NCBI GenBank assembly: GCA_963812945.1
Contig: CAWEXD010000008.1
Span: 3,100,001-3,164,000, forward strand
Direction of reading: 5' to 3'
Source: DASRDR01 sp963812945 [NCBI: uncultured Candidatus Rokubacteria bacterium]
GTDB lineage: Bacteria > Methylomirabilota > Methylomirabilia > Rokubacteriales
Length of the DNA stretch: 64,000 bases
Part shown: in pieces, positions 1-64,000 of the stretch
Layout: the number at the start of each line of letters is the position of its first letter
Position numbering within the stretch: the first letter of the stretch is position 1
The notes under the pieces: model-generated
Told to the model about the DNA's origin: nothing
Seen by the model: the letters and a program-made list of their open reading frames with translations, nothing else
Database searches by the model: none
Made by a program: the position numbers and the translations under genes

Positions 1-2
1 GC

Positions 3-170
3 GCGGACCTGCCCGCGATCGCCTCGAGCTTCGGCGACCTCCACGTCACCGACCAACTGGGCGACCTGGCCGAGGCTGTCGTCGTGCAAGACGAACCGTC
101 AGGGCGGCAGCTCTACTTCATCCAGTTCCGCCGCGACAGCCTCGGTCGCTGGCTGATCGAGGAGATGTAG
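3..170 (+). CDS. C-terminal end of an unidentified protein (partial)
   Basis: An open frame enters from the left edge and stops at TAG 168-170, giving the last 55 residues, which end in RWLIEEM. I do not recognise a family from this fragment. The stop codon shares one base with a GTG start at 170-172, which argues that this is a real gene translated together with the secreted protein that follows. The opposite-strand frame over the same bases shows nothing recognisable. Confidence 0.5.
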   Translation, partial: ADLPAIASSFGDLHVTDQLGDLAEAVVVQDEPSGRQLYFIQFRRDSLGRWLIEEM

Positions 171-888
171 TGCCACTCCTGACCGGCCGGCGCGGTCACC
201 GGACCCTGGGCGCCGGCCTGCTGCTCGTCCTGCCTCGTGGGAATGGCCGCATACGCCCAGACCAAGTCTGATCCCTTGTGTCCACACATCGTCGCGTGCG
301 AGTACGAGGCGCCGGCGTTCACGATCCGCGTCGTCGACAAGCAGACGGGCCAGCCGCTCGCCGGCATCCATGGCATCGCAACCTGGATCGCCTACGGCGG
401 GCCGCGTCGGCGCTGGCCGCTGATGGTGCTCGAGGCCGTAAGCGGCCCGGATGGGCAGCTCTCGTTCCCCGCCTGGGGGCCTGCACGCAGCGGAACCGAT
501 GGAGTGTTGCCTGGCGACGATCCGGTGATCAGCCTCTTTCTGCCGGGATATCGCGCCGGCCTAGTCTACAACGCCCCCCCTATTCGGACTACCTCATACG
601 GCTCGCGTGCGCCCCTTCGATCCCAGCAGGGCGTACCTTTGCAACTGGTTCCTTTTCAGGGCAGTACGGCCGAGGTACTCGCAGAGCTCAGGAAGGCGAG
701 CGATCCGTTCGACGGAGAGACCGTATCCGAACACGATCCGCAGGCGTTTCAGCAGACGTATGTGAACCGGCTCAGGCGTCTGATCAGCAGAAGTTGAGCG
801 TCTGCCACGTCGGACGCGCGATGTGGAGAACTTTCTCTGGGCACTGAATGCGGATATTCGCTCGTACTACATCGGAGGTGGGCGATGA
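170..888 (+). CDS. Secreted protein with carboxypeptidase-regulatory-like domain, apparently frameshifted twice
   Basis: The longest uninterrupted frame is 237-797 (186 aa). Its start is unsatisfying, while the frame from GTG 170 encodes a signal-peptide beginning (MPLLTGRR, then AGLLLVL). Skipping one base near 230-236 joins this to VGMAAYAQT and gives a complete signal peptide with an AYA-QT cleavage site. At the other end, skipping one base near 778-790 extends the frame to TGA 886-888, which overlaps the next start as ATGA. The reconstructed protein is about 238 aa. The mature part (FTIRVVDKQTGQPLAG and following) resembles carboxypeptidase-regulatory/Ig-like folds. Function is unknown; the partner is probably the downstream secreted hydrolase-like protein. 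The frameshifts may be sequencing errors or real decay. Confidence 0.55.
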
Positions 889-2632
889 CGCGCGCTCTCA
901 CGCTTGGCTCTCGTCGGCGCATTCCTCGTCTTCGGACTCACCGCACACGGATCAGGGAAGTGCCTACGAACTGCGCACTCACGGGGAAATCACGCGCAGA
1001 GCGTATGTGAAATCCGAAGGCATCAAGGCGTACCTTCAAGCAAACGGGCTCGAGGACACGCGACACGATTCGACCCTGAGCGCGAGAACCGATCCAACGA
1101 AGACTTGGTGCGATTTCAGAATACGGGAACCGCTCCAGGATTGGATGATCGAGGGCGCCATCCGAGAGGACGACTTCACGGGCGGCCTGTTGAATCGCAT
1201 GTTCGGATGTCCACGCCCCCAGAATCCGCCATCGGAGACGAACCGCATCCTGAATCACTTCTTCGACGTGCAGCGCGGCGGTCGGGGGCTTACGATCCTC
1301 GTAGAGTTGGGCTTCCCGGCGCCGGATTGGGCACTTGGGCGCCAGGGTCGAGGCTCGGGGCCAGGACAGAACGAATTCTCTCTGCTGGATGCCCGAGAGT
1401 ATCAGTATCAGTCCTTGATCGCAACGCACGGGGGCGCGAGGGACAAGAACACCGCGCTTCTCTTCAAGGCGCTGGGCCAAATCCTCCACAACCTCCAAGA
1501 TATGGCGCAGCCCCAGCACACCCGGAACGACCAACATGCGGACTGCTCACGCTTGCCACACGGTGTCGATGGCGGTCATAGCTGGTATGAGCAATACGTC
1601 GAAGATCGCACCCTGAGGCGAGCCTTCCCGAGGCGTGGTGGTGAAATTCCCCCGGAGCTCGTGCTCGGGGAATACGAGCCGGTCTCGACCCGACCCTATC
1701 AGGAGTTCTTCACCGATTCGGCTCGCCGTGGTCTGGCGGAATTCAGCAGCCTCAACTTCCTTTCGGTCGGAACGAATCTCGGGAGCAACCCCGAGTGCGG
1801 CGGGTTGATTGAGCCGCCATGCCAGGCCACGGCTTACCAGCAGCGGTTCCAGCCCTTCACCACGGCGACTCTCAAGGGCCAGGTCTCGGGCGTCGTCACT
1901 CTCTACACACGCAGCGTCGTCGACGCGCTCACTGGGCAGCCGATCCTTGAGGTTCCCCTCAGTAGCCGCTCGGTTTGGGACCATCTACTCGAGAACGCTG
2001 GTCAATCGCCGAAGTACACCATGAACCGATTCAACTACGACGCCATGGCCGACATCTTGCTGCCCCGCGCGGTGGGGTACTCGGCAGGCTTCCTGGATGC
2101 GTTCTTCCGCGGGTCCCTGGACGCTTCCTTCGAGGGCCGCGAGATGACGATCTTCGTCCACCCCGAGACGATGGTCGGGACATTCGAGCTGCGCTACGAG
2201 CGAACGGATGGGTCGCGCCCGCAACTGGCCAGCTGGGCGCTCCAAGTCCAGCCGGAGGAGCCGAGCCAGTCCCTCACGACGCCTACGCTCCCCGATGACG
2301 CTGTGCCAGGAGCGCCCTGTTGGCTCATCTTCCGTGGTCAGCTCGGATCGGAACCCGGCGCCGTGGTCGGCGGCCAGATCGGATGCCCGTTCACGCCACC
2401 ACCACCGCCCCCTCCCGGTCAGTGGTACGTCTACCTCTGTGCCACGTTCCTGAGCGAACTGGATTACGTCTACGCGACGACCAGCCCACCGCTGTGGGAA
2501 GGGGGGCCCAACGACCCCGCACTCGTCTTTGGCTACCGCCAGGAATCCACCGGTAAGAGCTTTTCCTGTTCCCTCATGGTCCAGGGAGCGCAACACCCGC
2601 CTCCTAGTGCAAGGACGGAACATCCGGCATGA
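885..2632 (+). CDS. Secreted zinc-dependent phospholipase C / S1-P1 nuclease-like protein (frameshifted signal peptide)
   Basis: The body is one open frame (848-2632). The true start is probably ATG 885, overlapping the upstream stop. Skipping one base near 903 and one near 950-965 gives a signal peptide (MTRALT, LALVGAFLVFGLTAHG) followed by YELRTHGEIT, about 581 aa in all. Near residues 200-212 lies HNLQDMAQPQH, and about 20 residues later GHSWYEQYV. This His/Asp spacing is typical of the helical zinc-dependent phospholipase C/S1-P1 nuclease fold, so a secreted metal-dependent phosphodiesterase is inferred. A run of seven prolines near 2397-2418 links a C-terminal piece of about 70 residues of unknown role. 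Substrate cannot be read from the sequence. The fold assignment rests on motif spacing only. Confidence 0.6.
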
Positions 2633-2723
2633 TCCAGGGAGCATGGGGAGCGGCCGCCTCCGTCGCGGGCCGCAACGGGGCGCGCCGATAGAAGGGAGCC
2701 CGCGGCAACCCGGCCACCGCAGC

Positions 2724-4931
2724 TCACTCCGCGAGGCCACAGCGGGCCACAAGGACGTTCGCGAACATGGCGCGCCCGGCGGGGCTCAGGAACTTCCGCC
2801 GCGCGGCGAGCCAGGCGTCGCGCCGGGGGCCGTAGGTCTCCCTCACCCACCGATCCTCGAGCGGGAGCGCCTGGGCCCGGTGGTAGCTGTGCCGGATGCG
2901 GCTCTCGGCCAGCGCGCGCTGGATCCTCGCGTATCCCTCGCGCCTCCGCGCCGAGTCGATGCGCGGGAGCTCGAGCGTGCACGTGACGTCGGCGAGGCTC
3001 GTGAAGGCGAGCGTGGCGCTCGACCGCTTTACGTAGCGGAGCGCGAGCGGCGCGCCGAACGGATGCTCCCGGCAGACGCCGAGGATCGCGTCGACCGCCC
3101 GGCCGGCGCTTGCGAGCGGCACGCCGATCTCGATGCTGTTGCCGCCGTTGGTGCGCGCGGAGTCGGCGAAGATCTGCCCCGGCGTGTCGACGACCGGCTC
3201 CCTGCCCTCGGTCGGCGCGAGCGCGCCGTCGAGCTGGGTCTGTAGCAGCGCGGGGATCGCCGCCGGCACCGCGTCGGAGAGCCTGCTCACGATCGACACG
3301 AGGTCCTCGGTGGTCTCGACGCCGCCAGGCGGTGCGGGCACCGGGGGAAGGGGCTCGGCCGGGCCGAGCGGGCGCTTGTACATGAAGTGGACGAACGCGC
3401 CACGCTCGCCCCGCCCGACCATCGGCGGCGGGACGACGGCGCGCTCGCAGGGCGACGGGCCCGGGGGTATGGCGAGCAGCCGCAGCCGGTACGACCCGAC
3501 GCTGGGCGTCCGGAGCGGGACCTCGACCACGACCGAGGAGTCGGTCGTTAGGGGCGGGCGACCGAGTCGCTCGCTTGCAAAGGACAGAAGCGGCAGGGCG
3601 AGTCCCGACTCCCGGCGGGGGCGCCACGCCACCAGGCACTGACCCACTGGCGGCGCCCCGCCGCTGCCCGCCAGGTTCGGCGTAAGGATCAGACTGTCCG
3701 GGAACTGGAGGCGGAGGTTGCCTCCCAGGAAGAGGTCTCCCGCAACGATGGTCCCCTGCCGGAAGCCCATCACCCGGATACGCGCCGCGAGCTCGGCGAT
3801 CGGCAGGTGGAGGCGGGATGTGTGCCCGAGCCATGGGCCAGCCCCGACGTCGCCAAGCCGGAGCCCCAGGGCGAGCACTCCCGCGGCCGCGCAAACCCAG
3901 ACGAGCGCGCGCGCCGACCGCAGGGGAACCCCGGCGGCGGCGGCGCGCACGAAGAGCGCCAGCGGCACCACGATGAGGAGCGGCAGGAGCCAGCGCGCCT
4001 TGAACGTGGCGAGCCCGGCGAGTGGCGCGCTCAACACGAGAATCACGACGAGGGCGACCAGGTACCGCTCGAGGAGCTGGCGCGTGGCCCGGCGCGTGGG
4101 GTCGGGATCTGGCGCTGGCCGGCGGACGGTCGGTACGAGGACGACGACGACCAGGACCACGGGCCCGAGGAACGCGACCAGGTCGACCACCACGTCCACG
4201 ATTCGGCGGGCCGATCCGGCCGCCACGCCGGCGGTCGCCCACTCGCCGAAAGGAAGTCGCGCGGCCGCCGACGGTGCGGCCGCGTCGGTGGCCAGCCAGG
4301 TGAGGTGTGGGCCGAGGATCGCCGCCGCCACCAGCACGGTCAGCCCGAGCCGACGGTTGACCAGGGCCGCGCGGAACGCGGGCACGGAGAACGCCGCCCC
4401 GAGGAGGACCGCGGCGAAGAGGGCGAAATTGTACTTGGCCAGCACGCCGACGCCGAGAGTGCCCCCGAGGGCCGCGTAGCGCCACGCGGACGGCCGGTCG
4501 ACGAGCCCCACCAGGAGCTGCACGGTCGGAGGAGCCAGGGCCGCGGCGAGGACGGAATGGGTGAGGTCGCGCGGCGCCTCCCAGACAACGGCCGGGACTA
4601 GCCAGAGCGACAGCACCGTGAGGGTGCCGAGGCCGGCGGTGCCCTGGACGCGGCGCGCGGCCCAATAGGTGCCCCCGTAGATGCCGAGGAGGCAGGCGTG
4701 CTTGAGGACGGCGAGGCCGAGGACCCCGACGCCGAGCAGCTGGAAGACACCGTACTGGAGCCATGCATACAGCGGCGGATGCTTTCCGTAGCCGACGGCG
4801 AGGGCCTGGGAGAGGAGGACCTGCTCGGCCTCGTCGTGCTCGACGGCGCCGGGGGCCAACAGCCGGATGCCGACGTGGAGGAGCGAGTAAGCGAGGAAGA
4901 TCGGTGCGAGGCTCACCCGCGCCGTTTCCAC
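2724..4931 (-). CDS. Chimeric protein: ArnT/GT39-like membrane glycosyltransferase fused to an oxidoreductase tail
   Basis: 735 aa, GTG start. Residues 1 to about 504 form a multi-pass membrane glycosyltransferase of the PMT_2/ArnT type: an early acidic motif (EHDEAEQ), then KHPPLYAWLQ and about ten hydrophobic segments. Such enzymes transfer sugars from polyprenyl phosphate at the outer face of the inner membrane. Residues 505-735 (VGRGERGAFVHFMYKRP onward) match the last 231 residues of the FAD oxidoreductase at 6202-7752 with no gap; 29 residues differ in my hand alignment. The match starts abruptly at base 3420 and ends at the stop codon. The tail is only the substrate-binding half of the oxidase, without the FAD-binding part, so it is unlikely to be enzymatically active alone. 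The glycosyltransferase half looks nearly full length. Confidence 0.75.
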   Translation of the reverse strand: METARVSLAPIFLAYSLLHVGIRLLAPGAVEHDEAEQVLLSQALAVGYGKHPPLYAWLQYGVFQLLGVGVLGLAVLKHACLLGIYGGTYWAARRVQGTAGLGTLTVLSLWLVPAVVWEAPRDLTHSVLAAALAPPTVQLLVGLVDRPSAWRYAALGGTLGVGVLAKYNFALFAAVLLGAAFSVPAFRAALVNRRLGLTVLVAAAILGPHLTWLATDAAAPSAAARLPFGEWATAGVAAGSARRIVDVVVDLVAFLGPVVLVVVVLVPTVRRPAPDPDPTRRATRQLLERYLVALVVILVLSAPLAGLATFKARWLLPLLIVVPLALFVRAAAAGVPLRSARALVWVCAAAGVLALGLRLGDVGAGPWLGHTSRLHLPIAELAARIRVMGFRQGTIVAGDLFLGGNLRLQFPDSLILTPNLAGSGGAPPVGQCLVAWRPRRESGLALPLLSFASERLGRPPLTTDSSVVVEVPLRTPSVGSYRLRLLAIPPGPSPCERAVVPPPMVGRGERGAFVHFMYKRPLGPAEPLPPVPAPPGGVETTEDLVSIVSRLSDAVPAAIPALLQTQLDGALAPTEGREPVVDTPGQIFADSARTNGGNSIEIGVPLASAGRAVDAILGVCREHPFGAPLALRYVKRSSATLAFTSLADVTCTLELPRIDSARRREGYARIQRALAESRIRHSYHRAQALPLEDRWVRETYGPRRDAWLAARRKFLSPAGRAMFANVLVARCGLAE

Positions 4932-5182
4932 GTCGCCCGGGTCGACGCCCGCGGCCCCGCCCTCGGGATCCCACAGGCGACCCCCCCGAGCGGCCTTGGC
5001 GCGGCGGTGGCGACCGGGCCGGCAGCACCCAGATCACGTGTCCGAGCCGCGGGGCCGCTCCGGACGGGAGGTCTACTCACCGGGACGGCTTCATGTGGGG
5101 AGGTCCATCCCCTGATATCGTCTGTGAGCAACCTGAGGATTCCCTGAGGAGGAACCAGCGTGGTCGGGTAGAGCGGCTGGGC

Positions 5183-5305
5183 CTACCCGTCGCGTCTGAG
5201 GTCCTCGAAGGGGGCGCACCGCTCTCGGTCGCGGGCGAATACGGGCTGGACTACCGTGGCGACCACCGCCAGGGTGGCGAGCGAGCTACTCAGATGTCGA
5301 CGCAT
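5183..5305 (-). CDS. Small secreted peptide (40 aa), unknown
   Basis: ATG at 5305 is preceded by a strong Shine-Dalgarno (GAGGAGGG, five bases upstream). The 40-residue product starts MRRHLSSSLATLAVVATVV and reads like a signal peptide (cleavage likely after VFA), leaving about 16 residues including one Cys. A longer upstream start at 5383 exists but adds a low-complexity stretch. It lies between the chimeric glycosyltransferase and a membrane LuxR regulator, all on the same strand. It could be a real short secreted peptide or the stub of a decayed secreted protein. No family is recognised. Confidence 0.35.
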   Translation of the reverse strand: MRRHLSSSLATLAVVATVVQPVFARDRERCAPFEDLRRDG

Positions 5306-5503
5306 CGGACCCTCCTCGGCCACGTGTCCCGCGCGGACACCATGCCCGCGCGCACCCTGGTGGTAGTGGATCCCCTGCGACATGTCATCGGACGAATGCC
5401 GGACGCGCGCGTAGATAGACCCCCGTGGGGCCGGTCACGATTGCGCTGACGGTGGGTTACGTGACGGAATCGAACGTGTGCAGGAGACGGCTGCCGCTGG
5501 ACG

Positions 5504-6070
5504 TCAGGGGCGATCCAACCGGTCCCTCGACGGACCCTGTGTCGGGGGAGGGCTGGTCGGGACCTCAGGAAGGAGATCCTCGAGAAAGAACGCGCAGAAC
5601 GCGCCTCGGCTCACGAGCCCCGACTTGGAGTAGATCGAGCCCGCCTGTTGCCGTGCCGTGGCTTCCGAGGTCTTTCTCAGGATAGCGATCTCCTTGTGGC
5701 TGAATCCCTTCAGCATCAACAAGGCCACTTCCCTCTCGGCGGCGGTGAGCGCCCAGGTATCGAGCTGGCGGTTGATGGCGGCGCCGAGACCATCGAGATG
5801 CGACTGGACCCTGGCCCGCCAGGTTTCTCCGTCGCGCCGGGCCGCCTCCAGATCGCGAATCAGCGTCAGGCGCTCCTCCCGTTGCGCCCGCAGCTGATTC
5901 ACCAGCAGCGTGACCCCCCCGGCCGCGGTGATCATGAGGCCGATCTCGATCGCCTCGAGGAGGAGCTTGAGGGGACTGGTCGGGCCGTCGGCGGTCACGA
6001 TCTCCATCGCCAGCAGGGCGGCAAAGGCACCGGCTCCGACCAGCCCCAGCATCCAGGGAGCGGCACGCAT
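5504..6070 (-). CDS. Membrane-anchored LuxR-type transcriptional regulator
   Basis: 188 aa from the start MRAAPWMLG; the frame is open 84 bases further upstream, but that part is Arg/Ala-rich and unconvincing. Two N-terminal hydrophobic segments (MLGLVGAGAFAALLA and IEIGLMITAAGGVTLLVN) are followed by a charged, probably coiled-coil stretch and a C-terminal LuxR/GerE helix-turn-helix (LTAAEREVALLMLKGFSHKEIA). Short proteins with two membrane helices plus a LuxR domain are a known type of membrane-tethered regulator. The signal and targets are unknown. It lies between the chimeric glycosyltransferase and the intact oxidoreductase and could control either. Confidence 0.75.
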   Translation of the reverse strand: MRAAPWMLGLVGAGAFAALLAMEIVTADGPTSPLKLLLEAIEIGLMITAAGGVTLLVNQLRAQREERLTLIRDLEAARRDGETWRARVQSHLDGLGAAINRQLDTWALTAAEREVALLMLKGFSHKEIAILRKTSEATARQQAGSIYSKSGLVSRGAFCAFFLEDLLPEVPTSPPPTQGPSRDRLDRP

Positions 6071-6201
6071 GCGGCATCTTAATTCCCGACCGCACGCTTC
6101 ACAAGGCGCCGCCCCGCGGGCAGCCCGCGGGCGCATTCCGGGCGCCATTCCCAAGGTGGTCGGACTCTAGATCGCGGCCGGCGTCGCGCCCCGCCGAGGG
6201 C

Positions 6202-7752
6202 TCAGTCGGCGAGGCCGCAGCGGGCCACGAGCGCGTTCGCGAACGTGGCGCGCCCGGCCGGGCTCAGGAACGCCCGCCGCGCGGTGAGCCAGGCGTCGCG
6301 CCTGGGCCCGAACGCCTCCCGCACCCACCGGTCGTCGAGCGGGAGCCACTGGCCCCAGTGGTAGCTGTGCCGGATGCGGCTCTCGGCCAGCGCGCGCTGG
6401 ATCTTCGCGAACCCCTCGCGGGTCCGCGCCGAGTCGATCCCGGGCAGCTCGAGCGTGCAGGTGATGCCGGCGAGGCTCGTGAAGGCGAGCGTGGCGCTCG
6501 ACCGCTTGACGTAGCGCAGCGCGAGCGGCGCGCCGAACGTATGCTCCCGGCACACGCCGAGGATCGCCTCGACCGCCCGGCCGGCGCTCCCGAGCGGCAC
6601 GCCGATCTCGATGCTGTTGCCGCCGTTCGTGGGGACGGAGTCGGCGAAGATCTGCCCCGGCGTGCCGACGACCGGCCCCGTGCCCTCGGTCGACGCGAGC
6701 GCGCCGTCGAGCTGGGTCTGCAGCAGCGCGGGGATCGCCGCCGGCACCGCGTCGGACAGTCGGCTCACGATCGACACGAGGTCCTCGGTGGTCTGAACCC
6801 CGCCGGGTGGGGCGGGTGTCGGCGGGAGCGGCTCGTCCGGGCCGAGCGGGCGTTTGTACATGAAGTGGACGAACGCGCCTCGCTCGCCCCGCCCGACCCG
6901 GTACGGGTTGATCACGACCGAGAAGTGGAACGGCAGCTCGGCCCCGCGCGGCAGGCCCAGACTCGTCACGTCGAGCGTCGTCATCGGCCCGGCCACCGAG
7001 GCGTAGTCGCGCTGCCAGACGTGCTTCTCGAGCACGTACGCGGGCTCGGCCTCGAAGAGGAGCCCGTGGATGAGCCCGAAGCTGCCGAAGCCGACGATGG
7101 CGGCGTCGAAGAGCGCGTCGTCCAGCACGGGCGTGGCGCCGAGCCAGTCGCAGAACTCCGGGCTGGCGGCCGGGCGGGATGCCCGCTGGACGAAGTAGTG
7201 CTCCCCGCCCTCGGCGACCAGGTGGATGCCGAGCATGTAGTCCTGCATCCCGCCGACCGCGTGCGCCGAGCCGTGCGTCCCGGTCGACACGGCGCCCGCG
7301 AGCGTCTGTCCGTTGCTCGCCCCCGAGGTGGGGAGGCAGAGGCGCCGCGGCTCCAGGTAGGCGTTCAGCGTCTTGATCTGCGTGCCGCACTGGGCGAACA
7401 CCATGCGATCGCGGCGTGGCTGGAACTCCGGGACCAGCATGGCCGGCGACTCGAAGCCCACGAACCACTCGCCGAGACGCGCGGTGTTCACGAGGTACTC
7501 GTCGGTGAACGCGACATTGTTGAGCGACCACCCCGAGCCGACCGCGCGCACCCGCTTCCGGTCGCGCTCGGCCTGGCGGACGATGGCCTGGAGCGCGGCG
7601 ATCCCGGCGGCGAACTGGGGGTCGGGCGCGCTCCCGTCGAGCCAGCGGTTGCGGGGCGTGAAGAGCGTGTCGACGCGCCCGCCCACGTCCCGGGTGACGT
7701 GCCAGTTCTGCCACTCGACGTCCCGCACGGGCGAGAGGTCCGGCTCCGTCAC
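6202..7752 (-). CDS. FAD-linked oxidoreductase (D-arabinono-1,4-lactone oxidase/VAO-like)
   Basis: 516 aa. The N-terminal half is a PCMH-type FAD-binding domain: RVRAVGSGWSLNN at about residues 68-80 and PTSGASNGQTLAGAVSTGTHG at about 141-161, both typical of sugar-lactone/alditol oxidases. The residue that is His in enzymes with covalently bound FAD (GSGHS) is Trp here (GSGWS), so FAD is probably not covalently held through that site. The C-terminal half is the substrate domain, duplicated in the chimeric gene at 2724-3420. It follows the lipoprotein gene by 19 bases and probably shares a transcript with it and the DUF2235 gene. The oxidised substrate cannot be inferred. Confidence 0.8.
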   Translation of the reverse strand: MTEPDLSPVRDVEWQNWHVTRDVGGRVDTLFTPRNRWLDGSAPDPQFAAGIAALQAIVRQAERDRKRVRAVGSGWSLNNVAFTDEYLVNTARLGEWFVGFESPAMLVPEFQPRRDRMVFAQCGTQIKTLNAYLEPRRLCLPTSGASNGQTLAGAVSTGTHGSAHAVGGMQDYMLGIHLVAEGGEHYFVQRASRPAASPEFCDWLGATPVLDDALFDAAIVGFGSFGLIHGLLFEAEPAYVLEKHVWQRDYASVAGPMTTLDVTSLGLPRGAELPFHFSVVINPYRVGRGERGAFVHFMYKRPLGPDEPLPPTPAPPGGVQTTEDLVSIVSRLSDAVPAAIPALLQTQLDGALASTEGTGPVVGTPGQIFADSVPTNGGNSIEIGVPLGSAGRAVEAILGVCREHTFGAPLALRYVKRSSATLAFTSLAGITCTLELPGIDSARTREGFAKIQRALAESRIRHSYHWGQWLPLDDRWVREAFGPRRDAWLTARRAFLSPAGRATFANALVARCGLAD

Positions 7753-7771
7753 CTCGATCTCCCCCGCGCGC

Positions 7772-8137
7772 TCACGGCCCGCGGCGCGGCGGCGTCTCGG
7801 TGGCGCAGTAGACGGTCACCCGGGCCGGCGAGACGGTGCCGAGGGACAGGAGGGTGAGCGGGAGGCCGTACCAGGGGGACGTGACGACCACCTTGCCCGC
7901 GCCCTTGCCGTCGCAGCGCGCGGCCTCGGGGGCGAAGGGCGCGTCGTTGAGGAGCCCCCAGAGGTACGACCAGCGCATCTCCTCGACCGGCAGGTGCTCG
8001 TCGCTGGCGACGAAGCTCTGCCCCGCGACCGGGCTCCGAGCCTGGTAGCCGTGGCGGTAGCAGCCCGCGAGGAGGGCCGCGGCGAGCGCCAGCGCCAGGG
8101 CGGCCCGCGACCCCCTGGCCGGGAGCCTCGCCGTCAC
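7772..8137 (-). CDS. Bor-like outer-membrane lipoprotein
   Basis: 121 aa. The GTG start at 8137 overlaps the TGA of the DUF2235 gene (GTGA), so the two are translationally coupled. A lipoprotein signal peptide is clear: basic start, hydrophobic stretch, then the lipobox LLAGC. The mature part contains VEEMRWSYLWGLL, then CDGKGAGKVVV, and ends near VSPARVTVYCA. This pattern matches the small Bor/Lambda_Bor lipoprotein family (Cys-x-Gly, then a glycine/leucine segment and a terminal VYC). Family members are exposed outer-membrane lipoproteins. The role here is unknown; coupling to a membrane hydrolase suggests a shared envelope job. Confidence 0.65.
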   Translation of the reverse strand: MTARLPARGSRAALALALAAALLAGCYRHGYQARSPVAGQSFVASDEHLPVEEMRWSYLWGLLNDAPFAPEAARCDGKGAGKVVVTSPWYGLPLTLLSLGTVSPARVTVYCATETPPRRGP

Positions 8138-10554
8138 CGGAGCCGCTTCACCGTGAGCGTCGCCGTCCCCCGGTTGTTCCTGTAGAGGAACGCCTCGTAG
8201 GGCGGGACGCCGATCAGGGCGTCGTTCACGTACAGGAACAGCTCGCCGCTCCGTCGCGGCCGGATCGGCATCGTGATCTCGCTGCGCTTCGGCGGCGGGC
8301 CATCCTTCTGCTCCGGCTCCCGCACGGTCGCGCGGCCCTCGGGATCGAGCGGGTACTCGTCGGTCCCCCTCGCGCCGACGCGCGCGATCGGCCGGAACCA
8401 GGGCTGCCACACGTTGCGGCGGATGGGCATGGTCGTGAACATCTTCCAGCGCAAGGACCTCGACTCCAGCTCGCTGACCTCGAAGCCGTCGACGTGGCTC
8501 TCGATGCGCGTACTGGGGTCATCCCCGTCGAACCACGGAGTGTCCCGGTGCAGCGCCAGCTCGTAGCGTCCGCGCTCCTCCAGCCACACCCCGCTGGGCC
8601 AGCACACCTGGCCGGTGTCGAACCCCGGCACCGTGCGCGTGTCGCCGACCGCGAGCTTCGTCGTCTGCTCCTTGGAAGTCTCCCGGCAGTGCAGGCCGGC
8701 GCCGTCCGCGACGTTGAAGGCGAGCCGGTTGAGCATGGAGGCGCCCAGGTAGAGGATCAGGAGGACCGAGAGCACCGGCAGGAGCCCCCGCTTCAGGAAC
8801 CAGAAGACGCTCCGGTAGCCATCGGTGGTTCGCAGCCGGAACAGAAGATCGGTCGGCGGCGGCCGGAACGGGACCGACGATGCCTTGTCCGACTCTGCCC
8901 GCCGCGCCCTCACGGTGTTCCAGATGCCCCGCATCACATCGCTGGCACGCGCGCCGAGATAGACTCCGGTCGCCATCAGCGCGGCGACGACGGTCACGGA
9001 GACGAGAAACGCCACCGGCTTCGAGGCAAACGCGTCGATCCACCACCCGGCGAAGCCCGGCAGGAAGCCCCCGACGACGCGAACCAGCTTCGACACGATG
9101 GGCAGCGGCGAGTCGAACTCCGTGCTCTTCTTCACCTCGTACAGGACCGGGAACAGCGCGAGGTTGAACGAGGCGAACAGGGTGAGGAAGTAGGCGAGGC
9201 GCCGGGCCCACACCAGGTTCCACACGTGCTCCTGCGAGGCCGCCCGGGTCTCGGCCTCGGCAGGGGGCTCGACCGGGTTCTTCTCGCCGGCGAGGATCTG
9301 ACCGTCGTAGTCGACGACCGCATAGCTCGACGGAAACCCGATCGGCGCGTAGGCGAACGCGCCGTTCTTCATCCGCTCGATCACGCTCATGTGGATCTTC
9401 GGCTCGGCGATCTCGACGAGGTCCTTCCTGAAGAAGAGCCGCTCCGCCGACCGGCGGTCGAGCCGGAAGAGCCGCGTCAGGAGGCCCACCACCGGCGTGT
9501 AGTGGGGCGCGCACAGCTCGGCGATCTTCCGGGGACCGTAGCGGTAGTAGCCGGCAAGCCCCTGGCGCGAGTCGTAGAGCCGGCCGTCCCGGTCGGCCGC
9601 GGAGAGCGCATGGCGGATCGCGTCGGGATCGTTCTCGGGCGCCTTCTTGAGCCTCAGGCCGCACAGCTCGGCCTGGCGCATGATCCAGACCAGCGGCACG
9701 TGCGCCAGCCGGTCGTCGGGATAGCCGCCGCCGACGTTGGCGTGCATCCCCGCGAACCACACCTGGCTCAGGCGCTCGTCCTCGACCTTGCGGACCCCGT
9801 CCCGGGCGCGGGGCGAGGTCTCGCCGGCCTCGGTCCACAGCATGGGATGAAACGTCGTGCGCTCGTCGTCGAGGGCGAGGGCATGGCAGGCGCGGAGCAC
9901 CTTCCTGCTCAGCTCGCGGTTGGGGAACTCCAGAGCGAAGAGCCACTGGCTGACTCCGCGCGTCATCTCGTCGATCGGCAGCCCGTAGGCGGCGACCGTG
10001 TCCCACAAGCCGAGGAACCGGATGTCCGGCTGCGCGTTCTTCGCCGGGTCGTAGCGTTTGCGGCTCCGCAGCCAGTCCACCAGCATGACCAGCCTGCCGC
10101 GGAGCCAGCGGAAGGGCCGCTCGACGCGGAGGATCGTGTGGAACCGCTCGGCCCGGTATCTCCGATAGGCCGCGCGCGCGAGGCGCTGCAGATCGACCTC
10201 GCCCTTCGCCTCCTTGGCCAGGACGACCCCCTGATTCACCACCAGCCCGGCGACGACCCGCATCGTGAACGCCCCGCGGCTGAACCCGAAGCCATAGATC
10301 TGCGCGCCCGGCTCGTAGTTCCGGCACAGGAACGTGTAGAGCTCGATGACGTTGCGCTTCAGACCCCAGCCGAACGCGCCGCCGAGCAGCGCCAGCGGCC
10401 TGAACGACGCGGTGCCGACCCCGTCGTCGTAGATCGCGACCTGGTCGGGCTTGGTGAGGTCGAGCGACTCGAACAGCCGCCAGACGTTGCTGCGCCAGAC
10501 CCGGGCCGCGGCGTTCCCGGTCCCGTCGGACAGGAGGATGATCCGCTTGCTCAT
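8134..10554 (-). CDS. DUF2235 alpha/beta-hydrolase with C-terminal membrane domain
   Basis: 806 aa. It begins MSKRIILLSDGTGN, the N-terminal signature of DUF2235, and carries the nucleophile elbow GFSRGAF at residues 90-96 (Ser92). DUF2235 includes the phospholipase domain of type VI secretion Tle1 effectors. After the hydrolase domain (about residues 1-430) come at least three hydrophobic segments between about 435 and 620, and then a soluble C-terminal region with a beta-rich end. The membrane extension is unlike soluble Tle1 toxins, and no VgrG, PAAR or immunity-like gene is adjacent, so a housekeeping or envelope role is as likely as a toxin role. It heads a probable operon with the Bor-like lipoprotein and FAD oxidoreductase. 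Confidence 0.8.
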   Translation of the reverse strand: MSKRIILLSDGTGNAAARVWRSNVWRLFESLDLTKPDQVAIYDDGVGTASFRPLALLGGAFGWGLKRNVIELYTFLCRNYEPGAQIYGFGFSRGAFTMRVVAGLVVNQGVVLAKEAKGEVDLQRLARAAYRRYRAERFHTILRVERPFRWLRGRLVMLVDWLRSRKRYDPAKNAQPDIRFLGLWDTVAAYGLPIDEMTRGVSQWLFALEFPNRELSRKVLRACHALALDDERTTFHPMLWTEAGETSPRARDGVRKVEDERLSQVWFAGMHANVGGGYPDDRLAHVPLVWIMRQAELCGLRLKKAPENDPDAIRHALSAADRDGRLYDSRQGLAGYYRYGPRKIAELCAPHYTPVVGLLTRLFRLDRRSAERLFFRKDLVEIAEPKIHMSVIERMKNGAFAYAPIGFPSSYAVVDYDGQILAGEKNPVEPPAEAETRAASQEHVWNLVWARRLAYFLTLFASFNLALFPVLYEVKKSTEFDSPLPIVSKLVRVVGGFLPGFAGWWIDAFASKPVAFLVSVTVVAALMATGVYLGARASDVMRGIWNTVRARRAESDKASSVPFRPPPTDLLFRLRTTDGYRSVFWFLKRGLLPVLSVLLILYLGASMLNRLAFNVADGAGLHCRETSKEQTTKLAVGDTRTVPGFDTGQVCWPSGVWLEERGRYELALHRDTPWFDGDDPSTRIESHVDGFEVSELESRSLRWKMFTTMPIRRNVWQPWFRPIARVGARGTDEYPLDPEGRATVREPEQKDGPPPKRSEITMPIRPRRSGELFLYVNDALIGVPPYEAFLYRNNRGTATLTVKRLR

Positions 10555-10945
10555 GGTCGTGGCCCCCGGTCACCGCGCAGACCTCGTGCGGTGCTGTTCT
10601 GCAGCGCCACAGGCAAGATCCGCGCCACTGGAGAGCCGTGCTCCGCGAGGTCGTACTTTTCGTGTCGCGGCGATGGCTTTGGTGGCACGCCCCGCCGGCC
10701 GAGCACGAGCCGGCGTCGGACGATCGATGCACAGCCAGCAGGGCAGCGGGCCCGGGACGAGCGGGACGAGCCTGCCCAAACGGTCGGAGAATCGCTCAGT
10801 TGCCGGTCAGTGCCCTGTGGACTGTGCACCCTGCCCTGTAGACTGTGCAGGTCGGTCGCGACGCCACCCCCGAGCGGGACCTGCAACGCCTCGCCCGCCG
10901 CTCAGCACTGGCAGGCGCTGCAAGAGAACGCCCCGGCCGGGGCCC
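10555..10945. other. 391-bp intergenic region
   Basis: This lies upstream of the DUF2235 operon and downstream of the alpha/beta hydrolase. I find no convincing gene: frames on both strands lack a ribosome site and any recognisable protein. The only clear structure is the pair of 18-bp direct repeats at 10811-10849. The DUF2235 promoter should be here, but I cannot identify it. Confidence 0.5.
10811..10849. repeat. Two 18-bp direct repeats spaced 21 bp, possible operator
   Basis: TGCCCTGTGGACTGTGCA at 10811-10828 and TGCCCTGTAGACTGTGCA at 10832-10849 differ at one base and are offset by 21 bp, two helical turns. Such phasing fits two protein dimers on one DNA face. The pair is about 260 bp upstream of the DUF2235 start. 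The regulator is unknown. Confidence 0.5.
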
Positions 10946-11593
10946 TCAGCGCGCCGCCCACGCGAGCGCCTCTCCGCACACGGCGGCGAGCTCGTCGAGC
11001 GAGTCCGCGAAGAAGTGGTCCGCCTCGAGCGTGCGGAGCCACGGCCGCGCGGGCAGGCTCGCCGCCAGCGCCTCGAGCTTCGCCGCGTCGGAGTACTCGT
11101 CGTGCTGTCCGCTGATGAGCGCGATGCGGCCACGGAACCCGGTAAGGAAGCCGTAGTCGTAGCGGGCGAGCACGGGGGCGACGCCGAGGTAGAAGCCGAC
11201 GCCGGGATCGGCCGCGGCGGCGCGGCCGCCGACGTGGCTGCCGAAGGAGTAGCCCGCCACTGCGACCGGGCGCGACGGCGCGCCGAGCGAGGCCCGGAGA
11301 TGCGCGAGCGCGCCCGCGACGTCCGCCACCTCGGTGCGTCCCTCGCCATGCACACCCTCGCTCCCGCCGACGCCGCGGAAGTTGAACGCGAGCGTCGTGT
11401 AGCCGGCCGCGTGGAAGGCCGCCTCGACCGTCATGATCACCGGCGTCAGCATCGAGCCGCCGTAGAGGGGATGCGGGTGGCAGAGCACGACGCCGCGGTC
11501 ACCCGCACCGGGCGTGAGGCGCCCCTCCAGCGAGAGCCCGTCCGCCGACGGGAAGCGCACCAGCGTCGCGCCGCGCGGGAGCCTGAGCGCCAT
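10946..11593 (-). CDS. Alpha/beta hydrolase (dienelactone-hydrolase-like)
   Basis: 215 aa with all three expected catalytic positions: Ser116 in GYSFGS, Asp165 in SGQHDEY and His193 in ADHFF. The oxyanion region HPHPLYGG (39-46) and the motif NFRGVGGSEG (71-80) are typical of short alpha/beta hydrolases acting on small esters or lactones. It starts 30 bases after the acetolactate-synthase-like gene on the same strand, so the two are probably co-transcribed. The substrate is unknown. No signal peptide is visible, so it is cytoplasmic. Confidence 0.8.
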   Translation of the reverse strand: MALRLPRGATLVRFPSADGLSLEGRLTPGAGDRGVVLCHPHPLYGGSMLTPVIMTVEAAFHAAGYTTLAFNFRGVGGSEGVHGEGRTEVADVAGALAHLRASLGAPSRPVAVAGYSFGSHVGGRAAAADPGVGFYLGVAPVLARYDYGFLTGFRGRIALISGQHDEYSDAAKLEALAASLPARPWLRTLEADHFFADSLDELAAVCGEALAWAAR

Positions 11594-11623
11594 CGCCCGC
11601 CGGACCGGGGCCGGGGCGGCCCC

Positions 11624-13267
11624 CTACAGCTCCGCCAGGCGGTCGTTCTCGGCGTAGTCGACCGGGCAGTCGACGAGCGCCGGCACCGGCGAGGCGAGGG
11701 CCGCCTCGAGGGCCGGCCGGAGCCCGGCGGCCGACTCGACGCGGATGCCGCGGCAGCCGAACGCCTCGGCGAGGGCCACCAGGTCGGGGTTGCCGAGGTC
11801 CACGCCCGCCGTCCGGCCGAAGCGCTTCTGCTGCTTCCAGCGGATCACGCCGTAGCCGTCGTCCCGCATGACGAGCACGACGAAAGCCACGCCCAGGCGG
11901 CGCGCCGTCTCGAGCTCCTGCACGTTCATCAGGAAGCCGCCGTCGCCGGTGACGGTGACGACGCGCCGGCCCGGCTCGGCGAGCTTGGCGGCGATCGCCC
12001 CCGGGAGCCCGATCCCCATCGCGGCGTAGCCGTTCGAGATGATCACCGTGTTCGGGAGCCGCGCCCGGTACGCCTTGGCGACCCAGAGCTTGTGGGCGCC
12101 GACGTCCGAGACCACCAGGTCCTCCGGCGCCAGCACGGCCTCGAGGTCGGCCATGATCCGCTGCGGCAGCAGCGGGAACGCCTCCGACCGGCGGTGGGGA
12201 TCGGGAGCGCGCGGCGACGGCGGGCGGGCCTCGGGGCGCACGCCCACGAGGGGCGCCAGGAGCTCCAGCGCCTCGCGCACGTCGGCGACGACCTCGACCT
12301 CCGGCTGGTAGCGGGCGTCCACCTCGGCGGCGGTGAAGTCGACGTGGACCAGCCGCGCGTGCCCCGCGGGGTTCCAGCGCGCCGGACCATACTCCACCGG
12401 GTCGTAGCCCACGGCCACGATGACGTCCGCCTTGGTGAAGCCCGCGCGCTCGATGTCCTCGGCGACCAGCCCGACCGTCGTGACCAGCAGCGGGTGGTCG
12501 GCGGGCAGGACGCCCTTGGCCATGAACGTCGTCACCACCGGGATCTGGGCGCGCTCGGCCAGGACTCGGAGCTCCTTCGCCCCGCGCCCGCGCACCACGC
12601 CGTTGCCCGCGAGGATCAGCGGGCGCTCGGCCTGGTTGATGATGTCCGCCGCGCGGGCGAGCGACGGCCGGTCCGGCGAGGGGCGGCGCGGCTGGTAGAC
12701 GCGGAGCGGCTCGCCCTCGGCAGGCTCCTCCGCCACGTCCTCCGGCAGCTCCAGGTGGCAGGCCCCCGGCTTCTCCTCCTGGGCGACCTTGAACGCCTTG
12801 CGCACCACCTCGGGGATGACCGCGCCCGTCTCGACCTGCGTGTTCCACTTCGTGAAGGGCCGGAACGCCTCGACGATGTCGACGTACTGGTGGGACTCCT
12901 TGTGGAGGAGGCCGCGGGCCAGCTGCCCGGTGATCGCGACGACGGGCGCGCGGTCGAGGTTCGCGTCGGCCAGGCCGGTCGCGAGGTTCGTCGCGCCGGG
13001 CCCGAGCGTCGCGAGACACACCCCCGCCCGCCCGGTAAGCCGCCCCCAGACGTCCGCCATGAAGGCGGCCCCCTGCTCGTGGCGGACCGTGACGAAGCGG
13101 ATCGACGAGTCGAGGAGCGCGTCGTTGAGGTCGAGCGTCTCCTCGCCGGGCACCCCGAAGACGTAGCGCACGCCCTCGCGCTCGAGGCAGCGGATCAGGA
13201 GCTGGGCTCCGGTCAGGGTCGGCCTCCTCCCGGGGGCGCGCCCTCGGGCCCCCCGCGAGTCGATCAT
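11624..13267 (-). CDS. Thiamine-diphosphate enzyme, acetolactate synthase large-subunit-like
   Basis: 547 aa, usual length for the family. The catalytic Glu64 in VRHEQGAAFMADVWGR is present, followed by GPGATNLATGLADA and a C-terminal diphosphate-binding motif VTGDGGFLMNVQELETA. The position usually Asn-Asn after it reads Arg-Asp-Asp-Gly-Tyr-Gly, a tolerated variant. These enzymes condense or decarboxylate 2-oxoacids using thiamine diphosphate. No small regulatory subunit (ilvN/ilvH) is adjacent and no other branched-chain genes are near, so a catabolic role rather than valine/isoleucine synthesis is plausible. A related enzyme lies at 28732-30381. It is divergent from the transporter ATPase gene. 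Confidence 0.8.
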   Translation of the reverse strand: MIDSRGARGRAPGRRPTLTGAQLLIRCLEREGVRYVFGVPGEETLDLNDALLDSSIRFVTVRHEQGAAFMADVWGRLTGRAGVCLATLGPGATNLATGLADANLDRAPVVAITGQLARGLLHKESHQYVDIVEAFRPFTKWNTQVETGAVIPEVVRKAFKVAQEEKPGACHLELPEDVAEEPAEGEPLRVYQPRRPSPDRPSLARAADIINQAERPLILAGNGVVRGRGAKELRVLAERAQIPVVTTFMAKGVLPADHPLLVTTVGLVAEDIERAGFTKADVIVAVGYDPVEYGPARWNPAGHARLVHVDFTAAEVDARYQPEVEVVADVREALELLAPLVGVRPEARPPSPRAPDPHRRSEAFPLLPQRIMADLEAVLAPEDLVVSDVGAHKLWVAKAYRARLPNTVIISNGYAAMGIGLPGAIAAKLAEPGRRVVTVTGDGGFLMNVQELETARRLGVAFVVLVMRDDGYGVIRWKQQKRFGRTAGVDLGNPDLVALAEAFGCRGIRVESAAGLRPALEAALASPVPALVDCPVDYAENDRLAEL

Positions 13268-13286
13268 CGCAGCCGCCCCGGCTTTT

Positions 13287-13295
13287 TGCTAGACT
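13287..13295 (+). promoter_or_regulatory. Extended -10 promoter for the transporter ATPase gene
   Basis: TTGCTAGACT ends at 13295, with an extended TG-n-TAGACT arrangement. No good -35 is seen. A start of transcription about 7 bases downstream would leave a leader of only a few bases before ATG 13309, so the message would be nearly leaderless. Confidence 0.4.
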
Positions 13296-13308
13296 GGCCA
13301 GCGCCCCA

Positions 13309-14316
13309 ATGACGCCCCTCCTGGACGTCCGCCATCTCAGCACTCAGTTCACGACTCGTGGCGGCGTGGTCCGCGCCGTCGACGACGTCTCGTGGGACGT
13401 CCGTCCGGGTGAGACCGTCGCGCTGGTGGGCGAGTCGGGGTGCGGCAAGAGCGTGAGCGCGCTCTCCATCATGCGGCTGGTGGCCGCGCCGGCGGGCCGG
13501 ATCGTGGCGGGCGAGGTCTGGTTCAAGGGGCAGGATCTCCTCCGGCTGTCCGAGGAGCAGATGCGCCGGGTGCGCGGGCGCGAGCTCGCCATGGTCTTCC
13601 AGGAGCCCATGACCTCGCTGAATCCGGTGCTCTCCGTCGGGCGCCAGCTGACCGAGGGTCTCGAGATCCACCTCGGGGCCGACCCCGCGCGCTCCCGGGC
13701 CCGCGCCGAGGAGCTCCTCCAGATGGTCGGCATCTCCGACCCCGCCCGGCGTCTCGCCCAGTACCCCCACCAGTTCAGCGGCGGGATGCGCCAGCGCATG
13801 ATGATCGCGATGGCGCTCGCCTGCGAGCCCGCGCTGGTCCTCGCCGACGAGCCGACCACGGCGCTCGACGTGACGATCCAGGCCCAGATCCTGGAGCTCA
13901 TGAAGACGCTCTCGCGGCGGCTCGGCGTCGCGATGCTGATCATCACGCACAACCTCGGCGTCGTCGCGCGCTACGCCGACCGTGTCAACGTCATGTATGC
14001 CGGGCGCATCATCGAGCGGGGCACGGCCCGCGAGCTGTACGCGCGCCCCCGGCACCCCTACACGCTCGGCCTCCTCCGCTCGGTGCCGCGCCTCGACGAG
14101 GCCCGCCGGGCCCGGCTCGACCCGATCGACGGCCAGCCTCCGGACCTCTCGCGCCTCCCCCCAGGCTGCGCCTTCGCGCCCCGTTGCGCTTACCGCGTCG
14201 AGCGCTGCCTCGCGGAGCGGCCGGCCCTCCGGGCGGCCGGCCACGACGGCCACATGAGCGCGTGCTGGGAGATCGAGCGCCTGCCGGAAGGGCGCGCGCT
14301 CGAGACCGTGCGCTGA
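13309..14316 (+). CDS. Peptide ABC transporter ATP-binding protein (DppD/OppD type)
   Basis: 335 aa. Walker A GESGCGKS at residues 41-48, signature FSGGMRQRM at 156-164 and Walker B LVLADEP at 177-183 are intact. The C-terminal oligopeptide-type extension has the expected cysteines (GCAFAPRC and a later Cys). It energises uptake of di- or oligopeptides together with the second ATPase directly downstream. The permeases and binding protein of the same direction lie about 4-8 kb away (19577-23156), beyond an insertion sequence and two secreted-protein genes. No other ATPase of this type occurs in the window. Confidence 0.9.
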
Positions 14317-14363
14317 GCGCGCCCGCGGCGGCCGCGACGGCGGGCGCGCCCGGCGCCCCCGCC

Positions 14364-15338
14364 ATGGGCGAGACGCTCCTCGAGGTCCGGGACCTCGTCA
14401 AGCACTTCCCGGTGTCGGCCGGGTTCCTGGGGCGCCAGGTCGGCGTCGTGCGCGCGGTCGACGGCGTGAGCTTCACGATCCGGCGCGGCGAGACGCTCGG
14501 CCTGGTCGGCGAGTCGGGGTGCGGCAAGACGACGACCGGACGCTGCATCCTCCAGCTCGAGAAACCGACCAGCGGCTCGGTGCGCTTCGAAGGCCAGGAG
14601 CTGACCACCCTCGGCCCGAGGGCCCTCCGGTCGGTGCGCCGGCGGATCCAGGTGATCTTCCAGGATCCCTACAGCTCGCTCAACCCGCGGATGACCGTGA
14701 ACCAGATCGTGGGCGAGCCGCTCCTCGTCCACAAGCTCGTCCGGGACGCCGCTGCCCGGACGGCCCGCGTGGAGGAGCTGCTGCGGCAAGTGGGGCTGCT
14801 CCCGCAGCACGGGCGGCGCTATCCGCACGAGCTGTCGGGAGGCCAGCGCCAGCGGGTCGGCATCGCGCGGGCGCTCTCGCTCGAGCCGTCGCTCATCATC
14901 TGCGACGAGCCGGTGTCGGCGCTCGACGTCTCCATCCAGGCGCAGATCATCAACCTCCTGGAGGACCTCCAGCAGCAGCTCGGTCTCACCTACCTCTTCG
15001 TCGCCCACGACCTGTCCGTCGTCCGCCACATCTCGGATCGCGTGGCCGTGATGTACCTCGGCCGGATCGTCGAGATCGCGGACCGGCAGACCCTCTACGC
15101 GGCGCCGCGCCATCCGTACACCAAGGCGCTGCTCTCGGCGGTGCCGATCCCCGACCCCGAGGTCGAGGCGCAGCGGGAGCACGTCGTCCTGGGCGGGGAG
15201 GTGCCGAGCCCCCTCCACCCGCCCTCGGGCTGCGCCTTCCACCCGCGGTGCCCGATCGCCGTCGAGGAGTGCCGGCGGACCCGGCCCGAGCTCCGCGCGC
15301 TCGGCCCCGTCCAGGAGGCGGCCTGCCACCTGGCCTGA
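14364..15338 (+). CDS. Peptide ABC transporter ATP-binding protein (DppF/OppF type)
   Basis: 324 aa from ATG 14364, chosen because [17 protein letters not shown] is where family similarity begins; the Ala/Gly-rich stretch upstream is probably untranslated or a short linker. Walker A GESGCGKT at about 49-56, signature LSGGQRQRV at about 157-165 and Walker B LIICDEP are intact, and the C-terminal [15 protein letters not shown] metal-like motif is present. It pairs with the preceding gene to form the heterodimeric motor of a peptide importer. The insertion sequence lies 35 bases after its stop. Confidence 0.9.
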
Positions 15339-15356
15339 CCCCTTCCGCTCCGCGGG

Positions 15357-15373
15357 GGGCCGGCAGTCCCGCT
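15357..15373. repeat. 17-bp target-site duplication, left copy
   Basis: GGGCCGGCAGTCCCGCT occurs here and again, identical, at 16872-16888, just outside the two ends of the insertion sequence. Confidence 0.75.
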
Positions 15374-16871
15374 GTCGCTGTCCAGCGAAAATGTCCGCCT
15401 AACTGTTCCGTGAAAATGTCCGCCCATCAGGTGGTGAGGGTGGTCTCCTGACGACGGCGTTCGCGTTGCCGGCGGGAGAAGGTCTGCCGCCAGGGATGCT
15501 GGCGCGCGGGACGACGCAGGTGCGCGGCCAGGGCGGCGAGCGCGGCGCGGGCCGAAGACGCGCGATTTCGGTGAAGGGGGACCTGGCGGCCCCCCGTGTC
15601 GGCAGGGCTCCTGGAGGCGCGGAGGCGGTGGGCCCGGCGCGGGACGAGGACAAATGGGGCGTCCGGGGCCGGAGCGGTGGCGAGGCGGGTGCCCTGATAG
15701 TGGACCAGCAGGCGTCCATCGAGGCACTCCCGGAGCTCGACGCGGCACCCGGCATAGGAGCGGCCGCGGGGGCCGCGCGGGATCTGGACCAGGCGGGGGC
15801 CGAGGCGCACGGTGTTGTCGCGGGCGACGCGGCGGGTGTAGCGGCAGCTCAGACGGTCCGCGAGATCCCGGGGCGGGCGGCGCCACGCGGCCACGGCCTC
15901 CGCGGGCGGCTGGGCGAAGCGGCGGTTATGGTCGGCCAGGTAGGTGGGCAGGTAGGCTTCGGCCGCCGCGACCGTCCGGATCCCGTGGAGGCGGAGTTCG
16001 GCGACGAGGCGATCCTGCAGGGTGTCCCAGAGCCGTTCGATCCGGCCTTTGGCCTCGGGGGAGTGGGCGGCGATGTCGCCGATGCCGAGGTCCCGCAGGA
16101 TCTGGCCGAACTGGGTGGGATGCTGCGCGCCCTGCAGCTCTTCCTCAAGGCGCCAGTGGGCATCATTGCGGACGAAGACCCCGAGGCGATCGCCGTAGAA
16201 GGTCACCGGCAGCCCGGCCCGCCGCGCGAGGCGGTCCAGCAGGGTGAGATAGCCATGCAGGTCTTCGGCGGGGCGGAAGTGCAGGGCCAGCACGGTGCTC
16301 GTCGCGTCGTCGATGGCGCCGAGCAAGAGCAGGCGGGCCCCCGTGCCGAGCCAGTCGAACTCGCTGCCGTCCACGAGGACCAGGCTCCCCATCGCCGGGC
16401 GGCGCGGGCGGCGGGCGCGGTGCTGGCGGGGCCGGCGCCGGCGTTTGGGGGGCAGGCCCCGCGCCCGCCGGAGGCGGCGGACGGTGCTCCGGCTGACTCG
16501 AAGGCCCTCGACCGCCTGGAGCTTCTCGGTACGGTGGCAGTCATTGAAGTCGCGGTACGTGGTCTGAACCAGCTCGAGGACCCGCCGCCGGACCTCCACG
16601 TCCAGGCCTCGGCCCGTCGGCTGGCCCCGGCGCCGGTGGACCAGGCCCCGGACCCCTCCGCCCGATACCGGGCCTTGAGGCGCCGAAACTGCCGCGGGGT
16701 CATCGTCAAGTTCCGGGCCCCCTCGCCGGTCGTGATCGTCTCGGCCACGGCAACTGCACCAGGCCCGGCCGCCGGGCCTCCTTGCGACTCATCGTGACGG
16801 TCTCCCATGGCTCCATGGGAGGACACTTTCACTGAACAGTTAGGGGAGGACATTTTCATAGACCAACAGCA
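15374..16871 (-). mobile_element. ISNCY/IS1202-like insertion sequence, about 1.5 kb
   Basis: The element is bounded by identical 17-bp direct repeats. Its ends are imperfect inverted repeats of about 45 bp: on the left GAAAATGTCCGCCTAACTGTTC followed by a second GAAAATGTCCGCC, and on the right, read inward, GAAAATGTCCTCCCCTAACTG followed by GAAAGTGTCCTCC. Each end therefore holds two copies of a GAAAATGTCC motif about 26 bp apart, probably transposase-binding sites. Long target duplications are known for IS1202-related elements (from memory). The intact duplication implies a fairly recent insertion downstream of the transporter ATPases. Confidence 0.8.
15427..16792 (-). pseudogene. ISNCY-type transposase, interrupted by two frameshifts
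   Basis: The long frame (15427-16599, 390 aa) is the rve-type integrase core and C-terminal region: TYRDFNDCHRTEKL, VDGSEFDWLG (first catalytic Asp), FYGDRLGVF (second Asp) and EAKGRIERLWDTLQDR (Glu). The N-terminal helix-turn-helix lies in other frames. MSRKEARRPGL starts at 16792, continues in a second frame as AVAETITTGEGARNLTMTPRQ, then enters the main frame as VRGLVHRRRGQ. Adding one G near 16750 and one in the C4 run at 16653-16656 restores a normal transposase. Because the element looks recent, these may be sequencing errors in homopolymers or a frameshift-expressed enzyme rather than old decay. Confidence 0.75.
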
Positions 16872-16888
16872 GGGCCGGCAGTCCCGCT
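16872..16888. repeat. 17-bp target-site duplication, right copy
   Basis: Identical to 15357-15373. The region from here to 17196 (about 310 bp) contains no gene I can support and probably holds the promoter of the serine hydrolase. Confidence 0.75.
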
Positions 16889-17196
16889 TGCCGACCCGGC
16901 GGGCCGCGCGCTACTCTCGGGGGCACGGGCTCCCCATGCGGGCCCGGGAAGTGGATGTGAGTCGTGGATAGCACCCCACCGTTCAGCTCCAGCGGGGACG
17001 CGCCGAGATTGGGCGCGCCGCCCGGGCCGTAGGGAGACCTTCCCCCGAAGCGGCGATCGCCGCGCGAACGAGCCGGTCGAAGTGGAAGTCGATGAGCCGG
17101 TCCGATCCGGACGCGTGGCGCCTGATGTCCCAAGACGTGGGTCCCATCGAGCGGAGTCGTCCGCCTCCGCCCGGCGAGTCTCGAAGGAGGGAGTCC

Positions 17197-18792
17197 ATGT
17201 GTCAGCCAAGCGGGTTTCGAGCCAGGGCCTGGATGGTCGGGGCAGGGATGATCCTTCTCGCCGCGAGCGGCGGCAGCCGTGACGCGATTGCACAGGTCGC
17301 GCTGCCGAAGGTCAAGGTCCAGGCGCCCGGCGGCGCCCTGGAAGTCCGCGAGGGCAGCGGCGACATGCAGCGCTGGCTCACCGAGCGCGCCGTCAACGAG
17401 CCCGAGGTGGTTCATTTCCGTTGGAAGACCCAGCGCTCCGATGTCACCTCCGCCACCTGGGTCGTGATGCTCGGGTCCCCCTCGGCCAGCGTCCTGAGCT
17501 CGGGCCCCGCGGGCGCGGCGCCTCCGGCCGGCCAGCTCCGTTTCTTCGCCGCGGACCTGCGGTCCGTCCTGCCGCCGCAGCCGCCGGCCACACCTCGGGA
17601 CTACTGGGTTGCCCTCGACGTGGACCTCAAAGGCGGCGGGAAGATCCGGTCGACGCCCGTCAAGCTCACCTACCGGAAGCCGTCAGACACCGTGACGAAG
17701 TTCACGGACGAGGGTCTGGACAAGCCGCTCGAGCCGATCGTGGAGTCGGTGCGGAAGACGTTCGGCATCCCCGCGATGGGGGGCGCCATCATCCGGAAGA
17801 ACGGCACGACGAAGGTGGGCGTCAGCGGCATCCGCCGCCAAGGCTACCAGACCAGGGTGACGCCCAACGATCGCTGGCACCTCGGATCCGACACCAAAGC
17901 GATGACCGCCACCCTCGCCGCCATCCTCGTGGATCGCGGCGTGATCGGCTGGCAGACCACGCTGGCCGACGCATTCCCCGAGCTCAGCGGCGGCATGAAC
18001 GCGGCCTATCGGACCATCAGGCTCCTCGAGCTCCTCCGGCACCGAGGAGGGGTACCCGAGGGACACGCGGGTCAGGACAACTCTCTCGAGAAGGAAGACG
18101 AGAGCAATCGTACCCGCCGGTACCTCTTCACCGAGGCGGTGACCGCGGGCGCTCCCAGCCACGTGCCCGGCAAGTTCGTCTACTCCAACGCCGGCTACAT
18201 CATCGCGGCCGCGATGCTGGAGAAGCGCGCCAACCGAGACTGGGAAGAGATGATGCGGACCGAGCTGTTCCAGCCGCTGGGGGCACAGCAGACGGGATTC
18301 GGCCCCCCGGAATGGGAGATCACGGCCCCCGGGCCGGGGGCGCCTGCGATCCCACGGCAGCCCTGGGGACATCGGCCGACGATGGGGGTCTGGGACGGGA
18401 AGAGGTTGCCGGCGGCGGCGCCCGCCGGCGACGTGCACGCGAGCCTCCGGGACTGGGGACGATTCATCCTCCTCCACCTGAACGGACAGCACGGGGCGCT
18501 CAAGCTCAGCCCGACCTCCATCACCCATCTCCACTCGCCGCACGTCACCTACAACCCGTCGGACTCGTCGAAGTACGACGTGGCCTACGCCGCGGGATGG
18601 GGCACTGACGTCAAGGGCAGCTACAGCCACGATGGTTGCATCACGTGGTGGTACGCGCGGGCGACCTTCCACATGATCCAGGGTTACGGGGTCCTGGTCA
18701 CCGCAAACATGGCCGATGCGGAGTGCGGCGGGACGGTCGTCAAGGCGATCGACGCCCTCGAGGCGCGCCTCATGCAGTACATGGGTTACTGA
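17197..18792 (+). CDS. Secreted serine hydrolase, beta-lactamase/class C type
   Basis: 531 aa from ATG 17197, chosen because GAAGGAGGGAG lies directly upstream. A signal peptide ends at about AIA-QVAL (residue 32). Residues 40-165 form an Ig-like beta domain. The catalytic domain follows, with the SxxK tetrad SDTK at 231-234, YSN at 329-331 and a C-terminal HDG in place of KTG. This is the beta-lactamase-related family that includes esterases, D-aminopeptidases and carboxypeptidases. Its position between peptide transporter genes suggests cleavage of extracellular peptides or amides, but true beta-lactamase activity is not indicated. The extra N-terminal domain makes it longer than usual members. 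Confidence 0.8.
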   Translation: MCQPSGFRARAWMVGAGMILLAASGGSRDAIAQVALPKVKVQAPGGALEVREGSGDMQRWLTERAVNEPEVVHFRWKTQRSDVTSATWVVMLGSPSASVLSSGPAGAAPPAGQLRFFAADLRSVLPPQPPATPRDYWVALDVDLKGGGKIRSTPVKLTYRKPSDTVTKFTDEGLDKPLEPIVESVRKTFGIPAMGGAIIRKNGTTKVGVSGIRRQGYQTRVTPNDRWHLGSDTKAMTATLAAILVDRGVIGWQTTLADAFPELSGGMNAAYRTIRLLELLRHRGGVPEGHAGQDNSLEKEDESNRTRRYLFTEAVTAGAPSHVPGKFVYSNAGYIIAAAMLEKRANRDWEEMMRTELFQPLGAQQTGFGPPEWEITAPGPGAPAIPRQPWGHRPTMGVWDGKRLPAAAPAGDVHASLRDWGRFILLHLNGQHGALKLSPTSITHLHSPHVTYNPSDSSKYDVAYAAGWGTDVKGSYSHDGCITWWYARATFHMIQGYGVLVTANMADAECGGTVVKAIDALEARLMQYMGY

Positions 18793-18827
18793 GCCGCGCC
18801 GCTGGCAGCCCGGCAGGAGGTCGACTC

Positions 18828-19319
18828 ATGAGAGCCAGTCGTCCCGTGGGCGCAATCGGGAGCGTCGGGCTGCTTCTGTTCCTGAGCGTGGCGGGGCCGG
18901 GCGTGGTCGGCGCTGTCGACGCGCCGAAGGAGCCGGCCGCCAAGGCACCGCCGACCGGGACCTCCCCTATGGGACCCGAGCCGAGGCTCACCCTCGGGCT
19001 GATCGGCTACACGCCCACTCTCCTGAAGGTGTCGCGGCCGCTCAGCCTGTTCGCCCAGGTTCGGAACGAGGGCAGTGCGGCCAGCACTGTCGGCGCCTTC
19101 CGGCTCAAGCTCGTGTGTCAGGTCCTGGCCGGCGGGCCCACGTGCCCGATCCCCGCCTGGGAGATTCCCCTCCCCGCGATTCAGGTGAACGCCACGCATC
19201 CCGTCGCGACACCGTTCGTGACCCTGACGGCCGTGGGCCAGTACCGGATCACCTTCACCGTCCAGCCTTGGAGCGCCTACGGAACGCCGAGGACCCTGGA
19301 CTTGACCGTGAGTCCGTAG
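18828..19319 (+). CDS. Small secreted protein with CARDB/Ig-like domain
   Basis: 163 aa, ATG 18828 preceded by GGCAGGAGGTCG. A signal peptide (VGLLLFLSVAGPGVVGA) is followed by a Pro/Ala/Lys linker and a beta-rich domain (SLFAQVRNEGSAAST ... QYRITFTVQPW) like CARDB or DUF11-type extracellular modules. Two cysteines (LVCQVLAGGPTC) may form a disulphide. It follows the serine hydrolase by 35 bases and is likely its partner or a co-secreted surface protein. Its specific function is unknown. Confidence 0.65.
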   Translation: MRASRPVGAIGSVGLLLFLSVAGPGVVGAVDAPKEPAAKAPPTGTSPMGPEPRLTLGLIGYTPTLLKVSRPLSLFAQVRNEGSAASTVGAFRLKLVCQVLAGGPTCPIPAWEIPLPAIQVNATHPVATPFVTLTAVGQYRITFTVQPWSAYGTPRTLDLTVSP

Positions 19320-19361
19320 CCCGTGTCCGCCGGCCGGTGCCGGTGGTCCGGTGGTCGGACC

Positions 19362-19391
19362 TTGACAGGATCGTCGGCCCGCGGCTAGGCT
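19362..19391 (+). promoter_or_regulatory. Sigma-70-type promoter for the peptide-binding protein
   Basis: TTGACA at 19362-19367 and TAGGCT at 19386-19391 are separated by 18 bp. The leader to the start at 19577 would be about 180 bases. No terminator or riboswitch fold is obvious within it. Confidence 0.5.
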
Positions 19392-19576
19392 GACCCCATC
19401 CCCCTGTAACGGCTCGCCGGGCCGAACCAACCCGACCGAGCCGGGGCTTTGGCCAGGGTGGCCGAAGTGGCCGTGGAGTCGACCGCGTTCGGTAGCCGCG
19501 GGTCGAAGGTCATCCGGCCCAGCCGTGGCACCGACGGGTCAAGCCAGAACATCCGCTCGAGGAGGGATCTACGACG

Positions 19577-21187
19577 ATGAGGCGAACCAGGACGCTCACC
19601 GGCTCGGTCCTGTGCATCCTGCTGGTCACGGCACTCGTGGTGACCGGCCTTCCGGTCGGGGCGCAGCAGCAGCCCCGGATGGGGGGAGAGCTGATCTTCC
19701 CCGTCCCCTCGGAGCCGCCGTCCTACGACGGCCATCGCGAGGAGACGTTCGGGCTGATCCATCCCTTCGCGCCCTTCTACAGCACGCTGCTCCGCGTCGA
19801 TCCCACCGACCCGAGCGGCACCAAGCCGGTGGGCGATCTGGCCGAAAGCTGGACCATCGCGCCCGGCGGCCTGATGTACACGTTCAAGCTCCGCCAGGGT
19901 GTCAAGTTCCACGACGGCAACGCGCTCACGTCGAAGGACGTGAAGGCGTCCTACGACAAGATCATCTTCCCGCCGGCCGGCGTCGGGTCGAGCCGGAAGG
20001 GCCAGTACCGGGCGGTCGAGGTGGTCGAGGCGCCGGATCCCCAGACCGTGCGGTTCCGCCTGAAGTACCCGGAGAGTTCGTTCATGCTGGCCCTGTCGTC
20101 GCCCTTCAACTTCATCTACCGGGCGGACATCCTGGCGAAGGACATCCACTGGCACGAGAAGAACGTGATGGGGACGGGGCCCTTCAAGTTCGTCGAGCAC
20201 GTGAAGGGCTCGCACGTGGTGGGCAAGAAGAACCCCGACTACTGGGACAAGGGCAAGCCCTATCTGGACGGGTTCCGCGCGGTGTTCGTGCCCTCGTCCT
20301 CGGCGCAGGTCGCGATGGTCCGCGGCGAGCGGGCGCACATCCAGTTCCGCGGCTTCAGCCCCGCCGAGCGTGACAGCTTGGTGCAGGCGCTCGGCAACAA
20401 GATCACGGTCCAGGAGAGCCCCTGGGACTGCATCCTGATGGCCGTCATCAACCACGAGAAGAAGCCCTTCGACGACAAGCGCATCCGACGGGCGCTCACG
20501 CTGGCGCTCGACCGCCACCAGGGCTCCCAGGCGCTGTCCAAGATCGCCATCGTCCGGGACATCGCCGGCATCCAGGTGCCGGGGACGCCCTACGCGACGC
20601 CGCCAGCCGAGCTGGAGAAGCTCGCCGGCTACAGCCGCGACATCAACGCTTCTCGGACCGAGGCGCGACGCCTCCTGAAGGAGGCCGGCGCCGAGGGGCT
20701 CACGTTCACCTTCAAGAACCGCGGCATCCCGATGCCGTACGAGCCGCTCGCCATCTGGATGATCGACCAGTGGCGCCAGATCGGGCTCAACGTCAACCAG
20801 GAGGTCATCGAGGCGGCCGCGTACTACACGCCGCTCCGCGCGGGCGACTTCCAGGTGGCGATGGACTTCCAGTGCGGCTACATCGTCGAGCCCGACCTCG
20901 ACATCTACAAGTTCATCTCGAACGACAAGAACCCGGCGAACTACGGCCGCTACACCGACCGGGTGCTCGACGACCTCTACGACAAGCAGGCGCGAGCGGC
21001 CAACCCAGAGGAGCGGAAGGCGCTCCTCCGCCAGTTCGAGAAGCGCCTCCTCGACGAGGAGGCCCACTATCTCCTGACGCTCCAGTGGCACCGCATCATC
21101 CCCCACAGCAGCAAGGTGAAGGGCTGGCAGGTCACGCCGAGCCACTACCTCAACAACCAGCTCGACGCGGTCTGGCTTTCGGAGTAG
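19577..21187 (+). CDS. Peptide ABC transporter substrate-binding protein (family 5)
   Basis: 536 aa. A Sec signal peptide (MRRTRTLTG ... VGAQQQP) has no lipobox, unlike many Gram-positive homologues. The family-5 hallmarks are present: LAESWTIAPGG, then LRQGVKFHDGNALTSKDV and KNPDYWDKGKPYLDG. These periplasmic proteins bind di/oligopeptides, nickel or other small ligands and deliver them to DppBC-type permeases. It is followed on the same strand by the two permease genes. It is clearly different from the four Tat-exported binding proteins at 41-49 kb (no twin-Arg leader, different N-terminus). Confidence 0.85.
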   Translation: MRRTRTLTGSVLCILLVTALVVTGLPVGAQQQPRMGGELIFPVPSEPPSYDGHREETFGLIHPFAPFYSTLLRVDPTDPSGTKPVGDLAESWTIAPGGLMYTFKLRQGVKFHDGNALTSKDVKASYDKIIFPPAGVGSSRKGQYRAVEVVEAPDPQTVRFRLKYPESSFMLALSSPFNFIYRADILAKDIHWHEKNVMGTGPFKFVEHVKGSHVVGKKNPDYWDKGKPYLDGFRAVFVPSSSAQVAMVRGERAHIQFRGFSPAERDSLVQALGNKITVQESPWDCILMAVINHEKKPFDDKRIRRALTLALDRHQGSQALSKIAIVRDIAGIQVPGTPYATPPAELEKLAGYSRDINASRTEARRLLKEAGAEGLTFTFKNRGIPMPYEPLAIWMIDQWRQIGLNVNQEVIEAAAYYTPLRAGDFQVAMDFQCGYIVEPDLDIYKFISNDKNPANYGRYTDRVLDDLYDKQARAANPEERKALLRQFEKRLLDEEAHYLLTLQWHRIIPHSSKVKGWQVTPSHYLNNQLDAVWLSE

Positions 21188-21283
21188 CGCGCTCGAGGCT
21201 CAGGCCTTGACGTCGATTTCGAGCCGCCGGCCCGCCGCCTCCCGATGGGGGCGGCGGGCGCGCGCCAAGGCAACTGATTCCCC

Positions 21284-22240
21284 GTGACCCGGTACATCCT
21301 GACGCGGTTCTTCCTGATGATCCCCACCCTCCTGGGGGTGGCGGTGCTGGTGTTCGTCCTCCTGCGCGTCCTGCCCGGGGACGTCGTCGAGATGCGCTTC
21401 GCGAGCGGCCAGAACCAGTTCGTCGACCAGAAGATGCTCGACGCGGAGCGCGCCAAGCTCGGCCTCGACAAGCCGATCTGGCAGCAGTTCGGCGTTTACC
21501 TGGCGGGGCTCGTCCGCCTCGACTTCGGCCGCTCGATGTGGACCGGCTCGCCCATCACCGAGGAGATCAAGCTCCGGTTCGCGCTGTCGCTCCAGCTCGC
21601 CCTGATGGCCACGGTGGTCGCGACCGTGCTCGCGATCCCGCTCGGGATCGTCGCCGCCCTGCGCCAGGACACCTGGGTGGACTACTTCGTGCGGGTGTTC
21701 TCGATCGCCGGCCTCGCGATGCCGTCCTTCTGGCTGGGCATCGTCCTGATCCTGACGCTCCTGGTCTTCTTCAAGTGGCTGCCGCCGATGGTCTACACCC
21801 CGTTCTGGGTCGACCCGTGGCAGAACCTCCAGCAGCTCGTCTGGCCGGCCCTCGCCGTCGGCTACCGCTACTCCGCGGTGGCCACGCGCATGACCCGGTC
21901 GGCGATGCTCGAGGTGCTGCGCGAGGACTACATCCGGACGGCCCGGGCCAAGGGCCTCTGGCTGAAGCTGATCCTGACCCGCCACGCGCTCAAGAACGCG
22001 ATGCTGCCGGTGCTGACCGTGATCGCGCTCGAGTTCGCGTTCCTGCTGGGCGGGCTGGTCGTCACCGAGCAGGTCTTCAACCTGAACGGGCTCGGCCTGC
22101 TGTTCGTCCAGGCGATCGCGCACCGCGACTACACGCTCACCCAGGCGCTGGTCTTGCTGGTGGCGGGGACGTTCATCGTGGTCAACTTCTTCGTCGACAT
22201 CGCGTTCGCGTGGATCGACCCCCGGATCCGGTACCGGTGA
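21284..22240 (+). CDS. Peptide ABC transporter permease, DppB type
   Basis: 318 aa, GTG start at 21284 giving MTRYILTRFFLMIPTLLGVAVLVF, the typical first membrane helix of DppB. Six transmembrane helices are visible. The cytoplasmic EAA-loop region (DYIRTARAKGLWLKLILTRHALKNAMLP) contacts the ATPases. It works with the adjacent DppC-type permease and the upstream binding protein. ATPases are not encoded directly after it; the pair at 13309-15338 is the nearest. Confidence 0.9.
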   Translation: MTRYILTRFFLMIPTLLGVAVLVFVLLRVLPGDVVEMRFASGQNQFVDQKMLDAERAKLGLDKPIWQQFGVYLAGLVRLDFGRSMWTGSPITEEIKLRFALSLQLALMATVVATVLAIPLGIVAALRQDTWVDYFVRVFSIAGLAMPSFWLGIVLILTLLVFFKWLPPMVYTPFWVDPWQNLQQLVWPALAVGYRYSAVATRMTRSAMLEVLREDYIRTARAKGLWLKLILTRHALKNAMLPVLTVIALEFAFLLGGLVVTEQVFNLNGLGLLFVQAIAHRDYTLTQALVLLVAGTFIVVNFFVDIAFAWIDPRIRYR

Positions 22241-22253
22241 GGGCCGCGGGCTG

Positions 22254-23156
22254 ATGGCGATCAACCCTCCGGTCGGGGTCTTCACCGACCTCGCGCCCGC
22301 CGAGCCGGCGGCGCGATGGCTGGACGGGCCCCGCGAGTTCGTGCGCCGGCGCCCGCTCGGCGCGCTGGGCGCCGCCTTCATCGTGCTGATGCTGGTGGTC
22401 GCGATCTTCGCCCCGATCCTGGCCACGCACAATCCCCTGGCCAACGACTACGGCGCCATGCTCGCGCCACCGGGCGCCCAGCACTGGCTGGGCACCGACA
22501 CGCACGGCCGCGACCTCTACTCGCGGCTCCTGTTCGGGTCGCGGACGGCGCTGCTCGTGGGGTTCGGCGCCTCCGTGCTCGGCTCCACGCTGGGCGCGGT
22601 GATCGGAGTGGCCAGCGCCTACTTCGGCGGGCGCCTGGATCTCATCCTCCAGCGGTTCATGGACGTGTTCCTCTCGCTCCCGCTCATCATCCTGGCGCTC
22701 GCGGTCGTGGTGATCCTGGGCACGGGCGCCCTCAACGTCGTGCTCGCCATCATGATCCCGATGATCCCGCGCTGCGCCCTGGTCATCCGCTCGAGCGCCC
22801 TCGCCATCCGCGAGATGCCCTACGTCGACGCGGCGCGCGCGGCGGGGTTCGGTCACGCGCGGATCATCCTGCGCCACATGCTGCCCAACGTGATGGCGCC
22901 CTACCTGATCATGCTGACCGCCTTCCTGGGCCAGGCCATCCTGGCGGAGGCCTCGCTGTCGTTCCTGGGCCTCGGGGTCCAGGAGCCGACCGCCGCGTGG
23001 GGGCTCATGCTCCGCGGCGCGGCCGTGGAGTTCGCCGAGGCGGCCCCCTGGATGGGTATCTTCCCCGGCCTGGCCATCAGTCTCGCCGTCTTCGCGTTCA
23101 ATCTGTTCGGCGACTCGCTCCGCGACGCCCTCGATCCCCGGCTGCGCACGCAATAG
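22254..23156 (+). CDS. Peptide ABC transporter permease, DppC type
   Basis: 300 aa, starting 13 bases after the DppB-type gene. DppC hallmarks are visible: an N-terminal cytoplasmic segment and first helix, GTDTHGRDLYSRLLFGSRTAL, the EAA loop (PYVDAARAAGFGHARIILRHMLPN) and the terminal GDSLRDALDPR. It forms the heterodimeric channel with DppB. It ends the transporter cluster; the next gene has its own sigma-54-type promoter. Confidence 0.9.
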   Translation: MAINPPVGVFTDLAPAEPAARWLDGPREFVRRRPLGALGAAFIVLMLVVAIFAPILATHNPLANDYGAMLAPPGAQHWLGTDTHGRDLYSRLLFGSRTALLVGFGASVLGSTLGAVIGVASAYFGGRLDLILQRFMDVFLSLPLIILALAVVVILGTGALNVVLAIMIPMIPRCALVIRSSALAIREMPYVDAARAAGFGHARIILRHMLPNVMAPYLIMLTAFLGQAILAEASLSFLGLGVQEPTAAWGLMLRGAAVEFAEAAPWMGIFPGLAISLAVFAFNLFGDSLRDALDPRLRTQ

Positions 23157-23260
23157 GCAGCCCTCGCCCACGGTGGGGCGAAGTTCCCCGGCCGTGGAAG
23201 TCCTCCCTGCCCCGCGCAGTCGATGGTCCGGATTCAGTGCGTTTTACTGGTCTTTTCGCG

Positions 23261-23276
23261 TGGCACGCCTGTTGCT
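23261..23276 (+). promoter_or_regulatory. Sigma-54 (-24/-12) promoter
   Basis: TGGCACGCCTGTTGCT matches the sigma-54 consensus TGGCACG-N4-TTGCT at every conserved base, with GG (23262-23263) and GC (23274-23275) separated by exactly 10 bp. Transcription would begin near 23287, only about 7 bases before the annotated ATG at 23294. Confidence 0.7.
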
Positions 23277-23293
23277 CTCCAGAGCGAGTCGCA

Positions 23294-23806
23294 ATGGAGA
23301 GCAACGGCAATGGCAACGGCACGGGGCCCCGCTGGTATCTGGTCGTCAAGCCGGATCAGCGTGAGCTCTACGAGACCCTGAAGGAGCGGCTGGAGGGCTC
23401 AGGGGTCGAGGTCCTGCTCGACCGGCGCTCCCGTGAGCGGCGCCGGGGGAGCCTGGGACCCACGATGGATCGCCGGACGGTCGAGCGGCGCCGCCAGCGG
23501 CCCCTCGCGCTCCTGTCGGTGGCCACCGCCACCGCGCCCCAGAAGGCCGCCGAGTCGGCGGCGGCTCAGTCCGCTGCAGCCCCGCGGCTGCGGAACGTGG
23601 CCGTCACCCACCGGTGCCCGACCTGCGCCGAAGCGGTCGAGCTCGAGCTTCCCCGTTTCCCCCATCCGCCGGCGCGCGTGGAGATGGAGGTCGGCCACAC
23701 GACGGGGAACGGCCGCGACGGCCACCACTACGCCGAGATCGCCGCGTTCACGGTCTCCGGCCGGCTGATCCTCTCGCAGCGCGTTCCCGCACGCCGCCCC
23801 GCGTAG
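23294..23806 (+). CDS. Conserved small protein, Arg-rich with CxxC motif, unknown
   Basis: 170 aa. After a Gly/Asn-rich start (MESNGNGNG) comes a short alpha/beta segment (WYLVVKPDQRELYETLKERL), then two basic repeats of DRR-x2-ERRR type around residues 45-66. An Ala-rich linker follows, then CPTC in a region ending VSGRLILSQRVPARRPA. The CPTC could bind metal or nucleic acid together with nearby His residues. I do not recognise a named family. The sigma-54 promoter directly upstream is the best clue: expression is probably switched by an activator such as the one at 34-38 kb. Confidence 0.6.
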   Translation: MESNGNGNGTGPRWYLVVKPDQRELYETLKERLEGSGVEVLLDRRSRERRRGSLGPTMDRRTVERRRQRPLALLSVATATAPQKAAESAAAQSAAAPRLRNVAVTHRCPTCAEAVELELPRFPHPPARVEMEVGHTTGNGRDGHHYAEIAAFTVSGRLILSQRVPARRPA

Positions 23807-23821
23807 GCGGGCGCGCGGGCG

Positions 23822-25084
23822 CTAGAGCAGAAGAGAGCAGCGGGAGGCGCCGGCCGTGACGCCGGCCGCCGGCGCGAGCTCCGCGTAGAGCTCGGCGAGG
23901 CTGCGCCCGACGGAGGGCCAGGCGAAGCGGCGGGCCCACTCCGCCGCCCGGGCGCCGAGCGTCCGGCGCCCCGCGTCATCGGTCAGGAGCTCGGCCACCG
24001 CCCGCGCGAGCACGGCCACGTCGCCCTCGGGGACGAGCCGGCCGGTCGCGCCGTCCTGCACCGTCACCGCCAGGCCACCCGCGCGGGACGCGATCACCGG
24101 CACGCCGGACGCCATCGCCTCCAGCGCGACCATCCCGAACGACTCGTAGCGCGAGGGCATGAGGCAGAGGTCGGCCGCCGCGTAGTAATCGGGGAGCGCC
24201 TCCTGCGGCTGCGGCCCGCGGAAGTCGACCCACGCGCAGAGGCCGAGATCCTGCGCGAGCCGGTGGAGATGCGCGCCGTCCGGCGAGTCGCCCTTCGTGC
24301 CCCCGACGACCAGGAGCGTGAGCCGCGCCGCCGCCAGACCGTCGGACCGGAGCGCCGCGAGCGCGCGGAGGAGGGTCTCGAGCCCCTTGATGGGCGTGAG
24401 GCGGCCGACGAAGAGGAGCACGTGCTCGGCGTCGAGGCCGAGGCGGGCCCGCGCGGCCGCCTGGGGCCGCGGCCGGAACAGCTCGACGTCGACGCCGCAC
24501 GGAATGACCCTCACGCGGCCCGGATCGGCACCCAGGTGCCAGACGAGATCCGCGCGCTCGACCAGGTTGGAGGCGACGATCCGGTCGGCGCCCGCCGCGA
24601 TGCGGATCTCGGCCGCCAGCCGCTCGGCCGGCTCGGTGTCCCCCGAGCCGCGCGCCACCGCGTTCTTGATCGCCCCGAGCGTGTGGAACATGTGGACCAG
24701 CGGCACGTCCCAGCGGCGCGCCAGGTCCAGCCCGGCCAGGCCCGACAGCCAGTAGTGGCTGTGGACGAGGTCGTAGCGCCCCTGCTCCCGCGCGCGAAAC
24801 GCCTCGACCCGCTCCGCGAACGCCGGGAGATGCGCGGCCACCGCGGCCCGCGCGATCGGCCGGGTCGGGCCGGCCGGGACGTGCACGACCCGGGCCCCCG
24901 GCCCGAGCGTCACGACCTCCGGGATCCCGGGATCCTGGCTCCGCGTGAAGACGTCGATCTCCAGCCCGAGCCGGCCCAGCGCGCGCGACACCTCGCGCAC
25001 GTACACGTTCATCCCGCCCGTCTCCTTGCCGCCGAGCGCGGCGAGGGGGCAGGTATGGACCGAGAGGACGGCGAGCCGCGTCAC
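23822..25084 (-). CDS. Glycosyltransferase family 4 (GT-B), MshA-like
   Basis: 420 aa. N-terminal motif SVHTCPLAALGGKETGGMNVYVREV and C-terminal PSRYESFGMVALEAMASG (the E-x7-E retaining GT4 signature) are complete. The closest general type is the retaining GT4 family that includes MshA and sucrose-synthase-like enzymes, which use UDP- or GDP-sugars. No mycothiol genes are nearby, so that specific role is not supported. It is the last gene of a minus-strand pair with the acyltransferase-like gene upstream (28-base gap), which suggests joint modification of a glycan or glycolipid. Confidence 0.8.
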   Translation of the reverse strand: MTRLAVLSVHTCPLAALGGKETGGMNVYVREVSRALGRLGLEIDVFTRSQDPGIPEVVTLGPGARVVHVPAGPTRPIARAAVAAHLPAFAERVEAFRAREQGRYDLVHSHYWLSGLAGLDLARRWDVPLVHMFHTLGAIKNAVARGSGDTEPAERLAAEIRIAAGADRIVASNLVERADLVWHLGADPGRVRVIPCGVDVELFRPRPQAAARARLGLDAEHVLLFVGRLTPIKGLETLLRALAALRSDGLAAARLTLLVVGGTKGDSPDGAHLHRLAQDLGLCAWVDFRGPQPQEALPDYYAAADLCLMPSRYESFGMVALEAMASGVPVIASRAGGLAVTVQDGATGRLVPEGDVAVLARAVAELLTDDAGRRTLGARAAEWARRFAWPSVGRSLAELYAELAPAAGVTAGASRCSLLL

Positions 25085-25112
25085 GGGTCCCGCCTCACCG
25101 GACCGGCGCGCC

Positions 25113-26108
25113 TCATGCCCGCTCCAGGGTCACGCGCAGGACCTCGGTGGGCACGGCGCCGAATCCGTACTTGTACGGCTCCTCGCCGCGCAGGAAGTCG
25201 TAGCGCCGGAAGCCGCGCGCGATCGCATCCTCGATCGTGCGGGCGATGAGCACGACGCCCGGCGACAGGGCGCGCGCCTCCGGGTCGAAGCCGGAATTGT
25301 AGAGGCTCACGGTGCCCGCCTGCTCGAGGCAGAAGAGCGCCGCGGCCGGGCGCTCCTCGAGCCACAGCATCCAGAGGGCCGCCAGCCCCGCGTGGGCCAG
25401 GGCCCCCCCGAGGTCGCGGAAGAAGACCTCCATCGGCTCGTCCATGAAGCGCGCCTTGCCGACCTTGGAGCGCCGGTGGAGGGCGATGAACGCGTCCATC
25501 AGCACCGCCATCGCCGCCGGGGTCCGGGCCACCTCGACGCGCGGCCCTCCCGCCTCGGCGCGGCGGAGCTTCCGCCGGAGCTCGTGGCGGTCCTTCCCGG
25601 AGAGCCCGGCCAGGTACCCGTCCCAGGTCCCCGGGAGCTCGACCACCGGGCACCGCTCCTCGACCTCCACGCGGCAGGTCAGGCCGGCCGACTCGGCCAG
25701 CGTCGTCAGGAGCCCGGGCGTGAGCGACGCGGCTGGAACCGGGCGGAGGTCGAGCCCCCTCCCCGGGCCATCGGCCAGCACCGGGAGCAGCGCCTTCCAG
25801 ACTTCCTCCTCGCGGCCGGCCACGGCGATGAGGTCGAGGTAGTCCGCGACGTCGGTCCCGCCGACCAGGCGGAGGACCGGTCCGTCGGGAGAGGACGTCT
25901 CGCAGAGCGGGAGGAGCCCGACCCATTCCCCCGCCCCGTCCTGGACGGCGAGGAGGCTCAGGGGTCCCGGGGCAAAGGCGCGATACCACGTGGTCTGGAA
26001 CTGCCAGGTGGCGAACGGGACCGGGGCCCGACACCGCTCGACGAGGCGATTCCAGCCCACCTCGCCGATTCCGAGGCTATCCCAGTCGGAGAAGCGCTCG
26101 ACCCGCAT
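25113..26108 (-). CDS. GNAT/FemAB-like acyltransferase (BioF2/CelD type)
   Basis: About 331 aa from MRVERFSDWDSLG (start 26108); the frame is open to 26153, but the extra residues are Pro/Gly-rich and lack a ribosome site. The architecture is that of PF13480-type proteins: FATWQFQTTWYRAF near the start, a central SGKDRHELRRKLRRAE, then ALFCLEQAGTVSLYNSGFDPEA and a terminal YDFLRGEEPYKYGF. That last motif is diagnostic of polysaccharide-associated acetyl/aminoacyl transferases such as CelD. The partner glycosyltransferase lies downstream. The acyl donor and target are unknown. Confidence 0.75.
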   Translation of the reverse strand: MRVERFSDWDSLGIGEVGWNRLVERCRAPVPFATWQFQTTWYRAFAPGPLSLLAVQDGAGEWVGLLPLCETSSPDGPVLRLVGGTDVADYLDLIAVAGREEEVWKALLPVLADGPGRGLDLRPVPAASLTPGLLTTLAESAGLTCRVEVEERCPVVELPGTWDGYLAGLSGKDRHELRRKLRRAEAGGPRVEVARTPAAMAVLMDAFIALHRRSKVGKARFMDEPMEVFFRDLGGALAHAGLAALWMLWLEERPAAALFCLEQAGTVSLYNSGFDPEARALSPGVVLIARTIEDAIARGFRRYDFLRGEEPYKYGFGAVPTEVLRVTLERA

Positions 26109-26234
26109 CGCGTCAGGGCCCCCCGGCCGGCCCCACGGGCCAGCTTGGCTCACCGCACCATGGCGCCTCGGCCACCCGCATCGGTCCGCCGTTGGGACGG
26201 TCCGGCCCCCCCGGGGGGTTCGGCCCAGGGCCGG

Positions 26235-26606
26235 TCAGAGGTCGTCGCTCCCGCCGGCGGCCTCGGAGGGGAACCCCGCGTCGGCGCTGGTCTCCTCCTC
26301 CATCGCCTCCTCCACCGTGTCGCCCCAGTCCTCTCCCACGTCCTCGCCCATCTCGCCGCCCATCTTCTTCATCCAGCGGGCGACGCTCTTCGGGTCGTCC
26401 TCGTTCAGGTCCCCGAGACTCGAGGGATCGGCCAGGGAGTCGAGCCGGTCCTCCTCGGACCGGATCGTGGCGAAGCGGGACATGAGGCGCCGGAGCTCCG
26501 CCCCGCCGCACCGAGGGCAGCGGGGTGGGGTCGGGTCGGAGATCCGCATCACGAGCAGGCTGACCGGCCGGTGGCAGTCCCCGCAGTGGTACTCGTAGAT
26601 CGGCAT
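26235..26606 (-). CDS. FmdB-family zinc-ribbon protein
   Basis: 123 aa, beginning MPIYEYHCGDCHRPVSLL with a second pair CPRCGG, the standard FmdB zinc ribbon (Cys8, Cys11 and later CPRC). The first 45 residues are the conserved domain. The remainder is a long acidic tail (EDVGEDWGDTVEEAMEEE) not found in the shortest family members. FmdB proteins are putative regulators of unknown mechanism. The start is certain from the canonical N-terminus, and there is no Shine-Dalgarno. The promoter lies only about 10 bp upstream, so the message is probably leaderless. Confidence 0.85.
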   Translation of the reverse strand: MPIYEYHCGDCHRPVSLLVMRISDPTPPRCPRCGGAELRRLMSRFATIRSEEDRLDSLADPSSLGDLNEDDPKSVARWMKKMGGEMGEDVGEDWGDTVEEAMEEETSADAGFPSEAAGGSDDL

Positions 26607-26615
26607 GCCACACGA

Positions 26616-26644
26616 ATTCTAAGAGCGGGTCGGAGGGGGGTCAA
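26616..26644 (-). promoter_or_regulatory. Sigma-70-type promoter giving a leaderless FmdB transcript
   Basis: On the minus strand TTGACC (26644-26639) and TAGAAT (26621-26616) are 17 bp apart. The -10 ends about 10 bases before the start codon at 26606, so transcription should begin at or within a few bases of the ATG. Confidence 0.6.
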
Positions 26645-26766
26645 GGAGCCGGCGGGCGCCGCGCTCCGCGGCCGTGGCGGCGCCGCGAGCGCCTGGGCTC
26701 GCGGGCCGGCGTCACCCGCCCGGGACGGTCAGCGCTCGGACCGCGCGCGAATCGAACTGCAGCGCG

Positions 26767-26970
26767 TCACCAGCCCCGCTGCAGCAGGCTCACCATGAGC
26801 CCGAAGGACATCGCGACCGCCGCGATGAACGCCAGGACCAGCTTGTTGAGCCCGCCCTGCCCGTGCTCCCGCGCCACGACCTGGGTCCGCAGCCCACCGT
26901 GGGGCCGCGACGACCGCAGCGACACCGGATCGAACCCCCGCTCTCTCCAGGGACCTCCCATGGCCGCCAC
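26767..26970 (-). CDS. Small single-pass membrane protein, unknown
   Basis: 67 aa (64 if ATG 26961 is used instead of GTG 26970). AGAGAGG lies a few bases upstream. The first 40 residues are basic and soluble. The last 28 (NKLVLAFIAAVAMSFGLMV and following) form one membrane helix. The protein would sit with its N-terminus in the cytoplasm. No family is recognised. Neighbours are FmdB downstream and fumarase upstream on the same strand. Confidence 0.4.
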   Translation of the reverse strand: MAAMGGPWRERGFDPVSLRSSRPHGGLRTQVVAREHGQGGLNKLVLAFIAAVAMSFGLMVSLLQRGW

Positions 26971-27257
26971 CTCTCTCCGGCCGCTGACCGCCCGCTGAAG
27001 ACCCGCCGTCCCCAGTCCGGGAACCGGCCACGCCCACCACGAAGCAGAGCAACCCGCGTGCCAGACGACGTCGGGGTGAGCGGAGCGGGGGAAACAGGGC
27101 GTCCCGCGTCAAGTGTCGCGCGGGGTTGAGGCCAGGTTTCGAGGCCTCAGGCTTCCGGCCTCACCCGACCCGACCAGAATCGAAAGGTGGTCTAGATGGT
27201 GACCAGGAGTGTCAGAACCCGTCAATTGGTCGTTGGCAGTCGCCGGCAGTCGCTGCT
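26971..27257. other. Intergenic region, about 290 bp
   Basis: I see no gene here. It contains GC-rich imperfect hairpins, for example GAGGCCTCAGGCTTCCGGCCTC near 27141-27163, but none has a T-run, so I make no terminator call in this part. Confidence 0.4.
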
Positions 27258-27280
27258 CCGGAAGGCTATGCGCCTTCCGG
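27258..27280 (-). terminator. Stem-loop at the fumC stop codon
   Basis: CCGGAAGGC and GCCTTCCGG form a perfect 9-bp stem around a 5-base loop, and the fumC stop (27266-27268) lies inside it. No T-run follows on the minus strand, so this may be a factor-dependent terminator or a 3'-end stabiliser rather than an intrinsic terminator. Confidence 0.4.
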
Positions 27281-28693
27281 GGGGCCGACCATCCGCTCGG
27301 GGCGGACCTCGCGGTCGAACTCCTCGCCCGTGAGGTAGCCGAGCCTGACCGCCGCCTCCCGGAGGGTGGTGCCCTCCCGGTGCGCCGTCTTGGCGATCTC
27401 GGCGGCGCGGTCGTAGCCGAGGCGCGGGGCGAGCGCCGTGACGAGCATGAGCGAGCGCTCGACCTGCTCCCGGATGCGCGGGAGGTTCGGCTCGAGCCCG
27501 CGGGCGCAGTGCTCCTCGAACGACAGGCACGCGTCCGCCAGGAGGCGCACGGACTGGAGCACGTTGTGGATGATGAGCGGCTTGAAGACGTTGAGCTCGA
27601 AGTTCCCGGAGGCGCCGCCCACGCCGACGGCGACGTCGTTGCCGAGCACCTGGGCCGCCACCATGGTCAGCGCCTCCGACTGGGTGGGGTTGACCTTGCC
27701 CGGCATGATGGAGCTGCCCGGCTCGTTCTCGGGGATCGTGAGCTCGCCGAGGCCCGACCGCGGGCCCGAGGCCAGCCAGCGGACGTCGTTGGCGATCTTC
27801 ATGAGACCCACCGCCAGCGTCTTGAGCGCCCCGTGGGCGGCGACGAGCGCGTCATGCGACGCGAGCGCCTCGAAGAAGTTCTCGGCCGGGACGAACGGGT
27901 GGCCCGTCAGCTCCGCGATCCGCTTCGCCGCCGCCGCCCCGAAGCCCGGCGGGGCGTTCAGACCTGTGCCGACCGCCGTGCCGCCGATGGCGAGCTCGTG
28001 GAGGTGAGGCATCGCCGCCTCGATGTGCGCGAGCGCGTGGTCCAGCTGGCTCACCCACCCCGAGATCTCCTGGCCCAGCGTGAGCGGCACCGCGTCCTGG
28101 AGGTGGGTCCGCCCGATCTTGACCACGTCCCGGTAGGCGTCGGCCTTCCGGGCGAGCGTGTCCCGGAGGCACTGGACGGCCGGGAAGAGGCGGCTCCGGA
28201 TCTGCTCCACGGCCGCGACGTGCATCGCGGTCGGGAAGGTGTCGTTCGACGACTGGCTCCGGTTGACGTCGTCGTTCGGGTGGACGAGCCGCGCCCCCAG
28301 CTTGCCGCCGAGGATCTCGGTCGCCCGGTTCGCGATCACCTCGTTGGCGTTCATGTTGGTCTGGGTGCCGCTCCCCGTCTGCCAGACCACCAGCGGGAAG
28401 TGGTCGTCGAGGCGGCCCGAGATCACCTCGTCCGCCGCCTGGACGATGGCCCGCGCCGTGTCCTCCTTCAGCAGCCCGAGCTCCGCGTTCACGAGGGCGC
28501 AGGCCTTCTTGAGGACGCCGAAGGCGCGGATCATCTCGCGAGGGAACCGCTCCCCGCCGATCTTGAAGTGCTGGAGCGACCGCTGGGTCTGGGCGCCCCA
28601 GTAGCGGTCCGCGGGGACCTGGATGGGCCCCATCGTGTCGCGCTCGGTCCGGGTCGCTCCCTGCGGCGGTCGGTCGGGCGTGCTCGACGGCAT
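27266..28693 (-). CDS. fumC: Fumarate hydratase, class II
   Basis: 475 aa from ATG 28693, which gives [20 protein letters not shown], the normal class II N-terminus; the frame is open much further upstream by chance. Conserved blocks are intact: [48 protein letters not shown] and the signature [13 protein letters not shown]. It interconverts fumarate and malate in the cytoplasm without an iron-sulphur cluster. It is not with the TCA operon at 53-64 kb but downstream of a TPP enzyme, 38 bases apart, on the same strand. Confidence 0.95.
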
Positions 28694-28731
28694 CGGCTCG
28701 GCGCTCCCCCCGGGCCCGCGGCCCGACGGCT

Positions 28732-30381
28732 TCAGATGGCCAGGCTGCCGCCGCCCTCGCGGCGATAGGCGTCGGGGTCCAGGATAACATTCAGGCACGC
28801 GACCCGGCCGGAGCCGAGGGCGCGCTCGAGCGCCGGACGGAGGCGGCGCGGGTCCTCGATCGTCTCGCCCTCCCCGCCCAGGGCCTCGACGAGGCGGTCG
28901 TAGCGGGTGAAGGGCAGGGACGTCGCGACGGTGCGCTCGCGCCCGTAGAAGGCCTGCTGGACCGACCGGATCATCCCCCACCCGCCGTCGTTGCCGACGA
29001 CGCAGACCAGCGGGAGGTCGAAGCGCACCGCGGTCTCGAGCTCCATGCCGTTCAGCCCGAAGGCGCCGTCGCCGGAGAGGAGCAGGACGCGCCAGTCGGG
29101 GTGGAGCGCCTTCGCCGCGAGCGCGAACGGCGGCCCGACCCCCAGCACGCCGAGCGGCCCCGGGTCGAGCCACTGAGCGGGGCGCGAGAGCGGCACGATC
29201 TTGGACGCGCAGGTGACCACGTCGCCGCCGTCGGCCACCAGGCACGTGCGCTCGTCCATGACCGCCGCGAGCTCGGCGGCGAGGCGGTAGTGCGTGATGG
29301 GCACCTGGTCGGACGCCGCGAGCAGGGCCTGCTTCTGCCGCTCGGCGTCCTCCTTGTCCCGGAGGCGGCGCCGCCACCCCTCGGTCCGGCTCGAGAGCCC
29401 TCCCGGGAGCGCCGCGTGGAGGGCCTGGAGCGTGCGGCCGACGTCCGCCGCGATCCCCTCGGCGAGCGTCCGGTTCCGCCCGAAGTCGCGGCCGTCGGCG
29501 TCGACCATCACCACCCGCGCCCCCTCGCCGAACGCCGGCGCCTGGCCATAGCCCAGCCGGAAATCGAGCGGCGTCCCGAGCACCAGGACCACGTCGGCCT
29601 CCCGGAGGGCGAGCCCGCGCGCCAGCTGGAACGCCATGGGGTGATCGTGCGGGAGGCAGCCGCGTCCCATCCCGTTCGTGAACACGGGCAGGCCCGCGCG
29701 CTCGGCGAGGCCGGCGAGCGCGTCCCATGCCCCGTCCCAGTAGACGCCGCTCCCGGCGACGATCGCCGGGCGCTCGGCGGCGCCGAGGAGCGCCGCCACG
29801 CGGTCGACCGCGGCCGGCGCCGGGGCGGGGCGGCCGCGTGCGCCCGGAGCCGGGAGCGGCGCGTCGCGCTCGTCGACCGTCGACATCAGGAGGTCGATCG
29901 CGATCTCGACGAAGACGGGGCCGGGCTGGCCGGTGAGGGCCACGTCGATCGCGCGCGCGAGGTACTCCGAGATGAGGCGCGGCTCGGGGACGGCCCAGGC
30001 GCCCTTGGTGATGGGCGTCAGGAGCGACACCTGGTCCATCTCCTGGAGGGCGCCCCGGCCCTTCAGGCCGAGCGGCGACCCGCCGCCGATCAGGAGGAGC
30101 GGGCTCCGCGCGGCGTGGGCGTTCGCCACGCCGGTGACCGCGTCGGTCACGCCGGGGCCCGGCACCACCACGGCGACGCCGAGGCCACGGGTGAGCCGCG
30201 CCCACGCGTCCGCGGCGTGCGCCGCCGCCTGCTCGTGCCGGACGTCGATGATGCGGATCCCGTGACGGAGACAGGCGTCGTAGATCGGGAGGACGTGCCC
30301 GCCGCAGAGCGTGAAGATCGCGGTGACGCCCTCGCGGGCGAGGACCCGCGCGACCAGCTCGCCCCCGGTCAGGTCGGCCAT
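28732..30381 (-). CDS. Thiamine-diphosphate enzyme, acetolactate-synthase/2-hydroxyacyl-lyase-like
   Basis: 549 aa from ATG 30381, overlapping the end of the LLM gene by 13 bases. The catalytic Glu50 is in [27 protein letters not shown] lies at the N-terminus, and the cofactor motif [18 protein letters not shown] with [11 protein letters not shown] near the C-terminus. It is related to acetolactate synthases, oxalyl-CoA decarboxylases and 2-hydroxyacyl-CoA lyases. The sequence alone does not separate these. It differs clearly from the copy at 11624-13267. Its neighbours (LLM oxidoreductase, aldolase/dehydrogenase) favour a catabolic carbon-carbon lyase role over branched-chain amino acid synthesis. 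Confidence 0.8.
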
Positions 30382-31349
30382 GCCATGGGCCTCGCCGCGG
30401 CCCACTCCGGGACGCGGGGCATGATCTCGGCGGCGAAGCGCTCGAGCTGATCCGGGATTCTCGCGGCGGGCACGGTGAAGTAGATGATGAGCGTCCGCAC
30501 TCCGGCGGCCACGTATGCGGCCAGCTGTTCCAGACACGCCGCGGGCGGGCCGAGCAGGCAGTACTTCGTCGCCAGCTCGTCGAACGGCTGGTGGTACTGG
30601 CGCTCGAGGAATCCCGCCGCCGTCGCGTGCGCCGCGGCCATGTCGTCGTCCACGACCGTGAAGAGGACGTGCGCGGGCTCGAAGCTCCGGCCCGCCTCGA
30701 GGGGCCGACCCGCCTCACGCGCGAAGGCCTCGATCTTCCCGAGGCTCGCGCGGAACCGCTCCGGGGTGACCAGGTACGATACCCAGCCGTCGCCGAGCCG
30801 GGCCGCGCGGCGCAGGGCGGCGTCCGAGCGGCCCCCGATCCAGATCGGCGGGCCGCCGGGCTGGATGGGCTTGGGCTCGAACACGACGTCGGCGAACCGC
30901 GTGAACCGGCCCTCGAACGAGACCGGCGACGGCCCCCAGAGAGCCCGGCAGACCGCGATCCCCTCGTCCACGCGCGCGCCGCGCTCCCGGTGCGGGACGC
31001 CGGCCGCCTCGAACTCCTTCGGGAACTCGCCGCCGACGCCCACCCCGAACACCAGGCGACCGCCGGACAGCACGTCGAGCGAGGTGACCTGCTTGGCGAC
31101 GGTCGTCGGGTGCCGGAGCGCCAGGAGGTAGATGCACGGGCCGATCCGCACGCGCCGCGTCAGCGCCGCCACGTAGCTGAGCGCCCCCAGGCAATCGAGC
31201 GTCGGATTGTGGAACGCCAGGTGGTCGCCAATCCAGACCGAGTCGAACCCGAGCCCCTCGGCGCGGACCGCGACCGGTCCGAGCAGCTCGGGACGGTGCT
31301 GGATCTCGACGCCGAATCGGACACGGCGCCTGATCTCACGCTCGGTCAT
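30369..31349 (-). CDS. LLM-class flavin/F420-dependent oxidoreductase
   Basis: 326 aa. The luciferase-like TIM-barrel pattern is clear: [35 protein letters not shown] at the start, then [26 protein letters not shown] and [24 protein letters not shown]. Such enzymes use FMN or coenzyme F420 for hydride transfer or monooxygenation. The LSGGRL/GVGVG type is common among F420-dependent members, but cofactor choice cannot be settled here. It is preceded on the strand by the aldolase/dehydrogenase and followed, overlapping, by the TPP enzyme, so the three are probably one transcript. Confidence 0.85.
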
Positions 31350-31421
31350 TGCGTGAGCTCATCCGCGCGCACCAGCACCGACTGGGGGATCGTCAGCGCC
31401 AGCGCCTTCGCGGTCCCTGCC

Positions 31422-33542
31422 TCACCGGGGGAAGGCGTCGCGGACGCCGCCGTCGACGGTGAGCGTGCAGCCGGTCGTCTTGGCGGCTCGCTCGGAGGCC
31501 AGGAAGAGCACCGCCTCGGCGACGTCTTCCGGCAGGACGGAGACGCCGAGGAGGTTGCGCTTCCGGTAGAACTCCTCGATCTCCTCGACGGCGATGCCCT
31601 GAGCATGGGCGCGCTCCCGCCGGATCTCCGGAGACCAAAGCCCCGAGTCCCGGAAGACGGCATCTGGGTTCACGATGTTCACCCGGATCCCGTGCGGCCC
31701 GCCCTCGAGCGCCGCCACCTTGGCGAGCTGCGCCTCGGCGGCCTTGGAGGCGCTGTAGGCGGCGAAGTCCTTCCCCGGCGACATGACGTTCTTGGTCGCG
31801 ACGAACACGAGGCTTCCACCCAGGCCCTGGGCCTTCAGGACCCGGAGCGCCGCGCGCGTCACGAGGAAGTGGCCCGTCGCGTTGACGGCGAAGCTCCGCT
31901 CCCAGTCGGCGAGGGCCATCCGGTCGATGGCCGCGGCGTGCGCGATGCCGGCGTTCGAGACCACGACGTCGAGCCCGCCGTACGCGTCCACCATCGCGGC
32001 GACCGCCGCGTCGACCGAGGCCTCAGAGGTCACGTCCATCCCGAGCCCGAGCGGGCGCGCGGGCCCGGCGGCCGGCGCGATCTCCTCGGCGACTCGCCGT
32101 GCGGCGTCGGCGTCGAGATCGGTCACCACGACGTGCGCGCCCTCCTTGGCGAGCCGGTGGGCGACGGCCCGACCGATCCCGCCCCCGCCTCCGGTCACCA
32201 GCGCGACCCGCCGGGCCAGCTCCTTCTCGGGCGGCGCCATCTGGAGCTTGTAGAGCTCGAGCGGCCAGAACTCGACGTTGAAGGCGTCCTGCGCCGTGAG
32301 CGACGTGTAGGGACCGAGCGCCGACGCGGCCCGCATGACCCACGCGGTGTGGTGGTAGATGTCCGCGACGATGCCGGCCGTCCGCGCGTCCTTGCCGCTC
32401 GTGAACATGCCGAGCCCCGGTAGGAGCACCACGCGGGGGTAGGGGTCGGTGAGCCGGGGGGCGACGGCCGCCGCAGGCGTCCCCGGCGCGGCCGTGGCGC
32501 CGGAGCCCGGGCGCATCAGCTCGCCGTGCCGATGCGCCTCGAAGTAGGCCGTGTACGCCTCGACGAACCGGTCGACCGCCGCCCGCACCGCGTCGACGAC
32601 GGCGGCCGGGGAGGCGGGGTCGGCGAGCGGGACGTAGCAGGGCAGACGCTTCGAGTAGATGGTGTGGTCGGGCGTGGCGGGGCCGATCGCGGAGAGCCGC
32701 GGCGCCTCGGGCGCGCTCGCGAGCTCCCGCACGTCCTCCCCGTCGTCGAACCGGAGCACGACGCGCCGGTCGCGCCCGAGCATCCCGCGGAGCGCCGGGG
32801 CCACCTCGCGGGCGACGCGCCGCCGGGTCTCGGCATCGGGCGTGGCCACGATGGGCGGCCCAAACACGCGCCGGCCCTGGGCGGCGCCCCGGAGGCGCTC
32901 CTCTGCCCGCGTCACCAGCTCGACCGTCGCCAGGTACGCGTCCTTGAGGGTCCCCGCCCACGTGCTGAGGCCGTGCTTCTCGAGCACGATGGCCCGCGCG
33001 TCCGGCTGGGCGCGGATCGCCGCCCAGACCTCTCTCGAGAGCCGGAAGCCGGGGCGGCGGTAGGCCACCCAGACGACCTCCTTCCCGAACAGGTCCTGGA
33101 CGACCTCCCGCCCGCGCTCCGTGTTCGTCAGGCCGACGATGGCGTCGGCGTGCGTGTGGATGACGGCCTCCGCGTCCAGGAAGCCGTGGAGCAGGGTCTC
33201 GATCGACGGCCGCGGCGAGCCGGGCTCCTGGAGACAGCGCGCGAGGTAGTCGACCATCTCCTGGTCGCCCATGTCGTCACGCTCGAGGAGGGCGAGCACC
33301 TCGGGCAGGCGCACGCCGGGGAAGTCGCGGCGCGTGACGCTCTTGAGGTCGGAGCCGCTTCCCTTGACCCGCAAGACCCGGACGGGCCGGCCGAGCAGAT
33401 CGGGCTCGGTGAGCTTCACGGAGGTGTTGCCGCCACCCCAGACGGCGAGCGACGTCTCGGCGCCGACCCAGCGCGACACCTGCACGAGCTGGTCGACGAG
33501 ATCGAGCCCCCGTACGGCCTCGTCCTGGTATCGGCTCTCCAT
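31422..33542 (-). CDS. Bifunctional class II aldolase / short-chain dehydrogenase
   Basis: 706 aa from ATG 33542 (MESRYQDEAVRGLDL). Residues 1 to about 420 are a class II aldolase/adducin domain with GGGNTSVK and the metal-binding HTHADAIVG and a later EKHGL. Residues about 440-706 are a Rossmann short-chain dehydrogenase with TGGGGGIGRAV and the catalytic YSASK. This two-domain form is known from rhamnose catabolism, where the aldolase cleaves L-rhamnulose 1-phosphate and the dehydrogenase oxidises L-lactaldehyde. No rhamnose kinase or isomerase is nearby, so the sugar could differ. It has its own promoter. Confidence 0.9.
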   Translation of the reverse strand: MESRYQDEAVRGLDLVDQLVQVSRWVGAETSLAVWGGGNTSVKLTEPDLLGRPVRVLRVKGSGSDLKSVTRRDFPGVRLPEVLALLERDDMGDQEMVDYLARCLQEPGSPRPSIETLLHGFLDAEAVIHTHADAIVGLTNTERGREVVQDLFGKEVVWVAYRRPGFRLSREVWAAIRAQPDARAIVLEKHGLSTWAGTLKDAYLATVELVTRAEERLRGAAQGRRVFGPPIVATPDAETRRRVAREVAPALRGMLGRDRRVVLRFDDGEDVRELASAPEAPRLSAIGPATPDHTIYSKRLPCYVPLADPASPAAVVDAVRAAVDRFVEAYTAYFEAHRHGELMRPGSGATAAPGTPAAAVAPRLTDPYPRVVLLPGLGMFTSGKDARTAGIVADIYHHTAWVMRAASALGPYTSLTAQDAFNVEFWPLELYKLQMAPPEKELARRVALVTGGGGGIGRAVAHRLAKEGAHVVVTDLDADAARRVAEEIAPAAGPARPLGLGMDVTSEASVDAAVAAMVDAYGGLDVVVSNAGIAHAAAIDRMALADWERSFAVNATGHFLVTRAALRVLKAQGLGGSLVFVATKNVMSPGKDFAAYSASKAAEAQLAKVAALEGGPHGIRVNIVNPDAVFRDSGLWSPEIRRERAHAQGIAVEEIEEFYRKRNLLGVSVLPEDVAEAVLFLASERAAKTTGCTLTVDGGVRDAFPR

Positions 33543-33564
33543 GGTAGTTGGGGCGGCGGTCCGT

Positions 33565-33593
33565 ATCCTAGTCTCGCCCCCCGCGGCGCGCAA
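33565..33593 (-). promoter_or_regulatory. Sigma-70-type promoter of the aldolase/LLM/TPP/fumC cluster
   Basis: On the minus strand TTGCGC (33593-33588) and TAGGAT (33570-33565) are 17 bp apart. The leader before the start at 33542 would be about 16 bases. The -35 is weak. Confidence 0.45.
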
Positions 33594-33623
33594 CCCGGCC
33601 GGCGCCGGCGTGCGGCGCGGCCC

Positions 33624-33998
33624 TCACCCGCCGGGACGCCAGCTCGGGTCCTCGAGCGGCACTCCGAGCCACGACACGATCGCGGCGAGGGCGCGGTAGG
33701 CGTCGAGCCGGGCGGCGTCCGTGCCGAGGTCCTCCGCTTTCCGCACGAGCTCCGTCATCTGGCGCACCACCATCGGCCCCGCGTAGAGGAGCGCCTCGCT
33801 GCCCGAGGCGGCGTAGCGCGCCAGGACGAATGCCGCGAGCGCACCGACGGGGATGCCCTTGCGACGGCCGAGCTCCTCGAGGGTCGGGAGCGGATCGATC
33901 GCCGAGTACTCGGCGACCAGCTGACGGAACCCCGCGTCCGGATCGTCGGGCGGCCACTGCCCGCGGTAGGGCTCGAGCGTGATCGTTCGCGTTCCCAT
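33624..33998 (-). CDS. Conserved hypothetical protein (DUF6027-like)
   Basis: 124 aa, ATG 33998 with a strong GGAGGAAGGA eight bases upstream. It begins TITLEPYRGQWPPDDPDAGF and is mostly alpha-helical. The core (PTLEELGRRKGIPVGALAAFVLARYAASGSEALL) looks like a compact helix-turn-helix-like bundle. I recall a family of unknown function with this N-terminal pattern but cannot confirm the name. It has no signal peptide. It stands alone between the aldolase promoter and the giant regulator. Confidence 0.6.
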   Translation of the reverse strand: MGTRTITLEPYRGQWPPDDPDAGFRQLVAEYSAIDPLPTLEELGRRKGIPVGALAAFVLARYAASGSEALLYAGPMVVRQMTELVRKAEDLGTDAARLDAYRALAAIVSWLGVPLEDPSWRPGG

Positions 33999-34082
33999 GG
34001 GCGATCCTTCCTCCGGCTCGGCCCCGCCGGCCCGCTCCGGGACTCGTGGGCCATCGCGGAGATCGACGGCCTGGAATGACCG

Positions 34083-36206
34083 CTACGGGGTGACCGAGGG
34101 CTCGACCTCGACCTGAGCCAGCCAGAGCGTCAGGCCCATCTCGCCGTACATCGTCCGCGCGAGGGCCAGGTGCTCCTCCGCCTGCGCAGGATCGCCGCGC
34201 CGCCTGAGCCAGTGTCCGAGACCCAGATGGCAGTGGGCGACGAGCGGGCGCATCCCGAGCTCGGTGGCGAGGGCGAGCGCCTGCCGGTAGTGCTCCTCGG
34301 GAGCGGGGGAGTCCGCGCTCTCGGTCTTGGCCGCGATCTCGCCGAGGAGCCGCCGGACCCAGGCCTCGTACCCGCGCTGGCCGCGCTGGCGCGCGAGGTC
34401 GAGAGTCCGCCGGGCAAGCTGGTCGGCCTTCTCGATCCGCCCGGCCTTGAGGTAGGCCTCGGCCAGCGCCAGCGAGGGAATCGGCTCGAGCCAGAGACGC
34501 TGCTCCCGCGCGAGCGCCCCCTCGAGGAGTGGAATCGCCTCCCCCGGTCGCCCCGCGAGCGTGTAGGCGGCGCCCAGGTGTCCGACGATCACGTCGAACA
34601 GGTTCGCCAGCTTCCAGTGCCGGCAGAGCGCCAGGGACCGCTCGAGCGTGCTCACGGCCCTCGACAGGTCGCCCTGACGGAGCCGGAGGATCCCCTCGCC
34701 GAGCGACAGGAAGGTCTGCGAGTAGGGATGGTCGAGCGTCCGGGCGATGCGCAGACCCTCCTCGAGGACGGGCTGCGCCTCCGCGAACTGGCCGAGCTCG
34801 GCGAGGCTCCAGAGGAGGAGCGTGCGGGGAAAGATGGCCGGCGGAGCGTGGAGCAGGTGCGGGGCGTAGCGCTCGAGCTGCGGGTTTCCCCGGAGCAGGT
34901 CGATGTCCTTCCGCGCGAACTTCGTCGCCCGGGTGTAGTTGCCGAGGGTGACGTAGGCCATCGCGAGGTACAGGCTCGCGACGACCTGCACCGTGGTGTC
35001 GCCGAGGGCGGCGCCGATGTCGAGCGCACGGCGGCCGGACTCGATCCCCTGGGCCCGGTCGTCCCGCGTGGAGAACATTGGCGTCAGGAGCGCAAGCGCC
35101 ATCGCCCGCCGCCGCTGATCGCCCACCGCCGCCGCGAGCTGCTCCGCCCGCTTGACGCACTCGAACACCCGCCGGAACTCGGCGAGCGGCCACAGGGCGT
35201 TCCGAAGGTCGAACTGGATGTCGATCGCCTGTTCCAGGAGCTCGCGGCGCTCCGGAAGGTGGCCGAGCGCCCTCACCGCCTGATCCAGCCAGGCAACCGC
35301 CTCCCGGTGAGCCGACCGGCCGAGCGCCTGGAACGCCGCGCGCCTCGTGTAGTCGACGGCCTTCTCCCAGGCCTCGGCCTCGATCGCGTGGTGCGCCAGC
35401 CGCTCGACCAGCTCCTCCCGGCCTTCGGGCTGCCAGCCCTCGAGCACGTCGACGATCCGGGCGTGGAGGGCCTGCCGCTGGGCGGGCAGGAGGCTCGCGT
35501 ACGCCACCTCGTGCGTCAGCGCGTGCTTGAAGGTGTACTCGAGCTCGGAGGCCGCGCGCGTCTCGTAGAGGAACTCGGCGCCCTGGAGCCGCGCCAGGCG
35601 CTCGCGTAGAGCCTCGTCGGGCGGCGCCAGGATCGCCTGGAGCAGGAGGAAGGGCAGCCTCCGCCCGATGACCGCCGCCGCCTGGAGCACGCGCTTGTCG
35701 TCGGCGGTCAGGCGGTCGATCCGGGCCATGATGACCTCTTCGACGGTATCCGGAACCGCCGGCACCGGCGATCCCGGCGCGGAGCTCCCGCCTTCGGCGA
35801 CGGCCCGGGCCAGCTCCTCCGCGAAGAACGGGTTGCCCTCGGCCTTGGCCACGATCATCTCGACGGTGGGCGCGGCGACTTCGGCCGGGCCGAACACGTC
35901 CCGGACCAGACTCAGGCTCTCCTGCGGCGAGAGCGGCTGAAGGGCGACCTGCGTCGCGTAGGACTTGTCCATCCAGGGCGGCCGGTACCCCGGCCGGTGA
36001 GTCGTGACGAGCAGGATCCGCGCGCCCGCCACGACCTCGACGAGCGTCGCGAGGTACTCCTCGGAGGTCCGGTCGACCCAGTGCAAGTCCTCCACGACGA
36101 GCACGAGCGGGGCCCGTTCCGCCAGCCGGCGGCTCAGCTCGCGCAGCGCCTCGAACGTGCGCCCCTTGACGACTTCCGGACTGATCCGCTCGAATGCCTC
36201 CCCCCC
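34083..36206 (-). CDS. C-terminal part of split regulator: STAND/AAA ATPase core and TPR repeats
   Basis: This frame continues the upstream regulator piece after a single missing base in the C7 run at 36200-36206. It carries Walker B LVLVVEDLHWVDRTSEEYLA, then LLVTTHRPGYRPPW and KAEGNPFFAEELARAVAE, the sensor/winged-helix part of AAA_16/STAND ATPases. About 450 residues of tetratricopeptide-like helices follow (repeated W-A-Y pairs such as AEAWEKAVDYTRRAAFQALG). In this family the ATPase and TPR superhelix sense a ligand and switch the attached domains. The frame is open upstream to 36365 but is not meaningful before the homopolymer. It ends near residue 1383 of the reconstructed protein. Confidence 0.75.
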   Translation of the reverse strand, partial: GGEAFERISPEVVKGRTFEALRELSRRLAERAPLVLVVEDLHWVDRTSEEYLATLVEVVAGARILLVTTHRPGYRPPWMDKSYATQVALQPLSPQESLSLVRDVFGPAEVAAPTVEMIVAKAEGNPFFAEELARAVAEGGSSAPGSPVPAVPDTVEEVIMARIDRLTADDKRVLQAAAVIGRRLPFLLLQAILAPPDEALRERLARLQGAEFLYETRAASELEYTFKHALTHEVAYASLLPAQRQALHARIVDVLEGWQPEGREELVERLAHHAIEAEAWEKAVDYTRRAAFQALGRSAHREAVAWLDQAVRALGHLPERRELLEQAIDIQFDLRNALWPLAEFRRVFECVKRAEQLAAAVGDQRRRAMALALLTPMFSTRDDRAQGIESGRRALDIGAALGDTTVQVVASLYLAMAYVTLGNYTRATKFARKDIDLLRGNPQLERYAPHLLHAPPAIFPRTLLLWSLAELGQFAEAQPVLEEGLRIARTLDHPYSQTFLSLGEGILRLRQGDLSRAVSTLERSLALCRHWKLANLFDVIVGHLGAAYTLAGRPGEAIPLLEGALAREQRLWLEPIPSLALAEAYLKAGRIEKADQLARRTLDLARQRGQRGYEAWVRRLLGEIAAKTESADSPAPEEHYRQALALATELGMRPLVAHCHLGLGHWLRRRGDPAQAEEHLALARTMYGEMGLTLWLAQVEVEPSVTP

Positions 36207-38233
36207 TCCCCGGGCTCGAGGAGGTGGAGCAGGTAGGGGGTCGCCTCCCGACCGTCCATCCCGGTGCGGTCGAGCGTCGCCCTGAGCTTGTCGCGCACGC
36301 CGTCCGGCCCGTCGGTCTCGACGATGGCGCACGCCGCCCGCAGGAGCTCGACCAGCGGCAAGCACGGGATCGGGGTCGTATAGGGCAGGCAGTGCCCTTC
36401 CAGGCAGAGGATGGGCTGCGCGGACAGGCCCTGCCGGAGCTCGCCGATCAGCCGTGACTTGCCGATCCCCGCCTCGCCGGCGATCGCCACCACCTGACCC
36501 TGACCGCGCACCGCCGCGGTCAGCCGGCTCCGGAGGAGGTCCAGCTCGTGATCCCGCCCGACGAAACGGGTGCCGCGGCCGGCGGTGATCTTCCCTCGCT
36601 CGAGACCGCCGAGACGGAACGCCGAGCGGCGGCCGGGCCCGGCGGCGAGCGGCGTGAGGTCGAATCCTCGGGCGAGGAACGGAGCCGCCGCGGCGCTCAC
36701 GACGATGGTGCCCGGCTCCGTGCCCGCGACCAGCGCGCCCATCGCGCCGAGAGCGGTCCGCTTGTCCTCCGTATCGACCAGCGAGGCGTCCTGGAGGCGC
36801 CCGAGGAGGAAGGAGCCCACGTCGATGCCGATCCGGATGTCCGACCTCGAGTCACCCGAGGTGCGCTCGGCGGCGCGCAGCATGGCGACCGCGGTCATGG
36901 CGGCGCGGCGCACCGCATCCTCGACCGGGTCGAGTCCGAACAGCACGACGAACCCGCTGGCACCGAGCTCCTCCACGCGGCCGCCGAACGACCGGGCCTT
37001 GTCGAGCAGGGTCTCGGTCGAGCGCCAGGTGTCCAGCGGACCGGCGTCCTTGTCCGACCTCAGGACCGCCTGAAGCAGGGCCAGCCGGCGCCGCTCCCAT
37101 CGGATCGCCCCCGGGGCGACGGGACTCCCGGCGGGCGCGCTCGGAGCCGGGACCGCCGGCACGGCCGGAGCCTCGGCGGCGGGAGCCTCGGCCGGGATCT
37201 TTCGTCGAGCGCGGCGAGGCGGCGCGGGCGCGCCGGGGCGGAGCCCGTGCTTCTCGATGCGGTACCGGATCGTGTTGCGCGAGATGCCGAGCCGTGCCGC
37301 CGCGCGCGTGACGTTCCACGCGGTCGCCTCCAGGGCCTCCTGGAGGTGCGCGCGCTCGGCGCCGTCCACCACCGACGCCAGCGACGCGGGCGCCGGCGAC
37401 GCCGGCGCCTCGGACAGGACGGCCGACGCGGCCGGAGCCCCGCCCCGGTCGGCCAGGTTCAACATGTCGCCGGTCACCACGGACGCCTCGGCGAGGAGAA
37501 CCACGCGTTCCATGGCGTTCATGAGCTCCCGGACGTTGCCCGGCCACCGGTAGGCCAAGAGCGCGGCTCTCGCGTCGGGGGCGAGCGTCTTCGCGGGGAG
37601 CCCGTAGTCGGCGCACGCGCGGGCGAGGAAGTGCTCCGCGAGGAGCAGGATGTCGCCCTGGCGCTCGCGGAGCGGTGGGAGCGCGAGCGTCAGGACGGCG
37701 AGCCGGTGATAGAGGTCCTCCCGGAATCGTCCCGCGCGGGTCGCCGCCTGGAGGTCGAGGTTCGAGGCGGCGATGATCCAGACGTCCACGGGCTCGCTCT
37801 CGATCGCCCCCAGACGGCGGACGGTGCGCTCCTCGAGCACGGTGAGGAGCTTGGCCTGGAGACCCTCGGGCAGGAGCCCGATCTCGTCCAGGAAGAGCGT
37901 GCCCCGGTTGGCGGCCTGAAAGAGGCCCCGCTTGGCCTGACGGGCGTCGGTGAACGCGCCGCGCTCGAAGCCGAACATCTCCGCCTCGAGCAGGGTCTCG
38001 GGTATGGCCGCGCAGTTGACGTCCACGAAGGGCCCGCCGGACCGAGGGCCTGCCCGATGGAGCGCCAGGGCCACGAGCCCCTTGCCGCTTCCGGTCTCGC
38101 CCTGGATCAACACGGGCGGCAGGCGCCGGACCTCGGATGCCCGGGCCACGAGCCGGGCGATTCGCTCCCGGATGGCCAGGATTCCGGGGCTCTCGCCGAC
38201 CAGCTCCGCCAGGAGGGGCATGGCACCCGCCAT
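36134..38233 (-). CDS. N-terminal part of split regulator: sigma-54 AAA+, Fis HTH, cyclase-like domain, second ATPase
   Basis: Start MAGAMPLLAELVGESP (38233) chosen because conserved sequence begins there; the open frame extends to 38287. Domains: sigma-54 activator AAA+ at about 10-255 (Walker A GETGSGKG 45-52, sigma-54 contact loop GAFTDA 92-97 where GAFTGA is canonical, Walker B LFLDEIG 113-119); Fis-type helix-turn-helix at about 297-332 (WNVTRAAARLGISRNTIRYRI); a degenerate nucleotidyl-cyclase-like domain at about 385-540, lacking the metal-binding Asp motif; then Walker A GEAGIGKS at 586-593 of a second ATPase. The frame breaks after GEGG at the G7 tract (36206-36200). One added G joins it to 34083-36206, giving about 1383 aa. 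It lies divergent from a sigma-54 promoter. Confidence 0.8.
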   Translation of the reverse strand: MAGAMPLLAELVGESPGILAIRERIARLVARASEVRRLPPVLIQGETGSGKGLVALALHRAGPRSGGPFVDVNCAAIPETLLEAEMFGFERGAFTDARQAKRGLFQAANRGTLFLDEIGLLPEGLQAKLLTVLEERTVRRLGAIESEPVDVWIIAASNLDLQAATRAGRFREDLYHRLAVLTLALPPLRERQGDILLLAEHFLARACADYGLPAKTLAPDARAALLAYRWPGNVRELMNAMERVVLLAEASVVTGDMLNLADRGGAPAASAVLSEAPASPAPASLASVVDGAERAHLQEALEATAWNVTRAAARLGISRNTIRYRIEKHGLRPGAPAPPRRARRKIPAEAPAAEAPAVPAVPAPSAPAGSPVAPGAIRWERRRLALLQAVLRSDKDAGPLDTWRSTETLLDKARSFGGRVEELGASGFVVLFGLDPVEDAVRRAAMTAVAMLRAAERTSGDSRSDIRIGIDVGSFLLGRLQDASLVDTEDKRTALGAMGALVAGTEPGTIVVSAAAAPFLARGFDLTPLAAGPGRRSAFRLGGLERGKITAGRGTRFVGRDHELDLLRSRLTAAVRGQGQVVAIAGEAGIGKSRLIGELRQGLSAQPILCLEGHCLPYTTPIPCLPLVELLRAACAIVETDGPDGVRDKLRATLDRTGMDGREATPYLLHLLEPGEGGRHSSGSVRKSSRGARSRRCAS

Positions 38234-38304
38234 GGTGCCCGCCCGGCGAGTGGTGGTCAAGCTTCCACCACCACCACCGTGCACCACATTGCGACCATGT
38301 CAGT

Positions 38305-38326
38305 AAGATAGTGTTTTTACTATCTT
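38305..38326. promoter_or_regulatory. Palindrome, probable activator-binding site
   Basis: AAGATAGT (38305-38312) and ACTATCTT (38319-38326) form a perfect 8-bp inverted repeat with a 6-bp spacer, strikingly AT-rich for this genome. It lies between the regulator start and the sigma-54 promoter, the expected place for a Fis-type activator site. Its centre is about 45 bp from the predicted start of transcription, closer than usual sigma-54 enhancers. Confidence 0.6.
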
Positions 38327-38333
38327 TTAGATC

Positions 38334-38348
38334 TGGCACCTTCGTTGC
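38334..38348 (+). promoter_or_regulatory. Sigma-54 (-24/-12) promoter
   Basis: TGGCAC (38334-38339) and TTGC (38345-38348) place GG and GC exactly 10 bp apart, as sigma-54 requires. Predicted transcription starts near 38360, giving a 40-base leader with GGAGGAA before ATG 38401. Confidence 0.75.
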
Positions 38349-38400
38349 CATGTGTCCCAGGCAAGTGCCCGATACGAACCCCCTGACGGAGGAACAAGCT

Positions 38401-38928
38401 ATGAGCAACGGACGGTGCCTACGGACGTGGATCGGGGTGACCCTCACGGTCCTGGGGACTGGACTGGCAGGCAACGTGGCGGCCCTGGCCGAGCCCGAAG
38501 GGCCCTGGACGCCTTCGATCCAGCAGGTGGACGTCGCCCTCGCGCGCAAGGAGTACAGCGCCGCCTTGCGGGCCGCCAACGACGCCTACACCCTCGCGCT
38601 CAACACCACCCGCTGGGACGGGATGGTCTCCGCCGGGGATCTGTACCGCCGCATCGGCGAGGCCACGGGTCTCCGGCGATCGTTCGACACGAAGGCGCGC
38701 GAGGCCTATCAGAAGGCCTTCTTCCGCGCCCGCCAGCAGGCCTCCGTGGACGGCGTCCTCCGGGCCGTGGAGGGCTACGCCGCCCTGGGCGACGCGCAGA
38801 TGGTCGGCGTCGGGCTCCGCGTGGCGGATCGGCTCGCCATCCGGGATCCCGAGGCCCAGGCCGACATCCGGACGTTCCGGGCCCGCCTCGGCGATCCGGC
38901 CCTGGCCGCGGGAGAGATCCGGCAATGA
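38401..38928 (+). CDS. Secreted helical protein under sigma-54 control, unknown
   Basis: 175 aa with GGAGGAA upstream of ATG 38401. The signal peptide runs MSNGRCLRTWIGVTLTVLG to about ALA (residue 30). The mature part is all-helical and TPR-like: YSAALRAANDAYTLAL, WDGMVSAGDLYRRIGEATG, EAYQKAFFRARQQASVDGVLRAVEGYAALGD. The second half is clearly related to the gene that follows, so the pair arose by duplication with one copy exported. It is transcribed from a sigma-54 promoter facing away from the sigma-54 regulator. No named family is recognised and the function is unknown. Confidence 0.7.
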   Translation: MSNGRCLRTWIGVTLTVLGTGLAGNVAALAEPEGPWTPSIQQVDVALARKEYSAALRAANDAYTLALNTTRWDGMVSAGDLYRRIGEATGLRRSFDTKAREAYQKAFFRARQQASVDGVLRAVEGYAALGDAQMVGVGLRVADRLAIRDPEAQADIRTFRARLGDPALAAGEIRQ

Positions 38929-39410
38929 GGGAGACGCGCATGGCAGAGCGAGCGACCGACGCGCACGGAGTCTCCGTCGCGGCCCGGTGGGCCAGGCCCT
39001 TCGGCGCCGTGGACCGCGAACGCGCCGGCCACCTCGCGGTGGTGGAGAGCCTCGGCTGGGACGACCTGATCGCGATCGGGGACGCCCGCCTCCGGGTCGG
39101 CAGCGCGGTCGGGGCCCGTCCGTCCGGCGAGCTCGCGGCCCGGCGTGTCTACTTCGCCGCCCTTTACCGCGCGTGCCGCGCGGAGTCCCTCGAGGGCATC
39201 CTGCGCGCGGCCGAGGCCTTCGCCGACCTCGGCGACGGCGACGTCGTCGAGGAATGCCTGGGCCTCGCCGAGCTCAAGGTGGACGGCGAGGAGGCCCGGC
39301 GGCGCGTGTCCGCGCTCGTCCAGCGCCTCGGGGCCGCGCAGACAGCCCGGAGCGGCGCCACGACCGGCCCCGTCAGCCTGGACCAGCCCGATGGCGCGGT
39401 GACCGACTGA
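38925..39410 (+). CDS. Cytoplasmic paralogue of the preceding secreted helical protein, unknown
   Basis: 161 aa from ATG 38925, which overlaps the upstream TGA (ATGA); an in-frame ATG at 38940 is an alternative. No signal peptide. The segment LGWDDLIAIGDARLRVGSAVG ... ARRVYFAALYRACRAESLEGILRAAEAFADLGD aligns with the secreted neighbour (WDGMVSAGDLYRRIGEATG ... AREAYQKAFFRARQQASVDGVLRAVEGYAALGD). Translational coupling and shared fold suggest equal amounts of an exported and an internal form. Function unknown. Confidence 0.7.
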   Translation: MRETRMAERATDAHGVSVAARWARPFGAVDRERAGHLAVVESLGWDDLIAIGDARLRVGSAVGARPSGELAARRVYFAALYRACRAESLEGILRAAEAFADLGDGDVVEECLGLAELKVDGEEARRRVSALVQRLGAAQTARSGATTGPVSLDQPDGAVTD

Positions 39411-39455
39411 CCGGGCACACGACCGTGACCGCGGCCGCCGAGCGGCGACGGCCGC

Positions 39456-40400
39456 CTACAGCACCTTCCGCGGGTCCAGCGCGTCCCGGAGCCCGTCGCC
39501 GATGAAGTTGATCGACAGCACCGCGAGGAAGATCGCCGTGCCCGGGAAGATGGCCCAGTGCGGCGCGAAGTCGAGGTTGTCCTTGGCGTCGGACAGGATC
39601 CGGCCCCAGGTCGGGATGTCGGGCGGGAACCCGAGCCCCAGGAACGAGAGCGTCGACTCGAGCAGGATCGCGGCCGCCACCTCGAGCGAGCCGGCCACGA
39701 TCACCGGACCGACCGCGTTCGGCAGGATGTGCCGGACGATCTGCCGCGCCGTCGGCACCCCGAGGGCCCGCGCGGCCTCGACGAACTCCTTCTCCCGGAG
39801 CGAGAGAAACTGGGCCCGCACCAGGCGCGCCACCGGCATCCACCGCAGGCAGCCGATGGGCACCACGATGAGGACGAACATCCCGAGCTCCACGCCCAGC
39901 ACGCCCTTGACCGAGTCCCGGAACAGGTAGACCACCAGGAGGAAGATCGGGAGCCCGGGAAGCGACAGGAACAGATCGGTGACGCGCATCAGCGCGTTGT
40001 CCACCACCCCGCCGACCTGCCCCGCAATGGCCCCGATCGTCGTTCCGACGCAGATCCCGATCAGCATCGCCGCCACGCCCACCGCGAGAGAGATCCGGCC
40101 GCCGTAGAGGATTCGCGCCAGGATGTCCTGCCCGAGATCGTCGGTCCCGAGCGGATGGGCCGCCGAGGGCGCCTTCAGCTTGGCGCGGAAGTCGATCTCG
40201 TCGATCGGAACGCGATAGAGAAAGGGACCGACCACAACGGCAATGACCATCGCGACGAGGATCAGCGTCCCGACCATGGCGAGCCGGTGACGCCGGAACC
40301 GGCGCATCGCTTCGAGCCAGAGGGAGTCGGACCGCCCCGTGGCAACCCGGGGGATGGCCCCCGCCACCACCGCTTCCGATGTCGCGCCGTTGCCCGCCAT
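39456..40400 (-). CDS. Peptide ABC transporter permease, DppC type
   Basis: 314 aa from ATG 40400; the frame is open far upstream by chance through the next gene. DppC landmarks: cytoplasmic start, first helix LAMVGTLILVAMVIAVVVGPF, HPLGTDDLGQDILARILYGGRISL, the EAA loop (EFVEAARALGVPTARQIVRHILPN) and the terminal GDGLRDALDPR. It starts 11 bases after the DppB-type gene and is the last gene of the operon with four binding proteins. No ATPase gene follows; the neighbour is the convergent sigma-54-controlled pair. Confidence 0.9.
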   Translation of the reverse strand: MAGNGATSEAVVAGAIPRVATGRSDSLWLEAMRRFRRHRLAMVGTLILVAMVIAVVVGPFLYRVPIDEIDFRAKLKAPSAAHPLGTDDLGQDILARILYGGRISLAVGVAAMLIGICVGTTIGAIAGQVGGVVDNALMRVTDLFLSLPGLPIFLLVVYLFRDSVKGVLGVELGMFVLIVVPIGCLRWMPVARLVRAQFLSLREKEFVEAARALGVPTARQIVRHILPNAVGPVIVAGSLEVAAAILLESTLSFLGLGFPPDIPTWGRILSDAKDNLDFAPHWAIFPGTAIFLAVLSINFIGDGLRDALDPRKVL

Positions 40401-40411
40401 GTGCCCGGCTC

Positions 40412-41371
40412 TCAGCGGAAGGAGATCCGGGGATCCAGCCAGCCGTAGAGGAGATCGGCGAGCAGGGCGAACGTCACGACCAGCACGGAGAACACGAACG
40501 TGATCGCCATGATGACCGGCGTGTCGTTCGCGAGGATCGCCGAGATCAGCAGCGACCCGATCCCCGGCACGCGAAAGATCTGCTCGGTCACGATCGCGCC
40601 CGTGAAGATCTGCGGTACCTGGATCGCCAGGAGCGTGACGACCGGGATCAGCGCGTTCCGGACCACGTGCTTGACGAGGGTGATCCGCTCGGCCAGCCCC
40701 TTGGAGCGCGCGGTCCGAATGTAGTCGAGCTGGATCACGTCCAGCACCGACGAACGGACGAAGCGCGTCAGCTGCGCGCCCTGGAAGAGGCCGAGGACGG
40801 CGATGGGCATGATGCCCTGCTTGAGGTTCTCCCACACCCAGCGGAGGCCCGTCTCCTGGATGTCGGCCCGGTAGATGAAGGGCAGCCAGTCCATGTAGAT
40901 GCTGAAGAACAGGATGAACAGGAGCCCGGTGAAGAACGTGGGCAAGGAGAACCCGATGAACGCCAGGGTCGTGGCGATCTGGTCGAAGAACGAGTAGGGC
41001 CGGTTCGCGGACAGGATGCCGACCGGTAGCGCCACGGCGAGCGCCAGGAGCTGTGCGGAGCCCAGGACGAAGAGCGTCGTGGGCAGGCGCTGCACGATCA
41101 GCTTGTCGACGTCCACGCGGCTCACGAAGGAAAAGCCCCACTCGCCCTGCATCATCGATCCGAACCACCGCGCATACCGGACCATGATCGGGTCGTCCAG
41201 CCCGAACTGCTTCCGGAGATTCATCCGGACCTCGGGCGGAACATTCGGGTTGGTGGCGAGCTCCTGAAAGGGGTCGCCGGGCGCGAGGGCCAGGAGGGTG
41301 AAGAGGATCAGGCTGATCCCCGCCAGGACGGGGATCGCCGTCAGCACGCGGCGGAGAACCCACGTCCTCAC
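40412..41371 (-). CDS. Peptide ABC transporter permease, DppB type
   Basis: 319 aa. MRTWVLRRVLTAIPVLAGISLILFTLLALAPGDPF is the classic DppB first helix. The EAA loop (YIRTARSKGLAERITLVKHVVRNALIP) and final LLYGWLDPRISFR are intact. It forms the channel with the DppC-type gene immediately downstream and serves the four binding proteins upstream. It differs from the DppB at 21284-22240. Confidence 0.9.
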   Translation of the reverse strand: MRTWVLRRVLTAIPVLAGISLILFTLLALAPGDPFQELATNPNVPPEVRMNLRKQFGLDDPIMVRYARWFGSMMQGEWGFSFVSRVDVDKLIVQRLPTTLFVLGSAQLLALAVALPVGILSANRPYSFFDQIATTLAFIGFSLPTFFTGLLFILFFSIYMDWLPFIYRADIQETGLRWVWENLKQGIMPIAVLGLFQGAQLTRFVRSSVLDVIQLDYIRTARSKGLAERITLVKHVVRNALIPVVTLLAIQVPQIFTGAIVTEQIFRVPGIGSLLISAILANDTPVIMAITFVFSVLVVTFALLADLLYGWLDPRISFR

Positions 41372-41452
41372 GGGATCAGGCCTCGACCGCCATCCGATCC
41401 GTGGGAGCGACGCCGAACCGACGAGTTCTGAGAGTCAAGGCCTGACCTCGGG

Positions 41453-43255
41453 CTATGCCTCGCGATACCAGTGTGCCAGGTTCCAGAAGCTCGAGTCCCA
41501 GCCGCTGATCTCCGTGCCCTTCAGCTTGGTGGACACGCCCGACACCCAGTTCCGCCAGACGAGCGGGATGACGACCATGTTCTGCACCACGAGATCGTTC
41601 ATCCGGATGAACAGCGCCGCGCGCTTCACCGTGTCCATCTCCGTCTCGGCGCTCTTGTACAGCCGGTCGAACTCCTCGTTGCGCCAGCGCGTCGTGTTGC
41701 GCCCCGAGAACTTGTTCGCCTTGCTGGCCACCTCCCACGAGGGGAAGACGCGCAGGGACGGCTGGGGATCGACGTCGAACTGCCAGGCGTACATCTGGAG
41801 GTCGGCGCTGAAGTGGCCGATGTTGTCCGGGTTCGCTTCATCAGAGCCGAAGAAGACGGACGCGACCACGGTCTTCAGCTCCATCTCCATTCCGGCCTTG
41901 GCGGCCCCCTGCTTGATGATGGCCTGCTCCTTCTGCCGGAGCGGGTTGATCGACGTCACGAGCAGGAACTTCAGCCGCTTGCCGTCCTTGGCGCGGACTC
42001 CGTCCGCGCCGCGCTTCCAGCCGGCTGCCTCGAGGACCTGGTTCGCCTTGTCGACGTTGAACTCCCAGCGCGTGTTCTTGGACTGGAACCGGCTCGGAGC
42101 GTTCACGTAGTTGGCGGTCGCCTGCCCGGCCCGCCCGTAGAGCTGCTCCTGCATGGAGCCGCGATCGATCACGAGGGACAGCGCCTGCCGGACAGCCGGA
42201 TCGGAGAGCAACGGGTGCTTCGTCTTGACGCTGGATCGCTCGCCGTCGACCTCGGTCCAGGGGTCGGTCTGGTTCACGTTGACGTGCTCGACGTTCCCCG
42301 ACACCGCGAAGTCGACCCGGCCCCGGCCCCCCTGCTCCATCCGCCTGAGGATCTCGTCCTCCACCTGGAGGTTCCAGGCGAAGTCGTACTCGCCGGTCTG
42401 GAGAACGGCCCGAGCGGCCGAGGCCGCGTCACCGCCGCCCTTCACCTCGACCCGGTCGAAGAACGGCCAGTTGGGCATGTGGTAGTTCGGGTTGAGCTCG
42501 GCCCGGACGACGTCGTCGGGCTTGAAGTCCACGTACCGATAGGGGCCGGTGCCGACCGGCTTCAGGTTGGCCGGCGCCTCCCGGGACTTCGCGCCCTTGA
42601 ACGGCTCGAAGACGTGGCGGGGGATGACGAGCCCCGTTGGACCGCAGAAGGAGATCGCCCAGAACGGCATCGCGTTCTTGAAGCCGATCTTGACGGTGTG
42701 GCTGTCGACCTTGTCGATCCGGACGATGTCCTTGTAGTTGCCGGCCGTGGTCGCGGCCGTCGCCGGGTCGGCCGCGAACTCCCAGGTGAACACGACGTCA
42801 TCGGCGGTGAAGGGCTTGCCGTCGTGCCACTGGACGTTGCGCTTGAGCTTCCAGGTGACCGACATGCCGTCCTTCGCGACCCCGCCGTTCTCGAGTGTCG
42901 GCACCTCTGCCGCGAGGATGGGCACCAGGTTGCCGTCGGGGTCGAAGGCCGCGAGCGGCTCGTTGAAGATCCGGGAGCCGTCGTTGTCCTTCACGCCCAC
43001 CGCGAGGTGGCAGTTCAGGATACTCACCGCCTGCCACCAGAGCGTCTTGAGCTCGCCGCCACCGCCGCGCCGGGTCGGAGTGAACGCGGGCTTCGTCTGG
43101 GCGGCGGCCCGGCGGGGCACCCCGGCCGCGGTAAGCATCTGCGCTGCCATCGGCGCCGTCAGGCCTGCTCCGACCATCAGCCGCGTGAACCGGCGGCGCG
43201 ACATCGCGCCGTCCTTGACTCGGGCCATCCAGTGGCGAAGCTCCCGCTCTTCCAT
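41453..43255 (-). CDS. Tat-exported peptide-binding protein, tandem copy 1
   Basis: 600 aa, ATG with GGAGGAG upstream. N-terminal EERELRHWMARVKDGAMSRRRFTRLMV contains a twin-arginine motif (SRRRFTR), followed by a hydrophobic stretch and AAA-QTKP cleavage, so export is through Tat in the folded state. Family-5 core: LVPILAAEVPTLENGG, VQWHDGKPFTADDVVFTWEF and PVGTGPYRYVDFKPDDVVRAELNPNYH. It is closest to the permease genes in the operon. All four copies end in a conserved W-[HY]-REA. Ligand unknown. The 81-base gap to dppB contains a possible fragment of the repeat found in the TCA operon. Confidence 0.9.
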   Translation of the reverse strand: MEERELRHWMARVKDGAMSRRRFTRLMVGAGLTAPMAAQMLTAAGVPRRAAAQTKPAFTPTRRGGGGELKTLWWQAVSILNCHLAVGVKDNDGSRIFNEPLAAFDPDGNLVPILAAEVPTLENGGVAKDGMSVTWKLKRNVQWHDGKPFTADDVVFTWEFAADPATAATTAGNYKDIVRIDKVDSHTVKIGFKNAMPFWAISFCGPTGLVIPRHVFEPFKGAKSREAPANLKPVGTGPYRYVDFKPDDVVRAELNPNYHMPNWPFFDRVEVKGGGDAASAARAVLQTGEYDFAWNLQVEDEILRRMEQGGRGRVDFAVSGNVEHVNVNQTDPWTEVDGERSSVKTKHPLLSDPAVRQALSLVIDRGSMQEQLYGRAGQATANYVNAPSRFQSKNTRWEFNVDKANQVLEAAGWKRGADGVRAKDGKRLKFLLVTSINPLRQKEQAIIKQGAAKAGMEMELKTVVASVFFGSDEANPDNIGHFSADLQMYAWQFDVDPQPSLRVFPSWEVASKANKFSGRNTTRWRNEEFDRLYKSAETEMDTVKRAALFIRMNDLVVQNMVVIPLVWRNWVSGVSTKLKGTEISGWDSSFWNLAHWYREA

Positions 43256-43322
43256 CGCTCCTCCTACGGAATCAGCCGCTTGGGGGATACCCCTGGTCCG
43301 TGATCCAAGGACCTGACTCCGG

Positions 43323-45125
43323 CTACGCTTCCCGGTACCAGTGGGTCAGGTTCCAGAAGCTCGAGTCCCAGCCGCAGATGTCGGTGTTCCGGAGCTTGTT
43401 CGAGATGGCGGAGATGTTGGACCGCCAGGTGATCGGCACGATCACGTTGTTCTGCGTCAGGAGGTCGTTCATCCGGATGAAGAGCGCGGCCCGCTTGACC
43501 GGATCCATCTCGGACTCGGCGGCCTTCCACGCGCGGTCGTACTCCTCGTTGCGCCAGCGCGTGTTGTTCCGGCCCGCCCAGTTGTTGGCCTTGGTGGCGA
43601 TCTCCCAGGAGACGAACGGGTCCATGAACCGCTGCGGCTCGGGGCCGCTCGTCATGTTGAAAGCGTACATCTGGATGTCGGCCCAGAACTTGGAGGTGGT
43701 GTCGGGATTCCCGGGATCGCTCCCGAAGTACACCGAGGCCACGACCGACTTGATCTCCATCTCGATCCCCGCCTTCGCAGCGGCCTGCTTCACGATGGCC
43801 TGGGTCTTCTGACGGACGGGGTTGATCGAGGTCTGGTACACCATCTTGAGCTTCTTGCCGTCCTTGGCGCGGATGCCGTCGGCGCCGCGCTTCCAGCCGG
43901 CCTGGTCCAGCACCCCGTTGGCCTTGTCGACGCTGAACTCCCAGCGGGTGTTGGGCGACCGGAAGCGGCTCGGCGCGTTGAGGTAGTTCGCCGTCGCCTG
44001 GCCCTGGCGCCCGTAGAGCTGCTCCTGGATCCCGGCCCGGTCGATCAGCAGCGCGAGCGCTTGCCGCACGGCGGGATCCGTGAGGAAGGGGTGCGTCGAC
44101 TTCGCGCTGCCGCGCTCACCCTCCACCTCGGTCCACGGATCCGAGAAGTTGCAGAGCAGGTGCTCGATGCCCGCGGCGGGCGCGATGTCCGTGCGCCCCT
44201 TGCCACCCTGCTCCATCCGGCGGAGCACGTCGTCCTCCACCTGGATGTTCCAGGCGAAGTCGTACTCCCCGGTCTGGATGACGGCGCGGGCCGCCGACAC
44301 GGCGTCACCGCCCCCCTTGAGCTCCAGCCGGTCGAAGAACGGCCAGTTCGCCTCGTGGTAGCTCGGGTTCAGCTCGGCCCGGATCGCGTCTCCCGGCTTG
44401 AAGTCGACGATCCGATAGGGCCCGGTACCGACCGGCTTGAGGTTCGCCGGCGCCTCACGCGACTTCGCCCCCTTGAACGGCTCGAAGACGTGCTTCGGGA
44501 TGACGCAGAGCGTCCCCCCGAAGGTCTGGAACCAGGCGGGGTTGGGCGCCTTGTAGACGATCTTGAACGTGTGGGCGTCGAGCTTGTCGATGCGCGCGAC
44601 GTCCTTGTAGGTCCCCGCGGTGATCGCCGTCGTCGCAGGGTCGGACGCATATTCCCACGTGAACACGAAATCGTCCGCGGTGAGGGGCTTCCCGTCGTGC
44701 CACTGGACGTTCCGCTTGATCTTCCACGTCACGGACAGCCCGTCCCGCGCGATGCCGCCGTTCTGGAGGGTCGGGACCTCGGCGGCGAGAACCGGGATGT
44801 AGTTGCCCTCCGGGTCGAACGAGATCAGCGGCTCGTAGAAGATGCGCGACCCGTCGCCGTCCTTGACCCCGATGGACAGGTGCGGGTTGAGGATCGTGGG
44901 GCCCTGCCACCAGAGGACCTTCAGCTCGCCTCCGCCCCCGCGCCGGGCAGGGGTGAAAGCCTTGGCCTGGGCGGCGGCCTCGCGGGGCACCCCGGCCGCG
45001 GCAAGCACCTGCGCGGCCATCGGGGCGGTCAGCCCGAGACCGGCCAGCATTCGGGTGAACTCCCGGCGGCTGAGAGTGCCGGCCCTCGCCCGGGCGATCC
45101 ACTCCCTCAACTCGCGCTCATCCAT
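43323..45125 (-). CDS. Tat-exported peptide-binding protein, tandem copy 2
   Basis: 600 aa from ATG 45125 with GGAGGATTCC upstream (the frame is open 36 bases further). The Tat leader is DERELREWIARARAGTLSRREFTRMLAGLGL. The core has the same blocks as copy 1 (VQWHDGKPLTADDFVFTWEYASDP, GTGPYRIVDFKPGDAIRAELNPSYH). The ligand-cleft regions differ from the others (for example NPAWFQTFGGTLCVIP), suggesting a changed ligand. It shares C-terminal RNTDICGWDSSFWNLTHWYREA with copy 1, so copies 1 and 2 look like the more closely related pair at that end. Confidence 0.9.
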   Translation of the reverse strand: MDERELREWIARARAGTLSRREFTRMLAGLGLTAPMAAQVLAAAGVPREAAAQAKAFTPARRGGGGELKVLWWQGPTILNPHLSIGVKDGDGSRIFYEPLISFDPEGNYIPVLAAEVPTLQNGGIARDGLSVTWKIKRNVQWHDGKPLTADDFVFTWEYASDPATTAITAGTYKDVARIDKLDAHTFKIVYKAPNPAWFQTFGGTLCVIPKHVFEPFKGAKSREAPANLKPVGTGPYRIVDFKPGDAIRAELNPSYHEANWPFFDRLELKGGGDAVSAARAVIQTGEYDFAWNIQVEDDVLRRMEQGGKGRTDIAPAAGIEHLLCNFSDPWTEVEGERGSAKSTHPFLTDPAVRQALALLIDRAGIQEQLYGRQGQATANYLNAPSRFRSPNTRWEFSVDKANGVLDQAGWKRGADGIRAKDGKKLKMVYQTSINPVRQKTQAIVKQAAAKAGIEMEIKSVVASVYFGSDPGNPDTTSKFWADIQMYAFNMTSGPEPQRFMDPFVSWEIATKANNWAGRNNTRWRNEEYDRAWKAAESEMDPVKRAALFIRMNDLLTQNNVIVPITWRSNISAISNKLRNTDICGWDSSFWNLTHWYREA

Positions 45126-45230
45126 GGGAATCCTCCGTACGCTCTCGGGGGGCGGTAGCATCCTGACAGGAGATCACGCGCCACGGCAAGCCAGGCGCGT
45201 CGGACCCGGGCTCCGGAGGCCCGGCAGGGC

Positions 45231-45257
45231 GGTGCAGGACGCGTCCGGTCCTGCACC
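45231..45257 (-). other. Strong intergenic stem-loop between binding-protein genes
   Basis: GGTGCAGGAC and GTCCTGCACC form a perfect 10-bp stem with a 7-base loop. It lies in the 159-base gap between copies 3 and 2, the longest gap of the operon. There is no T-run, so it is more likely an mRNA-stabilising or processing element than an intrinsic terminator. Confidence 0.45.
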
Positions 45258-45284
45258 ACCCTGCGTGAGCCCGACGAGCGACGG

Positions 45285-47081
45285 CTACGCCTCGCGATGC
45301 CAGTTGGCGTGGTTCCAGAAATCGGACTCCCAGGGGCTCTGCTCCGTATTGCGCATCTTGTTGGAGACCGCCACCACGCGCGCCCGCCAGAGCACCGGGA
45401 TGACGACCACGTTCTGGATCAGGAGGTCGTTCATCTTGATGAACAGGGCCGCCCGCTTCACCGGATCCATCTCGCTGTCGGCGGCCTTCCACGCGCGGTC
45501 GTACTCCTCGTTGCTCCACCGCGTGGGGTTGCGACCCGACCACTTGTTCGCCTTGGAGGAGATCTCCTCGGTGAGGAACTGGTTCATGAACCGCTGGGGG
45601 TCGGGATGGACCATCGTGGTCGTGTACATCTGGATGTCGCTCTTGAAGTGCGGGAAGGTGTCCCAGTTCGCCGGGTCGGACCCGAAGAAGACCGACGCGA
45701 CGACCGACTTGATCTCGACCTCGATCCCCGCCTTGGCCGCCGCTTGCTTCACGATCGCCTGGGTCTTCTGCCGCGGGGCGTTGATGGACGTCTGGTACAC
45801 GACCTTGAGGCGCTTGCCGTCCTTCGTCCGGATGCCGTCGGCGCCCTTCTTCCAGCCGGCCGCCTCGAGGACCTGGCTCGCCTTCTCGACGTTGAACTCC
45901 CACTTCATGTTGTTGGAGCGGACCTTCGACGGGGCGTTCAGGAAGTTCGCGCTGGTCCGGCCCTGGCGGCCGTAGATCTGCTCCTGGACGGCGGACCGGT
46001 CCACCACGAGGTTCAGGGCCTGGCGCACGGCCGGGTCGGTCAGGAAGGGGTGCTTCGACTTCGGGCTGGAGAATTCCCCGTCGACCTCGGTCCAGGGGTC
46101 CGACTGGTTGACGCCGATGAACTCGATGTTACCGCCGTAGACGATCTCGACCCGGCCCTTCCCGCCCTGCTCCATCCGGAGGAGGATGTCGTCCTCGACC
46201 TGCATGTTCCAGGCGTAGTCGTACTCGCCGGTCTGGAGCACGGCCCGGGCCGCGGACGCGGCGTCCCCGCCGCCCTTCATCTCGAGCGTGTCGAAGAACG
46301 GCCGGTTCGGGACATGGTAGTTCGGGTTGAGCTCGGCCCGGACGGTGTCCCCGGGCTTGAAGTCGACGATCCGGTAGGGCCCCGTGCCGACGGGCTTCAG
46401 GTTGGCCGGCGCCTCCCGGGCCTTGGCGCCCTTGAACGGCTCCATGACGTGCTTCGCCATGACCTGGCCGTTGGGGCCGCAGAACGGCTCGAAGGGGAAC
46501 GGCGCCGGGCGCGTGAAGGTGATCTTGGCCGTGTGGGGGTCCAGCTTGTCGATCTTGGCGATGTCCTTGTACGCCCCCGAGGTCACCGCGGTGGAGGCGG
46601 GGTCGGCCACCCACTCCCAGGTGGCGACCAGGTCGTCGGCCGTGAAGGGCTTCCCGTCGTGCCAGGTCACGCCCTTCTTGAGCTTCCAGGTCACCGACGT
46701 CCCGTCCTTGGAGACCCCGCCGTTCTGGAGGGTGGGCACCTCCGCGGCCAGGACCGGCAGGAGGTTCCCGTCCGGGTCGAAGGAGCAGAGCGGCTCGTGG
46801 AAGATTCGGGAGGCGTCGACGTCCTTCGTCCCCGGGGACAGGTGGGGATTCAGGAGCACGGGCGCCTGCCACCACAGCGTCTTGACGGGGCCGCCCCCGC
46901 CGCGCTTCGTCGGATTGAACACCGCCTTGGGCTGGGCCTGGGCCACTCCGGCGTGGCTCAGCATCTGGGCCGCCATCGGCGCCGTCAGCCCGAGCCCGAC
47001 CATCATCCGGGTGAACTGGCGCCGGCTGACGGCGCCGGTCTTGACCTGCCCGATCAGTGCGCGGATCTCGCGCTCGTCCAT
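45285..47081 (-). CDS. Tat-exported peptide-binding protein, tandem copy 3
   Basis: 598 aa from ATG 47081 with GAGGAGGCG upstream; the much longer open frame upstream is chance and crosses copy 4. The Tat leader is DEREIRALIGQVKTGAVSRRQFTRMMVGLGL. Core motifs are as in the other copies (TWHDGKPFTADDLVATWEW, GTGPYRIVDFKPGDTVRAELNPNYHVPNRPFFDTLEMKGGGD). It resembles copy 4 most (shared PNRPFFDT, PANWDT, MYTTTM regions). It starts only 11 bases after copy 4. Confidence 0.9.
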   Translation of the reverse strand: MDEREIRALIGQVKTGAVSRRQFTRMMVGLGLTAPMAAQMLSHAGVAQAQPKAVFNPTKRGGGGPVKTLWWQAPVLLNPHLSPGTKDVDASRIFHEPLCSFDPDGNLLPVLAAEVPTLQNGGVSKDGTSVTWKLKKGVTWHDGKPFTADDLVATWEWVADPASTAVTSGAYKDIAKIDKLDPHTAKITFTRPAPFPFEPFCGPNGQVMAKHVMEPFKGAKAREAPANLKPVGTGPYRIVDFKPGDTVRAELNPNYHVPNRPFFDTLEMKGGGDAASAARAVLQTGEYDYAWNMQVEDDILLRMEQGGKGRVEIVYGGNIEFIGVNQSDPWTEVDGEFSSPKSKHPFLTDPAVRQALNLVVDRSAVQEQIYGRQGRTSANFLNAPSKVRSNNMKWEFNVEKASQVLEAAGWKKGADGIRTKDGKRLKVVYQTSINAPRQKTQAIVKQAAAKAGIEVEIKSVVASVFFGSDPANWDTFPHFKSDIQMYTTTMVHPDPQRFMNQFLTEEISSKANKWSGRNPTRWSNEEYDRAWKAADSEMDPVKRAALFIKMNDLLIQNVVVIPVLWRARVVAVSNKMRNTEQSPWESDFWNHANWHREA

Positions 47082-47092
47082 GGTCGCCTCCT

Positions 47093-48889
47093 CTAGGCTT
47101 CGCGGTGCCAGAAGGCCAGGTTCGCGAGGTCCGAGTCCCAGGCGCTGATGTCGGTGTCCTTCAGCTTGTGCGAGATGGCGGAGACCGTCGCGCGCCAGGT
47201 CACGGGAATCACAACAACGTTCTGGATCACGAGATCGTTCATCCGGATGAACATGGCCGCGCGCTTGACGGGATCCATCTCCGCGTCGGCCGACTTCCAG
47301 AGCTTGTCGTACTCCTCGTTGCGCCACCGCGTGGGATTGCGCCCCAGCCACTTGTTCTCCTTGGAGGCCACTTCCCACGAGGTGAACTGGTCCATCAGCC
47401 GCTGTGGATCGGGGTGCGTCATCGTCGTCGTGTACATCTGGAGGTCGGTCGCGAAGTGCGGATACGTGTCCCAGTTGGCCGGGTCCGAAGCGAAGAACAC
47501 CGACGCCACGATCGACTTGATCTCGAGCTCGATGCCCGCCTTGGTCGCCGCTTGCTTGACGATCGCCTGGGTCTTCTGGCGAACGGCGTTGATCGAGGTC
47601 TGGTAGACCATCTTGAGCCGCTTGCCGTCCTTCGCCCGGATCCCGTCCGGCCCCTTCTTCCAGCCGGCGGCCTCGAGGATCTGACCCGCCTTGTCGGGGT
47701 TCAGCTCCCACTTGTTGTTCTTGGAGCTGAACTTGGACGGCGCGTTCAGGAAGTTCGCCGTCGCCTGGCCCTGGCGGCCGTAGAGCTGCTCCTGGACCGA
47801 GCCCCGGTCGACCAGGAGCGCGAGCGCCTGGCGAACCGCCGGATCGGTCAGGAACGGGTGCTTGGACTTGATGCTCGAGCGCTCCCCGTCGACCTCGGTC
47901 CAGGGGTCGGTGTTGTTGAGCTGGATGTGCTCGATGTTCCCGGCCAGCGCGATGTTGATCCGGCCCTTGCCCCCCTGCTCCATCCGGATCAGGATGTCGT
48001 CCTCGACCTGGATGTTCCAGCCGTAGTCGTACTCACCGGTCTGGATGACCGCGCGCGCCGCCGAGGCTGCGTCGCCGCCGCCCTTCAGCTCGACCGTGTC
48101 GAAGAAGGGGCGGTTCGGGACGTGGTAGTTCGGGTTGAGCTCGGCCCGGACGGTGTCACCCGGCTTGAAGTCAACGTACCGATACGCCCCGGTGCCGACA
48201 GGCTTGAGGTTCGCCGGCGCCTCCCGGGACTTCGCGCCCTTGAAGGCCTCGAAGAGGTGCTTGGGAATGATCTGGCCCGTCGGCCCGCAAAGCGCCGTGT
48301 ACGGGAAGGGCTGCGGCCGGTTGAACGTGACCTTGACCGTGTTCGCGTCGACCTTCTCGACCTTCGTGACGTTCGGGAACGCGCCCGAGGTCACGGCGGC
48401 GGTGGCCGGGTCCGTCGCATACTCCCAGTTGAAGACCACGTCGTCGGCCGTGAAGGGCTTCCCGTCGTGCCACTGGACGTTCTTCTTCAGCTTCCACGTG
48501 ACCGACGTGCCGTCCTTGGAGATGCCGCCGTTCGCGACCGTCGGGATCTCGGCGGCCAGGTTCGGCGTGAGGTTGCCGTCGGGGTCGAACGACGCGAGCG
48601 GCTCGTAGAAGATCCGGGAGCCGTCCTGGTCCTTGGTGCCGTTCGCGAAGTGGGGGTTCAGGAGGGTCGGGGCCTGCCACCACAAGACCTTCAGCGCCCC
48701 ACCACCGCCCCGCTTCGTCGGCGCGAACGCGGCCTTCGTCTGCGCGTGGGCCACGCCGGCGGACGCCAGCATCTGGGCGGCGAAGGGAGCCGTGAGGCCC
48801 AGGCCGACCATCGTCTGCGTGAAGTCGCGGCGGGTGATCGTGCCATCCTTCACCCGCTCGATCCAGTGCTTGAGCTCGCGCTCCTCCAT
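47093..48889 (-). CDS. Tat-exported peptide-binding protein, tandem copy 4 (operon head)
   Basis: 598 aa from ATG 48889 with GGGAGGACTG upstream. The leader EERELKHWIERVKDGTITRRDFTQTMVGLGL keeps the twin arginines (TRRDFTQ) but departs most from the SRRxF consensus. The core is intact (VQWHDGKPFTADDVVFNWEYATDP, GTGAYRYVDFKPGDTVRAELNPNYH). It is first in the operon and has a good promoter about 100 bases upstream. Four consecutive paralogues feeding one permease pair suggests selection for several peptide ligands. Confidence 0.9.
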   Translation of the reverse strand: MEERELKHWIERVKDGTITRRDFTQTMVGLGLTAPFAAQMLASAGVAHAQTKAAFAPTKRGGGGALKVLWWQAPTLLNPHFANGTKDQDGSRIFYEPLASFDPDGNLTPNLAAEIPTVANGGISKDGTSVTWKLKKNVQWHDGKPFTADDVVFNWEYATDPATAAVTSGAFPNVTKVEKVDANTVKVTFNRPQPFPYTALCGPTGQIIPKHLFEAFKGAKSREAPANLKPVGTGAYRYVDFKPGDTVRAELNPNYHVPNRPFFDTVELKGGGDAASAARAVIQTGEYDYGWNIQVEDDILIRMEQGGKGRINIALAGNIEHIQLNNTDPWTEVDGERSSIKSKHPFLTDPAVRQALALLVDRGSVQEQLYGRQGQATANFLNAPSKFSSKNNKWELNPDKAGQILEAAGWKKGPDGIRAKDGKRLKMVYQTSINAVRQKTQAIVKQAATKAGIELEIKSIVASVFFASDPANWDTYPHFATDLQMYTTTMTHPDPQRLMDQFTSWEVASKENKWLGRNPTRWRNEEYDKLWKSADAEMDPVKRAAMFIRMNDLVIQNVVVIPVTWRATVSAISHKLKDTDISAWDSDLANLAFWHREA

Positions 48890-48990
48890 GCCGTCAGTCC
48901 TCCCGAATCTCGGAATTCGCATGTGGTCCGCGCGCTTCGGGCGCGATTGGCCGGCGCCGACGCGCGGAATGGGGTCTCGGACGTGGCCCG

Positions 48991-49019
48991 ATCTTATGCC
49001 GGGCCCCGGCGGGGGTCAA
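48991..49019 (-). promoter_or_regulatory. Sigma-70-type promoter of the binding-protein/permease operon
   Basis: On the minus strand TTGACC (49019-49014) and TAAGAT (48996-48991) are exactly 17 bp apart, the best sigma-70 match in the window. The leader to ATG 48889 is about 95 bases. Confidence 0.65.
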
Positions 49020-49109
49020 GCGAACCCGGGCCCTGGGCGAGGATCGCCGGTGGCCCTCCCTCACCCGTCCGGGGGCGGCCTGCCGCCCGGAATCCAGGGC
49101 GCCGGCCGC

Positions 49110-50432
49110 TCACGGGGTGGTTCGGAACCCCGGCCAGAATGGCCCGTTTCGCAGGAGCCGGATCAGCTGCGGGTCATGCCAGTCCCAGAGCCGGTCGTGG
49201 GCCCAGTCCACGTCCCTCGGGGTCATGTTCCACTCGACGTGCCGCGGGGATGGAAAGTTGAAGGCGCCGACGAGCTCGACCATGACCGAGGCGGCAAACA
49301 GGGCGACGAAGAGCCACCGGCGGGGCCCGGGCCGCCAGACCGCGGGCCAGGCCGGCACGATCCCCAGGACGAGGGCCGGCAGGATGTCGGTGAGGAGCCG
49401 GGGTCCGAAGGAGTGCCCGCCCCACCAGACCGTATAGGTGCCGAGCGTGAGGAGGCTCGCGCCCACGGCCAGGGCCAGGAACCGGACGGGCGCCCCGGCG
49501 GGGCCCGCCCAGCCGCGAGCGAGCCCGAGGAAGGCGACGGCGAGGACCGGCGAGTAGACGAGCAGCCCGCGGCTCGGGCTCACGAGGAGCCCCGCCAGCC
49601 CCTCGGGGAGCGCGAGCGACCACGTTGCGCCCACCCCGTGAAACTGGGCGTGCGTCCGGTTGATCAGGGCGTATCCGCCCTGAAGGGACCCGAACGTGGC
49701 CCAGTTGTGGGCCGCCACGGCCGCGCTCACCGCGCCCAGCACGAGCGGGAGCCCCCAGCCACCCGCCCGCCATCGGCCGAGCGCCGGAATCGTGAGCACC
49801 GCGGCCACCAGGGCGGTCGAGGGCCGGCTGGCCACCATGATGCCCAGTCCGAGACCGGCCAGGGCGAAGCGGCCCGGTCCCGCATCTCCCCGCAGAAGGA
49901 CCCACAGGGCGACGGCCAGGCCCAGCTGGGCCGGAGCGTGCCCCCAGAGGCCCTGGCTCGAGACCGCCCAGGTCGGCGTCGCCACCGCGTAGACGACGGC
50001 GGCGCCGAGCGCGCTCGCCTCCCCGGTGTCGAGGCGCCGCGCCAGCTCCCGCGCCGCGAGGTACACGAAAGCGACGGACAGGGCCGCGAACAGGGAGGCG
50101 GCCAGCTTGGACAGGGCGTTCAGGGCCGCCCAGCTGTCGCCCGCCCCCAGGAGCACCGGCGCCGCGTAGACGGGGACCGCGAGCAGCGCGGGCGCGACGG
50201 GATAGCTCGAGCGGTAGTGCCCGCCCACCCGCTGCGCGAAGAACGGAAGCGGGGCGCCAGCCGGCCACTCCCGGAACAGGCGGTCGAGGTCGAGGCGCCC
50301 GGAGCGGATCACCTCGTGGGGCAGCACCCGTGCGGGCACCGTGTCCAGCGAGCTGGTCTCGCGAGCGTTGGCGGTGTAGAGGACGAGGCTCCCGAGGGCG
50401 AGCGCCAGCGCCGCGCGCGCCCCGACCTTCAC
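49110..50432 (-). CDS. Multi-pass membrane protein, GT-C-like
   Basis: 440 aa with about ten hydrophobic segments. An acidic/aromatic loop after the first helix (TANARETSSLDTVPAR), then YRSSYPVAPALLAVPVY, and a late TYTVWWGGHSFGPRLLTDILPALVL are reminiscent of polyprenyl-phosphate-dependent GT-C enzymes, but a canonical catalytic Asp pair near the first loop is not certain. A sugar transfer role at the membrane is possible but unproven. It is the last gene of the long minus-strand run, 36 bases after the biotin carrier gene. Confidence 0.6.
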   Translation of the reverse strand: MKVGARAALALALGSLVLYTANARETSSLDTVPARVLPHEVIRSGRLDLDRLFREWPAGAPLPFFAQRVGGHYRSSYPVAPALLAVPVYAAPVLLGAGDSWAALNALSKLAASLFAALSVAFVYLAARELARRLDTGEASALGAAVVYAVATPTWAVSSQGLWGHAPAQLGLAVALWVLLRGDAGPGRFALAGLGLGIMVASRPSTALVAAVLTIPALGRWRAGGWGLPLVLGAVSAAVAAHNWATFGSLQGGYALINRTHAQFHGVGATWSLALPEGLAGLLVSPSRGLLVYSPVLAVAFLGLARGWAGPAGAPVRFLALAVGASLLTLGTYTVWWGGHSFGPRLLTDILPALVLGIVPAWPAVWRPGPRRWLFVALFAASVMVELVGAFNFPSPRHVEWNMTPRDVDWAHDRLWDWHDPQLIRLLRNGPFWPGFRTTP

Positions 50433-50468
50433 CGGGCTACGCCTGGCACCGGGCGACGCCCGGGCCGG

Positions 50469-50999
50469 TCACGCGACGACGACGAGCAGGTCTCCCGCGT
50501 CGACCGCCTGCCCCGGCGCCACATGCACCTCGGTGATCACGCCATTCGCGGTCGCCTTGAACTCGTTCTCCATCTTCATCGCCTCGAGGACGACGAGCCC
50601 CGCGCCGGCGTCCACGCGCTGGCCGACCGCGACGAGCACGGCCACCACCTTGCCGGGCATCGGCGCCACGAGCCGCTGGCCGTCGCCGTCGCTCGCCTTC
50701 GGCACGCCGGTCGGGCGGCGCCGAGCCGGATTCTCGAGGGAGACCTGGAACGCCTCGCCGTCCACCACCACGTGCGTCGCGCCGCGGCCCTCGGCGAGAT
50801 CCACGACGTACGAGACGCCGTCCAGGAGGAGCGAGCCGGTGCCCGTCCGGGGCAGCCGCGCGTCCACGGCCACCGGCTGGCCGTCGACGACGACGGACAC
50901 GCCGTCGGCCGGGTGGTCCTCGATCTCGATGGTGAAGATCGTCCCGTCGACCCGAACGGCGTGCCGCGAGGAGGGCCCTCCACGTCCCGGAGCGGTCAC
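50469..50999 (-). CDS. Biotin carboxyl carrier protein
   Basis: 176 aa. The GTG start at 50999 overlaps the TGA of the biotin carboxylase gene (GTGA), so the two are made together. The C-terminal biotinyl domain has the biotin site EAMKMEN (Lys142), preceded by LVAPMPGKVVAVLVAVGQRVDAG. The N-terminal 100 residues (VDGTIFTIEIEDHPADG, VDGVSYVV) form an extra beta domain as in acyl-CoA/2-oxoacid carboxylase carriers, rather than the short AccB of fatty acid synthesis. No carboxyltransferase gene is adjacent. Confidence 0.85.
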   Translation of the reverse strand: MTAPGRGGPSSRHAVRVDGTIFTIEIEDHPADGVSVVVDGQPVAVDARLPRTGTGSLLLDGVSYVVDLAEGRGATHVVVDGEAFQVSLENPARRRPTGVPKASDGDGQRLVAPMPGKVVAVLVAVGQRVDAGAGLVVLEAMKMENEFKATANGVITEVHVAPGQAVDAGDLLVVVA

Positions 51000-52498
51000 C
51001 GCCGCGGTGCCCCGGGGCCCGGCCGGCCGGCCATCGCCCACCGAGACGGACCGGGCGCCGCCGCCGGGGGCGCCGGGGCGAGGCTCCGCGCCCGGAGGGC
51101 GGCCGCCACGGCCGCAGCGCGGGCACGCTCCGGCGACGGCCCCGGCAGTCCGCGCCCGCCGGGGAAAGCGCGCTCGACGAAGGCCGTCGACAGGCGACCG
51201 GCCAGGAAGTCGGGGTGGCCCATCACCGCGCGGTGGAACGGGATGGTGGTCCGGACCCCCGCGACGCCGAACTCGGCGAGGGCGCCCCGCGCGCGCCGTA
51301 CCGCCTCGTCGCGGTCCCGGCCCCAGACGATGAGCTTGGCCATCAGGGGGTCGTAGTGGAGCGGCACCTCCGCGCCCTCGTAGACACCCGCGTCGACGCG
51401 CACCCACGGACCTCCCGGCGGCCGCCACGTCCCGACGCGTCCCGGCGAGGGGATGAACCCGGCCGCGGGATCTTCGGCCGAGATCCGGCACTCGATCGCC
51501 CAGCCGCGCGCGGCGATGTCCGCTTGCGCGTAGCCCAGCTTCGCGCCGGTCGCGATCCGCAACTGCTCCCGGACGAGGTCGATGCCCGTGACCATCTCCG
51601 TGACCGGGTGCTCGACCTGGAGGCGGGTGTTGACCTCGAGGAAGTAGAAGCGCCGGCCTGCGTCGAGGAGGAACTCGACCGTGCCGGCGTTCCGGTACCC
51701 GGCGGCGGCCAGGAGCCGGCAGGCCGCGGCGCCCATCTCCGCCCGCAGCGCCTCGTCCACGGCGGTCGACGGCGACTCTTCCACGAGCTTCTGGTGCCGC
51801 CGCTGGATCGAGCATTCGCGCTCGCCCAGGTGCACGACCTGACCGTGGGCGTCGGCGAGGACCTGGATCTCGACGTGCCGCGGCTCGACGATCGCCTTCT
51901 CCAGGTAGATCGCCGGGTCGCCGAACGCCGAGCCGGCCTCGGAGCGCGCCAGCCGGAGGGCCGACTCGAGCTCCCCCGGGGTCGCGACGAGGCGCATCCC
52001 CTTCCCGCCGCCGCCGCGGGCCGCCTTGATCATCACCGGGAAGCCGAGGTCCTGCGCCGCCCGGCGCGCCTCCGCGTCCGATCCCACCGGTTCGGGCGTG
52101 CCCGGCACGATCGGCACGCCCGCCGCCGCCGCCGCGCGGCGCGCCGCGGTCTTGTCCCCCATCCGGACGATGGCCTCCGGCAGCGGGCCCACGAAGACGA
52201 GGCCGGCCGCCCGGCACGCCTCGGCGAACCGCGGGTTCTCCGACAGGAAGCCATATCCGGGGTGGACCGCCTCCGCGCCGCTCCGCCGGGCGACCTCGAT
52301 CAGACGGTCGATCACGAGGTAGCTCTCACCGGCGGGGGGCGGGCCGATCGGATAGGCCTCGTCGGCCAGCCGGACGTGGAGCGCGTCCCGATCGGCTTCG
52401 GAGAACACGCCCACCGTGCGGATGCCAGCCTCCCGGCAGGCGCGGATGACGCGCACCGCGATCTCGCCCCGGTTGGCGATCAGCACCTTGGCGAACAT
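50996..52498 (-). CDS. accC: Biotin carboxylase (ATP-grasp subunit)
   Basis: 500 aa with GGAGG close upstream of ATG 52498. Conserved blocks are intact: FAKVLIANRGEIAVRVIRACRE, VHPGYGFLSEN, KAARGGGGKGMR (ATP-grasp glycine loop), ECSIQRRHQKLVEESPS and EVNTRLQVEHPVTEM. It carboxylates biotin on the downstream carrier protein using ATP and bicarbonate. The last 40 residues are Ala/Pro-rich and probably unstructured, a linker-like remnant of fused alpha subunits. With no carboxyltransferase present, it could serve acetyl-/propionyl-CoA carboxylase or another acceptor encoded elsewhere. Confidence 0.9.
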   Translation of the reverse strand: MFAKVLIANRGEIAVRVIRACREAGIRTVGVFSEADRDALHVRLADEAYPIGPPPAGESYLVIDRLIEVARRSGAEAVHPGYGFLSENPRFAEACRAAGLVFVGPLPEAIVRMGDKTAARRAAAAAGVPIVPGTPEPVGSDAEARRAAQDLGFPVMIKAARGGGGKGMRLVATPGELESALRLARSEAGSAFGDPAIYLEKAIVEPRHVEIQVLADAHGQVVHLGERECSIQRRHQKLVEESPSTAVDEALRAEMGAAACRLLAAAGYRNAGTVEFLLDAGRRFYFLEVNTRLQVEHPVTEMVTGIDLVREQLRIATGAKLGYAQADIAARGWAIECRISAEDPAAGFIPSPGRVGTWRPPGGPWVRVDAGVYEGAEVPLHYDPLMAKLIVWGRDRDEAVRRARGALAEFGVAGVRTTIPFHRAVMGHPDFLAGRLSTAFVERAFPGGRGLPGPSPERARAAAVAAALRARSLAPAPPAAAPGPSRWAMAGRPGPGAPRR

Positions 52499-52523
52499 GC
52501 CGCCTCCGGGACCTGCGCCGGCG

Positions 52524-53570
52524 TCAGCGGGGGAGGGCGCGGAGCGCCTCCTCGAGAAACGAGCCGTCCACGAGATCGCGCGTGGAGAGCGGCGCCGTGA
52601 TCATGCCGGCCTTGTGGTACCAGAGGAGCTGCCGGCCGACATCGGCGACGTCCAGCCGCGCGTCGCGGTCCTGGTAGGGAAAGCCCACGCGGACGACCTC
52701 CGGCGTGGCGCCGGTGTAGCGGGCGGTGATGCTCACGACCTCGTCGTAGGCGGGGCCCGCCGGGGGCTTGCCGTCCTTCTGGGCGACCACCCCGTCGAAG
52801 TAGAGCCGCGCCGCCTTGACGTAGCCCTTCATGAAGGCGACCGCCCGCTCGCGGTCCTGCGCGAAGGCCTTGGCGTAGAAGATCGACGCCACCTGGTAGG
52901 GCAGCTTGTCGCCCACCCAGAAGAGGATGCGCCCGAAGCCCTTCTCGACGGCGGTCCCGGCGAAGGGCTGCGGGATCAGGATCGCGTCGACGCGCTTGGC
53001 CTGGAGCGCCTCGGCCATGGCGCCCAGCGTGCGGAGCGGCGTCGCCTCGACGTCGGCGAGCGAGAGCCCCTCCTGCTCGAGCAGGTTCCCCAGCATGTAG
53101 TGGAACGTCGACCCGAGCTGCGTCAGGCCGACCTTCCGCCCCTTGAGATCCCGCACCGACCGGACGGGACCGTCCGGCTGGACCAGGAGCGCCGTCAGCG
53201 GGTAGCCGGGCCACTCGCGGCCCTTGTCGGCGACGACCCAGACCTTCTCGCCGCCGGCGACGATGTTGTAGAGACCGGCGGTCAGGCCCGTCGCGCCCAC
53301 CTCGACCTCGCCGGCCGCGATCGCCACCGCCACGGGCTGCGCGGCCTGGAAGTAGACCAGCTCGGGCTCGATCCCGAACTCCCGGAACGTCCCGCGCTCG
53401 ACGCCGAGGAACACGGGCGCCGAGGACGTGAGCTTGAGCACCCCGACCTTGACCTTCTTCCCTTGCGCCGCCGCGGATCCCGGGCCGAGCATCACCAGCG
53501 CAACCACGAGGAGCAGCGCGCTGCGGGTGACGCGGGCCGGAGCTCCGGCGCGCCGGGCCCTATCGCCCAT
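52524..53570 (-). CDS. NitT/TauT-type (NMT1/THI5-like) substrate-binding protein, orphan
   Basis: 348 aa from ATG 53570, overlapping the ndk stop. Sec signal peptide [19 protein letters not shown]. The mature protein begins [37 protein letters not shown], then [16 protein letters not shown] and [29 protein letters not shown], the usual pattern of binding proteins for nitrate, sulphonates or pyrimidine/thiamine precursors. No permease or ATPase of that type is in the window. It sits between ndk and biotin carboxylase at the end of the TCA operon. Ligand unknown. Confidence 0.8.
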
Positions 53571-53985
53571 GGATCTCGAGCGCCGGGAAGAAGTACGGGA
53601 TCTCGAAGGCCGCCGATTCCAGGGAATCCGAGCCGTGGATGACGTTGGCCTCGATCGAGGTGGCGAACTCCTTGCGGATCGTCCCCGGCGCCGCCTTCGC
53701 CGGGTCCGTCGCTCCCATGAGGTCACGCAGGCGCTGGATGGCGCGCTCGCCTTCCAGGACCATCGGGATGCACGGCCCGGACGTCATGAAATCGGCGAGG
53801 CTCCGGAAGAAGGGACGGTCCTTGTGGACGATGTAGAACCCGGCGGCCTGGGCGGGGGTCAGGTGGACCAGCCTGGCGGCCAGGATCCGGAATCCCGACT
53901 CCTCGATCCTCGCGACGACGCGGCCAACGACGCCCTTCTGGACCGCGTCGGGCTTGATGATGGTGAGGGTGCGCTCGAGCGCCAT
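53560..53985 (-). CDS. ndk: Nucleoside diphosphate kinase
   Basis: 141 aa, the standard length. [21 protein letters not shown] at the start and the catalytic His117 in NVIHGSD are intact. It transfers the terminal phosphate between nucleotides. It directly follows sucD (29-base gap), so it can exchange the NTP made by succinyl-CoA synthetase; this neighbourhood is known in other bacteria. Its stop overlaps the start of the binding-protein gene. Confidence 0.97.
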
Positions 53986-54014
53986 TCGTCGTCCTCTCTC
54001 CCCGGCGAAGCGGT

Positions 54015-54893
54015 TCAGCGGTCCCGGCCGAGCACGTGCGCGACCGTCGCGCCCATCTCGGCGGGGCTCTTGACGGTCGTGATGCCGGCGGCCTCCATCG
54101 CGCGCATCTTCTCGGCGGCCGTCCCCTTGCCGCCCGAGATGATCGCGCCCGCGTGCCCCATGCGGCGGCCGGGGGGGGCGGTCTGGCCGCAGATGAAGCC
54201 GACGACGGGCTTGGTGACGTGGGCGCGGACGAACGCCGCGGCTTCCTCCTCGGCCGTTCCGCCGATCTCCCCGATCAGCATGATCGCCTCGGTCCCCGGA
54301 TCGTCCTCGAACAGGCCGAGGACGTCGACGAAGCTCGTGCCGTTGACCGGATCGCCCCCGATGCCCACGCACGTGGACTGCCCGAGGCCCCGCTGGGTGA
54401 GCTGGTGAACGACCTCGTAGGTCAAGGTCCCGCTCCGGGACACGACCCCCACCGGGCCCTCGCGGTGGATGTGCCCCGGCATGATGCCGATCTTGGCCTG
54501 GTCGGGGGTGATGAGGCCCGGACAGTTCGGCCCGATCAGCCGGCTCCGCCGCCCGGCGAGGAACGCCTTGGCGCGGACCATGTCGACGATCGGGATGCCC
54601 TCGGTGATGCAGACGACGAGGGGGACGCCGGCCGCCGTCGCCTCCATGATCGCGTCGGCGGCCGCCACGGGCGGCACGAAGATGAGCGCGCACTCCGCTC
54701 CCGCCTCGCGCACGGCCTCGTCCACCGTGTTCCACACGGGAAAGCCCTCGTGAACGGTGCCGCCCTTGCCCGGCGTCACGCCGCCGACGATCTGCGTCCC
54801 GTACTCGCGGCACCGGAGGGCGTGGAACGTGCCCTCCTTGCCGGTGATCCCCTGCACCACCACCCGCGTCGCCCGGTCGACCAGAATGCCCAC
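54015..54893 (-). CDS. sucD: Succinyl-CoA synthetase alpha subunit
   Basis: 292 aa, GTG start at 54893 ([24 protein letters not shown], the standard N-terminus). The CoA-binding Rossmann domain is followed by the phospho-histidine region [20 protein letters not shown] (His is the phosphorylated residue). It makes ATP or GTP from succinyl-CoA together with SucB/SucC-type beta. The start codon directly abuts an inverted-repeat element, and no ordinary Shine-Dalgarno lies within 12 bases, so expression may depend on coupling to sucC or on the repeat sequence. Confidence 0.95.
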
Positions 54894-54977
54894 GGGGTCA
54901 GACTTTGCCTTCGGTACAACTCGGCGGCCAGGCGGTCCGGCGAGCGGCGAGATGTCCGGAAGTCAAAGTCTGACCCC
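54894..54977. repeat. REP-like inverted repeat element, copy 1 (84 bp)
   Basis: GGGGTCAGACTTTG (54894-54907) and CAAAGTCTGACCCC (54964-54977) are perfect 14-bp inverted arms around a 56-bp GC-rich centre. It begins at the sucD start codon and supplies the last codons (Gly-Val-Arg-Leu) and stop of sucC. A relative is at 60605-60692. Such GGGGTCAGAC/TTTGAC palindromes are typical of REP elements spread by REP-associated tyrosine transposases. Confidence 0.75.
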
Positions 54978-56132
54978 GGAGGCCAGCGCGACGGCCTTGG
55001 CGGCGCCCTGGCCCATGTCGTCGGCGCGCGCGAAGTTCAGGCCGGACTCGGCGAGCATCTTCCGGCCGAGCTCCACGTTCGTCCCTTCCATCCGCACGAC
55101 GATGGGCGTGCGGACGCCGAGCTTCGTCACGGCCGCGATGAGCCCGGCGGCGAGCCGGTCGCAGCGGAGGATCCCGCCGAACACGTTGATGAAGACGGCC
55201 TTCACGCTGGGATCGGACGACAGGATCCGGAAGGCGTTCTCGATCTGCTCGGGTGACGCGCCGCCGCCCACGTCGAGGAAGTTCGCGGGCGCCCCCCCGG
55301 CCAGCTTGACCATGTCCATCGTCGCCATAGCGAGCCCGGCGCCGTTGACCATGCACCCGACGCTGCCGTCCAGCTTGATGTAGTTCAGCCCGTGCTTCGA
55401 GGCCTCGACGTCGAGCGGGTCTTCCTCGTTCACGTCGCGGAGCGCCGTCACCTCAGGGTGCCGGAAGAGCGCGCTGTCGTCGAAGCTGAGCTTGGCGTCG
55501 AGCGCGAGCACCCGCCCGTCGCCCGTCACCACGAGCGGGTTGATCTCCGCGAGCGAGCAGTCCTTGGCGAGGTAGGCGCGGAAGAGGGACTGGATCAGCC
55601 CGACGCCCGCCTTGAGCTGGTCACCCGGGAGCCCGAGCCCGAAGGCGAGCGCCCGCGCCTGGAAGGGCTGGAGACCCAGGGCCGGGTCGGCCCACTCCCG
55701 GACGATCTTCTCCGGCTCGGTGGCCGCGACCTCCTCGATGTCCATGCCTCCGGCCCGGCTGGCCATCAGGACGTGCGCCGACCGGCCCCGGTCCAGCGTC
55801 ACCGCGAGGTAGAGCTCGGTGGCGATCGCGGAGGCCTCCTCCACGAGCACCTTGAGGACCTTGATGCCGTCCGGCGGGGTCTGGGGGGTCTTGAGCCGCA
55901 TCCCGAGGATCTGCCGCGCCGCGGCCTCCGCGCCGGGCGGATCGGCGGCCACCTTCACGCCGCCGGCCTTCCCCCGCCCGCCGGCGTGCACCTGGGCCTT
56001 CACGACGACCTGGCCCCCCAGCCGCTCGGCGATCGCCCGCGCCTCGGCCGGCGTCTCGGCGACCTCCCCCCGGGGCACGGGAACGCCGAACTCGCGGAGG
56101 ATCGCCTTCGCCTGGTACTCGTGGACCTTCAC
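54963..56132 (-). CDS. sucC: Succinyl-CoA synthetase beta subunit (ADP-forming type)
   Basis: 389 aa, the usual length. [31 protein letters not shown] and [17 protein letters not shown] are the ATP-grasp N-terminal signature. [25 protein letters not shown] and [13 protein letters not shown] belong to the C-terminal ligase domain. The reaction is succinyl-CoA + NDP + phosphate to succinate + NTP + CoA. The last four residues and the stop lie inside the repeat element, so the original C-terminus was probably replaced. It lies 58 bases from sdhB. Confidence 0.95.
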
Positions 56133-56190
56133 GAACGCTCCGCCGATGGCATGGACGCTCCGCGGCTGGCCGACCCGCCGCTTCGGGCCG

Positions 56191-56967
56191 CTACTTCCCG
56201 CCGAGCTTCCGGACCACCCACATCACGGGGTCGTAGTGGTCGTCGACGACGCGCTCCTTCAGCGGGATGATCGCATTGTCGGTGATCTTGATGTGCTCGG
56301 GGCAGACGTCGGTGCAGCACTTCGTGATGTTGCAGAAGCCGATGCCCGCGCGCGCCCGGACGAGCTCGCGGCGGTCCTGCGTGTCCAGCGGGTGCATGTC
56401 CAGCTCGGCCAGGCGCACGAAGAAGCGGGGCCCGAAGAACTGCGGCTTGTTCTCCTCGTGATCCCGGATCACGTGGCAGACGTTCTGACAGAGGAAGCAC
56501 TCGATGCACTTCCGGAACTCCTGCCCGCGGTCGATGTCCTCCTGCATCATCCGGTACGTGCCGTCGGCCTCGGGCGGCCGGGGGCGGAACGCCGGGATCT
56601 GCTTCGCAGCCTCGTAGTTGAAGGACACGTCGGTGACCAGGTCCTTGATCAGGGGGAACGCCTTGAGCGGCGCCACCGTGATGGGCTCGCCCTCGGGGAA
56701 GATCTCCATCCGGGTCATGCACATGAGCCGGGGCTTCCCGTTGACCTCGGCGCTGCACGACCCGCACTTGCCCGCCTTGCAGTTCCATCGGACCGCCAGG
56801 TCGTTCGCGTGGATCCCCTGGATCCGGTGAACGACGTCGAGGACGACCAGGCCCTCCTCGAACGGCACGGTGTACTCGTGGAACTCGCCGCCGGCCGCGT
56901 CGCCCCGGAAGACGTGCATCGTGATCTCGCGCGTCGGCGCGGCGGCGGAGACCGACTGGGGCGTCAT
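56191..56967 (-). CDS. sdhB: Succinate dehydrogenase iron-sulphur subunit
   Basis: 258 aa. The [2Fe-2S] ligands are Cys63, 68, 71 and 83 (CKAGKCGSC ... C). The second cluster set starts at Cys154 (CIECFLCQNVC) and the third lies in CNITKCCTDVCP near residue 225. It passes electrons from FAD in SdhA to the quinone site in the membrane subunit. Its start overlaps the sdhA stop by 4 bases. The sdhAB sequence style (CKAGKCGSCSAEVNG) is that of the actinobacterial-like dehydrogenases rather than E. coli SdhB. Confidence 0.93.
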   Translation of the reverse strand: MTPQSVSAAAPTREITMHVFRGDAAGGEFHEYTVPFEEGLVVLDVVHRIQGIHANDLAVRWNCKAGKCGSCSAEVNGKPRLMCMTRMEIFPEGEPITVAPLKAFPLIKDLVTDVSFNYEAAKQIPAFRPRPPEADGTYRMMQEDIDRGQEFRKCIECFLCQNVCHVIRDHEENKPQFFGPRFFVRLAELDMHPLDTQDRRELVRARAGIGFCNITKCCTDVCPEHIKITDNAIIPLKERVVDDHYDPVMWVVRKLGGK

Positions 56968-58772
56968 TTCTTCTCCTCGACGAGTGTCTGCAGCTCGGAC
57001 GGCATCACGGGCAAGGCCTCCTGGGTCACGGTCAGCTGTCCGTCCCGCATCCGCACCACGACGTTGACGCTCCCGAAGTGGGAATCGGCCTTCGGGAAGT
57101 CGTCGCGGGTGTGGCCGCCCCGGCTCTCCTTGCGCTCGAGCGCCGCCAGGGCGATCGCCCCCGAGACCGCGAGGAGGTTCTGGAGATCGAGCGCCAGATG
57201 CCAGCCGGGATTGTAGGTCAGGCTGCCCTCGACGCGCACGCGGGCGGCCCGCTCCTCGAGCCGGCCGATCTCGGCGACGGCCTCCTTCAGCTCGGACTCG
57301 GTCCGGATGATGCCGACCAGGCCCTGCATGACCTGCTGCAGGTCCTTCTGGATGTCGTAGGGGTTCTCGCCGGTCCGGCGCTGGACGGGCGCCAGCACCT
57401 CGTCCACGGCCGCCTCGACCTGGCCCGCGTCGACGGCCAGCGTGCCCTTGACGGCGCGCGCGTGCTCGGCCGCGTGCTGCCCGGCCCGGCGGCCGAAGAC
57501 GAGGAGGTCCGAGAGGGAGTTCCCGCCGAGGCGGTTCGACCCGTGCATGCCCCCCGCGACCTCGCCGGCGGCGAAGAGCCCAGGAAGGCCGGCCGCCGCC
57601 GTCGTGTCGGCGTCCACTCGCACGCCCCCCATCACGTAGTGGCAGGTCGGCCCGACCTCCATCGCCTCCTTCGTGATGTCGACCCCCGCCAGCTCCTTGA
57701 ACTGGTGGTACATCGACGGGAGCCGCCGGCGGATGTAGTCGGCCGAGCGCCGCGTGTGGATGTCGAGGAAGACGCCGCCCCGCGGGCTGCCCCGGCCCGC
57801 CTTGACCTCGGTGTTGATCGCCCGCGCGACCTCGTCCCGCGGCAGGAGGTCCGGCGTCCGGCGGTTGTTCTTCTTGTCCTCGTACCAGCGGTCGGCCTCG
57901 GCCTCGCTGTCCGCCGTCTCCGCCCTGAAGAAGTCGGGGATGTAGCGGAACATGAACCGCTCGCCCTTGCTGTTCCGGAGGGTTCCGCCGTCGCCGCGGA
58001 CGCCCTCCGTGACGAGGATGCCGGCCACGCTCCGGGGCCAGACCATCCCGGTGGGGTGGAACTGGACGAACTCCATGTCGATGAGATCGGCGCCGGCCCG
58101 GAGCGCCATCGCGTGGCCGTCCCCCGTGTACTCCCACGAGTTCGACGTGATGGCGTACGACTTGCCGATCCCGCCGGTGGCGAGCACGACCGCCGGCGCC
58201 TTGAACACGATGAACTTCCCGCTCTGGCGCCAGTACCCCACCACGCCCGCCACCCGGTCGCCGTCCTTCAGCAGCCGGTTGACGGTGCACTCCATGAAGA
58301 CGTCGATGCCGAGGTGCACGGCGTGCTGCTGGAGCGTCCGGATCATCTCGAGGCCGGTGCGGTCCCCGACGTGGGCGAGCCGCGCGTAGCGGTGGCCGCC
58401 GAAGTCCCGCTGCAGGATGCGCCCGTCCTTGGTCCGGTCGAACAGGGCGCCCCAGCGCTCGAGCTCGAGCACGCGGTCCGGCGACTCCTGCGCGTGGAGC
58501 TGCGCCATGCGCCAGTTGTTCAGCATCTTGCCGCCGCGCATGGTGTCGCGGAAGTGGACCTGCCAGCTGTCCTCCGGCCACACGTTCCGCAGGGCCGCCG
58601 CGATGCCGCCCTCGGCCATGACCGTGTGCGCCTTGCCGAGGAGCGACTTGCAGACGATGGCGGTCCGCGCGCCCTGCGCCGACGCCTCGATGGCGGCCCG
58701 GAGGCCGGCGCCGCCGGCCCCGATCACGACGACGTCGTACTCGTGGACCTCGTGCTGCGTGGCCTCGCTCAT
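56964..58772 (-). CDS. sdhA: Succinate dehydrogenase flavoprotein subunit
   Basis: 602 aa. The FAD Rossmann motif is VIGAGGAGLRAA (17-28). The covalent FAD histidine is His49 in GKAHTVMAEGG. EFVQFHPTGM and RLGGNSLSDLLVFGRRAG are intact active-site and C-terminal FAD motifs. It oxidises succinate to fumarate on the cytoplasmic side and connects the TCA cycle to the quinone pool. It is followed by sdhB (ATGA overlap) and preceded by the membrane anchor gene. Confidence 0.95.
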   Translation of the reverse strand: MSEATQHEVHEYDVVVIGAGGAGLRAAIEASAQGARTAIVCKSLLGKAHTVMAEGGIAAALRNVWPEDSWQVHFRDTMRGGKMLNNWRMAQLHAQESPDRVLELERWGALFDRTKDGRILQRDFGGHRYARLAHVGDRTGLEMIRTLQQHAVHLGIDVFMECTVNRLLKDGDRVAGVVGYWRQSGKFIVFKAPAVVLATGGIGKSYAITSNSWEYTGDGHAMALRAGADLIDMEFVQFHPTGMVWPRSVAGILVTEGVRGDGGTLRNSKGERFMFRYIPDFFRAETADSEAEADRWYEDKKNNRRTPDLLPRDEVARAINTEVKAGRGSPRGGVFLDIHTRRSADYIRRRLPSMYHQFKELAGVDITKEAMEVGPTCHYVMGGVRVDADTTAAAGLPGLFAAGEVAGGMHGSNRLGGNSLSDLLVFGRRAGQHAAEHARAVKGTLAVDAGQVEAAVDEVLAPVQRRTGENPYDIQKDLQQVMQGLVGIIRTESELKEAVAEIGRLEERAARVRVEGSLTYNPGWHLALDLQNLLAVSGAIALAALERKESRGGHTRDDFPKADSHFGSVNVVVRMRDGQLTVTQEALPVMPSELQTLVEEKK

Positions 58773-58797
58773 GCGCGCTCCCCAGCCTCGCCCTTGA

Positions 58798-59643
58798 TCA
58801 GAAGACGATGCGGAGGTCCCGGATGACCCCCATCGACACCAGCCGGATGTAGAGGTCGGTCAGCCCGACGCTGAACAGCGAGAGCCACGCGAAGGTCGGG
58901 TGCCGCTCGTTGAGGCGCGTCACGAACTTCCACAGCGCGTAGCGGGTCGGCGCCTTCGAGAACTGGTTGACCGCGCCCCCGCAGACGTGGCGGCAGCTGT
59001 GGCAGGAGAACGTGTAGCCGGCGAGGAAGACGACGTTCAGCCACATGACAAGCGTCCCGACGCCGATCCCGAATCGCCCGCCCGGGAACCGGAAGGCCAG
59101 GAGCGCGTCGTAGGCCAGCACCACGATGAAGAGCACCGCCACGTAGAACGTGTAGCGGTGGAGGTTCTGGAAGATCAGCGGGAAGCGCGTCTCGCCGGTG
59201 TAGGTCGGGCGGACGTCGCTCACCGCGCACGCCGGCGGCGCGCCCCAGAACGACCGGTAGTACGCCTTCCGGTAGTAGTAGCAGGTCAGCCGGAAGAGCC
59301 CCGGCCCCCAGAGGATCAGGAAGGCCGGCGAGACGACCCCGAGGATCGGGAGCGCCGGCATCTTCCCGAACAAGGGCACCGTGACGTGCTGGCAGTCGGT
59401 CGAGAGGCACGGCGAGTAGAAGGGCGACAGGTACGGCGCGGCATAGTAGTGCGCGTTCTGGAGCGCCGCCCACGTCGAGTAGACGATGAACGCCCCCAGG
59501 ACGAGCACGATCAGGGCCGGCTCGACCCACCAGGCGTCCCAGCGGGTCGGTCCCTGGATCCGGACTCGCCCCGCGGCGGCGGGAATCCGCGTCGCCGTGA
59601 TGCCGGCGGCCGTCGCCTGCGCCCGATGGCCCGGTCCAGCCAC
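58798..59643 (-). CDS. sdhC: Succinate dehydrogenase membrane anchor, single large subunit
   Basis: 281 aa with five or six transmembrane helices. It lies directly upstream of sdhA and is the only membrane gene of the cluster, so it replaces the usual SdhC/SdhD pair. Recognisable features: an N-terminal helix (EPALIVLVLGAFIVYSTWAAL), then KAYYRSFWGAPPACAV, QNLHRYTFYVAVLF and YTFSCHSCRHVCGG. His residues in helices (LHRY, CHSCRH) could ligate haem. This type is known beside sdhAB in Actinobacteria and Chloroflexi, where it is often left as hypothetical. The quinone it reduces is not predictable. Confidence 0.75.
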   Translation of the reverse strand: MAGPGHRAQATAAGITATRIPAAAGRVRIQGPTRWDAWWVEPALIVLVLGAFIVYSTWAALQNAHYYAAPYLSPFYSPCLSTDCQHVTVPLFGKMPALPILGVVSPAFLILWGPGLFRLTCYYYRKAYYRSFWGAPPACAVSDVRPTYTGETRFPLIFQNLHRYTFYVAVLFIVVLAYDALLAFRFPGGRFGIGVGTLVMWLNVVFLAGYTFSCHSCRHVCGGAVNQFSKAPTRYALWKFVTRLNERHPTFAWLSLFSVGLTDLYIRLVSMGVIRDLRIVF

Positions 59644-59655
59644 GCCTGTCCCTCC

Positions 59656-60692
<1,037 letters not shown>

Positions 60693-60711
60693 ATTTGGGA
60701 ACGTGAACTGC

Positions 60712-61980
<1,269 letters not shown>

Positions 61981-62058
61981 GCCGCCTCCTCCGGGCACGG
62001 GCCAGGCCCGCGCCGTCCGGTTCCCTGATCGAGCCGCGGTCGGCCGCCCCCGGCGAGC

Positions 62059-64000
62059 CTACGAGAGCGCGTTCAGCGCCGACCCGGCGCGGAACCAGCC
62101 GATGTGCTCCTCGGTCAGGCTGTGGCGGGTCTGGAGCGTGACGGTGCGGCCGTCCGGCTTCGAGATCCGGACCTCGACGGGCCGGCCGGGCGCCAGGGCC
62201 GAGAGGCCCACGACGCTGACGCGGTCCGCCTGCTCGAACAGGTCGTAGTCCTTGGGATCCGTGAATGTCAGGGGCAGGATCCCCTGCTTCTTCAGGTTCG
62301 TCTCGTGGATGCGCGCGAAGCTCTTCACCAGCACCATCTTCGCGCCGAGGTACCGCGGAGACATGGCCGCGTGCTCGCGGCTCGACCCTTCGCCGTAGTT
62401 CTCGTCGCCGATCACGACCCAGCTCACGCCCTTGGCTTTCCAGTCCCGGGCGATCTTCGTGAACGGCACCCCCGCCTCGGCGGTCAGCACGTTCACGCCC
62501 TTGCCGGTCTCCCCGGTGAAGGCGTTCGAGGCGCCCAGGAACATGTTGTCGCTGATCCGGTCGAGGTGACCGCGGAAGCGCAGCCACGCGCCGGCCGGCG
62601 AGATGTGGTCGGTCGTCGTCTTGCCCTTGGTCTTGACCAGGATGGGCAGGCGCTCGAAGTCCTTCCCGTCCCAGCGCGGAAACGGCTCGAGGAGCTGGAG
62701 CCGCTCGCTGTCGGGCCGGATGACGACCTGGACGGCGGACCCGTCCGCCGCGGGCGCCTCGAACCCCTCCTCGCCGCGCGCGAAGCCCTGCCGCGGCAGC
62801 TCCTCGCCCGCGGGCGGGGTGAAGCGGAAGGCCTTCCCGTCCGGCGTCGTCATGGTGCCGTGGACGGGATCGAACTCGAGGGTGCCCGCGAATGCGAGGG
62901 CGGTCACGATCTCGGGGCTCGTCAGGAACGAGAGCGTGGCCTGGCTGCCGTCGTTCCGGCCGGGGAAGTTGCGGTTGAACGACGAGACGATGGTGTTCGC
63001 CTCGTCCTTGCCCACGTCTGACCGCTTCCACTGGCCGATGCAGGGGCCGCACGCGTTGGCGAGCACCGTCCCGCCCATCTGCTCGAATGTCGCCATGATC
63101 CCGTCGCGGCGAATCGTCTGGTAGATCCGCTCCGAGCCCGGGGTGATCAGGAACGGCGTCCGCGCGCGGAGCCCCGCCTTGATGCCCTGCATCGCGACGT
63201 GGGCCGCGCGGCGCATGTCCTCGTACGAGGAGTTGGTGCAGGAGCCGATGAGCGCCGCCTTGATCTCGGCCGGCCAGCTGTTCGCGCGCACCTCGGCCGC
63301 GAGCTTCGACACCGGGCGATCCCGGTCCGGCGAGTGCGGCCCCACGACGTGCGGCTCGAGCGTCGACAGGTCGAGCTCGACGACCTCGTCGTAGCAGTCC
63401 TTGGGGCTCCGCAGGGCCTCGGGGTCGGCGACGAGGTGCTCGCGGTACTGCTCGGCGAGCCGTGCCACGTCGCGCCGGTCGGTGGCCTCCAGGTACACGG
63501 CCATCCGCTCGTCGAAGGGGAACACCGAGGTCGTCGCTCCCAGCTCCGCCCCCATGTTGCAGATGGTGCCCTTGCCCGTCGCGCTGATGGACTCGGCCCC
63601 CGGGCCGAAGTACTCCACGATCTTGTTCGTGCCGCCCTTCACCGTCAGCAGCCCGCACAGGTACGTGATGACGTCCTTCGGCGACGCCCAGCCGGCGAGC
63701 TTGCCCGTGAGGTGCACGCCGATCAGCTTCGGGTGGAGCACCTCCCACGGGAGCCCCGCCATGGTCTCGCCGCAATCGACTCCGCCCACGCCGATGGCCA
63801 GCATGCCGAGACCGCCGCCGTTCGGGGTGTGGGAGTCGGCGCCGATCATCAGCCCGCCCGGGAACGCATAGTTCTCCAGGACGACCTGATGGATGATCCC
63901 CGACCCCGGCTTCCAGAAGCCGATGCCGTACTTCTTCGAGGCCGAGTGGAGAAACTCGTAGACCTCGTTGTTCTCGGTGACGGCGCGCCGCATGTCGTCC
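62059..64000 (-). CDS. acnA: Aconitate hydratase (partial, start beyond window)
   Basis: The frame runs off the right edge; at least 646 residues of the C-terminal part are present, and the missing N-terminus should be short. The [4Fe-4S] cysteines occur as CTNSSYED and GPCIG, and the C-terminal swivel domain has GDENYGEGSSREHAA with the substrate Arg. GLGMLAIGVGGVDCGETMAGLPWEV resembles the mitochondrial/AcnA-like type rather than AcnB. It isomerises citrate to isocitrate. It is the first TCA gene visible of a minus-strand operon that continues through icd, mdh, sdh, sucCD and ndk. Confidence 0.95.
   Translation of the reverse strand, partial: DDMRRAVTENNEVYEFLHSASKKYGIGFWKPGSGIIHQVVLENYAFPGGLMIGADSHTPNGGGLGMLAIGVGGVDCGETMAGLPWEVLHPKLIGVHLTGKLAGWASPKDVITYLCGLLTVKGGTNKIVEYFGPGAESISATGKGTICNMGAELGATTSVFPFDERMAVYLEATDRRDVARLAEQYREHLVADPEALRSPKDCYDEVVELDLSTLEPHVVGPHSPDRDRPVSKLAAEVRANSWPAEIKAALIGSCTNSSYEDMRRAAHVAMQGIKAGLRARTPFLITPGSERIYQTIRRDGIMATFEQMGGTVLANACGPCIGQWKRSDVGKDEANTIVSSFNRNFPGRNDGSQATLSFLTSPEIVTALAFAGTLEFDPVHGTMTTPDGKAFRFTPPAGEELPRQGFARGEEGFEAPAADGSAVQVVIRPDSERLQLLEPFPRWDGKDFERLPILVKTKGKTTTDHISPAGAWLRFRGHLDRISDNMFLGASNAFTGETGKGVNVLTAEAGVPFTKIARDWKAKGVSWVVIGDENYGEGSSREHAAMSPRYLGAKMVLVKSFARIHETNLKKQGILPLTFTDPKDYDLFEQADRVSVVGLSALAPGRPVEVRISKPDGRTVTLQTRHSLTEEHIGWFRAGSALNALS

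What the first reader, a model, noticed from the sequence alone, without database searches (positions are those of the whole stretch)
34083..38233. Sigma-54 activator fused to a STAND-type sensor: HTH in the middle of a ~1380-aa protein
The order seen is sigma-54 AAA+ (residues about 10-255), Fis-type HTH (297-332), degenerate cyclase-like domain (385-540), second ATPase with Walker A GEAGIGKS, then TPR repeats. Known activators carry the sensor in front and the HTH at the very end; known cyclase-ATPase-TPR proteins have no sigma-54 motor. Joining both would give an activator whose output domain is gated by a large C-terminal sensor. The sigma-54 loop is GAFTDA rather than GAFTGA. Domain calls follow family motifs; the mechanism is inference.
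Basis: partly seen in the sequence, partly recalled or inferred. Interest (0 to 1): 0.72.

Follow-up and report, generated by a model that had tools for sequence, protein, structure and literature searches.

The report
Sigma-54 activator with rear-mounted STAND sensor
Rokubacteria, uncultured soil and groundwater bacteria, carry a family of gene switches in which the motor that starts sigma-54 transcription sits at the front of one long protein and a large exchangeable sensor sits at the back, most of them beside a promoter that they probably control; the copy in this window is split by a reading-frame break.

Summary
The domain order is real, on the minus strand, but in this window it lies in two overlapping frames that meet at a 7-G run (36200-36206). 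In relatives it is one ORF: one search lists 58 full-length matches in 34 of 95 genomes of the phylum. So the joined protein is a genuine Rokubacteria family: sigma-54 AAA+ motor, Fis HTH, catalytically dead cyclase fold, STAND ATPase, TPR. The loop is GAFTDA in 57 of 58 members, a variant known to work. New here: a sigma-54 promoter points from the regulator to the divergent gene (at most one mismatch in 14 of 57 members, 0 of 57 on the other strand; shuffles mean 0.19, maximum 2), with a 19-bp dyad about 70 bp upstream in about half of the promoter-bearing members. Motor parts 85% identical can carry TPR parts 25% identical: the sensor end is exchanged. I read it as a local sigma-54 switch gated, like AfsR, by a C-terminal STAND-TPR sensor; activation is well supported by anatomy, gating is inferred. 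C-terminal sensors are known in LevR activators and a reversed-order relative exists, so this is a new variant, not a new kind.

The parts
34083..38221 (-). whole regulator locus, two frames; probable start ATG at 38221 (alternative 38233)
   Evidence: relatives by eye also begin a few residues before the LxELxGxS motif
36134..38287 (-). ORF A: sigma-54 AAA+, Fis HTH, cyclase-like domain, first part of STAND ATPase, then out-of-frame tail
37685..38173 (-). sigma-54 interaction AAA+ domain (PF00158, 6e-59)
37943..37960 (-). sigma-54 contact loop GAFTDA
   Evidence: 57 of 58 members
37445..37669 (-). AAA+ lid (PF25601)
37250..37357 (-). Fis-type helix-turn-helix (PF02954, 6.4e-14)
36599..37102 (-). 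degenerate class III cyclase-like domain (limits by alignment)
   Evidence: fold of the L024 relative: VIA Z about 20 to cyclases; catalytic set kept in 0 of 58 members
36200..36565 (-). STAND ATPase, first part, Walker A at 36455-36478
   Evidence: AAA_16; fold of the L024 relative matches Apaf-1, CED-4
36200..36206 (-). 7-G run where the two frames meet (-1 offset)
   Evidence: 0 of 57 relatives has a run of 7 or more there, 1 has 6
34083..36203 (-). in-frame useful part of ORF B: rest of STAND ATPase (EDLHWVD within 36072-36098) and TPR sensor
38253..38271 (+). enhancer-like dyad GTGGTCAA-gct-TCCACCAC, centre about 72 bp before the -24 element
38334..38349 (+). sigma-54 -24/-12 promoter TGGCACCTTCGTTGCC, pointing away from the regulator
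38401..38928 (+). divergent gene 1: small helical TPR-like protein, N-terminus hydrophobic by eye; predicted target
38925..39410 (+). divergent gene 2: paralogue of gene 1

Best explanation
A locally acting sigma-54 switch. The N-terminal AAA+ motor with the GAFTDA loop contacts sigma-54 RNA polymerase; the Fis-type HTH behind it binds a dyad about 70 bp upstream of a -24/-12 promoter, and the ring remodels the closed complex there, turning on the divergent operon (in the window, two small TPR-like proteins). The C-terminal half (dead cyclase fold, STAND ATPase, TPR superhelix) is the signal receiver: without signal it holds the chain inactive, and signal binding plus ADP/ATP exchange opens the STAND part and lets the motors assemble, as the NOD-TPR part of AfsR restrains its N-terminal SARP output. 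Shown: domain order, one-ORF conservation, kept motor residues, promoter and dyad placement, rpoN in 18 of 20 genomes, exchange of TPR parts. Inferred: activation of that promoter, inhibition by the C-terminal half, nature of the signal. In the window copy the frame break (sequencing or assembly error, or a recent mutation; cannot be told here) would cut the motor from most of the sensor.
For: Architecture in one ORF: 25 of 26 complete loci; 58 of the 76 rows run from residue 1-5 to >=1257 of 1360 without a stop, in 34 of 95 genomes (recounted). One clade: the smallest clade with all 64 fused rows holds 66, the other two being genes cut short, SH-like support 100, FastTree, rooted by me on distant rows. 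Motor: GAFTDA 57 of 58; Walker A, Walker B and second Walker A conserved (Walker A and loop were part of the search motif). GAFTDA works: NorR G266D makes open complexes and escapes repression by its sensor (PMC2941729, passages); D. vulgaris DVU2106 has GAFTDA with assigned targets (PMC4641369, passages). Promoter: 14 of 57 at <=1 mismatch against 0 of 57 on the regulator strand; 31 of 57 at <=3 mismatches within 120-150 nt, shuffles mean 1.10, maximum 5; in 41 representatives under 80% identity 12 against 0. Dyad: 22 of 40 promoter-bearing members at 64-76 bp from -24 (shuffles mean 0.155, maximum 1); hold-out 0.64 against 0.10 by chance, spacer DNA otherwise 31% identical. One genome-wide match of dyad half plus promoter in each of 11 of 13 genomes, each just upstream of the regulator. 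rpoN in 18 of 20 genomes. STAND fold. TPR exchange. AfsR: N-terminal output inhibited by NOD and TPR, relieved by ATP (PMC10936776, passages).
Against: No expression, binding or ATPase data. The window copy is broken and its own genome is not held. 17 of 57 members have no promoter by the rule, among them L024, the protein modelled here, and L020. Four of 57 have a site with <=2 mismatches on the regulator strand. 17 of 40 promoter-bearing members lack the dyad at 11 of 16 letters. The dyad consensus came from the same sequences; the hold-out lessens but does not remove that, because the seed consensus was shared. The 13 genomes were chosen because they hold such sites and the pattern was built from them, so it cannot exclude weaker or different targets. 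GAFTDA in NorR escapes N-terminal repression, which could mean these proteins are not held off by a sensor at all. Two of 20 genomes gave no rpoN match, possibly incompleteness.
Confidence: 0.66

Rival explanations
1. Positive rather than negative control: the C-terminal STAND-TPR half does not inhibit the motor but supplies oligomerisation (an apoptosome-like wheel) that assembles the sigma-54 ring on the enhancer.
For: STAND fold closest to oligomerising Apaf-1, CED-4 and plant resistosomes; no N-terminal domain that could repress the motor; near-invariant GAFTDA, which in NorR bypasses repression.
Against: AfsR, the closest functional parallel, is inhibited by its C-terminal part. Fold matches show no function.
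Confidence: 0.2
2. The regulator acts as a repressor or mere binder at the divergent promoter, the motor being a relic.
For: One local site per genome would also fit a local repressor.
Against: Walker A, Walker B and the sigma-54 loop are conserved in diverged members; the promoter beside it is of sigma-54 type, which needs an activator.
Confidence: 0.05
3. In this window the break is biological: two separate proteins (motor-HTH-cyclase and ATPase-TPR) or a programmed -1 frameshift at G GGG GGG.
For: The 7-G heptamer fits a -1 slip; both halves are otherwise open; a simple coding score lets the second half start at a GTG at 36104.
Against: None of 57 relatives has a run of 7 G there; 25 of 26 complete loci are uninterrupted; a start at 36104 would lose part of the ATPase.
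Confidence: 0.1
4. The joined architecture is an artefact of assembling neighbouring genes.
For: Unfused neighbours exist in Rokubacteria: a REC-sigma54-HTH gene directly before a zinc-ribbon-cyclase-ATPase-TPR gene in L077.
Against: 34 genomes give one ORF; the fused proteins form one clade apart from the unfused ones.
Confidence: 0.01

Closest known systems
AfsR (SARP-NOD-TPR, Streptomyces; PMC10936776, passages)
   Same: N-terminal transcription-activating output, then STAND NTPase, then C-terminal TPR sensor
   Different: output here is a sigma-54 AAA+ motor with Fis HTH, not a SARP; an extra dead cyclase fold lies between
LevR-like bEBPs (PMC4987338, passages)
   Same: sigma-54 activator whose regulatory part is at the C-terminus
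   Different: theirs is PRD domains phosphorylated by the PTS; no PRD found here
kinase - nSTAND-like - TPR - GAF - sigma54 - HTH protein of a genome recorded as Myxococcales (L126; the nSTAND match is under the Pfam cut-off)
   Same: same kinds of parts in one chain
   Different: reversed order: sensor parts in front, motor and HTH at the end; no cyclase fold found
TOMM kinase/cyclase fusion family TIGR03903 and zinc-ribbon-cyclase-AAA_16-TPR proteins
   Same: cyclase-fold, STAND ATPase and TPR half; TPR up to 69% identical
   Different: kinase or zinc ribbon in place of the sigma-54 motor; the unfused cyclases compared keep both metal-binding Asp motifs

Membership tests
bacterial enhancer-binding protein (NtrC family) | sigma-54 interaction AAA+ domain above the Pfam cut-off | tested here: met
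   PF00158 198.9 bits against 20.2
bacterial enhancer-binding protein (NtrC family) | sigma-54 contact loop GAFTGA or an active variant | tested here: met
   GAFTDA 57 of 58 (the search motif allowed only GA[FY]TxA); variant active in NorR (PMC2941729, passages)
bacterial enhancer-binding protein (NtrC family) | Fis-type HTH | tested here: met
   PF02954 6.4e-14
bacterial enhancer-binding protein (NtrC family) | usual (not obligatory) order sensor-motor-HTH with HTH at the end | tested here: not met
   HTH_8 at 283-319 of 1360 residues in P0003
bacterial enhancer-binding protein (NtrC family) | acts at a sigma-54 promoter through an upstream enhancer | tested here: inconclusive
   sites present and placed as expected; action not testable here
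STAND NTPases | NTPase core of the Apaf-1/CED-4/MalT fold followed by a repeat sensor | tested here: met
   AAA_16 in 49 of 49; model of L024: Foldseek 3.7e-12 to Apaf-1, VIA Z 21.0 to CED-4; TPR
STAND NTPases | signal-driven ADP/ATP exchange and oligomerisation | not testable with these tools
   needs purified protein
LevR-like bEBP | C-terminal PRD/PTS domains | tested here: not met
   no PRD or PTS family among the Pfam matches of either window ORF or of P0003
class III nucleotide cyclase (catalytic) | two metal Asp, transition-state Asn and Arg | tested here: not met
   by alignment 0 of 58 keep all four; 0 of 58 keep both Asp
class III nucleotide cyclase (fold) | cyclase homology domain fold | tested here: met
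   model of L024: VIA Z 20.7, rmsd 3.0, 172 residues to 2w01
TIGR03903 TOMM_kin_cyc | score over the curated cut-off 705.75 | tested here: not met
   P0003 305.6 bits; window ORFs 109 and 230.8 bits

The most novel reading that the evidence does not exclude
A new class of sigma-54 activator in which two different ATPases are stacked in one chain: a STAND wheel with an exchangeable TPR receptor nucleates or releases the sigma-54 ring in front of it, so that one conserved motor is re-purposed for different signals by swapping the rear sensor, each copy wired to its own divergent promoter.
Probability: 0.4. Interest if true: 0.76.

Novelty: new variant of a known kind. Interest (0 to 1): 0.62.

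Why it matters
It links two large signalling families, sigma-54 enhancer-binding proteins and STAND ATPases, in an order I did not find described (searches; open-licence PubMed Central only). Many members come with their own predicted promoter and enhancer, which makes the question 'how does a C-terminal STAND sensor gate a sigma-54 ring' testable with one plasmid. The family gives uncultured Rokubacteria a predicted sigma-54 target and shows natural exchange of TPR sensors behind a constant motor.

Tried and rejected
Viral contigs: 40 stretches matched a pattern, none a relative. Plasmids: 2534 records matched, 0 covered 80% of P0001 at one place; the 15 rows shown cover 41-45%, mostly the sigma-54 and HTH part. 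Outside the phylum: 297 genomes (one search proved to be the same phylum with nearly the same draw), 140 and 200 (nothing at 1e-95, and the tool warns that an empty answer shows nothing). In some searches every match listed at 1e-95 starts at residue 318 or later, that is without the motor; only the top 2-4 candidates per genome were scored, so absence elsewhere is not proven.

Programmed frameshift: rejected as a family trait. Active cyclase: rejected. G017:C100, which looked like a second frame break, holds unknown residues at the junction (L085); in L075 motor-HTH and cyclase-ATPase-TPR lie in different frames. The first count of the Asn and Arg columns was one column off and was redone. 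My member search required GKG and GA[FY]TxA and an ORF of 500 codons, so it missed at least seven members (L101, L105, L107, L114, L115, L118, L123), checked: of nine loci read over the loop there, 8 have GAFTDA and one, L116, truncated by its contig end, has GAFTGA; the one GAFTGA is L110. Those seven are not in the promoter counts. The tree tool counts 3 label changes because L115 and L116 were labelled 'other', and it warns of long branches among the outgroup rows. The divergent protein has no Pfam match and only weak, largely TPR-like fold matches, none at E<=0.001. PMC7159879 and PMC1262709 (passages) gave no sigma-54 occurrence for the terms tried.

Full report
WHAT IS IN THE WINDOW. The feature lies on the minus strand. 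ORF A (36134-38287, 717 aa) carries the sigma-54 AAA+ domain (PF00158, residues 39-201), its lid (207-281), a Fis HTH (311-346) and the start of an AAA_16 ATPase (from 574); ORF B (34083-36365, 760 aa) carries the rest of AAA_16 (28.3 bits, under the cut-off by itself) and TPR repeats. They are in different frames, which meet, offset by -1, in a run of seven G at 36200-36206.

THE JOIN IS RIGHT FOR THE FAMILY. One scan of GTDB genomes with ORF A gave 38 loci; 27 are Candidatus Rokuibacteriota, 26 of them matched over most of the query (L015 from residue 87) and one cut by its contig end; the other 11, from other phyla, match only the sigma-54 and HTH part. Of the 26, 25 are one uninterrupted frame of 1356-1495 codons from stop to stop; L015 is shorter. 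With the intact L024 protein (P0003, 1360 aa) as query, 39 of 95 genomes of the phylum match at 1e-190, in 76 rows; 58 rows run from residue 1-5 to 1257 or beyond without a stop, in 34 genomes, up to 4 per genome; 64 rows start at residue 1-5, and 11 start after residue 240, that is without the motor or cut. A FastTree of the sigma-54+HTH part puts all 64 fused rows into one clade of 66 (SH-like support 100, rooted by me on distant rows); the other two rows are genes cut short. At the homologous site none of 57 relatives has a 7-G run (one has 6), so the break is private to this copy. Whether it is an error or a mutation cannot be told here.

THE MOTOR IS KEPT, WITH A FAMILY-WIDE LOOP. GAFTDA is found in 57 of 58 distinct members (by a motif that left only the third letter F/Y and the fifth letter free); of nine further loci read over the loop 8 have GAFTDA and 1 GAFTGA. 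Walker A (part of the search motif), Walker B and the FREDLYHRL stretch are conserved. The change is not a loss: in NorR the same change (G266D) still makes open complexes and frees the motor from its GAF sensor (PMC2941729, passages), and GAFTDA is listed among variants expected to work in D. vulgaris, with targets assigned to DVU2106 (PMC4641369, passages). rpoN is found in 18 of 20 of these genomes.

THE REAR HALF. An AlphaFold2 model of L024 residues 340-962 from a 49-row alignment has pLDDT 85 and pTM 0.80. Residues 20-195 of the model match class III cyclases (VIA Z 20.7, rmsd 3.0, 172 residues, 2w01) and residues 195-597 match STAND ATPases (CED-4 Z 21.0; Foldseek 3.7e-12 to Apaf-1). 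The cyclase is dead by sequence: by alignment 0 of 58 keep the four catalytic residues, 0 of 58 even both metal aspartates, whereas the 7 unfused zinc-ribbon relatives compared keep both; Pfam's cyclase model matches 2 of 49 members, weakly. The sensor end is exchanged: L020 and L024 are 85% identical in motor and HTH, 57% in the ATPase and 25% in TPR; L024's TPR instead groups with TPR parts of seven unfused zinc-ribbon cyclases (51-69% identical). Over 1431 pairs of 54 full members the motor identity correlates with the ATPase at 0.78 and with the TPR at 0.47; pairs without a TPR hit of more than 250 residues were set to 22%. The window's TPR belongs to the largest class (46% to L020).

THE TARGET. 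In the window two small paralogous genes (38401-38928 and 38925-39410, plus strand) lie divergent to the regulator; the same family lies there in 15 of the 26 loci compared (25 relatives plus the window, some cut by contig ends) and, by the promoter-anchored count, in 19 of the 38 members in which a downstream ORF was called, out of 40 with a promoter. Between regulator and gene 1 stands TGGCACCTTCGTTGCC (38334-38349), a -24/-12 element with one mismatch to the recalled consensus TGGCAC-N5-TTGCW, pointing away from the regulator. Exact matches to TGGCACNNNNNTTGC occur at two other places in the window too, and five matches with up to one mismatch are not rare by chance (10 of 100 shuffles), so the window alone proves nothing. 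The family does: of 57 members with at least 300 nt upstream, 14 have a site with at most one mismatch toward the divergent gene and 0 toward the regulator; at two mismatches 28 against 4, at three 43 against 10, and 31 of these 43 lie in the same 30-nt zone. Against that, 200 dinucleotide shuffles give mean 0.19 (maximum 2) at one mismatch, 12.07 (maximum 19) at three mismatches anywhere, and 1.10 (maximum 5) at three mismatches in the zone. In 41 representatives under 80% identity the figures are 12 against 0 at one mismatch, 29 against 10 at three, and 19 in the zone. Upstream of it a dyad GTGKTCAA-N3-TTGACCAC was found by Gibbs sampling in 40 promoter-bearing members: 23 of 40 have at least 11 of 16 letters, 22 of these centred 64-76 bp before -24 (shuffles: mean 0.155, maximum 1 in place). 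The consensus comes from the same data; in a half-and-half hold-out with that seed the best site of unseen members falls in the zone in 0.64 of cases against 0.10 expected, while the spacer is only 31% identical among 26 representatives. The window's dyad is GTGGTCAAgctTCCACCAC at 38253-38271. In whole genomes the pattern TTGACCA-N54-68-TGGYAY-N5-TTGC occurs exactly once in each of 11 of 13 genomes (0 in two; one hit of the backwards control), each time just upstream of the fused regulator (places). These 13 of the 20 genomes were chosen because they hold such sites, so the result says that further copies of this exact arrangement are rare, not that other targets are absent. 17 of 57 members have no promoter by my rule. 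Paralogues without the small TPR-like pair face other genes.

HOW IT PROBABLY WORKS. HTH on the dyad, AAA+ ring on sigma-54, divergent operon on; the STAND-TPR half decides when. The nearest tested parallel for a front output held by a rear STAND-TPR part is AfsR, whose NOD and TPR inhibit the SARP and where ATP relieves it (PMC10936776, passages). A rear sensor in a sigma-54 activator is known in LevR-like proteins (PMC4987338, passages; also 48 of 490 clostridial activators with a C-terminal PRD, PMC6615313, passages). Steps shown: order, conservation, sites, single genomic match. Steps inferred: activation, gating, signal. The signal is unknown.

NOVELTY. No paper that I found describes this order (searches; open-licence PubMed Central only, listings and the passages named). 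Parts and both principles are known, and a protein with like parts in reversed order exists in a genome recorded as Myxococcales (L126; its nSTAND match is under the Pfam cut-off), so I file it as a new variant of a known kind.

Noticed in passing
L077 1487-2926 and 2998-6300; also L078, L080, L086: In Rokubacteria a sigma-54 activator gene (in L077 REC-sigma54-HTH; GAFTDA in L077, L078 and L080) lies directly before (L077) or near an unfused zinc-ribbon-cyclase-ATPase-TPR gene: a two-gene version of the same pairing.
   Followed up: partly
window 41453-48889: Four tandem paralogous genes of about 600 aa that by eye look like ABC peptide-binding proteins, beside two permease-like genes; not tested against a family library.
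   Followed up: no
window 33624-33998: DUF6027 protein (PF19492, 4.2e-38) directly downstream of the broken regulator.
   Followed up: no
L097: Two fused regulators near each other on one contig (G082:C2 96292-100227 and 103261-107166); by my rule one has a promoter toward the divergent side and the other none.
   Followed up: no
L002, L003, L004, L014, L022 and others, +1 or +2 gene: A convergent gene of one family follows the regulator in 15 of 26 loci compared, not in the window; by eye it looks ATP-grasp-like, not tested.
   Followed up: no
window 23261-23275 + and 27049-27063 -: Two further exact TGGCACNNNNNTTGC matches; not shown to be more than chance.
   Followed up: no
L126 4826-9328: Protein of a genome recorded as Myxococcales with kinase, weak nSTAND, TPR, GAF, sigma54 and HTH: like parts in reversed order.
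   Followed up: partly
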